Of a DNA stretch of 42,179 nt, positions 1 to 42,179 are shown piece by piece (the stretch's first letter is position 1; each line of letters opens with the position of its first letter). The notes under the pieces are model-generated. The model did no database searches. It worked only from the letters and a program-made list of their open reading frames with translations, and was not told where the DNA came from. The translations under genes were made by a program, and so were the position numbers. This DNA comes from Gemmatimonadales bacterium (lineage in GTDB: Bacteria; Gemmatimonadota; Gemmatimonadetes; Gemmatimonadales; GWC2-71-9): contig JAHBVU010000026.1 of the NCBI GenBank assembly GCA_019637315.1, positions 1 through 42,179 on the forward strand. The letters are read 5' to 3'.

Positions 1-475
1 AGCGAAAGACGGGCAGGTCGAGCCCGAGCCCGAAGGCCAGCCCCGAACCGGTGCGGCGCGTCGTGACCGCCGGCCCGTCGGGCGGCGTCACGGTGAAGGT
101 CCCCCGAGCGAGCCCGAGCCCTCCGGTGAGAAAAAATCCGCTGCCGGTCGGGAACCACATCACGGCGCCCATCAGCGACGCATTCCGCGCCTCGAGCGGA
201 TCGACGGGCTCGGCCGAACGAGCAGCAGCCCGATCGTCGAAGCCGAAGAGCTCGGCGCCGAGCTGAACCCGCTCGGTCAGACGGGTTCCCAGCCGAACCC
301 ACCCGGTGCTGCCATAGACGACCGAAGGGTCGGTGCAGGCGGAGCAGCCGACCCGGGCCACACCCGTGCCCAGCCCGGCCTCGACCCAGAGACCGCGACG
401 CCCCGCCTCCTGGGCACGGACGACGGCGGGCACCGCAGCGAGCGCCGCGGCGGCGATCAGCAGCGCGGTCCTCAT
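1..475 (-). CDS. Outer-membrane beta-barrel-like protein, C-terminus cut by window edge
   Basis: The gene reads leftwards from an ATG at 475 and stays open to the window edge, giving about 158 residues. The start overlaps the stop of the upstream DUF3943 gene as ATGA (472-475), which implies translational coupling in one operon. The N-terminus is a clear Sec signal peptide: MRTALLIAAAALAAVPAVV followed by RAQ. The mature part alternates short hydrophobic and glycine-rich stretches (for example LGTRLTERVQLGAELFGF and SGFFLTGGLGLARG), typical of transmembrane beta-strands, and carries an early Cys-x-x-Cys (CSAC). I infer a small exported beta-barrel of unknown function. No specific family can be named from the part present. 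Confidence 0.75.
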   Translation of the reverse strand, partial: MRTALLIAAAALAAVPAVVRAQEAGRRGLWVEAGLGTGVARVGCSACTDPSVVYGSTGWVRLGTRLTERVQLGAELFGFDDRAAARSAEPVDPLEARNASLMGAVMWFPTGSGFFLTGGLGLARGTFTVTPPDGPAVTTRRTGSGLAFGLGLDLPVFR

Positions 476-1836
476 GGCTCGACCCCCGATCGCGCGGCGT
501 CGGTCCAGGTCAGGAAGAGCCGCCCCTCGAGGTATGAGCGCCGATCGCTCGGCAGCTCCGGATACCGGCTGGTCCGGCGATCGTCGCTGAGATAGAGGCC
601 GAGTCCGAGCCCGCCGGTGAGTGGAACCATGGCCGCCGCCCCGGTGAACAGCAGATGGTGACTCGACTCGGCGCCGCTCACGGTCCGCAGCGCGCGCCAC
701 CGGTTATAGAAGGTGAAGTACCGCCGGCCCCGATGCTCCAGCGTCAGCTCGGCGTTGGCCCCGACACCAGGCCCGAAGTCGTAAGAACGCTCGCCGACGC
801 CCGCATAGGGTCCGTCGATCGCACCGAGCAGCGTGGCGCCCGCCGAGATCTCGGTACGCAGCGACAGGTCGCCGCCCAGCCGCCAGCGCGAAAGCAGCCC
901 GGCCTCCAGCCCTTGTTCGCCGTAGCGGTAGGCGAGGTTGTCGACGTAGTCGAAGCGCTGGTTGAGGGCCCAGAGATGGCGGTGCCCCGCCGCTTGGGTC
1001 GCCAGGTCGCCCCCATAGAGGCGGCCCACGCTGCGCAGGAGGTTGAGGCCGCCGCCGCCCGGACTGACCTGGAGCCGCAGGGTAAAGACGTCGTACGGAG
1101 CCCGGTAGGCGCGCTCGAACGGATCGCGGTAGCTCAGGTCGATCAGGAAGGTGCTGGAGTAGCGGTTGGGCGACCCGCTCTCGCGAACCCGACGGGCGCC
1201 CGCTGCGAAGCGCACCAGATAGTCGGCTGCTTCGTGCCCGGCGGGGTTCGGGCGGTGGCGGTTCCACTCCCCGCGTGCCAGCCGGTTGAGCCCGCCCATC
1301 GGATCGAAGAGGGTGGCCGCTAGCTCGCGGGAGAGCCGCGCTCCTCCCGACGCCTCGGTGTCACGGAGGCTGCTGCTCACCTGATGCAGCATCTCGCCCA
1401 GCGCAATGCCGCCGAAGCTCGTCATGAAGAAGTCGTTGAGCGACGGCCGGTGGGTCTCGCCGAAATACTCCCAGGTCCACGAGCCGAGAAAGGCGAAGGG
1501 AACGGCCTCCCAGAAGCTCAGGCAGTTGGCGCGGGCGGCATTGAAATAAAGGTTGCCGTGGAACGGGTGGGCAAACAGGTTGGTGCCGAAGGCGTTCTCG
1601 TCCCACTCCCAACCGAGCCGGAGGTTGCGCGACCAGCTTTCGAAGTCGACCCGGGCCCAGTCGGCCTCGAGGACGAGTGCGTCGAAGCGGTTGACGGCAT
1701 AGTTGACGGCGAGGGTCTGCGCCGCAGCGATCAGCGGCCGGCCCCGTTCGCAGCCGTCGCGGCCAGCCTGCGCCGACCCGTGGTGCGGAACCAGCGCGAG
1801 TGCGGCAAGCACGAGAACCCCGAGCCGAATTCTCAT
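472..1836 (-). CDS. DUF3943 outer-membrane protein
   Basis: This 454-residue protein begins with a signal peptide (MRIRLGVLVLAALALVP, cleavage probably after GSAQA). Residues about 60-165 match the DUF3943 core as I know it: the segment with NLFAHPFHGNLYFNAARAN, then SFWEAVPFAFLGSWTWEYFGE, then a motif resembling PSLNDFFMTSFGGIALGEML. The C-terminal half is made of amphipathic beta-strands ending in a barrel-like region (GLGLGLYLSDD, EGRLFLTWT), so the protein is probably in the outer membrane. The function of the family is unknown. It is upstream of, and overlaps by four bases with, a second beta-barrel gene, so the two are probably co-expressed and may work together. Confidence 0.85.
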   Translation of the reverse strand: MRIRLGVLVLAALALVPHHGSAQAGRDGCERGRPLIAAAQTLAVNYAVNRFDALVLEADWARVDFESWSRNLRLGWEWDENAFGTNLFAHPFHGNLYFNAARANCLSFWEAVPFAFLGSWTWEYFGETHRPSLNDFFMTSFGGIALGEMLHQVSSSLRDTEASGGARLSRELAATLFDPMGGLNRLARGEWNRHRPNPAGHEAADYLVRFAAGARRVRESGSPNRYSSTFLIDLSYRDPFERAYRAPYDVFTLRLQVSPGGGGLNLLRSVGRLYGGDLATQAAGHRHLWALNQRFDYVDNLAYRYGEQGLEAGLLSRWRLGGDLSLRTEISAGATLLGAIDGPYAGVGERSYDFGPGVGANAELTLEHRGRRYFTFYNRWRALRTVSGAESSHHLLFTGAAAMVPLTGGLGLGLYLSDDRRTSRYPELPSDRRSYLEGRLFLTWTDAARSGVEP

Positions 1837-2085
1837 AGCGGCAACTTGCCCCGCCGACCCTGAAGGCAGCGTGAAGGCATCCGGAACAGCGGCTCATGGG
1901 CAGCAGCCCCCGTCGACCAGGTGTTGCCACAGGTGTGAACGAATCACCGGCAATCTGTGGAATGCCCTGCAAATCTGTGCAAACAGACAACGGTTCGCGG
2001 GTCCTCCTTTATATCACCGCATCGCGTGGTGGCTACCATCGCCCTGTACGCCAAGGGCATCCTTGCACGAACGAAAGGCCAGCCC

Positions 2086-2805
2086 ATGCCAAGCGTATCT
2101 TCGCAGAGCGACTACATCGATGATATCCGTCACCTGTGTGGCGCAGAACAGCCATTAGGAGACGTACTGACGCGAATGGCCAGGACCGCGTCCGCGTCGT
2201 TCCTGCGCGAGTTGCTGCACCGCCACGGCCGGATGGCCGAGATTCATCTCCGCCGCCTCGAATGGATCTGTCGCGGCCTCAGGGTGCAGTCACCGATCCA
2301 TGCGTCGGCCAGCATGCGCAATCTGACTGGCCGGGTCGAGGGACTTCTGGCGAGTGACCTGATCCGGCCGGATCTCGATGCGGCGCTCGCGGCGGCTGCG
2401 CAAGCCATTTCCCAGCACAAGGTGATGCGTTACGCCACCGCGCGCTTCCAGGCCACCCGACTCGGCCACCTGAGCCACGCCGCGCTGCTGGAACAGTCGC
2501 TCAACGAGGAAGTCAGCGTTCGGGACGCGGTGGCGACCGCGCTCGGCCGGCCGTCAAACGGGGAGGCAAAGCCTCTGGTCACCTGGTATGCGGAGCTGCC
2601 GGTGGCCCGCCGGAACCCGGCCGACCCGCGGGACCTCGATCCGACGGATCGGCCTGACCGCCGTCCCGAGGACGAGCCGGTCACGCCCGAGACCGAGCCC
2701 GATGACGTGACCCATCCCGGTCGACGTGAGGACCCTGAACCGGGTCGGGTACCAGAACCCGATCGGAGTGATCCGGAAACCGCAGCAGTCCTGGTGGGCC
2801 GCTAA
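2086..2805 (+). CDS. Degenerate DUF892 (YciE-like) protein with charged C-terminal tail
   Basis: The ATG at 2086 is chosen because AAAGG lies at 2074-2078, seven bases upstream; an in-frame ATG at 1957 lacks this. The protein has 239 residues. Residues about 8-153 align with the ferritin-like DUF892 fold, but segments carrying acidic residues in canonical members are changed: the helix that normally reads like RVEHYEIAGYG is AISQHKVMRYA here, and the usual EEET stretch is HGRMAE. A Trp-x-Cys motif (LEWICRGL) is shared with the copy at 10199-10711 and absent from the canonical copy at 13420-13923. Residues about 155-239 form a Pro/Asp/Glu/Arg-rich tail, predicted disordered. I infer a four-helix protein that no longer binds two metals; its role is unknown. 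Confidence 0.75.
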   Translation: MPSVSSQSDYIDDIRHLCGAEQPLGDVLTRMARTASASFLRELLHRHGRMAEIHLRRLEWICRGLRVQSPIHASASMRNLTGRVEGLLASDLIRPDLDAALAAAAQAISQHKVMRYATARFQATRLGHLSHAALLEQSLNEEVSVRDAVATALGRPSNGEAKPLVTWYAELPVARRNPADPRDLDPTDRPDRRPEDEPVTPETEPDDVTHPGRREDPEPGRVPEPDRSDPETAAVLVGR

Positions 2806-2841
2806 GCGGCCTGCCTGACCAACCGAGTCGGCACGTGCACC

Positions 2842-3735
2842 TTAACCCCGCACGTGCCGATTGAAGAACGCCACGGTCCGGTCCCACGCCAGCTTCGCGG
2901 CGGCGGGGTCATACCGCGGCGTGGTATCGTTGTTGAAGCCGTGCTGGGTGCCCGGATAGAGATACCGCTGGTAGTCGACTTTCGCCGCCTTGAGCGCCTC
3001 CTCGAACGCCGGCCAGCTCGCATTGATTCGAGGGTCCTGCTCCGCCGACTGAATCAGCAGCGGACTGCGAATCTTCGGCACGTCCTCGACGTTGGGCGAC
3101 GAACCGTAGAACGCCACGCCCGCGGCCAGCTCCGAACCGAGCCGGGTGGCGAGATAGTTCACCATGCCGCCGCCATAGCAGAACCCGACCGCACCAACCC
3201 GACCGGTCGACTCCGGGCGGGCCTTCAACACCCCGACGGCAGCCACGAAATCCTCCCGCGTCTTGGCCTGATCGAGCTGCGGAAAGAGCTCGCGGGCTTT
3301 GTCTTCATCGCCCGGGTAGCCACCGAGCGGGAAGAGCGCATCCGGAGCAAACGCGAGAAAGCCGTCGACCGCGAGCCGCCGCGTGATGTCTTCGATGTGC
3401 GGGTTGAGGCCGCGATTTTCGTGGATCACGAGGATGGCGGGATGCCTGGCTGTCGCACCCGTCGGGGCCACGAGGTACCCCCGCGCCCGGCCGTACCCAT
3501 TCGGCGAGTCGTACTCGAGATACTCGGCGCTGATCCTGGTATCGGCCGGAGCGATAACCTGCGCCTCGACGAACTTCGGGCTGAGCTGCTCGAGCAGCAT
3601 GGCCGCCGTAACCCCGCCCACGGCGAACTTGGCGGCCCGGTCGAGAAAGGCGCGGCGGTCGATGGTGCCATGAACGTAGGCGTCGAACAGGATCAGCAAC
3701 TCCTGATCGAAGTCGTGTGAGGTCTTCCGGGTCAT
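2842..3735 (-). CDS. Dienelactone hydrolase family protein, exported
   Basis: The protein has 297 residues from the ATG at 3735; an in-frame ATG at 3771 adds 12 unlikely residues. It is an alpha/beta hydrolase of the dienelactone hydrolase family. The nucleophile is Cys186 in GFCYGGG, the acid is Asp234 in AEQDPR and the base is His265 in GTQHGF; Glu106 in HENRG matches the conserved Glu of the family. The N-terminus has DRRAFLDRAAKFAVGGVTAAML (twin Arg at 27-28 before a hydrophobic run), which looks like a Tat signal set in about 25 extra residues, so secretion is likely. Known members cleave cyclic or activated esters; the substrate here is unknown. It lies 54 bases downstream of the toxin gene on the same strand but is not obviously part of that module. 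Confidence 0.88.
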   Translation of the reverse strand: MTRKTSHDFDQELLILFDAYVHGTIDRRAFLDRAAKFAVGGVTAAMLLEQLSPKFVEAQVIAPADTRISAEYLEYDSPNGYGRARGYLVAPTGATARHPAILVIHENRGLNPHIEDITRRLAVDGFLAFAPDALFPLGGYPGDEDKARELFPQLDQAKTREDFVAAVGVLKARPESTGRVGAVGFCYGGGMVNYLATRLGSELAAGVAFYGSSPNVEDVPKIRSPLLIQSAEQDPRINASWPAFEEALKAAKVDYQRYLYPGTQHGFNNDTTPRYDPAAAKLAWDRTVAFFNRHVRG

Positions 3736-3789
3736 GCGGCGCTCCGGCGAGGGGGTCCTCCAATCTATCACGCGGGCGGTGTTCCGGCC

Positions 3790-4248
3790 CTAGGCGAGGC
3801 GCGGATCGACCCGAAACGGCTGGGCCGGTCCGATGCTCACCTTCCGGTAGTCGCGATGTTCGGGGTTGAGCACGTAGTTGAACTCCAACCCCACGACGGC
3901 ACTGGGAACCCGCAACACCGCTGACGCAGCCGAATCCAACCACCGGTCGCCGATGGCGGCGAGGCTGACGGGTGCAGGATAGTTGGTCCACTCTGGCGGC
4001 AACGATCGAGGGTCGAGCTTCGTGACGAGCTGATCCGGAAAGCGAACTTCGAAGAGCGTGTACGCGGCCAGCAGCCGAGGCGACTCGAGGTGGACGAGGA
4101 TTTCCAGCGTGGCCAGCGCCACTGAGCTCGAGGTGTAGACCGCGCGCCGGCCGACGCTGGTCCAGCGCCCTCCAGCCCGGCGAGCCCCTTCGCCATCAAG
4201 GGCGCTGGCGGCGTACTTACTTTTGACGATCCGCCAGGCGGACGGCAC
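3790..4248 (-). CDS. RES-domain toxin of a RES-Xre toxin-antitoxin module
   Basis: This 152-residue protein has the size and motifs of RES toxins, which deplete NAD+ in characterised members. The signature Arg28 lies in GGRWTSVG, Glu49 in ATLEILVHL, and Ser116 in RVPSAVV; these are the Arg-Glu-Ser residues that name the family. The start is a GTG at 4248 directly abutting the antitoxin stop (TGA at 4249-4251), and no ribosome site precedes it, so translation is probably coupled to the antitoxin. The C-terminal NPEH motif (YVLNPEHRDY) is also typical. The gene order, antitoxin first, is the usual one for this class. All signature residues are present, so I expect an active toxin. Confidence 0.93.
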   Translation of the reverse strand: MPSAWRIVKSKYAASALDGEGARRAGGRWTSVGRRAVYTSSSVALATLEILVHLESPRLLAAYTLFEVRFPDQLVTKLDPRSLPPEWTNYPAPVSLAAIGDRWLDSAASAVLRVPSAVVGLEFNYVLNPEHRDYRKVSIGPAQPFRVDPRLA

Positions 4249-4755
4249 TCAGGAGGGCACTCCGTGCTCGAGCCGGTCGATCAGGCGCTCGACCTCGAGC
4301 GCACCCGGACCCGTGCGGCTCATCTCCAGGGGCGATCGGTCGCCCAGGCCCCTGATCGGCTTCCGGAACCAGGCAACGGCCTGCCGGTCATCGCCTTCGA
4401 ACAGTTCGATGGCTTTGCCGAACAAGCGGGTGAGTCGAAGCACCCGATCCGATTCATCCGGCTGCAGCCGTCCAGCCTCCTTGCGCCGGTGAATCGTCCG
4501 TTCCGAGAGCATCAGCGCGTCGGTCAGGGCCGAGCGCTGCACGTCCATCAGGCTGTGCAGCTTCTCGAGGTATCGGTAGGGAATGCCCTGCTCCACCCGA
4601 TCATGGAGGGACGCCGTATCGGCAGCCTCCATACCGAGTAGGGCCACGTAGGCATTGGGTCCGCGCGAGCCCTCGACCGCCTCGAGGTAGGCCTGCACAT
4701 CCGGGCGCCGCTTGGGGATCCGCTTTCGGGACGGACCCGGTGCTGATTTTGCCAT
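4249..4755 (-). CDS. Xre/MbcA/ParS-type antitoxin
   Basis: The antitoxin has 168 residues from the ATG at 4755. The N-terminus is very basic (KRIPKRR). The middle holds a helix-turn-helix-like region (LTDALMLSERTIHRRKEAG) and the C-terminus has the toxin-binding Xre-MbcA-ParS domain: AVAWFRKPIRGLGDRSPLEMSRTGPGALEVERLIDRLEHG in pieces matches the known pattern of W-x3-P-x2-GL-x2-P-x2-L followed by a terminal helix. Known antitoxins of this class neutralise the RES toxin by blocking its active site and repress their own promoter. The start codon lies in a CATATG-centred palindrome (see 4750-4782), consistent with autoregulation, and no Shine-Dalgarno sequence precedes it. Confidence 0.92.
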   Translation of the reverse strand: MAKSAPGPSRKRIPKRRPDVQAYLEAVEGSRGPNAYVALLGMEAADTASLHDRVEQGIPYRYLEKLHSLMDVQRSALTDALMLSERTIHRRKEAGRLQPDESDRVLRLTRLFGKAIELFEGDDRQAVAWFRKPIRGLGDRSPLEMSRTGPGALEVERLIDRLEHGVPS

Positions 4756-4782
4756 ATGGCTGAAAGCTACCGCCACATGGCA
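4750..4782. promoter_or_regulatory. Probable operator of the RES-Xre module
   Basis: TGCCATATGGC (4750-4760) contains the perfect 10-bp palindrome GCCATATGGC, and GCCACATGGCA (4772-4782) is its inverted copy with one mismatch. The two centres are 22 bp apart, about two helical turns, so two antitoxin dimers could bind the same face. The first site covers the antitoxin start codon at 4755. A partial third copy, CAATGGCA, is at 4789-4796. The role is inferred from position; binding is not shown by the sequence alone. Confidence 0.55.
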
Positions 4783-4953
4783 GGCCGTCAATGGCAACCC
4801 CGACAGCCAGAGTCTGCGCCCCCGCAGCTACGCCGCCAGAAGCGAAATATCCGCGGCGGTCGTTGCTTGCCCCGACCCCGACGCCACCCTACCTTGCCCG
4901 ATGCACCACCCGAGGGGCGAGTGGTGCGACTTCGTCATCGGAGGCATCGCGCA

Positions 4954-7900
4954 GTGACTCAATCGAAGGGACCATCTCGCATCACCAAGCTGATGGCCGC
5001 CAATCGAAGCGAGATTGCGGTGCGCGTCTTCCGCGCCGGCACCGAGCTCGGCCTCCGCACCGTTGCGATCTACGCTCACGACGACCGCTTCTGCATCCAT
5101 CGCTACAAGGCCGACGAGGCGTATGAGGTCGGCATCGGCAAGGGGCCCGTGGCCGCGTACCTCGATATCGAGGGCATCATTGCGATTGCCAAGGCGCGGG
5201 GCGTCGACGCGATTCATCCCGGTTACGGCTTCCTCTCGGAAAACCCGGAGTTCGCGCGCGCCTGCATCGAGGCCGGACTGATTTTCGTCGGCCCCCGCCC
5301 CGAGCTGCTCGAGATGATGGGCGACAAGACCGCCGCCCGCTCCCTGGCGCAGCGCATCGGGGTGCCGACCCTGCCAGGTACGGAAGAGCCGATCACCGAT
5401 CGCGCCCAGGCGCTCGCGGTCGCCCAGTCGATCGGGTTTCCGCTGATCATCAAGGCGGCGTTCGGCGGCGGCGGGCGCGGGATGCGGGTGGTCCGCGCCG
5501 AGTCGGAACTCGAGAACCTGCTCGACGAGGCGCAGGCCGAGGCGGAACGGGCCTTCGGGAACCAGGCCATCTTCCTCGAAAAGTACATCGAACGCGCCAA
5601 GCACCTCGAGGTCCAGATCCTCGGCGATCAGCACGGCAACGTGATTCATCTCCACGAGCGCGACTGCTCGGTGCAGCGCCGCCATCAGAAGGTGATCGAG
5701 GTGGCGCCATCGGTCGGATTGCCGCAGGCGGTGGTCGACCAGCTGTGCGAAGCCGCCACCCGGATGGCGCGGGAAATCCGCTACGACAACGCGGGCACGG
5801 TCGAGTTCATCTACGATCTCGACCGGCACGAGTGGTTCTTCATCGAGATGAATCCGCGGATCCAGGTCGAGCACACGGTATCGGAAGTGATTACCGGGCT
5901 CGATCTCGTCCGCGCCCAGATTCTGATTGCCGAAGGGCATGAGCTGCACTCGGAACGGGTCGGGATGCCCAGGCAGGAGGAGGTGCCGCGGAACGGCTAC
6001 GCCATTCAGTGCCGCATTACCACCGAGGATCCGGAGAATCAGTTTGTGCCGGATTACGGGCGGATCATGGCGTACCGGTCGCCGGGCGGTTTCGGGGTCC
6101 GGCTCGACGGCGGAATGGGCTTTGCCGGCGCGGTCATCACGCCGTACTACGACTCGCTGCTGGTCAAGTGCATCGCGAGCGGGCAGACCTACGACAACGC
6201 GCTGCACCGGGCGCGCCGCTGCCTGGCGGAGTTCCGGATTCGCGGCGTCAAGACGAACATCCCGTTCCTCGAGAACGTGATTGCGCACCCCAAGTTCCGG
6301 AGCGGTCAGGCCACCACGACCCTGATCGACACCACGCCCAAGCTCGTCAAGTTCAAGCCTCGGCGCGATCGGGCGACCAAGCTGCTCAATTTCCTGGCGG
6401 GGGTCATCGTCAACGGCAATCCGCACGCCAAGGGCTATCGGCCGAGCGGTCCTCTGCCCCAGCCGCGGCCGCTGCCGTACAGCCCGAGTGCGGAGCCGCC
6501 CGCCGGTACGCGGCAGCGCCTGCTCGCGCTCGGCGCGAAGGGATTTGCGGAGTGGGTCAGGGCGCAGGATCGGCTGCTGATTACCGACACAACCTGGCGC
6601 GATGCGCACCAGTCGCTCATGGCCACCCGGGTCCGCGGCTACGACATGCTGGCCACCGCGGCGGCCGTGGCGCGTCGGACGCCGCAGCTATTCTCGCTGG
6701 AGATGTGGGGTGGGGCCACCTTCGACACCGCCATGCGGTTTCTGAGCGAGGATCCCTGGGAGCGACTCCGCCAGCTGCGCGCTGCGGTGCCCAACATCTG
6801 CTTCCAGATGCTCTTCCGGGGCGCCAATGCGGTCGGCTACACCAATTATCCCGACAATGTCGTGGCCGGCTTCGTTCGCCATGCGGCCGGCCAGGGCATG
6901 GACATCTTCCGGGTCTTCGACTCGCTCAACTACCTGCCCAGCCTCCGGGTCGCGATGGAGGCGGTTCAGGACACCCACGCCGTCTGCGAAGCCGCCATCT
7001 GCTACACCGGCGACATTCTCGACGAGCGGCGCGACAAGTTCTCGCTCCAATACTATGTCCGGCTGGCCAAGGAGCTGGAGCGGATGGGCGCCCACATGCT
7101 CGCCATCAAGGACATGGCGGGGCTCTGCCGTCCCTTCGCGGCCAAGCGGCTGGTCGAGACGCTCCGAAACGAGATCGGACTGCCGATCCATTTCCATACC
7201 CACGACACCAGCGGCATCGCCTCCGCCAGCGTGCTCCAGGCTGCCCAAGCGGGCGTGGACGCGGTCGACCTCGCGCTGGCCTCGATGAGCGGCAGCACCT
7301 CGCAGCCCAACCTCAATTCCGTAGTAGCCGCGCTCCAGCACACTCCGCGGGACACCGGACTCGATCTCGACACCCTGAACGAGTTCTCCGACTATTGGGA
7401 AACGGTGCGTACCTACTATGCGCCGTTCGACTCCGCGCCGAAGAGCGGATCGGCGGAGGTCTACCTGCACGAGATGCCGGGCGGGCAGTATACCAACCTC
7501 AAGGAGCAGGCCGCCGCGATGGGTGTTGGCCATCGCTGGCCCGAGATTGCCCGCACCTACGCCGAGGTCAATCAGCTCTTCGGTGACATCGTGAAAGTCA
7601 CCCCGTCGTCGAAGGTCGTCGGCGACATGGCGCTCTTCCTGTTCAGCAAGAGCATTCGCCCGGTCGACGTCGTCAATCTCGATCCTGGCGTCACGCCGTT
7701 CCCCGAGAGCGTCATCGACATGCTGATGGGCGGCCTGGGGTGGCCCGATGGCGGCTGGCCCGAGGACGTTTCGCTCGCCGTGCTTGGTCCGGAGCGCCAT
7801 GCCGTGGCGCGGGCGCGCTACGCTGCGGCCATGAGCGGCCTGCCGAATGCCGAGACGGCCGCCGAGCTCGACCTCGCGGTGACCCGTGCCGAGCTCAAGG

Positions 7901-8463
7901 ATCGGCTTCGGCGCGAACCGACCGATGACGATGTCTTCTCGTATCTGATGTACCCCAAGGTCTTCCTCGACTTCGCCAAGCATACGACGGCGTACGGCGA
8001 CGTCAGCGCCCTGCCGACCCCGGCGTTCCTCTACGGCCTCGCACCTGGGGAGGAGATCTCGGTCGACATCGAGGAGGGCAAGACGCTGATCATCCGGCTG
8101 CTCTCGGTGGGCGAGCCCGATGAGGAGGGCAAGCGCGCCGTCAGCTACGAACTCAACGGCATCGGGCGCGACGCCTTCGTGCTCGATGCGAAATCGACGC
8201 CGAAGACCAAGGCGCGGCCCAAAGTGGACGCCACCGACCCGACCCAGCTCGCCGCGCCGATTCCGGGTCTGATTGCGGAGCTCGTCGTGTCGGTCGGCCA
8301 CAAGGTGGCCAAGGGCGACAAGCTGCTAATGATGGAGGCGATGAAGATGCAGAGCACCGTCTACGCTCCGTCAGACGGTCTCGTCACGGAGCTCCACATC
8401 GACGCCGGCGACCGGGTCGAGGCCGGCGACCTGCTGCTGCGAATCCGGCCTGCCGAGGGCTGA
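4954..8463 (+). CDS. pyc: Pyruvate carboxylase, single-chain
   Basis: The GTG at 4954 is chosen because GGAGG (4940-4944) lies nine bases upstream; the frame is open further up, but those residues are arginine-rich and unlike the family. The product of 1169 residues is close to the usual length of about 1150. It carboxylates pyruvate to oxaloacetate with ATP and bicarbonate. Order of domains: biotin carboxylase (start to about 460; ATP loop GGGGRGM, HERDCSVQRRHQK, EMNPRIQVEHTV), carboxyltransferase (from about 540; DTTWRDAHQS, metal-binding HFHTHDT near 750, carbamylated Lys in AIKDMAGL near 718), and biotinyl carrier domain at the end with the biotin Lys at about 1131 in EAMKM. It is read divergently from the antitoxin. 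Confidence 0.97.
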   Translation: MTQSKGPSRITKLMAANRSEIAVRVFRAGTELGLRTVAIYAHDDRFCIHRYKADEAYEVGIGKGPVAAYLDIEGIIAIAKARGVDAIHPGYGFLSENPEFARACIEAGLIFVGPRPELLEMMGDKTAARSLAQRIGVPTLPGTEEPITDRAQALAVAQSIGFPLIIKAAFGGGGRGMRVVRAESELENLLDEAQAEAERAFGNQAIFLEKYIERAKHLEVQILGDQHGNVIHLHERDCSVQRRHQKVIEVAPSVGLPQAVVDQLCEAATRMAREIRYDNAGTVEFIYDLDRHEWFFIEMNPRIQVEHTVSEVITGLDLVRAQILIAEGHELHSERVGMPRQEEVPRNGYAIQCRITTEDPENQFVPDYGRIMAYRSPGGFGVRLDGGMGFAGAVITPYYDSLLVKCIASGQTYDNALHRARRCLAEFRIRGVKTNIPFLENVIAHPKFRSGQATTTLIDTTPKLVKFKPRRDRATKLLNFLAGVIVNGNPHAKGYRPSGPLPQPRPLPYSPSAEPPAGTRQRLLALGAKGFAEWVRAQDRLLITDTTWRDAHQSLMATRVRGYDMLATAAAVARRTPQLFSLEMWGGATFDTAMRFLSEDPWERLRQLRAAVPNICFQMLFRGANAVGYTNYPDNVVAGFVRHAAGQGMDIFRVFDSLNYLPSLRVAMEAVQDTHAVCEAAICYTGDILDERRDKFSLQYYVRLAKELERMGAHMLAIKDMAGLCRPFAAKRLVETLRNEIGLPIHFHTHDTSGIASASVLQAAQAGVDAVDLALASMSGSTSQPNLNSVVAALQHTPRDTGLDLDTLNEFSDYWETVRTYYAPFDSAPKSGSAEVYLHEMPGGQYTNLKEQAAAMGVGHRWPEIARTYAEVNQLFGDIVKVTPSSKVVGDMALFLFSKSIRPVDVVNLDPGVTPFPESVIDMLMGGLGWPDGGWPEDVSLAVLGPERHAVARARYAAAMSGLPNAETAAELDLAVTRAELKDRLRREPTDDDVFSYLMYPKVFLDFAKHTTAYGDVSALPTPAFLYGLAPGEEISVDIEEGKTLIIRLLSVGEPDEEGKRAVSYELNGIGRDAFVLDAKSTPKTKARPKVDATDPTQLAAPIPGLIAELVVSVGHKVAKGDKLLMMEAMKMQSTVYAPSDGLVTELHIDAGDRVEAGDLLLRIRPAEG

Positions 8464-8479
8464 GCGCGAGACTCGATCA

Positions 8480-8496
8480 ACCGGCACCGTGCCGGT
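8480..8496 (+). terminator. Possible terminator hairpin after pyruvate carboxylase
   Basis: ACCGGCAC (8480-8487) and GTGCCGGT (8489-8496) are perfect inverted repeats around one base, 17 bases after the stop of the pyruvate carboxylase gene. No T-run follows, so intrinsic termination is uncertain. The rest of 8464-8547 holds nothing else I can identify. Confidence 0.35.
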
Positions 8497-8547
8497 GGTG
8501 GCCGGAGCTATTCGCCCAGGGAGCGACCAGGTCCCGAAAGTCGTCGA

Positions 8548-8748
8548 TCACAGGCTCCCCGGGTGGTCCTGCAGCGTTGCGACGAGGATCGGCATGGTGG
8601 CACGGGTGTAAGTCGGGAAGGACCGACCAGCCAGCCGCCAGGCCGCATCGGTCAGCTTCGCGACTGCGGCAACTCGCTCTTCCAGCGTGCCGCCCATGCG
8701 CGGATCGGCCGCCTCAGGGCTCGAAAGAGGGACGACCCGCGCCGACAT
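8548..8748 (-). CDS. Small protein of about 66 residues, function unknown
   Basis: From the ATG at 8748 the product is 66 residues; an in-frame ATG at 8763 would add five. The sequence looks like a real protein rather than a shadow: after a short variable start (MSARVVPLSSPEA) comes an alpha-helical core (TLEERVAAVAKLTDAAWRLAG) and the C-terminal motif RSFPTYTRATMP. I recall short proteins with a similar PTYTRA-x-MP ending in other bacteria, some beside nucleotidyltransferase genes, but no such partner is here. No good ribosome site is visible for either start. It is convergent with pyruvate carboxylase and divergent from the ArsR gene. Confidence 0.55.
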   Translation of the reverse strand: MSARVVPLSSPEAADPRMGGTLEERVAAVAKLTDAAWRLAGRSFPTYTRATMPILVATLQDHPGSL

Positions 8749-8847
8749 TCGTGAGCGATCCATGGCCTGAAACAATAACGCCGGGCGCTCACGGCCGCGA
8801 CGAGATTCGGCCCTCCCCCGGGCTTGCGCGTAGGTCCGTCGTGCCTT

Positions 8848-8873
8848 AACGTACAACCATATGGTTGTACGTT
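8848..8873. promoter_or_regulatory. Perfect 26-bp palindrome, probable ArsR operator
   Basis: The arm AACGTACAACCAT (8848-8860) is followed directly by its exact reverse complement (8861-8873). The centre of symmetry is the first base of the ArsR start codon. A site of this length and perfection next to an ArsR-family gene is most likely its own operator; binding would cover the translation start and perhaps the transcription start. No Shine-Dalgarno sequence lies between the palindrome and the gene, which would fit a leaderless transcript. Confidence 0.75.
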
Positions 8874-9205
8874 CTTCGTTCACCGACGCTGAGATCGACC
8901 GGGTCTTCCAGGCCCTTTCCGACACCACCCGCCGCGATATCGTCGCCCGGGTGCTGGTTGGGGAGCAGTCGGTGTCCACCCTGGCCGCCCGGTATGCGAT
9001 GTCGTTCGCGGCGGTTCAGAAACACGTCGCCGTACTCGAAGACGCTGGCCTGGTGAGCAAATACGCCCGAGGCCGGGAACGAATGGTTCGCGGCAACCCC
9101 GCGCAGCTCGCCCGCGCGCGCGAGCTGCTGGCCCGTCTCGAGGATCTCTGGAAGGCCCGCTTCAGCCAACTCGACGCCGTTCTCGGCCTGCCCACCAAGG
9201 AATGA
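8861..9205 (+). CDS. ArsR-family winged-helix transcriptional regulator
   Basis: The protein of 114 residues has the ArsR layout: FQALSDTTRRDIVARVL (helices 1-2), then VSTLAARYAMSFAAVQKHVAVLEDAGLVSKYARGRERMVR (recognition helix with QKHVAVLEDAGLV, then the wing). The metal-binding Cys motif ELCVCDL of metal sensors is absent, so it probably does not sense metals. ATG 8861 is the only start that keeps the first helix, and it lies in the centre of a 26-bp palindrome. The gene ends three bases before the AHSA1-type gene, a common pairing in which the regulator controls its partner. I infer an autorepressor of this two-gene operon; the signal is unknown. Confidence 0.92.
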   Translation: MVVRSSFTDAEIDRVFQALSDTTRRDIVARVLVGEQSVSTLAARYAMSFAAVQKHVAVLEDAGLVSKYARGRERMVRGNPAQLARARELLARLEDLWKARFSQLDAVLGLPTKE

Positions 9206-9208
9206 GCC

Positions 9209-10177
9209 ATGCCCATCACGTCTGTTACTTCTGATCCGAAGGCCCTGACCCTGACCGTCGTGGGCGACTACCCTGTGCCGCTCGACCGTCTCTGGGATGC
9301 CTGGGCCGACCCGCGCCAGCTCGAGAAGTTCTGGGGCCCCGAGACGTGGCCAGCCCGCTTCACGCGACACGACATGGCGGTCGGTGGCCGATCGGAGTAC
9401 TACATGACGGGACCCGACGGCACCCGGTCCGCCGGATGGTGGCGCTATCTCGCGGTCGAGCCCAAGCGGCGGATCGAGATCGAGGATGGATTTTCCGACG
9501 CGAACGGTCAGGACAACATGAACATGCCGACCATGCGGATCGTCTTCAACTTCGAAGCAACCGACACGGGCTCACGCTTTACCAGCGTGACACGGTTCCC
9601 GAGCCTCGAGGCCATGGAAGAGCTCGTGAAGATGGGCATGCTCGAAGGCATGCGGTCGGCACTGGGCCAGATGGACGGGGTGCTGGCCGATCTGGCTTCC
9701 TTCGCAGCGAGCCTGGCAACCGAAGCCGAGATCCTTTCGGACACGACGGTGCGGATTACCCGGATCATCCGTGGCACCGTGGAGCAGGTCTGGCGTGCGC
9801 ACCAGGAGCCCGAGCTGATGCAGCGCTGGCTCCTGGGGCCCGACGGTTGGACCATGCCGGTCTGCCAAGTGGCCCGCAAAGCCGGCGAGCGCTACCGGTA
9901 CGAGTGGGAAGCGGCGGACGGATCACAGCGCTTCGGATTCGAAGGCACCCTGGTCGAGTCGGAGCCGCCCTATCGCTCGGTCACGACCGAGGGCATGATC
10001 GGGATGGAGGGGCCGACAACCCGCAACGAGATGACGCTGACCTCGATGACCACGGGCACGCTGCTGTCGATCGTGATCACCTATCCCAACGCCGAGACCC
10101 GCGACGCGATCCTGGGCACGGGCATGACGAGTGGGATGGAAGCGAGCTACGCCAGGCTCGAGGCTGTGGCGCTCTAG
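9209..10177 (+). CDS. SRPBCC protein with two AHSA1-type domains
   Basis: The product has 322 residues. Domain 1 (about 12-160) carries typical AHSA1/START-like motifs: PVPLDRLWDAWADPRQLEKFWGPETWPA and a later FPSLEAMEELVKMGMLEGMRSAL helix. Domain 2 (about 172-320) repeats the pattern: RGTVEQVWRAHQEPELMQRWLLGPDGW and, at the end, GMTSGMEASYARLEAV. Each domain has the long C-terminal helix that closes the hydrophobic pocket in this fold. Members are normally one domain of about 150 residues, so this is an internal duplication or fusion. AAGGA near the end of the ArsR gene serves as ribosome site. A ligand-binding role is inferred from the fold; the ligand is unknown. Confidence 0.92.
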   Translation: MPITSVTSDPKALTLTVVGDYPVPLDRLWDAWADPRQLEKFWGPETWPARFTRHDMAVGGRSEYYMTGPDGTRSAGWWRYLAVEPKRRIEIEDGFSDANGQDNMNMPTMRIVFNFEATDTGSRFTSVTRFPSLEAMEELVKMGMLEGMRSALGQMDGVLADLASFAASLATEAEILSDTTVRITRIIRGTVEQVWRAHQEPELMQRWLLGPDGWTMPVCQVARKAGERYRYEWEAADGSQRFGFEGTLVESEPPYRSVTTEGMIGMEGPTTRNEMTLTSMTTGTLLSIVITYPNAETRDAILGTGMTSGMEASYARLEAVAL

Positions 10178-10198
10178 CAGGGCGAGCCTGGCGTCCCG

Positions 10199-10711
10199 TC
10201 AGCTCGGCGCTCCCGCCAGCGTAGCCACATCCTGGCCAGGGCCCAGGGCGATCGCCACCATGCCGAGCGTCTCGGATGCCCTGATCTCCTCGGTCAGCGT
10301 GTTCCCGAGCAAGGCCGCTTGCTCGGGACGACCCAGACAGAGCGCGCGGGCGCGGAGCGTGGCGTAACTGACGACTTTGTACTGCGCCATCTGCAACGCC
10401 GAGGCCGTCAGGCCGGCGTCGAGGACGTCGCCCGAATAGTCGCACATCAGCAGGCTGCGAACCTGGCTGACGAGGCCGTCCGTTCCGGCGCATCGCTTCG
10501 GCGTCATGTTGAGATTGAGGCCCTCACACATCCATTCGAGGCGGCGAGCGTGAAGGCTGGTCTGCCTGCTGTGATTGGTGAGTGCCTGGCGAAGGAACGG
10601 GGCCGTGGCACACCGCGCCATCCGTGACAAGGCAACCAGCAACTGCTTCTCGGCGTTCCATAGATCGCGGAGTTCGGTACCGTACAGGTCCCGAAGTGAT
10701 GCCATCGACAT
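10199..10711 (-). CDS. Degenerate DUF892 (YciE-like) protein
   Basis: A 170-residue DUF892 protein with start ATG at 10711, preceded by AGGGGGA five bases upstream. The start of the domain is normal (RDLYGTELRDLWNAEKQLLVALSRMA), but later acidic positions of canonical members are replaced: EEET is SRQT, the LIAEGKE segment is LVSQVRS, and the RVEHYEIAGYG helix is QMAQYKVVSYA. It shares the LEWMCEGL motif with the copy at 2086-2805. Canonical members are ferritin-like and linked to stress; this one probably does not keep a two-metal site. It is convergent with the SRPBCC gene, with about 20 bases between them. Confidence 0.85.
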   Translation of the reverse strand: MSMASLRDLYGTELRDLWNAEKQLLVALSRMARCATAPFLRQALTNHSRQTSLHARRLEWMCEGLNLNMTPKRCAGTDGLVSQVRSLLMCDYSGDVLDAGLTASALQMAQYKVVSYATLRARALCLGRPEQAALLGNTLTEEIRASETLGMVAIALGPGQDVATLAGAPS

Positions 10712-10996
10712 GTATCCCCCTGCCTTCGCTTGTGAATACGGCTCCGTTAGTGTGAACTAAGGGGAGACGCTGGCCTGTCGCCTCTGCGACACAACTCAGC
10801 TACCGTGACGCGGTTGTCGAAGCCTTGGCCGAGCGGACACGGCCGCGCGCAGCGGCAGGGATTACTGCCGGCACGGCCGATCAGCTGACGCGCCGCGCGG
10901 CCGAGATCCGGGCACCGAACCCAAACCGGCGCGACGCGCCCCGGAGTTCTCCGCCAGCCGCGCAAAGGAGAATCGAATCCTGAACGCAAGGTGTGA
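10712..10996. other. Intergenic region between divergent DUF892 and DUF2071 genes
   Basis: This 285-base stretch has no gene I can support. It must contain promoters for the leftward DUF892 gene and the rightward DUF2071 gene. A short hairpin, TGTCGC-CTCT-GCGACA, lies near 10780-10795. A plus-strand frame reads as an alanine/arginine-rich peptide from about 10760 but has no good start codon and was not called. Confidence 0.5.
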
Positions 10997-11086
10997 ATGA
11001 AACGAGCCAATGATGCCCCGGGGGAGGGCGGCCAGTCGTTCCAGTCGGTACGACTCAGCCCTCTGTCGATCGCCAGCCGTTCGAAG

Positions 11087-11863
11087 GTGGCCGCGACACA
11101 CCCGCTCGAGCAGACGCGACACCGTCCCTGGCCACTTCCGCAGCGGCCCTGGGCGCTGTTCATGCGATGGACCGACCTCGCTTTTCTGCACTGGCCGGTT
11201 CCGGCTGATCTCTTGCGGCCACTGATTCCTCCGGCATTGGCCCTCGACACGTACGACGGGATGGCCTGGCTGGGTGTGGTTCCCTTTCGAATGGAGGGTA
11301 CCCGGGTCCGCTGGGCCCCGTCCATTCCCACCGCGACCACCTTTCCCGAAGCCAACCTGCGCACCTATGTCACGGGCGCGGGGCGCGCCGGGGTCTGGTT
11401 CTTCAGCCTCGACGCCGGCAGCCGCCTGGCGACGTGGGCGGCCCGGCTGGCCCTCGCGCTGCCCTACCACTACGCCCGCATGAGGATCGATCCGTCGGCG
11501 GACCAGACCCACTACCGCAGCGCGCGGCTCCAACCCGAGCCGACCCCGGCCGTGCTCCGAGCCAGCTACGCAGCAACGGGGTCCGTCTACCGTTCGACTC
11601 CAGGTGCACTGGACCATTGGTTGACCGAACGGTACTGTCTGTTCGGTCAGCGTCGCTCGGGCGCGGTCTATTACCTGGATATCCACCATCTGCCGTGGCC
11701 GCTCGAGCCCGGCACCGCCCACGTGACCGAAGAGACGCTGACCCGGGCAATCGGCGTGACGGTTCCCCGCACGCCTCCCCTCGTCCACCTCGCAAAACGT
11801 CTCGATGTCTGGGCCTGGGCGCCGGTGACCTTGCCACCCGATCACACCGCGCTGCCTTCCTGA
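11087..11863 (+). CDS. DUF2071 (YqjF-like) protein
   Basis: Family members usually begin a few residues before RPWPLP, so the GTG at 11087 (258 residues) is preferred; an ATG at 10997 adds 30 residues unlike the family. The hallmark motifs follow in order: RPWALFMRWTDLAFLHWPVPADLLRPLIPP, DGMAWLGVVPFRMEG, FPEANLRTYVTGAGRAGVWFFSLDA, LPYHYARM, and near the end LTERYCLF and IHHLPWPLEP. The fold resembles acetoacetate decarboxylase in other DUF2071 proteins, but no function is established. It is intracellular: no signal peptide is seen. The phytase-like gene follows after about 130 bases, with an inverted repeat between them. The choice of start remains uncertain. Confidence 0.85.
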   Translation: MAATHPLEQTRHRPWPLPQRPWALFMRWTDLAFLHWPVPADLLRPLIPPALALDTYDGMAWLGVVPFRMEGTRVRWAPSIPTATTFPEANLRTYVTGAGRAGVWFFSLDAGSRLATWAARLALALPYHYARMRIDPSADQTHYRSARLQPEPTPAVLRASYAATGSVYRSTPGALDHWLTERYCLFGQRRSGAVYYLDIHHLPWPLEPGTAHVTEETLTRAIGVTVPRTPPLVHLAKRLDVWAWAPVTLPPDHTALPS

Positions 11864-11940
11864 AGCGACCGAGGCGACTCCGGGACTACTCCGTGCATCG
11901 GCCGTTGCTCCGGCTTCACCGGGCCGTTACCGCGCACGAG

Positions 11941-11977
11941 TGAATTTGAGCCGCGGTTCATCCGCCTCTCAAATTCA
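11941..11977. repeat. Inverted repeat before the phytase-like gene
   Basis: TGAATTTGAG (11941-11950) and CTCAAATTCA (11968-11977) form a perfect 10-bp inverted repeat around 17 bases, 20 bases upstream of the lipoprotein start. It could be an operator, a 5'-leader hairpin or a terminator of the DUF2071 gene. The AT-rich arms stand out in this GC-rich context. No T-run follows, so a terminator is the least likely. Confidence 0.5.
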
Positions 11978-11996
11978 ACCCCGAGGACCCCGTACC

Positions 11997-13289
11997 ATGC
12001 GACTGCGCCACCAGGCGATCAGCGTGGGCATGGCCTGCTTGGCGCTGGCCTGCTCGAACCAGGACGACCCGACCGCTCCCAACCCGGCCCCGCAGAGCGA
12101 AGCGGCCGCCTCTCCCAGCCTGCTGCTGGGGTGGACCAGCGCCGGCAAACGCGATCTGCTGACGAGTTACCAGGGCGTCGACGTCTACAACAGCGGCTAC
12201 GGATCGGCCGTCGCCATGGCCCCCTTCGGTCCCCGCCATTTTTACCTGCTCACCGACCGAGGCCCCAACATCGACTTCCCGGATGGCAACAAGGGCTTCC
12301 CGACCCCGAATTATACGCCGCGGGTGGTCACGGCCCACTATATCCTGGGCAAGCTCTACCTCGACGACACCATCCTGCTGCGCCGCGCGGATGGTACGCC
12401 GCTCACCGGCCTTCCGATCGGCCCGGGCGGGTGCGGCAGTACCGGCGAAACCGCTTTCACCCTGGATGGCCAGGCCATTCCGTCCGATCCGCAGGGACTC
12501 GACTCCGAAGGCCTGGTCGTGATGCAGGACGGCAGCTTCTGGATTTCCGATGAGTACGGCCCGTTCCTCGCCAAGTTCGATCGGCGCGGTCGCGAGCAGC
12601 TGCGCTGGTCGCCGTGCAACGGAGGACTGCCGGCCGTCTACGCCACTCGCCGACCCAATCGCGGCATGGAGGGGCTGACGATCACGCCGAACGGCAAGTG
12701 GCTGGTGGGCGTCATGCAGGCGCCGCTCGAGAATCCAACCCCGGCGGGCATCCGGAACATCTCGGCCCTGACCCGGATCCTCTTCAAGAACCTGACGACG
12801 GGTGCGACCCAGGAGTTTGCGTACCTGCTCGATGATCCCCGGTCCCAGGGCAACAGCGAGATCCTGGCACTGAGCAACACCCGCTTCCTGGTGCTGGAGC
12901 GCGATGGAAACTTCCTGTTCGGAACGCCGCCCGCGACGATCAAGCGCATCTACGAAGTCGATATTTCCGACGCGACCGACATCAGCAAGCTTGGTGCGTT
13001 GGGAGCGAGCCCCATCGGCGGCAAGACGCTGGAGCAGGCCACCGTGGCCGAACTGCTGGCGGCCGGAATCAAGCCCGTCACTAAGAGGCTCAAGATCGAC
13101 CTGGTCAGGGAAGGCTATACCCACGACAAGCCGGAAGGTCTGGCCCTGGCGCCGGGTAATGTCCTGTTCATCTCCAACGATGACGATTTCGGTATCGGGA
13201 CATCTTCGCCGGGCGTGATGCTGCAGAAAGTGCTCCCGGGAACCGGTAAGGTCGACTACGTCGAGCTGTTCCCGATCAGGCTGCGATAA
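11997..13289 (+). CDS. Esterase-like/phytase-like beta-propeller lipoprotein
   Basis: The ATG at 11997 is chosen because GAGGA (11983-11987) lies nine bases upstream and because it gives a clean lipoprotein signal: MRLRHQAISVGMACLALAC with the lipid-bearing Cys in LALAC. The mature protein of about 410 residues has the pattern of the phytase-like domain (PF13449): YNSGYGSAVAMAP, FYLLTDRGPNID, GLDSEGLVVMQDGSFWISDEYGPFLAKFD, NRGMEGLTITPNGKWLVGVMQ, NSEILALSNTRFLVLERDGN and HDKPEGLALAPGNVLFISNDDDFG. These acidic motifs are thought to bind calcium and phosphate-bearing substrates. Location is expected at the outer membrane or periplasmic face. True phytase activity is not established for this subgroup. 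Confidence 0.9.
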   Translation: MRLRHQAISVGMACLALACSNQDDPTAPNPAPQSEAAASPSLLLGWTSAGKRDLLTSYQGVDVYNSGYGSAVAMAPFGPRHFYLLTDRGPNIDFPDGNKGFPTPNYTPRVVTAHYILGKLYLDDTILLRRADGTPLTGLPIGPGGCGSTGETAFTLDGQAIPSDPQGLDSEGLVVMQDGSFWISDEYGPFLAKFDRRGREQLRWSPCNGGLPAVYATRRPNRGMEGLTITPNGKWLVGVMQAPLENPTPAGIRNISALTRILFKNLTTGATQEFAYLLDDPRSQGNSEILALSNTRFLVLERDGNFLFGTPPATIKRIYEVDISDATDISKLGALGASPIGGKTLEQATVAELLAAGIKPVTKRLKIDLVREGYTHDKPEGLALAPGNVLFISNDDDFGIGTSSPGVMLQKVLPGTGKVDYVELFPIRLR

Positions 13290-13345
13290 GCGGGATGCGT
13301 TCACCCGGGTGGGGCGGGGGCGGCCGGCGCGTCCCCGCCAGGCCC

Positions 13346-13382
13346 GGTTCAGTGGAGGGCCTCAACGAGGCCCTCCCGAACC
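13346..13382. terminator. Strong hairpin between convergent genes
   Basis: GGAGGGCCTC (13354-13363) pairs perfectly with GAGGCCCTCC (13367-13376) across a three-base loop, and an outer stem GGTTC (13346-13350)/GAACC (13378-13382) extends it. It lies between the ends of the phytase-like gene (plus) and the DUF892 gene (minus), so it probably terminates both. No T-run is present on either side. Confidence 0.65.
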
Positions 13383-13419
13383 AGGCGCGCCGCATCCATC
13401 CGCTCGTGCCGTTCCTCAG

Positions 13420-13923
13420 TCAATTGTCTTCGGCGTCTTCATCGGCCTCGAAATTGATCGTCCGTGCCAGACCGGTCAGGGTTTCATTGGTGGCCGACTC
13501 TTCGTCGAGCGTTGCCTGGAGCAGTTGGGCTTGATCGTCATATCCCAGCTGTTCGGCCCAGCTCCGCGCGGTGCCGTATCCGGCTATCTCGTAATGCTCC
13601 ACCCGCTGGGCGGCAGCAATGAGTCCCGCATCCAGCACCGTCCCGTCGAAGCCGTTACTCATCATCTCCTTACCTTCGGCGATGAGCCCGTCCATGCCGA
13701 CACAGCGCTTGCCACGCGGGGAGACCTCGAGGGAGCGGCAGATCTCCTCGAGGCGCTTGACGTGCTGAGCCGTTTCCTCTTCGTGGGTCTTGAAGGCCTG
13801 CTGAAGCTCGGCGGAGCTGGCCGCCTTGGCCATTCTGGGTAGCGCCGCGAGGAGCTGCTTTTCGGCGCTCCAGAGATCCCGCAATTCGTCGACATACAGA
13901 TCGTGAAAGGTTTCGTGCGGCAT
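13420..13923 (-). CDS. Canonical DUF892 (YciE/YciF-like) ferritin-like protein
   Basis: The product is 167 residues from the ATG at 13923, which has GGAGG seven bases upstream; the open frame reaches 14016 but without such a site. It carries all the acidic motifs expected of the family: LWSAEKQLLAALPRMA, HEEETAQHVKRLEE, GLIAEGKEMM, AQRVEHYEIAGYG and LDEESATNE. The family has a four-helix ferritin-like fold with a probable two-metal centre and is often induced by stress. Compared with the two other DUF892 genes in the window (2086-2805 and 10199-10711), this is the only one with the presumed ligands intact. The C-terminus is acidic (FEADEDAEDN). Confidence 0.93.
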   Translation of the reverse strand: MPHETFHDLYVDELRDLWSAEKQLLAALPRMAKAASSAELQQAFKTHEEETAQHVKRLEEICRSLEVSPRGKRCVGMDGLIAEGKEMMSNGFDGTVLDAGLIAAAQRVEHYEIAGYGTARSWAEQLGYDDQAQLLQATLDEESATNETLTGLARTINFEADEDAEDN

Positions 13924-14090
13924 GAGAGCCCTCCAGGTTTCCAGGTACAGGAATGCGACACGCGATTGCGGCCGTATGGTCACAAGGAGACGACGATCGG
14001 ATGGCTCCTTGGACAAGGATGAGCTGCGCAGCTAGGTCGGACTAGAGCGAACGTTCACGCGTCGCATAATCAGGCACCACGAGGGGAATC

Positions 14091-14118
14091 CCGGGAACGG
14101 TCACCAAGCCGCTCCCGG
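14091..14118 (-). terminator. Possible terminator after the PQQ dehydrogenase gene
   Basis: CCGGGA (14091-14096) pairs with TCCCGG (14113-14118), and an inner CGG/CCG pair extends the stem across one mismatch. It lies about 30 bases beyond the stop of the minus-strand PQQ gene. No clear T-run follows. Confidence 0.35.
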
Positions 14119-14147
14119 AAGCGCTTTCTCACCGACGCCGGCGCAAA

Positions 14148-16274
14148 TCAGCGCCGCACCCGGTACGCCTCGTGCTGGGCGGAGATGAGATAGGCCTGGA
14201 TCGCGTCGACATCCGCCGGGTCGAGCACATCTGCGAAGCTTGCCATCCCGGCTGTTACCAGCGCACCGCCGAGCACGACGTCTCGAAAGCGCTGGTGAAC
14301 CGCGGCCGGGAGGCGAGTCAGATCAGGATACGCCGAAATGGCCCCGCCGCCAGCGCCGTGGCAATAGGCGCAGTAGCGGCCGAAGAGCTCGCCCCCTCGC
14401 GCTACCGTCCTGGAAGATGCGTCGAGCGGGGGTGGTTCCGGAATCTCCAGTTCCACTCGCGCGGGCGGCCGCGGGGTCTCGCTTCCGCCGAGCTTGAAGG
14501 AGAGAATGCGCGGATAGTTCTCAAATCGGTAACCCGCGTTTCCCGGGGCAAACCGCGCGCCGAGCCCGCCGCCAAAGCCCGCCATGACCGCAACGTACTG
14601 CACGCCGCCTAACGAGTAGGTCATCGGCGCCGCCATGATCGCCGTACCGACGTCGATCTCCTTGAGCACCGCTCCGTCATCGGCACGCCTGACGACGAGC
14701 CGACCGTCCACTTGGCCTTGCACGACGAGGTCGCCGCCGGTGGAGAGAACCCCTCCGTTGAACTGCCCGGTTAGCGGAACCTTCCAGCGCGCCGTTCCGG
14801 TGCGCGGATCCCAGGCCTGAAGGTACTCCCGCGATTCGAGCAGCTCGGGATTCCCGCCGGTGAGCCGGTCCGACACACCGTGCGGCGCGCCGACCTTGAT
14901 GCCCTGATAGATGTGATGCGACCTGAAGGTGAACGACGAGTCCGACCCGAAAATCATGCCGCCTTCGATGGTCGGGATATAAACGAGCTCGGTCTTCGGG
15001 CTGAACGACATCGGCATCCAGCTGTGGCCGCCGAGACTCGACGGGAAGACGAGCTTGGGCTCATCCTTGTACCAGCCTTCGCCCGTGAGCACGGGACGTC
15101 CGGTTACGGTATCGACATGACTGGCCCAGTTGACGCGCACATACTTCTCGGCCGAGAGCAGCTTGCCGGTTGCCCGGTCGAGGACATAGAAGAACCCGTT
15201 CTTGGGCGCGGTCATCAGCACTTTGCGCACCGAGCCCTTCCACTCCAAGTCGGCGAGAACGAGGTTGCTGGAAACGGTGTAGTCCCAGATCTCGCCAGGT
15301 GTCGTCTGATAGTACCACGCCATCCTGCCGGTCCCCGGCCGAATGGCAATGATCGACGCCAGGAAGAGATTGTCGCCGCCACCTGGGCTGCGGAACCAGA
15401 TCGGATAGGGTGACGAGTTCCCGGTACCGATGTAGAGGAGATCGAGTGCGGGGTCATACGTCATTCCGCCCCACACCGTGCCGCCAAGGCCCGCCTCCCA
15501 GGCCGAGTTGGGATCCCACGTTTGGGCCGCGAGTTCGAGCTCGGGATGTTCAACCGGATGTTCGGGGCTCGCCGGTACGGTAAAGAATCGCCACGCGAGT
15601 GCACCCGACTCGACATCGTACGCAGAGACGTAGCCGCGCACGCCAAAATCCGCGCCGGAGTTGCCGACCACGACGACGGAGCCCGCAATGTGCGGCGCAC
15701 CGGTGATGGTGTAATCAGCGGTGCGGTCGACGAAGGTATCAACCCGCCACAGCTCCCGACCCGTTCCCGCATCGAGGGCGATGAGATAGCCATCGAGGGT
15801 GGCGAGGTACACCTTGCCCTGCCAGACCTGCACGCCTCGACTCGAGACGCCGCAACAACTGCGACGGGGATAGGACCCGTCGACTTTGGGGTCGAAACGC
15901 CAGCGCTGCTGCCCCGTGGCGGCATCGAGCGCGTAGACGACGCTCCACGGCCCGGAGACATACATCACGCCATCGACAACGACCGCCGTCGCCTGCATGC
16001 CGTGCTGGACGCGGCCGCGGGTGGACTTGGCGACGTACTCCCAGGCAAACCCCAGCTGATCGACGTTGCCGGTGTTGATCAGATCGAGGGGCGAGTAGTA
16101 CTGCGCATACGGCGACCGGCCGGCCGACAGCCACTGATCGGGTTCACGATCGGCGTTGGCAAACCGGGTCGAGTCGATCCAACCAGCGCCTTTAGTCGAC
16201 GGGAGAGACACAACGCCGTCAGTCGTGCCGCACCCGATCGCCGCGGCGAAGGCAAACGCGAGAAGTCGTTTCAT
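14148..16274 (-). CDS. PQQ-dependent dehydrogenase-like protein with C-terminal cytochrome c
   Basis: The 708-residue protein begins MKRLLAFAFAAAIGC, with a lipobox-like AAIGC (Cys15), so it is exported and probably lipid-anchored. Residues about 45-590 form an eight-bladed PQQ propeller. Landmarks: adjacent Cys140-Cys141, the vicinal disulfide that stacks on PQQ in quinoprotein alcohol dehydrogenases; Asn286 in GTGNSSP, a metal ligand; and Asp331 in GEIWDYT, the probable catalytic base. Thr333 rather than Asp two residues later fits the calcium rather than the lanthanide type. Asp209 (GADFGVRG) stands where Glu is usual. A cytochrome c domain follows: CAYCH at 635-639 and Met677 as likely axial ligand. 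It resembles type II quinohemoprotein dehydrogenases; the substrate is unknown. No PQQ synthesis gene is nearby. Confidence 0.88.
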   Translation of the reverse strand: MKRLLAFAFAAAIGCGTTDGVVSLPSTKGAGWIDSTRFANADREPDQWLSAGRSPYAQYYSPLDLINTGNVDQLGFAWEYVAKSTRGRVQHGMQATAVVVDGVMYVSGPWSVVYALDAATGQQRWRFDPKVDGSYPRRSCCGVSSRGVQVWQGKVYLATLDGYLIALDAGTGRELWRVDTFVDRTADYTITGAPHIAGSVVVVGNSGADFGVRGYVSAYDVESGALAWRFFTVPASPEHPVEHPELELAAQTWDPNSAWEAGLGGTVWGGMTYDPALDLLYIGTGNSSPYPIWFRSPGGGDNLFLASIIAIRPGTGRMAWYYQTTPGEIWDYTVSSNLVLADLEWKGSVRKVLMTAPKNGFFYVLDRATGKLLSAEKYVRVNWASHVDTVTGRPVLTGEGWYKDEPKLVFPSSLGGHSWMPMSFSPKTELVYIPTIEGGMIFGSDSSFTFRSHHIYQGIKVGAPHGVSDRLTGGNPELLESREYLQAWDPRTGTARWKVPLTGQFNGGVLSTGGDLVVQGQVDGRLVVRRADDGAVLKEIDVGTAIMAAPMTYSLGGVQYVAVMAGFGGGLGARFAPGNAGYRFENYPRILSFKLGGSETPRPPARVELEIPEPPPLDASSRTVARGGELFGRYCAYCHGAGGGAISAYPDLTRLPAAVHQRFRDVVLGGALVTAGMASFADVLDPADVDAIQAYLISAQHEAYRVRR

Positions 16275-16329
16275 GAGGGAGGAATCTACCCCACCTTGTC
16301 AAGTTGGCTTTTGACCTCATATTGGGCGG

Positions 16330-17871
16330 ATGACCGCTCCCGCCCAGCCGGCGACGCGCCTCGATCGCGCCCTCGCCACCATCGAACGGATTGGCAACAA
16401 GCTTCCCGATCCGGCGCTCCTGTTCGTGATCCTGCTGATCGTCGTCTGGATCACCTCGGCCCTGCTGTCGTCGATGTCGTTCTCGGAAATCGACCCCCGC
16501 AACGGCAAGCCGATCAGCATCATCAATCAGCTGACCGGACCGGCCCTGGCCTCGTTCCTCTCGAACATGGTCACGACCTTCACGTCTTTCCATCCGCTGG
16601 GCGTGGTCCTGGTGGCCCTGCTTGGCGTCGGAGTGGCCGAGTACTCGGGCTTCATCAATGCCGGACTCAAGTCGATTCTGAGCGTGACGACGCCCCGCCT
16701 GCTGACGCCGCTCGTCATCTTCGTCGCGACGCTGAGCCACACCGCAGCAGACGCAGGGTACGTGCTGGTAATCCCCTTGGGCGCCGTGATGTTCGCAGCG
16801 GCCGGGCGACATCCGGTCGCAGGCATTGCCGCTGCCTTTGCGGGTGTCTCGGGCGGGTTCAGCGCCAACATTCTGCCGTCGGCCATCGACCCGCTGCTGC
16901 AGGGCCTGACCCAGTCGGCGGCGCAAATGATCGACCCTGCCCGACAGGTCAACCCGCTCAACAACTGGTACTTCCTGATCGTCTCGACCGTCCTGATCGT
17001 GCTGGCGGGGTGGTTCGTCACCGACAAGGTCGTGGAGCCCAGGCTCCGGAAGGTCACAGTCGACGGCGACGGCGATGCGATGCCCAAGCTCGAGCCGCTG
17101 ACCGATACCGAGCGGCGCGGCCTCCGGGCCAGCACCACGGCCATGGTCGCCGGGCTGATCCTGCTCACCTGGCTGACCTGGCCGGCGGACTCCCCGCTCC
17201 GCTCGCCGACCGGCGCTGTGACCGCAGCCGACGCCCCGCTGATGCGGTCGATCGTGCCGCTGATCTTTCTGCTCTTCCTGATTCCCGGGGTGGTCCACGG
17301 ATACGTCGCCGGCACCATCAAGAACCATCGCGACGTGATCAAGGCAATGAGTCAGGCCATGAGCACGATGGGGTACTACATCGTGCTGGCGTTCTTTGCC
17401 TCGCTCTTCATTGCGGCCTTCGGGCAGTCCAACCTGGGCGCGCTCTTTGCCATCAAGGGCGCCAACACCCTGCAGGCCCTGGCCATGCCGGCGCAGGCGA
17501 CCATCATCGGGATCATCCTGCTGACCACCTCGGTCAACTTGCTGATCGGTTCGGCGTCGGCCAAATGGGCCCTGCTGGCCCCGATCTTCGTGCCGATGCT
17601 GATGCAGCTCGGGATCTCACCTGATCTGACACAGGCCGCCTACCGCGTCGGCGACTCGTCGACCAACATCATCACGCCGATGATGCCCTACTTCCCGCTC
17701 GTAGTGGTGTACGTGCAGCGGTACGTGAAGGGAGCCGGTATCGGCACGCTGGTGTCGACCATGCTCCCCTATACCATCACGTTCATCTCGATCTGGACGA
17801 TTCTGCTGCTGACCTTCTGGGGTTTCGACATCCCGCTCGGTCTGCAGGCAACCTACCACTTGACGCCCTGA
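16330..17871 (+). CDS. AbgT-family transporter
   Basis: The protein of 513 residues is an inner-membrane carrier with many hydrophobic helices (for example ALLFVILLIVVWITSALL, LGVVLVALLGVGVAEYSG). Family motifs include NKLPDPALLFVILL at the start, LSHTAADAGYVLVIPLGAVMFAAAGRHPVAGIAAAFAGVSGGFSANILPSAIDPLL in pieces near 135-195, and SSTNIITPMMPYFPLVVVYVQRY near the end. Known members take up p-aminobenzoyl-glutamate or export sulfonamides using the proton gradient. The usual length is about 500-510, so it is intact. It is read divergently from the PQQ gene across 55 bases and ends four bases from the end of the convergent creatininase-like gene. The ribosome site is weak. Confidence 0.93.
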   Translation: MTAPAQPATRLDRALATIERIGNKLPDPALLFVILLIVVWITSALLSSMSFSEIDPRNGKPISIINQLTGPALASFLSNMVTTFTSFHPLGVVLVALLGVGVAEYSGFINAGLKSILSVTTPRLLTPLVIFVATLSHTAADAGYVLVIPLGAVMFAAAGRHPVAGIAAAFAGVSGGFSANILPSAIDPLLQGLTQSAAQMIDPARQVNPLNNWYFLIVSTVLIVLAGWFVTDKVVEPRLRKVTVDGDGDAMPKLEPLTDTERRGLRASTTAMVAGLILLTWLTWPADSPLRSPTGAVTAADAPLMRSIVPLIFLLFLIPGVVHGYVAGTIKNHRDVIKAMSQAMSTMGYYIVLAFFASLFIAAFGQSNLGALFAIKGANTLQALAMPAQATIIGIILLTTSVNLLIGSASAKWALLAPIFVPMLMQLGISPDLTQAAYRVGDSSTNIITPMMPYFPLVVVYVQRYVKGAGIGTLVSTMLPYTITFISIWTILLLTFWGFDIPLGLQATYHLTP

Positions 17872-17874
17872 CGC

Positions 17875-18645
17875 TTACCCCGCGCCCAGCCGGGCGCGGG
17901 TCTCGGTCGCAAAGTGTTCGGCGAGACGTTCGATGACGGTCTCGCCGAGCGCAGCGGTGGCGCCGTGCGGATCACCCAGGATGCCATTCGGCGTGAGCGC
18001 CTTGAGGCCGCGACGGAAGAGCTCGTCGGTATCGATCCGCCCCATCAGGCCCCTCTCGTACCGCTCGACTTCGACCAGCTTCGCATGGCGGTTGAGCAGC
18101 ACCGAGGTTTCCGTCACGTCGGCATGAATGGCGTCAGCATCCTGCCGCAGCCCGTGCTCGGCGGCGGCATCGTTCATGACCCGCATCACGTCGAGCAGGC
18201 CCTGGCGCCCGCCGAATGAGATGATCCGCACGCCCTTGGGGCCGAACTCCGCCTGGAGCTGCTCTGCCGCCCGTTCGAGGGGCGCGAAGTTGCCGCCATG
18301 GGCCGACAGCAGCACGAAGGCGTCGAACCCGTGCGGAGCGAGCGAACGTACGATGGCCACGACGGTATCGATGAACACCGGCTCGGGAATCGAGAGGCTG
18401 CCGGGAAACGCCAGGTGATGATCCGAACAGCCCGGGCGAACCACCGGAGCCATGATCGCGTTGCCCAGCTTGTGGGCCAGACGCTCACCGACGGCTTGCC
18501 CGATGGCCGCGTCGGTCATGGTCGGCAGGTGCGGCCCATGCTGCTCGGTCGAGCCGGTCATCACCAGCGCGGTGCGAACTCCGCTCTTGACCGCAGCCTC
18601 GACGTCGGTCCAGGTCAGCTCTTCCAGCAACACCGATTTCAGCAC
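17875..18645 (-). CDS. Creatininase-family amidohydrolase
   Basis: The GTG at 18645 has GAGGAG about eight bases upstream and gives 256 residues, the usual length. The metal-binding motifs of the family are present: GSTEQHGPHLPTMTD (Glu, His and Asp ligands), LSAHGGNF (His) and DVTETSVLL (Glu). Other typical segments are PGCSDHHLAFPGSLSI and NGILGDP. Members include creatininase and mycofactocin system peptidases and hydrolyse cyclic or linear amide bonds with zinc or manganese. No signal peptide is seen, so it acts in the cytoplasm. Being convergent with an AbgT transporter may reflect a shared role with amide substrates, but that is inference. Confidence 0.93.
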   Translation of the reverse strand: MLKSVLLEELTWTDVEAAVKSGVRTALVMTGSTEQHGPHLPTMTDAAIGQAVGERLAHKLGNAIMAPVVRPGCSDHHLAFPGSLSIPEPVFIDTVVAIVRSLAPHGFDAFVLLSAHGGNFAPLERAAEQLQAEFGPKGVRIISFGGRQGLLDVMRVMNDAAAEHGLRQDADAIHADVTETSVLLNRHAKLVEVERYERGLMGRIDTDELFRRGLKALTPNGILGDPHGATAALGETVIERLAEHFATETRARLGAG

Positions 18646-18819
18646 GTTCGTTCTCCTCGGGTGGTCGGCTCAGGTGGTTCGGCCGCCGGGCAGCAGCGCG
18701 GCGCCGGAGCATACTATCCGGTCCCGCGCCCCGAGTCCACGTACCCCCGGTCCCGGCCACTCCTTATCTTCCCTTCGAAGCAGGTCAGCGTCCTTTCGTC
18801 CCTCAGACTCAGATAGCCC

Positions 18820-21800
18820 ATGCCTTTGTCTTCCCTCCGCGCCCTCGCGCTGCCGGTCGCCGCCTTCGCGAGTCTGGCCGGGTCGGCCGCCGCTCAGAGT
18901 CCGGCGCAGAACGACAGCGCTGCCAAAGCCGCCACCGCGGCCAAGGGGTTGCCGTTGATACCGACCCGGACCCTGTCATTTACGACGACGGAAGGATCCT
19001 GGCTGTCGATCGATATCGACCCCACCGGGCGGACCCTGATTTTCGACCTGCTCGGTGATCTCTACACCATGCCAATCACCGGCGGCACGGCCACCCGGAT
19101 CACCAGCGGCCTTCCCTACGACATGCAGGCGCGCTACTCGCCCGACGGCAAGTCGATCGTCTTCGTGAGCGACCGGGACGGCGCCGAGAATATCTGGATT
19201 GCCGATGCCGACGGCGCGAACCCGCGCGCCCTGACCACGACCGAGCGGGAGAACTACGTCTCGCCGGCCTGGACGCCCGACGGCCAGTACATCGTCGCGA
19301 CCAAAGGCAGCCAGCTCTGGATCTGGCACAAGGACGGCGGCTCCGGCGTGCAGATGACCGGCCAGGCACGACCCGGCGGCCCGGCTCCCTCACCCCAGAA
19401 CTTCTACCTCGGGGCCGCCTTCGGGGCCGACTCGACCTCGCTCTGGGTCAACGTGCGCGGGGTGCCGACCCCATCGCTCGCCGCGGGCACGCGCCACGCC
19501 CACGGCGAACACGACGGGCGCAGCACCGCCCGCGAAATCGGCCCGATTCAGATTGCCGAACTCGAGCGGGGCACTGGACAGCTGCGGATCCGGACCCACG
19601 AGCACGAAGGCGCCTTTCGCCCGGTCCCGAGCCCCGACGGCAAGTGGCTCGTCTATGCGACGCGCTTCGACAGCCGCGCAGCGCTCAAGCTGCTCGATCT
19701 GACCACCGGCGAGGACCGCTGGCTGGTGATGGATGTGCAGCGCGATGATCACCAGGGCGGCGGCAGCCGCGATCGGGATCTCTATCCCGGCTCGGCCTTC
19801 ACCCCGGACTCGCGCGCCCTCATCACCAGCTACGGCGGCGAGATTCGTCGAATCGAGATTCCCTCGGGCCGAGTCAGCACGATTCCGTTCAGCGCGGCGG
19901 TCGATCAGCCGCTTGGTCCGTTGGTCAAGTTCGATTACCCGATCAACGACTCGGTCCTGACGGTCACCCAGATCCGCGGCGCCCGGCCGTCGCCCGATGG
20001 CAAGCGGCTCGCCTTTACCGCCCTGGGCCGGCTCTGGATTGCCGACCTGCCGGCAAGCGCGGGTGGACCCGGCAACCAGAACCGCACCCCGGCCGTGATT
20101 CGGAACGCCCGCCGCCTGACCGATGCCGACGTTGTCGAGCATGGCCCGGTCTGGTCACCGGACGGCCGCTACCTGGCCTATGTGACCTGGGACGACTCGC
20201 TTGGCGGGCAGATTCAGCGGGTCCGCACCGACATCCGCGCGGCGCCCGAGGCTTTGACCCGCGTGCCCGCATTCTACGACAAGCTGGCGTACACCAGGGA
20301 CGGGACGCGCCTGCTTGCCATCCGCGGCTCCAAGCAGCATCGGATGCGCACCCTCGAGGACTTCGGCAATCACAGCCCGGCGGCCGAGATCGAGTACGTC
20401 TGGCTGCCCGCCACTGGGGGCACCCCGACCCGGATCCGCTGGGCAGGCGGCGGGGTTACTCCGACCCGCGGAGTGCCGCACATCGGGCCCGACACCTCGC
20501 GAGTCTACCTCTGGACCGGCAGCGACGGGCTGGTCTCGATGCGGCTCGATGGCAGCGACCTGCGCACCCTGCTCAAGGTGACCGGGCCCTCGAGTCCGAC
20601 CTTCCAGGGCACCATGACGCCGGCGGTCCCCGAGGAGGTGGTGCTCTCGCCTGACGGCCGCCGGGCGCTCGTCACGGTGCGCACCAACGTCTACATGATC
20701 ACGGTGCCGCCGGTCGGCGGCGAGGTGCCGCCAACGGTGTCGGTGGTGCTGCCCTCGACGGTGCCGCTCTGGCGGCTGACCCGGGTCGGCGGCGACTTTG
20801 CCGGCTGGAGCAGCGACGGCAGCCAGGCACACTACTCGATCGGTCGGAGCTTCTTCCGGTATGACCTGGCCCTCGGCGATTCGCTGGTCCGCGACTCCGT
20901 CAGCCGGGCCCGACCCCGACCGGGACAGGCGCGCCCCGACTCGGCTCGGGCCGATTCATCCCAGCGGAGCGGGCAGGTCAGCTTTGCGTACGAAGCGGGC
21001 CGAGTCGACGTCGAGATCGTGGTGCCGAAAGACCGGCCGCGAGGTACGGTGGTGCTCCGCGGCGCGCGCATCATCACCATGAAGGGCAATGAGGTCATCT
21101 CCTCGGGCGACCTCGTCGTCACGAACAACCGGATCAGTGCGGTAGGACCGACCGGCAGCATCACGGTTCCTGCAGGCGCCCGGGTCATCGACGTTGCCGG
21201 TAAGACGATCCTGCCCGGCTATGTCGACATCCATGCGCACAACTGGATGGCCTGGGGCGTTCACCGGACCCAGATTGCGCAGTTCCTGCCGCAACTGGCG
21301 TACGGCATCACGACCCAGCGCGACCCGCAGACCATGGAAACCGACATCCTGACCTACTCGGACCGGATGGAAACGGGCGAGCTGCTCGGCCCGCGCCTCT
21401 TCTCGACCGGCCCAGGCGTCTTTTCGTGGGACAACATCAAGAGCCTCGCCGATGCGCGCGACGTGCTGCGCCGCTACGCCGACCACTACGGTACCGGAAC
21501 GATCAAGCAGTACATGGCCGGCGACCGGAAGGTGCGCCAGTGGGTCATCATGGCCGCCCGCGAGCTCGGCCTCACGCCGACGACCGAGGGCGGGGTCAAC
21601 TTCACCATGAACCTAACGCTGATGCAGGACGGCTATCCCGGCCTGGAGCACAACCTGCCGATCAGCCCGTTCTACCGCGACGTCGTCGAACTGCACCGCA
21701 CCAGCGGCCTCTTCTACACCCCGACGCTGATCGTCAGCTACGGTGGCCCGATCGGTCGGAACTACTATCTGACCCGAACTAACATCGATACGGTATCACG

Positions 21801-22272
21801 GCTCCGTCGCTTCACGCCCCACGACGAGCTCGACAAGTGGAAGAGCACCAGCTTCCAGCGCGACGATCAGCAGGTCTTCCGGCTCCATGCGCAGCAGCTC
21901 GCCAAGATGCAGGCAGCCGGCGGCAAGCTCGGCCTCGGCTCGCACGGCGAAATCCAGGGCCTCGGTGCGCACTGGGAGCTCTGGATGATGGCCAGCGGCG
22001 GCATCAGCAATCATGAGGCGCTGCGGATTGCCACCATCACCAGCGCGGACGGGGTCGGGCTCGCGAAGGACCTGGGCTCCCTCGAGGTCGGCAAGCTGGC
22101 CGACCTCCAGGTGCTCGACCTGAACCCGCTCGAGCAGCTCGAGCACACCACGTCGGTCCGGTATGTCATGAAGAACGGCCGGCTCTATGAGGCTGAGACG
22201 CTGAACGAAATCTGGCCGAGGACCCGACCGCTTCCGACCCAATGGTGGTGGCGCCTCGAACCGCCGGCGTGA
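18820..22272 (+). CDS. Exported fusion of TolB-type propeller and amidohydrolase
   Basis: This 1150-residue protein starts with a signal peptide (MPLSSLRALALPVAAFASLAGSAAAQ). Residues about 40-690 hold repeated propeller blades of the PD40/TolB type, with motifs such as YSPDGKSIVFVSDRDGAENIWIAD, SPDGKWLVYATRF and SPDGRYLAYVTWD. An Arg/Pro/Ser-rich linker (about 690-715) leads to a metal-dependent amidohydrolase domain (about 745-1140): the HAH metal pair is His805/His807 in YVDIHAHNW, then PGLEHNLP and LGLGSHGEIQGLGAHWELW, ending with IATITSADGVGL and LGSLEVGKLADLQVLD. The architecture is known in several phyla as exported amidohydrolases. The substrate is unknown; peptides or cyclic amides are plausible. 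A strong hairpin follows the stop. Confidence 0.93.
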   Translation: MPLSSLRALALPVAAFASLAGSAAAQSPAQNDSAAKAATAAKGLPLIPTRTLSFTTTEGSWLSIDIDPTGRTLIFDLLGDLYTMPITGGTATRITSGLPYDMQARYSPDGKSIVFVSDRDGAENIWIADADGANPRALTTTERENYVSPAWTPDGQYIVATKGSQLWIWHKDGGSGVQMTGQARPGGPAPSPQNFYLGAAFGADSTSLWVNVRGVPTPSLAAGTRHAHGEHDGRSTAREIGPIQIAELERGTGQLRIRTHEHEGAFRPVPSPDGKWLVYATRFDSRAALKLLDLTTGEDRWLVMDVQRDDHQGGGSRDRDLYPGSAFTPDSRALITSYGGEIRRIEIPSGRVSTIPFSAAVDQPLGPLVKFDYPINDSVLTVTQIRGARPSPDGKRLAFTALGRLWIADLPASAGGPGNQNRTPAVIRNARRLTDADVVEHGPVWSPDGRYLAYVTWDDSLGGQIQRVRTDIRAAPEALTRVPAFYDKLAYTRDGTRLLAIRGSKQHRMRTLEDFGNHSPAAEIEYVWLPATGGTPTRIRWAGGGVTPTRGVPHIGPDTSRVYLWTGSDGLVSMRLDGSDLRTLLKVTGPSSPTFQGTMTPAVPEEVVLSPDGRRALVTVRTNVYMITVPPVGGEVPPTVSVVLPSTVPLWRLTRVGGDFAGWSSDGSQAHYSIGRSFFRYDLALGDSLVRDSVSRARPRPGQARPDSARADSSQRSGQVSFAYEAGRVDVEIVVPKDRPRGTVVLRGARIITMKGNEVISSGDLVVTNNRISAVGPTGSITVPAGARVIDVAGKTILPGYVDIHAHNWMAWGVHRTQIAQFLPQLAYGITTQRDPQTMETDILTYSDRMETGELLGPRLFSTGPGVFSWDNIKSLADARDVLRRYADHYGTGTIKQYMAGDRKVRQWVIMAARELGLTPTTEGGVNFTMNLTLMQDGYPGLEHNLPISPFYRDVVELHRTSGLFYTPTLIVSYGGPIGRNYYLTRTNIDTVSRLRRFTPHDELDKWKSTSFQRDDQQVFRLHAQQLAKMQAAGGKLGLGSHGEIQGLGAHWELWMMASGGISNHEALRIATITSADGVGLAKDLGSLEVGKLADLQVLDLNPLEQLEHTTSVRYVMKNGRLYEAETLNEIWPRTRPLPTQWWWRLEPPA

Positions 22273-22359
22273 GTCCCCGCCCCCGGCGGCGGATCAGACC
22301 TCGCCGCCCGAGGCCCCCCGCCCTGCACGCAGCAAATTGGCAGGCTTCTACGTAGTACT

Positions 22360-22395
22360 GGCGGGCCCGGCGAATCCAATGCCAGGCCCGCCTTT
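22360..22395 (+). terminator. Rho-independent-like terminator after the amidohydrolase fusion
   Basis: GGCGGGCC (22360-22367) pairs with GGCCCGCC (22385-22392), with an inner GGC/GCC pair across one mismatch, and TTTCCACCTTTT follows. It lies about 90 bases after the amidohydrolase stop and 29 bases before the efflux adaptor start, so it may either end the first transcript or attenuate the second. Confidence 0.6.
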
Positions 22396-22423
22396 CCACC
22401 TTTTGCGAGATTCTTGCAACTCG

Positions 22424-23542
22424 ATGAATCCAACCTACCGCTCCGCCCGGCGCAGCCCGCTGCTCTGGCTGGTCCTGGCGTCGAGCCTCATCGGCATGGG
22501 CTGCCGCAAGGCGCCCCCGCCCCGCTCCGCGGCCGTGCCCGTCACGACGGCCCGGGTGGAACAGCGGACCGTGCCGTTCGAAGTCTCTGCCCCGGGCACC
22601 GTCGAACCAATCACTGCGGTGGCCGTGACAGCCCAGGTCAGCGGCTTGATTACCGCCGTTCACTTCTCGGAGGGCGCACTGGTCGAGGCAGGCCAGGTTC
22701 TGTTCGAAATCGACCCGCGCCCCTACCGCAACGCCCTGCAGCAGGCCGAGGCCAACCTGGCTCGCGACTTGGTGCAGCTCGAGAATGCCCGCCGCCAGGT
22801 GGAGCGGTACCAGGGTCTGGCACAGAACGAGTACATCACCTCCGAGCAGTATGAATCGCTCAAGGCGGCGGCCGCCGGGTTTGCTGCCACGGTTCAGTCC
22901 GACTCGGCCACGGTCGACAACGCCCGCCTCAACCTCGAGTACACCACGATTCGGGCGCCGATTTCCGGTCGAACCGGTGGCCTCCTGGTCAAGCAGGGCA
23001 ACCAGGTTCGGGCCCAGTCTGCGGAACCGCTGGTGCTGGTCAACCAGACCGCGCCGATCCTGATCCGGTTCTCCGTCCCCGCCAGCTACCTCCAGACCAT
23101 CCGGGCGCAGCGCGGCGAGCGGCTGCGGATTCGAGCCGCGGCCACGGCCGACACCACCACGCTGCTCGGCACGCTGTCGTTCGTCGACAACGCCGTGGAC
23201 ACGACCACGGGCGCCATCCTGCTCAAGGGTCTCTTCTCCAATGCCGACGGGCGGCTCTGGCCGGGACAGTTCGTCACGACCACGCTGGAACTGTATCAGG
23301 AAAAGGATGCCATCCTGGTGCCCAACGCGGCAATCGTCACGGCAGAGGCCGGCAGCTACGTCTTTGTGATCGACCAGGAGCGGAAAGCCTCGATGCGCAC
23401 CGTGATGCTGGGCCGTACCGTTGGGGAGTACCAGATTGTCACCGCCGGACTCGAACCCGGCGAACGGGTGGTAACAGACGGCCAGCTCCGGCTCACCCCG
23501 GGCGCGACGGTCGATATCAAGAACCTCGACCCCGGGGCCTGA
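22424..23542 (+). CDS. RND efflux periplasmic adaptor (membrane fusion) lipoprotein
   Basis: The ATG at 22424 gives 372 residues with a lipoprotein signal (MNPTYRSARRSPLLWLVLASSLIGMGC); an upstream in-frame ATG at 22337 would place 29 odd residues before it and would overlap the terminator. The layout is that of AcrA/MdtA-type adaptors: a lipoyl half (VTAQVSGLITAVHFSEGALVEAGQVLFEIDPRPY), a coiled-coil hairpin (NALQQAEANLARDLVQLENARRQVERYQGLAQNEYI), the second lipoyl half (IRAPISGRTGGLLVKQGNQV), a beta-barrel domain and the membrane-proximal domain. It links an inner-membrane pump to an outer-membrane channel. The pump gene follows after three bases. Confidence 0.95.
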   Translation: MNPTYRSARRSPLLWLVLASSLIGMGCRKAPPPRSAAVPVTTARVEQRTVPFEVSAPGTVEPITAVAVTAQVSGLITAVHFSEGALVEAGQVLFEIDPRPYRNALQQAEANLARDLVQLENARRQVERYQGLAQNEYITSEQYESLKAAAAGFAATVQSDSATVDNARLNLEYTTIRAPISGRTGGLLVKQGNQVRAQSAEPLVLVNQTAPILIRFSVPASYLQTIRAQRGERLRIRAAATADTTTLLGTLSFVDNAVDTTTGAILLKGLFSNADGRLWPGQFVTTTLELYQEKDAILVPNAAIVTAEAGSYVFVIDQERKASMRTVMLGRTVGEYQIVTAGLEPGERVVTDGQLRLTPGATVDIKNLDPGA

Positions 23543-23545
23543 TCG

Positions 23546-26500
23546 ATGAACATCGCCGAGCCGTTCATCAAGCGACCGATCGCGACGACCCTGATCATGA
23601 CGGGCGTCATGATCTTCGGCGCGCTCGGCTACCGCCAGCTCCCGGTCAGCGACCTGCCGACCATCGACTACCCCACCATCAACGTCAACGCCAACCTCTC
23701 GGGCGCCAATCCCGAGACCATGGCCTCGGCGGTGGCGACTCCGCTCGAGCGCGCCTTCTCGAGCATCCCGGGCATCGAGCAGATCACCTCGACCAGCCGA
23801 CAGGGCTCGACCGATATCACCCTGCAGTTCTCGCTGTCGCGCAACATCGATGCTGCCGCGCAGGACGTTCAGACCGCCATTTCTCGCACGGTACGTCGTC
23901 TGCCCGACGACATGCGGGATCCGCCCAGCTACAGCAAATCGAACCCCTCCGACCAGCCGATCATCTACTACTCGGTGACCTCGGAAACGCTGCCCCTCTC
24001 GACCGTCAATGAGTACGCCGAGACGATGATCGCGCAGAAGCTGTCGACCATCGACGGCGTGGCGCAGGTCAACCTGATGGGCGAGCAGCGGTATGCGGTG
24101 CGAATCCAGATCGATCCGCGCGCGCTCGCCTACCGGCGGATCGGGATCGACGAGGTCGTGGCGGCGGTCAACAGCAACAACATCAGTACCCCGGCCGGGT
24201 CGGTGTGGGGCCGGACCAAGGTGCTTGCTCTGCAGTCGAACGGCAAGCTCGAGAGTTCGTCGGCCTTCCGGGAGATCACGGTCGCCTATCGCAACGGGTC
24301 CCCGGTTCGCCTGGGTGATCTCGGCCTCGTCGTCGATGCGGTCGCGAACCCGCGCCAGGGCAACTGGTACAACGGGGTCCGCACCATCACGCTCGCAGTC
24401 AACCGCCAGCCTGGCTCGAATACGGTCGAGGTGGCCGACCGCGTCTCGGCCATGATCGACGAGATCAAAGAGCAACTCCCGCCGTCGATTCAGGTCAACC
24501 GACTCTACGACCGTTCGGTCACCATCCGTGAATCGGTCGCCGAGGTGAAGTTCACGCTGGCCCTGACCCTGGGCCTCGTGGTGATGGTGATCTTCCTCTT
24601 CCTGCGCAACCTGCCGGCCACCGTGATTCCGAGCATGGCGCTGCCACTCTCGATCGTGGGCACCTTCGGGGTCATGGCCATGGCCGGCTTCAGCATCGAC
24701 AACCTGTCGATGATGGCCTTGACCCTGGCCGTCGGCTTCGTGGTCGACGACGCCATCGTGATGCTCGAGAACGTGGTCCGCCATCTGGAGATGGGCAAAA
24801 CACCGCTCCAGGCCTCGCTCGACGGGGCGCGGGAAATCGGCTTCACCATCGTCTCGATGACGATTTCGCTCGTCGCCGTGTTCATCCCGATCATGTTCAT
24901 GCCCGGGCTGCTGGGCCGGCTCTTCCACGAATTTGCCGTCGTCATCGGCGTGGCAATCCTGATCTCAGGATTCGTGTCGCTGACCCTGACGCCGATGATG
25001 TGCGCCCGCTTTCTCAAGCAGGATCACCACGTCAAGCGCGGCAAGCTCTACCAGATCACCGAAGCGGCGTACGACTGGTCACTCGGCCTCTACCGCCGAA
25101 CCCTCTTGTGGGTCATGGGCCACAAGCGGGCCACCCTGGCCTTTTCGTTCGCGATCCTGGTGGGCACCGGCATCCTGTTTGCCGTGGTCCCGAAAGGATT
25201 CATTCCGAATCAGGACATCGGTGCCGTGTTCGGCAGCGTCGAGGCGGCGGAAGGCACGCCGTTCGAGCAGATGCGGGAACACTTCCGTCGCGTCGGCGAG
25301 GTGATCCGTGAAAATCCCAACGTCGAGGCGGTGCAGATCGGGTCCTGGGGCAACTGGGGTCGGGTCAGCGTCTACCTCAAGCCGTATCACGAACGCAATG
25401 CACGCGCCCAGGAAGTGATCCATCAGCTGACCGGGCCGCTATCGCAGGTACCGGGCGTCCGGGTCTTTCTGACGAATCCGCCCGCCATCCGGATCGGGGG
25501 CCGGCAGAGCCGGAGCGAGTACCAGTTCACCCTGCAGAGCCCCGAGCTCGACGTGCTGTATGAGAGCGCCACCGCGCTCGAGACCAAGATGCGGGGTATG
25601 CCCGGGCTCAAGGACATCACCAGCGACCTGCAGATCCGCAACCCGCAGCTGCGTGTCAACGTCGACCGCGATCGCGCCGCGGCCCTGGGGCTCAACATCA
25701 GCCAGGTCCAGAGCGCGCTCTACAACGCGTTCGGCTCGCGCCAGATCTCGACGATCTGGGGCAGTACCAACGAGTATGCGGTGATCCTGGAACTCCTGCC
25801 GGAGTTCCAGGGCGATCCGTCGGCCATCAACCTGCTCCACGTTCGCTCGCCGCGCAGCGGGGCGCTGGTGCCGCTGGGCTCGGTGGCGTCGGTCGAGCCG
25901 GTGCTGGGGCCGCTTTCGGTCAACCACTCAGGCCAGTTGCCCTCGGTGACCCTGGCCTTCAACCTCGCGCCCGGCATGCCGCTCGGCGACGCCGTGGCAG
26001 CGGTCCGCCAGCTGGCCAACCAAACCCTGCCGTCGAGCATCACGACGAGCTTCTCGGGAACGGCGCAGGCCTTCCAGCAGTCGCAGGCGGGCCTGGCCTT
26101 CCTGCTCGTCGTGGCCGTGCTGGTGATCTACCTCGTGCTCGGCGTACTGTACGAGAGTTTCATTCATCCGATCACGATTCTCTCCGGGCTGCCGTTTGCC
26201 GTATTCGGCGCGCTGCTCACCCTGCTCATCTTCAAGACCGATCTCGACATCTACGCCTACGTCGGCTTAATCCTCCTGGTCGGCATCGTCAAGAAGAACG
26301 CGATCATGATGATCGACTTTGCGCTGGAGGCCGAGCGGCGGGAAGGCAAGCAGCCCGAAGAGGCCATCGTCGAAGCCTGCCTGGTGCGCTTCAGGCCGAT
26401 CATGATGACGACGATGTGCGCGCTGATGGGCACCCTGCCGATTGCGCTGGCATGGGGCGCCGGCGCCGAAGCGCGTCGGCCGCTGGGCGTGGCCGTGGTG

Positions 26501-26674
26501 GGCGGACTGGCGTTCTCGCAGATCGTCACGCTGTATGTGACGCCAGTCTTCTTCACCTATCTCGATACCTTCCAGAAGTGGCTCAGCACCCGCTTCGGGG
26601 GGCGGCGGCGGCAGACTCTCGCCGTGGAACCTGGAGTTGCCCAACCAGCGATGATGGAGAGCGGGGCGCCGTAG
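23546..26674 (+). CDS. RND efflux pump, inner-membrane permease (MdtB/AcrB type)
   Basis: The 1042-residue protein is full length for the HAE1 family. It begins [38 protein letters not shown], the usual first membrane helix. The proton-relay residues are present: Asp401-Asp402 in [18 protein letters not shown] (helix 4) and Lys916/Lys917 in [14 protein letters not shown] (helix 10). Further markers are [18 protein letters not shown] and [34 protein letters not shown]. It exports drugs or metabolites from the periplasm or inner membrane through a tripartite complex with the adaptor encoded just upstream. No TolC-like channel gene follows, so one must be supplied from elsewhere. MdtB/MdtC-like pumps resemble it most. 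Confidence 0.97.
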   Translation: [1042 protein letters not shown]

Positions 26675-26738
26675 AGGATCGTTCTCGAATTGCGTCGTTT
26701 TGATCCGACCTTGGGGTCATTCGGCAAGGTTGCTGTGT

Positions 26739-26777
26739 GGGCAGGCACTATGATGCTGGATGCCGAGTTGCCTGCCC
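26739..26777. repeat. Inverted repeat between RND pump and Uma2 genes
   Basis: GGGCAGGCA (26739-26747) and TGCCTGCCC (26769-26777) are perfect inverted repeats around 21 bases. The site lies about 65 bases after the pump stop and 20 bases before the Uma2 start, and could be a terminator or an operator. No T-run is seen. Confidence 0.4.
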
Positions 26778-26797
26778 TACCGCCGAGGTGATACGTT

Positions 26798-27352
26798 ATG
26801 GCCATGCCCGCATTGGTCCCGCGGTACACCGTCGACCAGTTGGATTCGTTCCCGGACGACGGAAACCGGTACGAACTCTTGGACGGGGTGCTGCTCGTGA
26901 CGCCCGCGCCAGGGGTGCCCCACGAGTTCGTGGTGGTCCGGCTCCGGGAACTGCTCGGTCGCTATCTCGGTGAACGTGCGCTCGTATTCACGCGCGGCGC
27001 TGTCCAGCTCTTACCGCACGATCATCTCGAGCCGGATCTGCTCGTCGTGCCTTTCATGTCACGTGTTCCCAAAACATGGGCGGACCTACCCGAGATCTGG
27101 TTGACCGTTGAAGTATCCGGCCGGGGCTCACGCGTGTACGATCGTGACTTCAAGCACGCGGCCTACCATCGCCTCGGTGCGCAAACCACGTGGCGCGCCG
27201 ACATGTTGACCCGTACCGTCACGTACTCCAGTATCGAGGGCGGTCCTTCCGTTACGACAGCGGACCGCTTCGCCTGGCGCGCGCCAGGATTTGCCGAAGC
27301 GCTTCAGATCGACGTCGCGCCCCTGTTTGCGGGTATCGACACGGACGAGTAG
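26798..27352 (+). CDS. Uma2-family endonuclease-like protein (DUF820)
   Basis: The 184-residue protein starts at an ATG with GAGGTGA seven bases upstream. It shows the Uma2/DUF820 pattern of a PD-(D/E)xK-like fold: YTVDQLDSFPDDGNRYELLDGVLLVTPAPG at the start (with the early Glu of YELLDG), then HLEPDLLVVP (catalytic Asp) and LTVEVSGRGSRVYDRDFKHAAYHRLGA (Glu-x-Val and Lys in the usual DRDFKHAAY block). The family is widespread and often in many copies; nuclease activity is predicted but the role is poorly known. After the Lys block, the usual YW(I/V)VD is changed to TTWRADM. It is convergent with the serine hydrolase gene 108 bases further on. Confidence 0.9.
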   Translation: MAMPALVPRYTVDQLDSFPDDGNRYELLDGVLLVTPAPGVPHEFVVVRLRELLGRYLGERALVFTRGAVQLLPHDHLEPDLLVVPFMSRVPKTWADLPEIWLTVEVSGRGSRVYDRDFKHAAYHRLGAQTTWRADMLTRTVTYSSIEGGPSVTTADRFAWRAPGFAEALQIDVAPLFAGIDTDE

Positions 27353-27460
27353 CCATCGTGCGCCGCGCTCTTCGACTCCTCGCCGCATCGAGCCCGGGTC
27401 GTCGCGGCGAACGCGACGCCCGTGGCTCGTTCCAACCCACCCTGACCTGGAACCGGGGCC

Positions 27461-28819
27461 CTACTGCCGGAGCAGGATGTTGTGGGCGTAGCCGGCATCC
27501 ATGCGCAGCTGGACCGGCTTGCCATCCTTCCGATCGAACGTCAGCAGTGAGCCCCCCGCGCTGAAGCTGTCTCCGCCCCGATAGCTGAGCGCTTGCCACG
27601 GCCCGTTGGGCGCCCGCCGGATCCGGACCTGGCCAGCGCTGTCGGCAATCCACACTGTCATCGGCCGCCCCCGGCCCGGGCCGGTGTAGGTGCCGGCGTA
27701 CTCGGCCGCATTTCCCGCAAAGGTTTGGGTCCGGTCCGGCGCCGGGCCGAGGACGATGTTGGCAATCGCCGCGGCCATGGCGTCGGGCCGCGCCGGGCCC
27801 TGTGAATTGAGCAGGACGACCACCGTCAGATCCTGCTCCGGCCAATACGCAGCAAACGAAGCGAAGCCGTTGATGTCGCCCCCGTGGGAAATCGCCGGAC
27901 GGCCCGCCAGGTCAACCAGCGCAAACCCCAATCCGTAACGCAACTTGGTGCCGTCGTTGAGTGCAGCCGGCCCGACCAGATCCCGGTACGAAGTCCGGTT
28001 GAGGATCCGATCGCTCTTGTGAAGCGCCTGGTTCCACGCGGCCAGGTCGCCTGCGGTCGAGCAGAGCGAGCCTGCTGCGTAAGGCCACCGGTGATTGACG
28101 AAGCCCTTGATGACGAGGCCGGTCGAATCCGTGTCATAGCCGTGCGCGTGACCCTTCCGAATCGTCCGCTCGCTGCAGTAGTACGACCGAGTCATGCCGG
28201 CCGGCGCAAACAAGCGCTTGGCGACGTAGTCGGCGTACGACATCGCACTCACCTTTTCGATCAGCAAGCCCGCCAGGAAGTAGCCGGAGTTGTTGTAGGT
28301 CTGCTGCTCGCCGGGGGGGAAATCGAACGGCTTGGTCTGCACGACCCGAACCAGCGAGTCGCGCGGCACGTTGCTCAGCGAAATGGTTCGAAACTCGGGG
28401 ATCTCTGTAATGCCCTTGATTCCGGAGGTGTGGTCGAGCAGGCGACGAACCGTGATCCGGTGCCCCTGGGTCTGATAGTCCGGAAGGTACCGGGTAACCT
28501 CGGCGTCGAGGTCGATCTTACCCTCCTGGACCAGCTGCATGATGGCGACCGAGGTGAACTGCTTCGTCACCGAGCCAATCTCGTAGCTCGCATTCGACGG
28601 CGTAGCCACGTCGTGCTCGAGGTCCGCATAGCCGTAGCCCTTGAGGACCAGGGTGTCCCTGCCGCGGATCACCGCAACCGACCCCCCGGCCAGCCGCCCC
28701 GCTTTGATCGGTGCATTGACGAGCGAGTCGATCGCCGCCAGCATCGTCGTACGGTTGGGCTGTTGCCCGGATCCGGCCACCAGCAGAAATGCCATCGATC
28801 CCATCAGCCAGGGCTTCAT
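27461..28819 (-). CDS. Exported serine hydrolase, beta-lactamase/PBP fold
   Basis: From the ATG at 28819 the protein has 452 residues and begins MKPWLMGSMAFLLVAGSGQ, a signal peptide. A GTG two codons upstream (28825) sits five bases after AGAGGA and may be the real start. Class C beta-lactamase-like motifs are all present: Ser83-Val-Thr-Lys86 (SVTK), Tyr175-Asn-Asn177 (YNN) and His312-Gly-Gly (HGG). Other matching segments are ITVRRLLDHTSGI and LFAPAGMTRS. After about 355 residues comes an extra C-terminal beta-rich domain (EYAGTYTGPG onward) seen in many esterase-like members. The family covers esterases, D-aminopeptidases and beta-lactamases; the substrate cannot be told. It is divergent from the ketosynthase operon. 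Confidence 0.92.
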   Translation of the reverse strand: MKPWLMGSMAFLLVAGSGQQPNRTTMLAAIDSLVNAPIKAGRLAGGSVAVIRGRDTLVLKGYGYADLEHDVATPSNASYEIGSVTKQFTSVAIMQLVQEGKIDLDAEVTRYLPDYQTQGHRITVRRLLDHTSGIKGITEIPEFRTISLSNVPRDSLVRVVQTKPFDFPPGEQQTYNNSGYFLAGLLIEKVSAMSYADYVAKRLFAPAGMTRSYYCSERTIRKGHAHGYDTDSTGLVIKGFVNHRWPYAAGSLCSTAGDLAAWNQALHKSDRILNRTSYRDLVGPAALNDGTKLRYGLGFALVDLAGRPAISHGGDINGFASFAAYWPEQDLTVVVLLNSQGPARPDAMAAAIANIVLGPAPDRTQTFAGNAAEYAGTYTGPGRGRPMTVWIADSAGQVRIRRAPNGPWQALSYRGGDSFSAGGSLLTFDRKDGKPVQLRMDAGYAHNILLRQ

Positions 28820-28861
28820 CGTCACGCTATTCCTCTCAGTCGCATTGGGAAAATGGGCAGC

Positions 28862-28881
28862 TGCCGGGATCGGACCCGGCA
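28862..28881. repeat. Inverted repeat in the divergent promoter region
   Basis: TGCCGGG (28862-28868) and CCCGGCA (28875-28881) are perfect inverted repeats around six bases, in the 155-base space between the serine hydrolase and ketosynthase genes. It could be an operator shared by both directions, but palindromes this short are frequent in GC-rich DNA. Confidence 0.3.
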
Positions 28882-28974
28882 CCACGTTGTACGGTCAGGG
28901 ACCGCCCGGGGTTTCGGGGCAATCCGGCCCGGCCCGCTTCCCTCCGCGCGCCCCCTTTTCTATCCTCTATCCCT

Positions 28975-30528
28975 ATGACTCGAATTGGCGTCTTCGGATG
29001 GGGTCTCGTTGCCCCGAAATCACCAGACATTGACACCTTCGCTGCCAATCTGGCAAACGGAACGAGCTGGCTGGAGCCGTTCAACGGCTTCGGACCCGAT
29101 TCCTTCCTGGTTGGCCGCCCGTCCTTCGACATCGAACGGTATCGGAGCTGGGTCAGCGAGCGGTTTCCGCCCCGCCGTTTCGCCCAACTGATCGAGAAGA
29201 TGGACGAGCCGACCCTGTTCGCCCTCGGCTCCTTTATCCAGTCCCTCGCCCAGAATCCCGGAATCGAACAGGACCTTCAGAGTCTGGGAAGCGAGGCCCA
29301 TGTCTATGTCGCGCCTGGAATCGGCGCCATCGGCACTTACCACGATGGAGCCCTGCAACTCTACCATGCGCAGCGGCGCTGGGATCGCTACTGGGCCGAT
29401 CCGGCCCGCAACCCCGCCCTCGCCGCGCACCTCGACGGCGCCACCGACGCCGAGGCGCCTCCTTCGCCCGAGGGTGCCTCGATCGACGAGCGCGACGAGC
29501 GGGAGAGCGCCTGGTGGCACTACTGGGCCGCCAAGGCGCCGGGGCTGGCTGCGTACCTGGAGACCCTGCGGAGCATCGAAGGCCTCAATGTCGAAGGCGA
29601 CATCGAGGCCGGCAAGATCAAGATGATGCGGGAGAAGAGCCGACGCACGACCGCACTCGAAGCGGAATCCGGCGCGCCGCTGCCGCCCTGGAAATCCGTC
29701 TCGGCCAACCTGATCTGGAACATCCACAACACGCCGGCTGCGCAAATCTCGATGCTCGGGCGAATCACCGGCCTGGCGTTTGCCCCAGTCGGCGCCTGCT
29801 CGACCTTCGGGCTGGGCCTCAAGCTGGCCATCGATGCGATCCGCCGTGGCGAGGCCAAAGCCGTCGTGGTCGGCGCCACCGATCCGTCGCCGCACCCGCT
29901 GGTGGTCGGCGCCTTCTATCAGGGACGGGTCATCTCCGCCGATGGCGGGGTCTCCAAGCCGCTGCACGGACTCCGGGGCACCCACGTCGCGGGCGGCGCC
30001 GTGGTCTGGATCGTCGGCGACTACGACTACTTCACGGCCAAAGGGTACCGGGCACTCGGCATGGAACCGGTCAGCGTCGGCGTGAGTTCAGACGCCCATC
30101 ACATCATCACGCCGAGTACCGAGGGGCCCCTCGCAGCGATCCGACAGGCACTCGACCAGGCCGACGCCCAACCCGAGGAGGTCGGCACCTGGGACCTCCA
30201 CGCCACCGCCACACCGGGAGACTTCCTCGAGGTCGACAACCTGCGGCAGATCATGCCCTCGTCCGTGCTCGTGACGGCTAGAAAAGGCACCTTCGGCCAC
30301 GGTATGGGCGGCGGCGGCGGCTGGGAACTCACGGCCCAGTATCTTGGGGTCGAGCGCGGCAGCCTGTTCCCGACTCCGCTCGCTGCGTCGGAGCTGCACC
30401 CCTCGATCCGGGCGGTGCATCCGCTCTTCGTTTTCAACGAGGCCGTCCCGGCGCCGACCGGGCTCGCCGGCAAGCTCTCGATGGGAATCGGCGGGATCAA
30501 CGCCTGCGTGCTGTCCCGACCGTGGTAG
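28975..30528 (+). CDS. Beta-ketoacyl synthase (FabF-like), orphan
   Basis: The ATG at 28975 begins the natural first strand (MTRIGVFGWGLVAP); the open frame upstream reads into the promoter. The product has 517 residues, about 100 more than FabF. Catalytic residues are present: Cys275 in GACSTF, His409 in DLHATATPGD, Lys437 in ARKGTFGHG and His442 in the same motif; GIGGINACVL is the usual end motif. The extra length is mostly before the Cys: residues about 130-245 hold an acidic, Trp-rich insertion not in FabF. There is no carrier protein, malonyl transferase or reductase nearby, so fatty acid synthesis proper is unlikely. It leads an apparent operon with the dipeptidase-like and amidohydrolase genes. 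Confidence 0.9.
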   Translation: MTRIGVFGWGLVAPKSPDIDTFAANLANGTSWLEPFNGFGPDSFLVGRPSFDIERYRSWVSERFPPRRFAQLIEKMDEPTLFALGSFIQSLAQNPGIEQDLQSLGSEAHVYVAPGIGAIGTYHDGALQLYHAQRRWDRYWADPARNPALAAHLDGATDAEAPPSPEGASIDERDERESAWWHYWAAKAPGLAAYLETLRSIEGLNVEGDIEAGKIKMMREKSRRTTALEAESGAPLPPWKSVSANLIWNIHNTPAAQISMLGRITGLAFAPVGACSTFGLGLKLAIDAIRRGEAKAVVVGATDPSPHPLVVGAFYQGRVISADGGVSKPLHGLRGTHVAGGAVVWIVGDYDYFTAKGYRALGMEPVSVGVSSDAHHIITPSTEGPLAAIRQALDQADAQPEEVGTWDLHATATPGDFLEVDNLRQIMPSSVLVTARKGTFGHGMGGGGGWELTAQYLGVERGSLFPTPLAASELHPSIRAVHPLFVFNEAVPAPTGLAGKLSMGIGGINACVLSRPW

Positions 30529-30576
30529 GCCCGCGTCGGGCTTGACGGTCGCCCGCTCCAGAACGCATACTCCCGA

Positions 30577-31761
30577 ATGCCCACAACAAAATCTGCGGTC
30601 ACCGTATCCCGACGAGGAATGGTGACCGCCTTCGGAGCCGCGCTCTTCGGCGCGCCGGCAGTTCTGCGCGGTCGTTACCAGCTCTTTGCCGGGTCACAGA
30701 CCCGCTATTCGGCCCGTGCCATCAAGCTGGTCGAAGGGTCGCTCACCATCGACATGCTGAACCAGTTCCGCTTCCCGGACTTTGCCGACAAGCCACCACT
30801 CTCGACCCGCTGGCTGCAGCAGCCGGGCAGCTTTACCGCGGAGCAGTTCGCGGTCTACCGCGATTCGGGCATCAAGGTCTTTGCCCTGGGTCACGGCGCC
30901 AGCGACTATGCCGCCGGGATCAAGTACTTCGCGGATTGGAACGGGTTTCTGGCTGGCTACAGCGACTGGCTGATCCGGATCGACGACCTGGGTGATTTCG
31001 AGCGGGTCCGCCAGCCGGGCAAGGTCGGCATCATGCTGACCTTCCAGGGCTCCGACCATTTCCGGACCCCCGAAGATGTCGACACCTTCTGGTCGCTGGG
31101 CCAGCGCGCCTCACAACTGACCTACAACTACGCCAATCGGATCGGCGCGGGGTTCCTGGAGCACGTCGACGGCGGCCTGACGGTCTTCGGCGAACGGATC
31201 GTCGAGCGCATGAACGGGGTCGGCATGGCCGTCGATCTCTCCCATTGCGGTGACCAGACCACGCTCGACGGCATTGCCGCGTCGAAGAAGCCGGTGATCT
31301 TCTCCCACGCCGCCTGCCGGGCCCTGGTTCCCGAATCGCTCCGCTGCAAGACGGACGATGCGATCCGAGCGCTTGCCAAGCAAGGAGGCGTGATGGGGAT
31401 TCCGTTCCTACGCTTCCTGGTCCACGGCGAGGAGCCCGTCACGGTCGAGCACGTGCTCAACCACTTCGACCACGTGGCCAAGCTGGTCGGCGTCGAGCAC
31501 GTCGGCGTCGGCAGCGACATGGATCTGGTCGGCAATCCCAACCCGGTCAACGGCCCACCGATCACGGAAACCCCAAACTGGGACCGCTACCGACTGCACC
31601 GCGATCCCGAGGGACGGATCACCGTGGCCGGCCTCGATCATCCGAAGCGGACCTATGACCTGGCCGAGGGTCTGATCCGCCGGCGCTACTCTGATGGGGA
31701 CATTGCACTGATCCTGGGCGGCAACTTTGCCCGTGTGCTGAGCAAGATCTGGCCGGCCTGA
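30577..31761 (+). CDS. Tat-exported M19 dipeptidase-like protein
   Basis: The 394-residue protein starts with a Tat-type leader: SRRGMVTAFGAALFGAPAVL (twin Arg at 12-13). The body matches membrane dipeptidase (M19): VDLSHCGDQTTLDGIAASKKPVIFSHAACRALVPE carries the two zinc-binding His residues, and HVGVGSDMDL the conserved Asp. However, the first metal motif, normally HxD in a DGHND segment, reads IDMLNQ at residues 58-63, and the bridging Glu of the usual GVEGG segment is Gln in LTFQGSDHF. The protein may bind fewer metals or use different ligands. It follows the ketosynthase by 48 bases and precedes the amidohydrolase by eight. A dipeptidase role is inferred, not secure. Confidence 0.88.
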   Translation: MPTTKSAVTVSRRGMVTAFGAALFGAPAVLRGRYQLFAGSQTRYSARAIKLVEGSLTIDMLNQFRFPDFADKPPLSTRWLQQPGSFTAEQFAVYRDSGIKVFALGHGASDYAAGIKYFADWNGFLAGYSDWLIRIDDLGDFERVRQPGKVGIMLTFQGSDHFRTPEDVDTFWSLGQRASQLTYNYANRIGAGFLEHVDGGLTVFGERIVERMNGVGMAVDLSHCGDQTTLDGIAASKKPVIFSHAACRALVPESLRCKTDDAIRALAKQGGVMGIPFLRFLVHGEEPVTVEHVLNHFDHVAKLVGVEHVGVGSDMDLVGNPNPVNGPPITETPNWDRYRLHRDPEGRITVAGLDHPKRTYDLAEGLIRRRYSDGDIALILGGNFARVLSKIWPA

Positions 31762-31769
31762 TCGATACC

Positions 31770-33059
31770 ATGAGCCATCGCTTGATGCTGAGCGCCGCCG
31801 CGCTGCTCGCGTCGTGGCTGCTGGTCGCTCCGGCTGCGGCGCAGCAAGCCCTTCTGCTCCGCGATCCGACCATCGTCGACGGGCGCGGCGGTCCACCCGT
31901 GACGGGCCACAGCGTGCTGATCCGGGACGGACGCATCGCTGCCATCGGCCCGGCCGACCGTCTCGACACCGCCGGCGCCCGAGCGATCGACCTCCGCGGC
32001 CGGTATCTGCTCCCCGGCCTGATCGACACCCACCTGCACAGCCCGCCGGACTCGGCAGCCGTCGCCGCCCGGATGGCGTGGCTCTTTCAGAACGGAATCA
32101 CCACGGCTCGGGACATGGCCGCCGACTCGCATATCCTGCGCGCCGTGGCCTGGGCAACCGAATCGACCGATGTGCCGAGCACCCGGCTCCGCTACATGGC
32201 CTTCTGGGCCGGGCCATCGTTTTATCAGGTCGACCGGCGCCCCATCGGTTCGACCCAGGGCAAACCGCTCGGCACGGTACCCTGGTTCCTGGCCGTGGCG
32301 GACGTCGACGGTGTCGATGGTCATGTCGAGGATGCCGCAGCGCTTGGCGCGCATGCACTGAAGCTCTACACCGACCTGCCGGCTCCGGTCTTTGGGGCCG
32401 CCGTGGCAGCGGCTCATCGCCGAGGCCTCCTCGCGGCAAGTCATGTCGCGGTCTTCCCCCAGCGCCCCAGTGCCGTCATCGCAGCTGGCGTCGATGCCGT
32501 CTCTCACTCGGCCCTGCTCGTCTGGGAAGCCGTCGACTCCCTGCCGGCACGCTTCCACACCGTCCCGCACACCAACTTCGGGCCGATCGGTCCGTACCAG
32601 CGGGTTGCGCCCGACGATCGTCGGATCATGGCGGTGCTCGACAGCATGCGCCAGCGCGGCACCGTGCTCGATGCCACCGTGCTCGCAATCGAAAAGGGCA
32701 TCTCGCCCGAGGCGTCGACCTGGGCGCTCCAGGTTACCGCGCTCGCTCGGCAAAGGGGCGTGGCAGTCAGCACCGGCACCGATCGGCCTGAGGCGCCCGA
32801 CCCTGTCCGGCAGCCGGCCTTGTTCGATGAAATCGAACTGCTGGTCCGGAAGGCGGGCTTCACACCGAGCGACGCCATCACCGCCGCCACCCTGAACGGC
32901 GCCCGTGCCGTCGGCATCGCGGCCGACTACGGCACGGTCGAGGTCGGCAAGATTGCCGACCTCATCGTCCTCGACGCCGACCCCACGGTCGACATCCGCA
33001 ACCTTCGCCGAGTCCGCACCGTCATTAAGGGCGGCACGGCGTACCCCCGGGAGCCGTAA
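31770..33059 (+). CDS. Exported metal-dependent amidohydrolase
   Basis: The product has 429 residues with a signal peptide (MSHRLMLSAAALLASWLLVAPAAAQ). All five metal positions of imidazolonepropionase-like amidohydrolases are visible: His88 and His90 in DTHLHS, Lys in HALKLYTDLP, His in AASHVAV, His in DAVSHSALLVW, and Asp in STGTDRPE. The closing strand reads VEVGKIADLIVLDADPTVDI, as usual. Members cleave peptides, lactams or cyclic amides with zinc. It lies eight bases after the M19-like gene and probably shares its transcript; both would then act outside the cytoplasm. It is convergent with the DUF5916 gene, with five bases between the stops. Confidence 0.94.
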   Translation: MSHRLMLSAAALLASWLLVAPAAAQQALLLRDPTIVDGRGGPPVTGHSVLIRDGRIAAIGPADRLDTAGARAIDLRGRYLLPGLIDTHLHSPPDSAAVAARMAWLFQNGITTARDMAADSHILRAVAWATESTDVPSTRLRYMAFWAGPSFYQVDRRPIGSTQGKPLGTVPWFLAVADVDGVDGHVEDAAALGAHALKLYTDLPAPVFGAAVAAAHRRGLLAASHVAVFPQRPSAVIAAGVDAVSHSALLVWEAVDSLPARFHTVPHTNFGPIGPYQRVAPDDRRIMAVLDSMRQRGTVLDATVLAIEKGISPEASTWALQVTALARQRGVAVSTGTDRPEAPDPVRQPALFDEIELLVRKAGFTPSDAITAATLNGARAVGIAADYGTVEVGKIADLIVLDADPTVDIRNLRRVRTVIKGGTAYPREP

Positions 33060-33064
33060 CGCAG

Positions 33065-35611
33065 CTACCGATCGATCCAGTAGGACATCTTGAGCAGGAG
33101 GGTATTGGTGGCCGGCGTTCGGAACAGGGCACCGATGTCACCCGTGAAGGAGCGCTCACCGTAGCGCGTTTCCCGGTCGAAGCGGCCGTGCTGCCAGACC
33201 AGGAAAAGGACCGACCCCGGCCGATACTCCCACCGCACCACCGCATTCGACCGAAACTGCTTGACGTTGAACTCTGCCGGATCACCAGCGCCCTGATAGG
33301 GTGCATACCGATCGTCGTAACTGACCGCGCGCGGGTCAGCCAGCTCGCGAATGTTGCTGAAACGCCCCTTGCTGATGAACGGCTGGAGGTACAGCTGCAC
33401 CGTCAGGTCCGGCGACGCGGTATAGTCGACCCGCCCGACCACGCTCGCGGTTCGCTGGGTCAGGCGTGCAAAGGTGTAGTGGGTCGTTCCACCGTCGTCG
33501 ACGACGTTGTCGTACCACTGCCGATCGTCTTCGTTCCATCCGACGCCCAGGCCGACCGACGAACTCCAGCGGCTCGAGACCCGGAAGCGCACCGACGGAT
33601 CAATGCTGTACGATTGACTCCTACCGCGGTCCCGCTGCCCTGCGTTGAGCCAGAGCGAGGGAATCACTACCATGCGGCTGTCGCCCTCGATGCCCCCCCA
33701 GACAGACCGGAAGTCATCGACCCGAACCGCCGGTCCTCCGCGAGCGCAGCGATCGCAGTACGCGTCGCCCGGGCCACTCAAGGTGCCGCCGGCGCGCAGC
33801 CACCAGTTGTTGGGCAATCCGAGGTGGATGTTGGTATTGAAGCCCCGTTCCAGCAGCAACCCTTCCGTATTCCACTCGCTCCACTGGTTCACATTCCAGG
33901 CAAACATACGGTAGAACCGACCCGGTCGATTGAACGCCAGCTGCAGCCAGGTTGCCTGTGCCTGCCAGTCAGCCCGCCGCAGAAAGCCCAGGTCGTTGAT
34001 CTCGAACCCCGCCGAGACCCGCTGATAGCTCGTCTCGAACCGGACCTTGCCACCCCCGACCTTGGCCAGTCGCAGTTGCTGGGCAGTGCCTGACAGATTG
34101 GTCCGCGTGGGATCATATTCCAGGTCGGCATCGGGTCGCTGGAAGTAGTGAACCGAGCTCGTCTGCGTCGCGGCGATTGCCGCGGAGGTCCCGCTCACAC
34201 GAGAACCGATCAGCTGGCCCGACAGCTCGAACTGATCGCGCGCAAAGCGATGCCGGAAGTCGACCCCGCCGACCACGGCGCTCGATCGAAGCGCATCCTC
34301 GGTCCAGCCGTCGTTGTCCCGCTGCACCATGGTGCCGATCACACCAACACCGGACGAACCGCGACGAAAGTCCTTGGTGAGCCGCCCCACCGTATAGCTG
34401 GTGCGCGGCTCGATGGTCCGATCTCCCGTCCCGACCTCCCGCCCGGTCACCGCCTCGAGCACACCAACCGACCAGCCACCGGGCGTCCGTCCCGTCAGCT
34501 TGGCGGCGCCAAGGATCGTCGTCCCCGTCGGCGACGTGGCATCACCATACGCATCCGAGAGCGAGGGAGCACGCCCGATGCGACGGGAGTAGAACAGTCG
34601 CTCGTTGCCACAATCGCGGACCTGGTAGCAGTTGACCCGCATGCTGAGCAGGCTGCCCCCTTCGATGAAAAAGGGACGGCGTTCCCCGAAGAAGGTTTCG
34701 AACGCCGACAGGTTGAGCTGCGCCGGGTCGGCCTCGACCTGCCCGAAGTCCGGATTGACCGTGGCATCGAGCGTCAGGTTCGACGACACCCCGAACTTGA
34801 GGTCGACGCCCCCAGCGAGCCGCTGCGGATGGCGAGTCCCGGCGCCTTCGAATACCGTCTCGTTCTTGGTGAGCAGGTACGGACTGATTTCCACCCGCCG
34901 AGGCGAGGTCAACCCCTCGAACCCGGTCACCTCACCGAGCTGCGAGGCAATCCCGACCTGGCTTCGCTGATAGCTCGGCCAGCTGACCCGTTCCTTGTAG
35001 CGTTCGATGTCGCGCCAGATGCCGATGCCGAAGGTGTGGCTGTCGGCCGCGCCATAGCGAAGCTGAGACAGCGGAATCCGAAACTCCGCGGTCCACCCCA
35101 GCGAGTCGATCGTGGTCGCCACGTCCCAGACGCCGTCCCAGGCGACGTCTTCACCGGAATCGTTGAAGAGGGAGATGTCTCGCTTGACCCCTGCGGGATT
35201 GACCCCGAACTGAAAACCCGACCGACGGTCGTGGTAGGAGTCGACCATGACTTTGACTTGATCGGTCGGTGCGCGAACGTCTCGCCGCGAGAGCAACCGC
35301 AGCAGCTTGTCCGGCTCCGGGTCGAACATCCGGACAAAGACGTAGAGATTCCGGCTGTCGTAGGCGATCTTGGCCTCGGTCCGAAACCGGGGAAGCTTGC
35401 CCTCGACCGGATCGAACTCGTAGAAATCGGTTATCGGGTCGGCGACGCGCCAGACCGGGTCGTCGTCGCGACCATCGACGACCGGACTGTGGTCGGCGCG
35501 CACGGCAGCGGCTCGCCGTTCAGGCGGTGCCGCTGCAACGTGCGCAGCCGGAATTGCGGCTGTGGCCTGAAACAGGCCGATCGATAGGGCTACCAGCATC
35601 CGGTCGTCCAA
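33065..35611 (-). CDS. DUF5916 outer-membrane protein with N-terminal CBM9-like domain
   Basis: The 848-residue protein has a probable signal peptide (MDDRMLVALSIGLFQATAAIPAAHVAAA). Residues about 40-235 form a CBM9-like domain: PVVDGRDDDPVWRVADPITDFYEFDPVEG, YDSRNLYVFVRMFDPEPDKL, FGVNPAGVKRD and WTAEFRIPLSQLRY. The rest is DUF5916: GVDLKFGVSSNLTLDATVNPDFGQVEADPAQLNLSAFETFFGERRPFFIEGG is highly typical, followed by many beta-strands ending in YWIDR. This suggests an outer-membrane barrel with a surface or periplasmic binding domain. Its role is not established; proximity to peptidase genes is suggestive only. It lies 60 bases downstream of the Ig-domain serine hydrolase gene on the same strand and may be co-transcribed. 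Confidence 0.94.
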   Translation of the reverse strand: MDDRMLVALSIGLFQATAAIPAAHVAAAPPERRAAAVRADHSPVVDGRDDDPVWRVADPITDFYEFDPVEGKLPRFRTEAKIAYDSRNLYVFVRMFDPEPDKLLRLLSRRDVRAPTDQVKVMVDSYHDRRSGFQFGVNPAGVKRDISLFNDSGEDVAWDGVWDVATTIDSLGWTAEFRIPLSQLRYGAADSHTFGIGIWRDIERYKERVSWPSYQRSQVGIASQLGEVTGFEGLTSPRRVEISPYLLTKNETVFEGAGTRHPQRLAGGVDLKFGVSSNLTLDATVNPDFGQVEADPAQLNLSAFETFFGERRPFFIEGGSLLSMRVNCYQVRDCGNERLFYSRRIGRAPSLSDAYGDATSPTGTTILGAAKLTGRTPGGWSVGVLEAVTGREVGTGDRTIEPRTSYTVGRLTKDFRRGSSGVGVIGTMVQRDNDGWTEDALRSSAVVGGVDFRHRFARDQFELSGQLIGSRVSGTSAAIAATQTSSVHYFQRPDADLEYDPTRTNLSGTAQQLRLAKVGGGKVRFETSYQRVSAGFEINDLGFLRRADWQAQATWLQLAFNRPGRFYRMFAWNVNQWSEWNTEGLLLERGFNTNIHLGLPNNWWLRAGGTLSGPGDAYCDRCARGGPAVRVDDFRSVWGGIEGDSRMVVIPSLWLNAGQRDRGRSQSYSIDPSVRFRVSSRWSSSVGLGVGWNEDDRQWYDNVVDDGGTTHYTFARLTQRTASVVGRVDYTASPDLTVQLYLQPFISKGRFSNIRELADPRAVSYDDRYAPYQGAGDPAEFNVKQFRSNAVVRWEYRPGSVLFLVWQHGRFDRETRYGERSFTGDIGALFRTPATNTLLLKMSYWIDR

Positions 35612-35671
35612 GCGGGGAACGACCGTTAGACTCTCCCTGCCCCCAAAACGTTGCGTCGACCTCGGCCAGAC

Positions 35672-37081
35672 CTACTTGCCGTTGTTGTAGTAGTTGAGCA
35701 TCCGGCTCACCAGGACGTCGAGTGCAGTCCCCGTCCGGCCGCCCGTATCGTATCCATTCGTCGCCGCAATGACCGCCAGGCCGCGGCCCAGGCCGACCCA
35801 GGCCACCGAATGATTGATGGTGTTGCTGCCGCTGTGGGTCACGGTTCGGCCGTTGGCCCAGGTTCGGGTCGTGGTGATCCACCCGATGGCATAGAGGTCC
35901 GTCGAGCCGGCCTGGATCGTCGTGATGCCGGTGGTGAGATGACGGCCGTTGGTCGCACTGATCAGCGCACCGCTGCCGCCATCAGCCTTCATCATCTCCT
36001 GAATGACCCTGGCCCAGTCCCGGATCGGCATGTGGGCCCGCCCGGCCGCCGACAGCCCGGGCGGGTTATCGCAAGCTTCGCAGGCCACCCAGGTGTTGTT
36101 CTGCCACCGATGCGCTACCGGTTGATCCTGAGAACCTGCCAGCGCCTGCGGACCCCACCCGGCGCCGTTGACGCCTAACGGGCCCCAGAGATGCTGCTGC
36201 ATCAGCGCCTCGTAGGTGCCGCCCATGGCCCGCTCGATCATCGCGCCGGCAATCACGAATCCGACGTTGCTGTAGAAGTAGTTGCCATAGGCCACGGCCC
36301 CCGGATTGGTCAGGCCATAGCGCGCAACCAGTTCGCGCTGTTCCCGCGCCGTTGCCGCTGCGTATTGCGCCGCGCCCGGATCGTTTCGAATCCCGCTCCG
36401 ATTGGCCAGGAGGTCTTCCAAGGTCACGTTCTGGAACTCGGCGCGGATCTCGGACGACCATTCGGGAAACCAGTCGACGGCTTTGGCGCTCCAGCTGATG
36501 TCGCCCCGGTCGACGGCAATCGCAGCAAGCGCGCCGGTCTGCGCCTTCAGGTTGGAACCGATGTGCCACTTGTCGTCGATGGTAACCCGCACCGTGCCGC
36601 CGGCCCGACGGAACCCGCCCACCCCGGCCTGAATCTCATCGAGCGTCACGATGGCGCCCGCCATGCCGGGCATGTTGTGGGCGAGTCGGATCGAATCGAC
36701 GATCCGGTCGAGATTCGGCGCTTTGACCTCGACTTGCGCCGTTCCATTCACCGTTCCCGACGTCGCCGTGATGGTTGCCGTACCGGCCCCCACCGCCGTA
36801 ATCACACCGGTGCCGCTCACCGTGGCCACGGCAGGTGCGCTCGAGCCCCACGTAAAGGAGGTCGAAACTGTGGCGCCGGCCGAGGTCCGGGCTTCCGCCG
36901 CTGCGGAAACCGTCATGCCCGGATAGAGATCACCAGTGGGCACCGTCACCGTCACCGTCGCGACCGGAGCTGCGGGCGGCGGAGGTGGCGGCGGCGGTGG
37001 CGTCGGGCCCGACGGGCTGCCTCCCCCACACCCGGCGACAATGAAAACACCGGCTGCAACGAGAAGGGAACGAGTGACCAT
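35672..37081 (-). CDS. Serine hydrolase lipoprotein with bacterial Ig-like domain
   Basis: The 469-residue protein has a lipoprotein signal (MVTRSLLVAAGVFIVAGC, Cys18) followed by a low-complexity stretch with a run of nine prolines. Residues about 40-120 form a BIG2-type Ig-like domain (GATVSTSFTWGSSAPAVATV, GVITAVGAGTATITAT). From about 125 comes a beta-lactamase/PBP-fold serine hydrolase with Ser176-Asn-Leu-Lys179 (SxxK), Tyr270-Ser-Asn272 (YSN) and a later HSG in TVTHSGSN. Other family segments are LEDLLANRSGI and NVGFVIAGAMIERAMGGTYEALMQQHLWGPLGVNGAGWG in pieces. It probably faces the outside, held on a spacer domain. The substrate is unknown. It is a distant relative of the hydrolase at 27461-28819. 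Confidence 0.92.
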   Translation of the reverse strand: MVTRSLLVAAGVFIVAGCGGGSPSGPTPPPPPPPPPAAPVATVTVTVPTGDLYPGMTVSAAAEARTSAGATVSTSFTWGSSAPAVATVSGTGVITAVGAGTATITATSGTVNGTAQVEVKAPNLDRIVDSIRLAHNMPGMAGAIVTLDEIQAGVGGFRRAGGTVRVTIDDKWHIGSNLKAQTGALAAIAVDRGDISWSAKAVDWFPEWSSEIRAEFQNVTLEDLLANRSGIRNDPGAAQYAAATAREQRELVARYGLTNPGAVAYGNYFYSNVGFVIAGAMIERAMGGTYEALMQQHLWGPLGVNGAGWGPQALAGSQDQPVAHRWQNNTWVACEACDNPPGLSAAGRAHMPIRDWARVIQEMMKADGGSGALISATNGRHLTTGITTIQAGSTDLYAIGWITTTRTWANGRTVTHSGSNTINHSVAWVGLGRGLAVIAATNGYDTGGRTGTALDVLVSRMLNYYNNGK

Positions 37082-37172
37082 CAGGCACCTCCTGCAGTGA
37101 CAAATGAAGCTCTGGATTCCTTATCGCGCATCCGAAGCCGCTCCGGATCACGCAACCGAAGGTCTGGCGGTG

Positions 37173-37946
37173 CTATCGAAGCATCAGCCAGACGAAACTG
37201 CCCAACCCCACCGCGACAACGGCCCGGTGCACCCACACGGCGCCAACCCGTTGAGCGAGTACCGATCCGCCGTACCCTCCCACCAGGCTCCCGACGGCCA
37301 TCGCAAACGCCACCGGCCAGAGCACCACACCTCCACCAGCGAACAGTATGCCCGCGGCGACGGTCGTCAACAACCCGCCCCAGGACTTGAGACCATTCAT
37401 CTCGTGGATGTTGGTGAAGCCGAGTATCCCCAGAACGGCGAGCATGATGATACCCATGCCGGCGCCAAAGTACCCGCCATAGACACCCACCAGGAACTGC
37501 GATACCAGGAACACGGGCCCCGCCCGGACCGGCTGGTCGGCCGCACCCGATGCTCCCGGACGCTGACGGAGCCAGCGCACGATCGGGCCCTGCACCATGA
37601 AGAGCACCGTCGCGCCCAGGACGAGAAACGGCACGATCTGGCTGAAGGTTCGCGATCCGGTCATCAGCACCAGCCACCCTCCCGCCAACCCGCCCAGGAC
37701 GCTCGGCACGCTGAAGGGCACCAGCCAGGATTGGGTGCGCGCCAGCTGGGCCCGATACCCCCAGACGCCGCCTAACGCCCCGGTCAGGAGCGACAGACGA
37801 CTCGTCGCGTTGGCCACCAGCGGGTCGACGCCGAGTGCCACGATCATCGGGAACGTGACCAGAGTGCCGCCACCGGCGACCGAATTGATGGCAGCACCAA
37901 CAGCCGCCGCGAAGGCAGCAAGGAGGAGGACCCCAGCCTCTGGCAC
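37173..37946 (-). CDS. TSUP-family permease (TauE/SafE type)
   Basis: The GTG at 37946 is chosen because it lies two bases after the stop of the upstream 86-residue gene, giving 257 residues; the open frame extends further but overlaps that gene. The protein is mostly hydrophobic helices. TSUP motifs are seen in both halves: VGAAINSVAGGGTLVTFPMIVALGVDPLVANATSRLSLLTGALGG at the start, in pieces, and the equivalent GVYGGYFGAGMGIIMLAVLGILGFTNIHEMNGLKS in the second half. The family exports or imports sulfur-containing organic anions, sulfite or sulfate. Length and motifs are normal. The nearby cystathionine-type enzyme is also sulfur-linked, but on the opposite strand. Confidence 0.92.
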   Translation of the reverse strand: MPEAGVLLLAAFAAAVGAAINSVAGGGTLVTFPMIVALGVDPLVANATSRLSLLTGALGGVWGYRAQLARTQSWLVPFSVPSVLGGLAGGWLVLMTGSRTFSQIVPFLVLGATVLFMVQGPIVRWLRQRPGASGAADQPVRAGPVFLVSQFLVGVYGGYFGAGMGIIMLAVLGILGFTNIHEMNGLKSWGGLLTTVAAGILFAGGGVVLWPVAFAMAVGSLVGGYGGSVLAQRVGAVWVHRAVVAVGLGSFVWLMLR

Positions 37947-37948
37947 GC

Positions 37949-38209
37949 CTAACCCCGCATCCGCCGGACCACGGTGTTGGGCGACCAGGTGGTTCGGACC
38001 CACCGGCCGGCGGCGTCCAGCACCGCGACGGTCACCGAGCCGCTGCCGCGGCTGACCACCTTCCCCTCGAGGGCAAGGCCGTCGACGAAGAAGCGATCGC
38101 CGGGAGTCAGCTCATGAACCGCCCCAGGCGGATCGAGTCGGACTTCGAGGCCGAGGGCGAGCTGCGCGGTGGGACCGCGATCGGCTGCCAGACGATAGAT
38201 GTCGCTCAT
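37949..38209 (-). CDS. Small 86-residue protein, function unknown
   Basis: I do not recognise a family. The start ATG at 38209 begins MSDIYRLAADRGPTAQLALGLEVRLDPPGAV; the rest reads like a small beta-barrel: HELTPGDRFFVDGLALEGKVVSRGSGSVTVAVLDAAGRWVRTTWSP in pieces, ending VVRRMRG. The alternation of charged and hydrophobic residues suggests an OB- or SH3-like fold. No Shine-Dalgarno sequence precedes it (a pyrimidine-rich stretch instead), but the permease gene begins two bases after its stop, supporting a real translated gene. It is divergent from the trans-sulfuration gene by about 100 bases. Composition gives no sign of transfer. Confidence 0.6.
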   Translation of the reverse strand: MSDIYRLAADRGPTAQLALGLEVRLDPPGAVHELTPGDRFFVDGLALEGKVVSRGSGSVTVAVLDAAGRWVRTTWSPNTVVRRMRG

Positions 38210-38240
38210 GACGGGAGGGAAAGTAATTAAGTTTGGCGAC

Positions 38241-38283
38241 GCTCGCGGTCGGGTCGCGGAATGCCCGCGCGCGCACCGCGAGC
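38241..38283 (+). promoter_or_regulatory. Stem-loop in the leader of the trans-sulfuration gene
   Basis: GCTCGCGGT (38241-38249) pairs perfectly with ACCGCGAGC (38275-38283); inside, CGGG (38250-38253) can pair with CCCG (38264-38267). The structure lies about 30 bases before the likely start at 38312 and so would be in the 5' leader. It does not resemble a SAM riboswitch type that I can recognise. An AT-rich stretch (AAGTAATTAAG, 38221-38231) upstream may be the promoter. Confidence 0.4.
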
Positions 38284-38311
38284 GGTGTCTCTTACTTCGA
38301 TGGGTTCCTTC

Positions 38312-39493
38312 ATGTCCAACCGCACCTTCGGGCCGTCGACGCACGCCGTCTGGGCCGGCGAATCGGATCGCAACAATACCGCCCACGCTACGCAGGTACC
38401 GATTGTCCTGAGCGCCTCGTTCGGCTACGCCGATCTCGACGAGTGGCTCGAGGTCGCCACCGGCAAGCGCCCCGGGTACAACTACAGCCGCAACACCAAC
38501 CCGACGGTGGCCGTGCTGGAGGAAAAGATCCGGATCCTCGAGGGCGGCGAGGCGGCGACCAGCTTCGCGAGCGGCATGGCCGCGGTCAGCAGCACCCTGT
38601 TCGGCCTGCTCAAGCCCGGCGATCGTGTCGTCACGGTCAAAGACACCTACGGCGGCACCACCCGGCTCTTCATCGAGTTCCTGCCCCGCTGGGGCGTGAC
38701 GGTCCGCCAGGTCGATACCGTCGACCACGACGCGATCGAGCGGGAAATCCGGGCCGGCTGCACCCTGCTTTACCTCGAGACGCCGACCAATCCGACCCTC
38801 AAGGTTCTCGACATCGAACGCCTGGCCCGGGCCGGGCACGCGGCCGGCGCCATCGTGGTGGTCGACAACACCTTCGGCACCCCGATCAACACCAACCCGC
38901 TGGCACTCGGCGCCGACCTGGTGCTCCACAGCGCCACCAAGTTTCTCTGCGGCCACGAAGACGCCTTGGGCGGCGTCCTCACCGGCAAGGCCGAGCTGAT
39001 CAAGCAGGTCTACCAGTATCGCGAGATCCACGGCGCCGCCCTGGGCGCCGATGCCGCCTATCGGATCATCCGCGGCATGAAAACCCTGGCCCTCCGGGTT
39101 CGCCACCAGAATGCATCGGCACTCGCAATTGCGACCTTCCTGGCGGAGCATCCCGCCGTGGCGCGGGTCTTCTACCCCGGCCTCGCGAGCCACGAAGGCC
39201 ACGCCATTGCCCAGCGACAGATGCGCGGTTTCGGCGGCGTGCTGAGCTTCGAACTGGCGGCCGGCGGTCGCGATCTCAAGCGGTTCCTGGGCGCGCTCCA
39301 GATCGCCTACTGCGCACCAAGCCTCGGCGCGGTCCAGACCCTGGCCGGCGTGCCCGCCACGACCAGCCATGTCGAGTGCACCGCGGAGGAGCGCGTCGCG
39401 ATGGGGATTCCGGAAAGCCTGGTGCGCTACTCGGTGGGCATCGAAGAAACCGACGATTTGATTGCCGACCTGTCGGCTGCGCTCGGAGGCTGA
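38312..39493 (+). CDS. Cystathionine gamma-synthase/lyase-type PLP enzyme
   Basis: The start at 38312 (MSNRTFGPSTHAVWAGE) gives 393 residues, the normal length; ATGs at 38261 and 38300 are also open and none has a good ribosome site. Trans-sulfuration family motifs are complete: YNYSRNTNPTVAVLEEKIRILEGGEAATSFASGMAAVSS, KDTYGGTTRLF, LYLETPTNPTLKVLDI, VVVDNTFGTPINTNPLALGADLVLHSATKFLCGHED with the PLP lysine, and VRYSVGIEETDDLIADL. It catalyses a gamma-replacement or gamma-elimination on a homoserine ester or cystathionine; which one cannot be told by sequence motifs alone. It overlaps no gene and is followed after two bases by the cyclophilin gene. Confidence 0.94.
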   Translation: MSNRTFGPSTHAVWAGESDRNNTAHATQVPIVLSASFGYADLDEWLEVATGKRPGYNYSRNTNPTVAVLEEKIRILEGGEAATSFASGMAAVSSTLFGLLKPGDRVVTVKDTYGGTTRLFIEFLPRWGVTVRQVDTVDHDAIEREIRAGCTLLYLETPTNPTLKVLDIERLARAGHAAGAIVVVDNTFGTPINTNPLALGADLVLHSATKFLCGHEDALGGVLTGKAELIKQVYQYREIHGAALGADAAYRIIRGMKTLALRVRHQNASALAIATFLAEHPAVARVFYPGLASHEGHAIAQRQMRGFGGVLSFELAAGGRDLKRFLGALQIAYCAPSLGAVQTLAGVPATTSHVECTAEERVAMGIPESLVRYSVGIEETDDLIADLSAALGG

Positions 39494-39495
39494 CC

Positions 39496-40173
39496 GTGCC
39501 CCCGGCGCGTCGGCTGGCTCCGATCCTGTTCGCAACCGCGGCGGCAGCGCTGCTTGGCGCCTGCGCCAAGCGCGACCCCCTGCTGACACCCTCGCCGAAG
39601 GCGCTCAGTCGGGCGGCTCCCGATAGCTTCGACGTGCGGATCGAATCGAGCCGCGGACCGTTCGTGATCCGGGCCCGGCGGGATTGGAGTCCGGCCGGGG
39701 TCGACCGCTTCCACTACCTGGTGCGCAGCGGCTACTACGACGAGGCGCGCTTCTTCCGGGTCGTGAGCGGATTCGTGGTGCAGTGGGGGTTGCCGGCCCT
39801 GCCGGCCGTGGCAGCCGCGTGGGAGGGCCGCAGCATCCCGGACGAGCCCGTCAAATCCAGCAACCTGCGCGGACGGGTTTCCTACGCGCGGGGCGGCCCG
39901 AACACCCGGGGCACCCAGCTCTTCATCAACCTCGCAGACAACGCCCGGCTCGATTCGACCAACGGCTTTGGCTTTCCTCCCATTGGCGAAGTCGTCGAGG
40001 GAATGGCCGTGGTCGATTCGTTCAACGCCGAGTACGGCGGCACCAACACGGATCGGAAACCGGGGCCGTCACAGGCCGAGATCCGGGCGGAAGGCAACGT
40101 CTATCTCGCCCGAGAGTTCCCCCGGCTCGACTTCATTCGTACGGCGCGCGTGGTACGGAGCTGGCGGAAGTAG
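39496..40173 (+). CDS. Exported cyclophilin-type peptidyl-prolyl isomerase
   Basis: The GTG at 39496 has GGAGG (39485-39489) six bases upstream, within the end of the previous gene, so the two are co-translated. The product of 225 residues begins VPPARRLAPILFATAAAALLGAC, a lipoprotein-type signal with Cys in LLGAC. The cyclophilin core follows: GPFVIRARRDWSPAGVDRFHYLVRSGYYDEARFFRVVSGFVVQWG, with the catalytic Arg in FFRVVSGF, then GTQLFINLADNARLD and GFPPIGEVVEGMAVVDSFN. It isomerises peptide bonds before proline and probably helps folding of envelope proteins. The common SGGSQFFI is changed to TRGTQLFI. Downstream is the convergent TetR gene. Confidence 0.93.
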   Translation: MPPARRLAPILFATAAAALLGACAKRDPLLTPSPKALSRAAPDSFDVRIESSRGPFVIRARRDWSPAGVDRFHYLVRSGYYDEARFFRVVSGFVVQWGLPALPAVAAAWEGRSIPDEPVKSSNLRGRVSYARGGPNTRGTQLFINLADNARLDSTNGFGFPPIGEVVEGMAVVDSFNAEYGGTNTDRKPGPSQAEIRAEGNVYLAREFPRLDFIRTARVVRSWRK

Positions 40174-40185
40174 GCTCGACCATCC

Positions 40186-40836
40186 TCATCGGCCGCCGGG
40201 CCTTCGGGCCTTTCTACCAGGTTTGCGCTGACGCGGGCCCGCAGACACGGCCCGACGATACGGCTGCAGCGCAATCGCGAGGTCGCGGCGGAGCCAGGCA
40301 TCCGGCGCACCTTCCCGAAAAAAGGCGTAGGCCAGCATCGATCCGCTCACCACGGCGTGAACCAAACGGGCCAGCATGCCGGCGTCGGTATCGTCCCGCA
40401 GGTCGCCGGCGCTGACCGCCTCCTCGATCCATCGCACCAGGGCTCGCCGCGTGGCCACCGCGTGATCCCGCACGTGGGCAAACATCTCCGGATCGGTCAA
40501 GTCCATCTGCAGGTACGCCAGGTGGTGTGCCAGCGTCGCCGGCGTCTCGGCCATGCCGGCTACACTCGTCGCATATGCCTCCAGCGCGCCAAGCGGCGAC
40601 CCCGCGCGGGCGCGCAGGGCGTCGAGCATGGCGTCGGCCCCGCCGGCGAACCGCCCGGAAAAGGCCCGCATCAGACCCAGCTTCGACCCGAATCGCTGCA
40701 CCAGGGCGCCCGCCGTAATACCTGCTTCGCGCCCGACCAGGGCCAGGGTCAGCTCGGCGGGCTCGACCCGCCCCATCACCCGATGCAGCGCGTCGAAAAC
40801 GGCATCGTCCGAAACCTTGCGTGGGCGAGGACTCAC
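40186..40836 (-). CDS. TetR-family transcriptional regulator
   Basis: The GTG at 40836 has GAGG eight bases upstream and gives 216 residues, normal for the family. The N-terminal HTH is SDDAVFDALHRVMGRVEPAELTLALVGREAGITAGALVQRFGSKLGLMRAFS, in pieces, with ITAGALVQRFGSK as the recognition helix region. The C-terminal two-thirds is the ligand-binding helical bundle, with a basic tail (RQRKPGRKARR). It is divergent from the SDR gene, and the shared 95-base region holds an AT-rich inverted repeat. I infer that it represses the SDR gene and itself; the ligand is unknown. Confidence 0.93.
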   Translation of the reverse strand: MSPRPRKVSDDAVFDALHRVMGRVEPAELTLALVGREAGITAGALVQRFGSKLGLMRAFSGRFAGGADAMLDALRARAGSPLGALEAYATSVAGMAETPATLAHHLAYLQMDLTDPEMFAHVRDHAVATRRALVRWIEEAVSAGDLRDDTDAGMLARLVHAVVSGSMLAYAFFREGAPDAWLRRDLAIALQPYRRAVSAGPRQRKPGRKARRPGGR

Positions 40837-40861
40837 CGTGTCGCCTCAGGAACCATGGGCC

Positions 40862-40912
40862 TTGACCATTTCTAAATAACCGTTTAGATAATAACTATAT
40901 CGTTGTTTAGAA
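40862..40912. promoter_or_regulatory. TetR/SDR promoter and operator region
   Basis: TTCTAAATAAC (40870-40880) and GTTGTTTAGAA (40902-40912) are inverted repeats with one mismatch. Inside lies a tighter palindrome, TCTAAA-N6-TTTAGA (40871-40888), of the size TetR dimers bind. For the SDR gene, TTGACC (40862-40867) with TAGATA (40885-40890; 17-bp spacer) or GATAAT (40887-40892; 19-bp) could be the -35 and -10. The operator overlaps this promoter, which fits repression. The AT content is far above the surrounding DNA. Confidence 0.7.
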
Positions 40913-40931
40913 TCATAACGGGAGGGGTGCC

Positions 40932-41861
40932 ATGCCGATACGGAAGCGGGCGCGAGCACTGGTCGCAGTCGTCATGGGCGGCAGCCGAGGCGCTGGACGC
41001 GGGATTGCGCTCGCCTTGGGTGACGCGGGAGCCACGGTTTATGTCGCCGGCCGGACCACCCGGGGTGGCCCCGCTCCGCGGGATGGCGCACCCGGAACCG
41101 TCGACGACACGGCCGACGAGGTCACCGCCCGGGGGGGACGCGGCATTGCCGTCCCGACGGATGCAACCGACGCGGCGCAGGTCGCCCGGCTATTCGAGCG
41201 GGTCGCCGCGGAACAGGATGGGCTCGACGTCCTTGCCAACGCCGTGTGGGGCGCCGCCGACGGAACGGCGTCGGCCGCCGAAGCGATGGCTGCCTGGGGC
41301 ACCCCGTTCTGGGAACTGCCAGCCGCCCTGTGGCGCCACCAGATGGACGGCGGCCCGACGGCGTACTTCCTCGCCAGCCGCGAGGCGCTCCGCCTCATGG
41401 TTCCCCGGCGTCGCGGCCTGATCGTGGGCGTCACGGATGGACTGATGGAAGGCACGCCGAAGTCGGTCCTCAGCGGCGAGCGTTTCGGCGACTACGCCGG
41501 AAACCTGCTCTGGGATCTCTCGCACGTGACGATCAACCGGTTGATGGCCAATCTCGCGACCGACGCGAAAGCGCACCGGGTTGCGGTCGTTACGCTAATG
41601 CCCGGCTTCATGCAGACCGAACGCGTTGCACGGACCATGACCACGGAGGCGATCCGGCGTCGTTTCCGCTATGACCTGAGCGAGTCGACCGAGTACCTCG
41701 GCCGCGCAGTTGCCGCGCTGGCACGGGACCGCAGGGTGCTGAGCAAGTCGGGGCGGATCCATTTCGTCGCCGACCTGGCGCGTGAGTATGGCTTTACCGA
41801 TGTCGACGGGGTACAGGTGCCGCGCTTCAACCCATTCGGAGCAACGCCTGCGGAGGAGTGA
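40932..41861 (+). CDS. SDR-family oxidoreductase-like protein, catalytic Tyr-Lys apparently replaced
   Basis: The ATG at 40932 has GGAGGGG five bases upstream; the product is 309 residues. The NAD(P)-binding half is normal: VMGGSRGAGRGIALALG at 14-30, VYVAGRTTRG, and NAVWG at 103-107 as the NNAG-like motif. In most relatives that I know, the active-site segment reads like FYDLAKxxVNRLA, with YxxxK. Here it is LLWDLSHVTINRLM, giving Trp194 and His198 in place of Tyr and Lys. The remaining motif TLMPGFMQTE (like PGxxxTE) is kept. It may bind cofactor without standard catalysis, or use other residues such as Tyr188. It is divergent from a TetR gene, so probably induced by a ligand. Confidence 0.88.
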   Translation: MPIRKRARALVAVVMGGSRGAGRGIALALGDAGATVYVAGRTTRGGPAPRDGAPGTVDDTADEVTARGGRGIAVPTDATDAAQVARLFERVAAEQDGLDVLANAVWGAADGTASAAEAMAAWGTPFWELPAALWRHQMDGGPTAYFLASREALRLMVPRRRGLIVGVTDGLMEGTPKSVLSGERFGDYAGNLLWDLSHVTINRLMANLATDAKAHRVAVVTLMPGFMQTERVARTMTTEAIRRRFRYDLSESTEYLGRAVAALARDRRVLSKSGRIHFVADLAREYGFTDVDGVQVPRFNPFGATPAEE

Positions 41862-42024
41862 GTCGCTCGGGACCTGAGCCCAAAGCCCTTACGGACGGGA
41901 CGACGGGATCAGGATCTCGAACGAATGGCGGGTCTCCGGGGCCACCGGCCACAGATTTGCCACGCGGCACGATGCACGATGAATGAGGGATCTGTAACTG
42001 GGGACGTGACAACGACTTCTGAAG

Positions 42025-42096
42025 AGCCAGCGGTCGGGATTGAACCGACGACCGCTCGATTACGAATCGAGTGCTCTACCACTGAGCTACGCTGGC
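42025..42096 (-). tRNA. tRNA-Thr (anticodon CGT)
   Basis: Read on the minus strand, the acceptor GCCAGCG pairs with CGCTGGC, followed by the discriminator T. The D arm has GCTC/GAGC, the anticodon stem CTCGA/TCGAG flanks the loop TTCGTAA with anticodon CGT (Thr), and the T arm holds GGTTCAATCC. Length is 72 bases. CCA is not encoded (CTTC follows). All four stems pair well. Confidence 0.97.
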
Positions 42097-42137
42097 GTTA
42101 TGTCCTGAACGCCACTCTTGCCGGCGCCGTAAACCCA

Positions 42138-42179
42138 TGCCCTGACTCGGATTCGAACCGAGACGCCTTTCGGCACTAC
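42138..42179 (-). tRNA. tRNA-Leu, 3' part only (window edge)
   Basis: The minus strand shows a 3' half: a variable arm with GCC-GAAA-GGC, then the T arm CTCGG-TTCGAAT-CCGAG and the acceptor strand TCAGGGC with discriminator A (42138). The variable arm is long, as in type II tRNAs, and its length fits leucine better than serine. The anticodon lies outside the window, so the amino acid is inferred from the arm. CCA is not encoded (TGG follows). Confidence 0.8.

Follow-up and report, generated by a model that had tools for sequence, protein, structure and literature searches.

The window, by which we mean the whole 42,179-nt stretch of DNA analysed here (contig JAHBVU010000026.1 of a Gemmatimonadales bacterium), contains a gene for a short-chain dehydrogenase/reductase (SDR) in which the replacement of the YxxxK motif by WxxxH was confirmed as genuine. 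A very large enzyme superfamily is recognised by its YxxxK motif, and proteins that lack the motif are commonly taken to be non-functional. The protein belongs to a clade marked by His at the Lys position, which is a real, conserved and new variant of the NapW-like SDRs; for NapW itself an Asp-dependent mechanism was already known. Our preferred reading, to which we assign a probability of about one half, is that the window SDR, controlled by TetR, acts in detoxification as a NapW-type reductase of C=N or hemiaminal compounds, with NADPH as cofactor and with Asp-driven chemistry that does not depend on Tyr.

A 309-aa ORF contains the segment GDYAGNLLWDLSHVTINRLMANLA, in which alignment puts W194 at the place of the SDR Tyr and H198 at that of the Lys (Table 1). 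The phmmer alignments were ungapped in this region and placed WDLSH opposite YDLVK of NapW (7bsx) and YGVGK of human DHRS1 (2qq5). The cofactor-binding half was normal (GGSRGAG, D77 and N103), and the Pfam match to adh_short and an AF2 model both indicated a Rossmann fold with a TGxxxGxG-type motif. The best NCBIfam model was PRK08303 (NF006159), with a score of 216.2 bits that falls under the curated cut-off of 364. These alignments bore out the first statement of an earlier sequence-only reading of this DNA, that WxxxH stands at the place of YxxxK next to a normal Rossmann half. The same reading had counted two changed residues; Tyr and Lys are indeed changed, but it missed that the Ser and Asn positions are changed as well, that some members carry Y..H, and the link to NapW. 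By alignment, the classical Asn-Ser-Tyr-Lys tetrad is replaced by G141, D169, W194 and H198, where we take G141 to be the tetrad-Asn position and D169 the catalytic-Ser position. No other Tyr/Lys pair at the usual spacing was seen in the aligned window SDR. Y145, which is clade-specific and is His in relatives, is a candidate stand-in acid. Y188 (GDYAGN), just ahead of the motif, was considered as a replacement Tyr and rejected as a compensation because Tyr is also found there in 58 of 68 non-clade sequences and is absent from one of the seven clade sequences.

Table 1. Features of the SDR–TetR locus, in coordinates of the window.
Feature	Position	Strand	Basis or context
Divergent TetR-family regulator, 216 aa	40186..40836	-	TetR_C_13 2.8e-7, TetR_N 2.4e-5
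TTGACC, -35-like box	40862..40867	+	TTGAC invariant in 4 aligned regions
Palindrome CTAAATAACCGTTTAG, 16 bp, probable TetR operator	40872..40887		Between TTGACC box and A+T-rich -10-like stretch
Second, weaker operator-like box CTATATCGTTGTTTAG	40895..40910		23 bp downstream of first; partly conserved in relatives
NapW-like SDR, [WY]xxxH clade, 309 aa	40932..41861	+	adh_short 3.3e-19; PRK08303 216 bits; NapW sequence and fold match
G141	41352..41354	+	Aligned to Asn of N-x-x-G helix (5thq, 4weo alignments)
T168-D169-G170	41433..41441	+	D169 stands opposite NapW Asp165, and opposite a Ser in 4weo and DHRS1
W194-D-L-S-H198 at YxxxK place	41511..41525	+	Alignments; start of helix 192-213 in AF2 model

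Relatives were gathered as the best 80 of 407 from a genome scan together with 30 further loci from genome searches. With the window these gave 111 aligned rows, in which the motif was Y..K in 103, W..H in six (five distinct proteins) and Y..H in two. L087, identical to L001 in coordinates and score, was counted as L001 and left out of the trees. Seven distinct His-type proteins were present among the 111 rows: that of the window, L001 from a Gemmatimonadaceae MAG (G150), the Tyr-type proteins of G037 and G104 from genomes of the window's order, and L002, L003 and L004 from Acidobacteria, Planctomycetota and Chloroflexi MAGs, respectively. The genomes of these seven are assigned to four phyla; misbinning of L002 and L004 is possible, as their phylum is taken from MAG contigs of just 3.5 and 9.7 kb. 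Because the Tyr position is Trp in five members and Tyr in two, while His is found in all seven, the invariant mark of the clade is the His and not the Trp.

Merging of identical rows reduced the first tree alignment from 114 to 103 rows. A 75-row tree was then built with the motif columns removed and with 27 near-identical YxxxK rows and L120 omitted; the 51-row alignment A1 omitted L072, which has a stop inside its stretch. The seven His-type rows fell on one side of a branch of the 75-row tree (support 100/99), and did so in 100% of 200 bootstrap trees. Whether WxxxH is conserved as a clade was the check proposed in the sequence-only reading, and the window SDR proved to be one of seven distinct members of a single clade instead of a sole copy. 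The Lys column required one parsimony step and the Tyr column two. All 68 other rows keep both residues, and the Tyr-type G037 and G104 are nested among the Trp rows; parsimony therefore gives a single K-to-H and a single Y-to-W change at the base of the clade, followed by reversion to Tyr in G037 and G104. The sister group of the seven His-type rows consisted of the 30 YxxxK rows that carry Asp at the D169 position, NapW included (100/99 for each group and 94/98 for their join), so the clade and the NapW group have the Asp in common by descent.

The His-type clade is rare. Of the 288 genomes searched in the window's order, four had it at E ≤ 1e-70, counting that of the window itself; in genus g33 the figure was 3 of 17. 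The phyla of L002, L003 and L004 were sampled with 347, 343 and 350 genomes, respectively, and at E ≤ 1e-65 these samples returned the seed genomes only, plus one YxxxK protein. Spread via plasmids or viruses was considered and rejected, as no plasmid matched the SDR at 1e-30 and no SDR relative was found in the viral_contigs scan.

Pairwise dN/dS by the Nei-Gojobori method was 0.10–0.35 across the 21 clade pairs, rough values in that dS was about 1–2.7 and hence near saturation. Invariant clade positions were concentrated around the active site (21 of 29 positions in the active-site ring, a set chosen from knowledge of SDRs, vs 87 of 251 elsewhere; p = 1e-4). Three positions, D104, H145 and E166, are each occupied by these residues in all 30 Asp-bearing YxxxK rows, and have become Ala (7/7), Tyr (7/7) and Gly (6/7) in the clade. 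We read this exchange as apparently coordinated, consistent with removal of a charged network that accompanied the Lys and not with decay. Y145, M223, R154, H277 and F278 are both clade-specific and invariant. The Asn position is Gly or Ala in 66 of the 68 non-clade rows, so that Asn, and Ser in the Asp-bearing group, appear to have been exchanged already in relatives; the His clade would then have completed the set by adding Tyr and Lys. The single-origin clade, these dN/dS values and the conservation of the active-site ring above the rest of the protein support the suggestion of the sequence-only reading that this is probably a functional, non-classical SDR.

The regulator encoded divergently from the SDR gene has a TetR_N domain that scored just above the model's cut-off (24.5 vs 24 bits). 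A scan with the operator-like pattern, which was itself derived from this region and its relatives, gave two matches at ≤1 mismatch vs 0.01 expected in shuffled sequence. In an alignment of four of the five TetR-linked clade regions (window, L001, L002 and G104, with L003 left out), TTGAC, TAAA...TTTAGA, TAACT and AGnAT were invariant. The palindrome of L003 differs (AAATGAATGAACATTCATTT) and is nearer to the palindrome beside the YxxxK locus L068. A sigma-70 consensus scan picked TAGATA (40885) and TAGAAT (ending at 40913) instead of the conserved TTGAC, and the position of the -10 is unsure. With the second operator-like box, two TetR dimers may bind. A homologous TetR gene was divergently adjacent at four of the six other distinct clade loci (L001, L002, L003 and G104), and no homologue was found in 12 kb around the G037 gene or on the 9.7-kb L004 contig. 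The claim of TetR control is supported by the operator-like sequence, which is conserved, but the regulator is not universal in the clade. A TetR homologue was also found beside 3 of 103 YxxxK loci (L010, L068 and L086; flanks up to 1.5–3 kb), which suggests that the TetR–SDR pairing may predate the His change. As homologues at 54–74% identity share the motif change and these intergenic blocks are invariant, we conclude that WxxxH did not arise by chance.

NapW was the closest solved match to the window SDR by sequence (6.1e-40, phmmer) and also by fold. Using the AF2 model (pLDDT 89.7), Foldseek gave 3.9e-26 and VIA-align gave a Z of 36.8 with an rmsd of 2.5 over 285 aligned residues at 38% identity; the corresponding Z values were 31.3 for DHRS1 and about 29 for FabG-type entries. 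Among the other entries in the fold listings, 8w0n and 8w0o (IRED / GDH-105) resemble an SDR-based imine reductase and were given no weight in our reading. Positions in the 7bsx chain equal the numbering of Wen et al. plus 20, a conversion that correctly places R176 and N177 on Arg and Asn, and on this basis the NapW/window residue pairs are D165/D169, Y181/W194 and K185/H198. The window SDR is thus NapW-like in sequence and whole-length fold and departs from it in having WxxxH where YxxxK would be retained. We file it as a sister variant and not as a NapW orthologue, since all 68 non-clade rows have Tyr and Lys. The Asp equivalent to NapW D165 is found in 7/7 clade members and in 30 of the 68 non-clade rows; the remaining 38 lack it, and in the wider family this column is often Phe or Ala.

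NapW is described as carrying out the NADPH-dependent reduction of the naphthyridinomycin hemiaminal warhead, substrates of this type being hemiaminal/iminium warheads of tetrahydroisoquinoline antibiotics (Wen et al. 2021, PMC8648761). Of several Ala substitutions made there at polar residues close to the nicotinamide, D165A alone is described as causing a clear loss of activity; the authors proposed that Asp165 protonates the leaving hydroxyl and that the resulting iminium accepts hydride, with deuterium transfer consistent with this proposal. The same text describes seven named homologues from several phyla, plus two of Streptomyces lividans, most of which reduced such compounds and two much less so; the homologues examined span 34–75% identity (PMC8648761). 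A Paenibacillus homologue was found active (PMC8648761); the Asp-less rows of our set include L064 and L066 from Paenibacillus/Brevibacillus, and L066 may or may not be that homologue. NapW-like SDRs also appear among screened C=N reductases, where those described were mostly weak on model imines (PMC11876095). As Asp-less homologues are possibly active, the family containing NapW may have more than one catalytic solution.

In the reaction that we propose for the window SDR, the target would be a toxic iminium- or hemiaminal-bearing (C=N) compound that is detoxified by NADPH-dependent reduction. D169, at the classical Ser place, would protonate the leaving hydroxyl of the hemiaminal, and the iminium so formed would take hydride from NADPH. 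The product would then need no proton from Tyr, and the Tyr/Lys pair could be lost. W194 (or Tyr) may provide an aromatic wall near the nicotinamide, while H198 may take over a ribose or structural contact of Lys. The divergent TetR would repress the SDR gene by binding the palindrome within the promoter that the two genes share, and would presumably let go once it senses the toxin. Hydride addition to a preformed iminium should not require a Tyr proton, and the Tyr of NapW itself may be dispensable. The return of Tyr without Lys in G037 and G104 suggests that the Tyr position is now a plain aromatic slot. A counterpoint to this Tyr/Lys-free reading is that Tyr and Lys are kept in 68/68 non-clade rows, all 30 Asp-bearing rows included, which indicates that the pair does matter outside the clade; the 38 Asp-less rows likewise show that the family as a whole does not depend on Asp. 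That a clade with all four tetrad positions replaced still reduces its substrate with NADPH, a single Asp serving as the acid and His standing in for Lys, is a tentative proposal that we put at somewhat below even odds.

Several observations concern the surroundings of the clade genes and of the window. At L003 the WxxxH gene (2998–3870) is followed by a YxxxK member of the family (4099–5070), and the TetR gene is divergent. On the 75-row tree this second gene grouped with the Asp-bearing YxxxK rows and not beside the His clade, so the pair is not a recent tandem duplication; it perhaps represents two reductases that complement each other, or an active enzyme with an inactive partner. The region between rimM and trmD is usually part of a tight ribosomal gene cluster. 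In the three g33 genomes (L121, L122 and L123 in G150, G037 and G104) the SDR gene lies between genes that we take to be rimM and trmD from reading the L001 proteins, with a TetR gene in two and none at G037. Close orthologues (65–69%) of the cyclophilin gene of the window locus were found in three of five congeners, and none of four other window genes tested lay beside the cyclophilin orthologue in congener stretches of 5.5–8.5 kb. A tRNA-Thr (cgt) gene at 42024–42096 (-) lies 162 bases beyond the SDR gene, and within 42024–42179 the last bases of the window resemble, by eye, a further tRNA truncated where the window stops. Elsewhere in the window, the only Pfam matches of a 579-aa ORF at 28789–30525 (+) were to the later part of the beta-ketoacyl synthase N-terminal domain (profile 142–228), followed by the C-terminal domain, and a 1150-aa protein at 18820–22269 (+) combines an amidohydrolase domain with PD40 repeats of the WD40-like propeller kind.

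Other explanations for the missing tetrad were weighed against the proposed reductase. The patchy distribution of the clade in the order and in g33 would accord with a gene that is being lost, its motif altered by relaxed drift or by faulty assembly. We regard this as very improbable and largely refuted, because separate genomes share the change at appreciable divergence, their frames are open and under the selection described above, and the clade remained single after removal of the motif columns. An orphan or pseudogene was ruled out by the homologues and by that same selection. It is also improbable, to a lesser degree, that the protein is a catalytically dead SDR under TetR control whose sole function is to bind NAD(P)H, perhaps together with a ligand, as a redox/ligand sensor or structural partner. 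Non-canonical residues at all four tetrad positions beside an intact Rossmann half favour such a role, as does the L003 pair if the WxxxH protein is the inactive partner of an active subunit. However, constraint falls on the active-site ring and not on the cofactor half alone, the NapW acid is kept in every member, and no second family member was found in six of the seven clade genomes at thresholds of 1e-3 (weak SDR matches only), 1e-40 and 1e-30. Purifying selection together with the conserved pocket makes a dead sensor the less likely of the two roles offered by the sequence-only reading, a cofactor sensor or an enzyme with another mechanism, and the retention of NapW Asp165 as D169 fits the latter better.

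The protein could also be an active enzyme whose chemistry differs from that proposed, the invariant H198 (with D169, Y145 or H277) forming a new acid–base group that acts on a carbonyl or other substrate; we judge this unlikely. The constancy of His while the Tyr position alternates between Trp and Tyr speaks for it, and the five clade-specific invariant residues point to a remodelled pocket. Set against this, the Lys position in SDRs normally faces the cofactor ribose and not the substrate, and the open-access literature listings searched named no SDR with His at the Lys position and no natural YxxxH or WxxxH SDR. We therefore retain the Asp-driven reductase as our preferred reading. Should the clade indeed still work as a reductase with all four positions replaced, it would be evidence that an SDR fold engaged in C=N reduction of the NapW type can do without the Tyr/Lys pair. 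A YxxxK-less clade beside an Asp-dependent relative makes the need for Tyr and Lys in C=N-reducing SDRs directly testable. Imine reductases could be developed from these natural proteins, and the clade is a candidate family for resistance to DNA-alkylating antibiotics.

Comparison with known systems places the clade next to the NapW, homW and SfmO1-type SDRs (7bsx, 7btm), with which it shares the T-D-G segment with Asp at D165, the Rossmann half and a C-terminal EYGFTD.DG motif. NapW differs in having Tyr181 and Lys185 where the clade has Trp or Tyr and His, and the D104, H145 and E166 positions hold Ala, Tyr and Gly in the clade; the Gemmatimonadota members also have a longer loop ahead of the motif. 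On the nicotinamide side, E113, R176, N177 and W213 of NapW are replaced by Ala/Asn/Ser, Ala/Asn/Ser/Gly, Gly and Phe, respectively, so the substrate is probably unlike that of NapW. The NF006159/PRK08303 subfamily model is matched by all 51 A1 rows and is the top NCBIfam match of the window SDR, whose score nevertheless lies well below its cut-off. DHRS1, which ranks second to NapW among solved relatives both in sequence and in VIA-align Z, likewise has Gly at the tetrad-Asn position but retains the other three residues, Ser, Tyr and Lys. A precedent, by analogy only, is the eugenol synthase of basil, an atypical SDR of the PIP family: as described (PMC1991597), this SDR relative works without the catalytic Tyr, through loss of a leaving group to give a quinone methide that then receives hydride, but it belongs to another SDR family and keeps an essential Lys132, the Lys132Ala protein being inactive.
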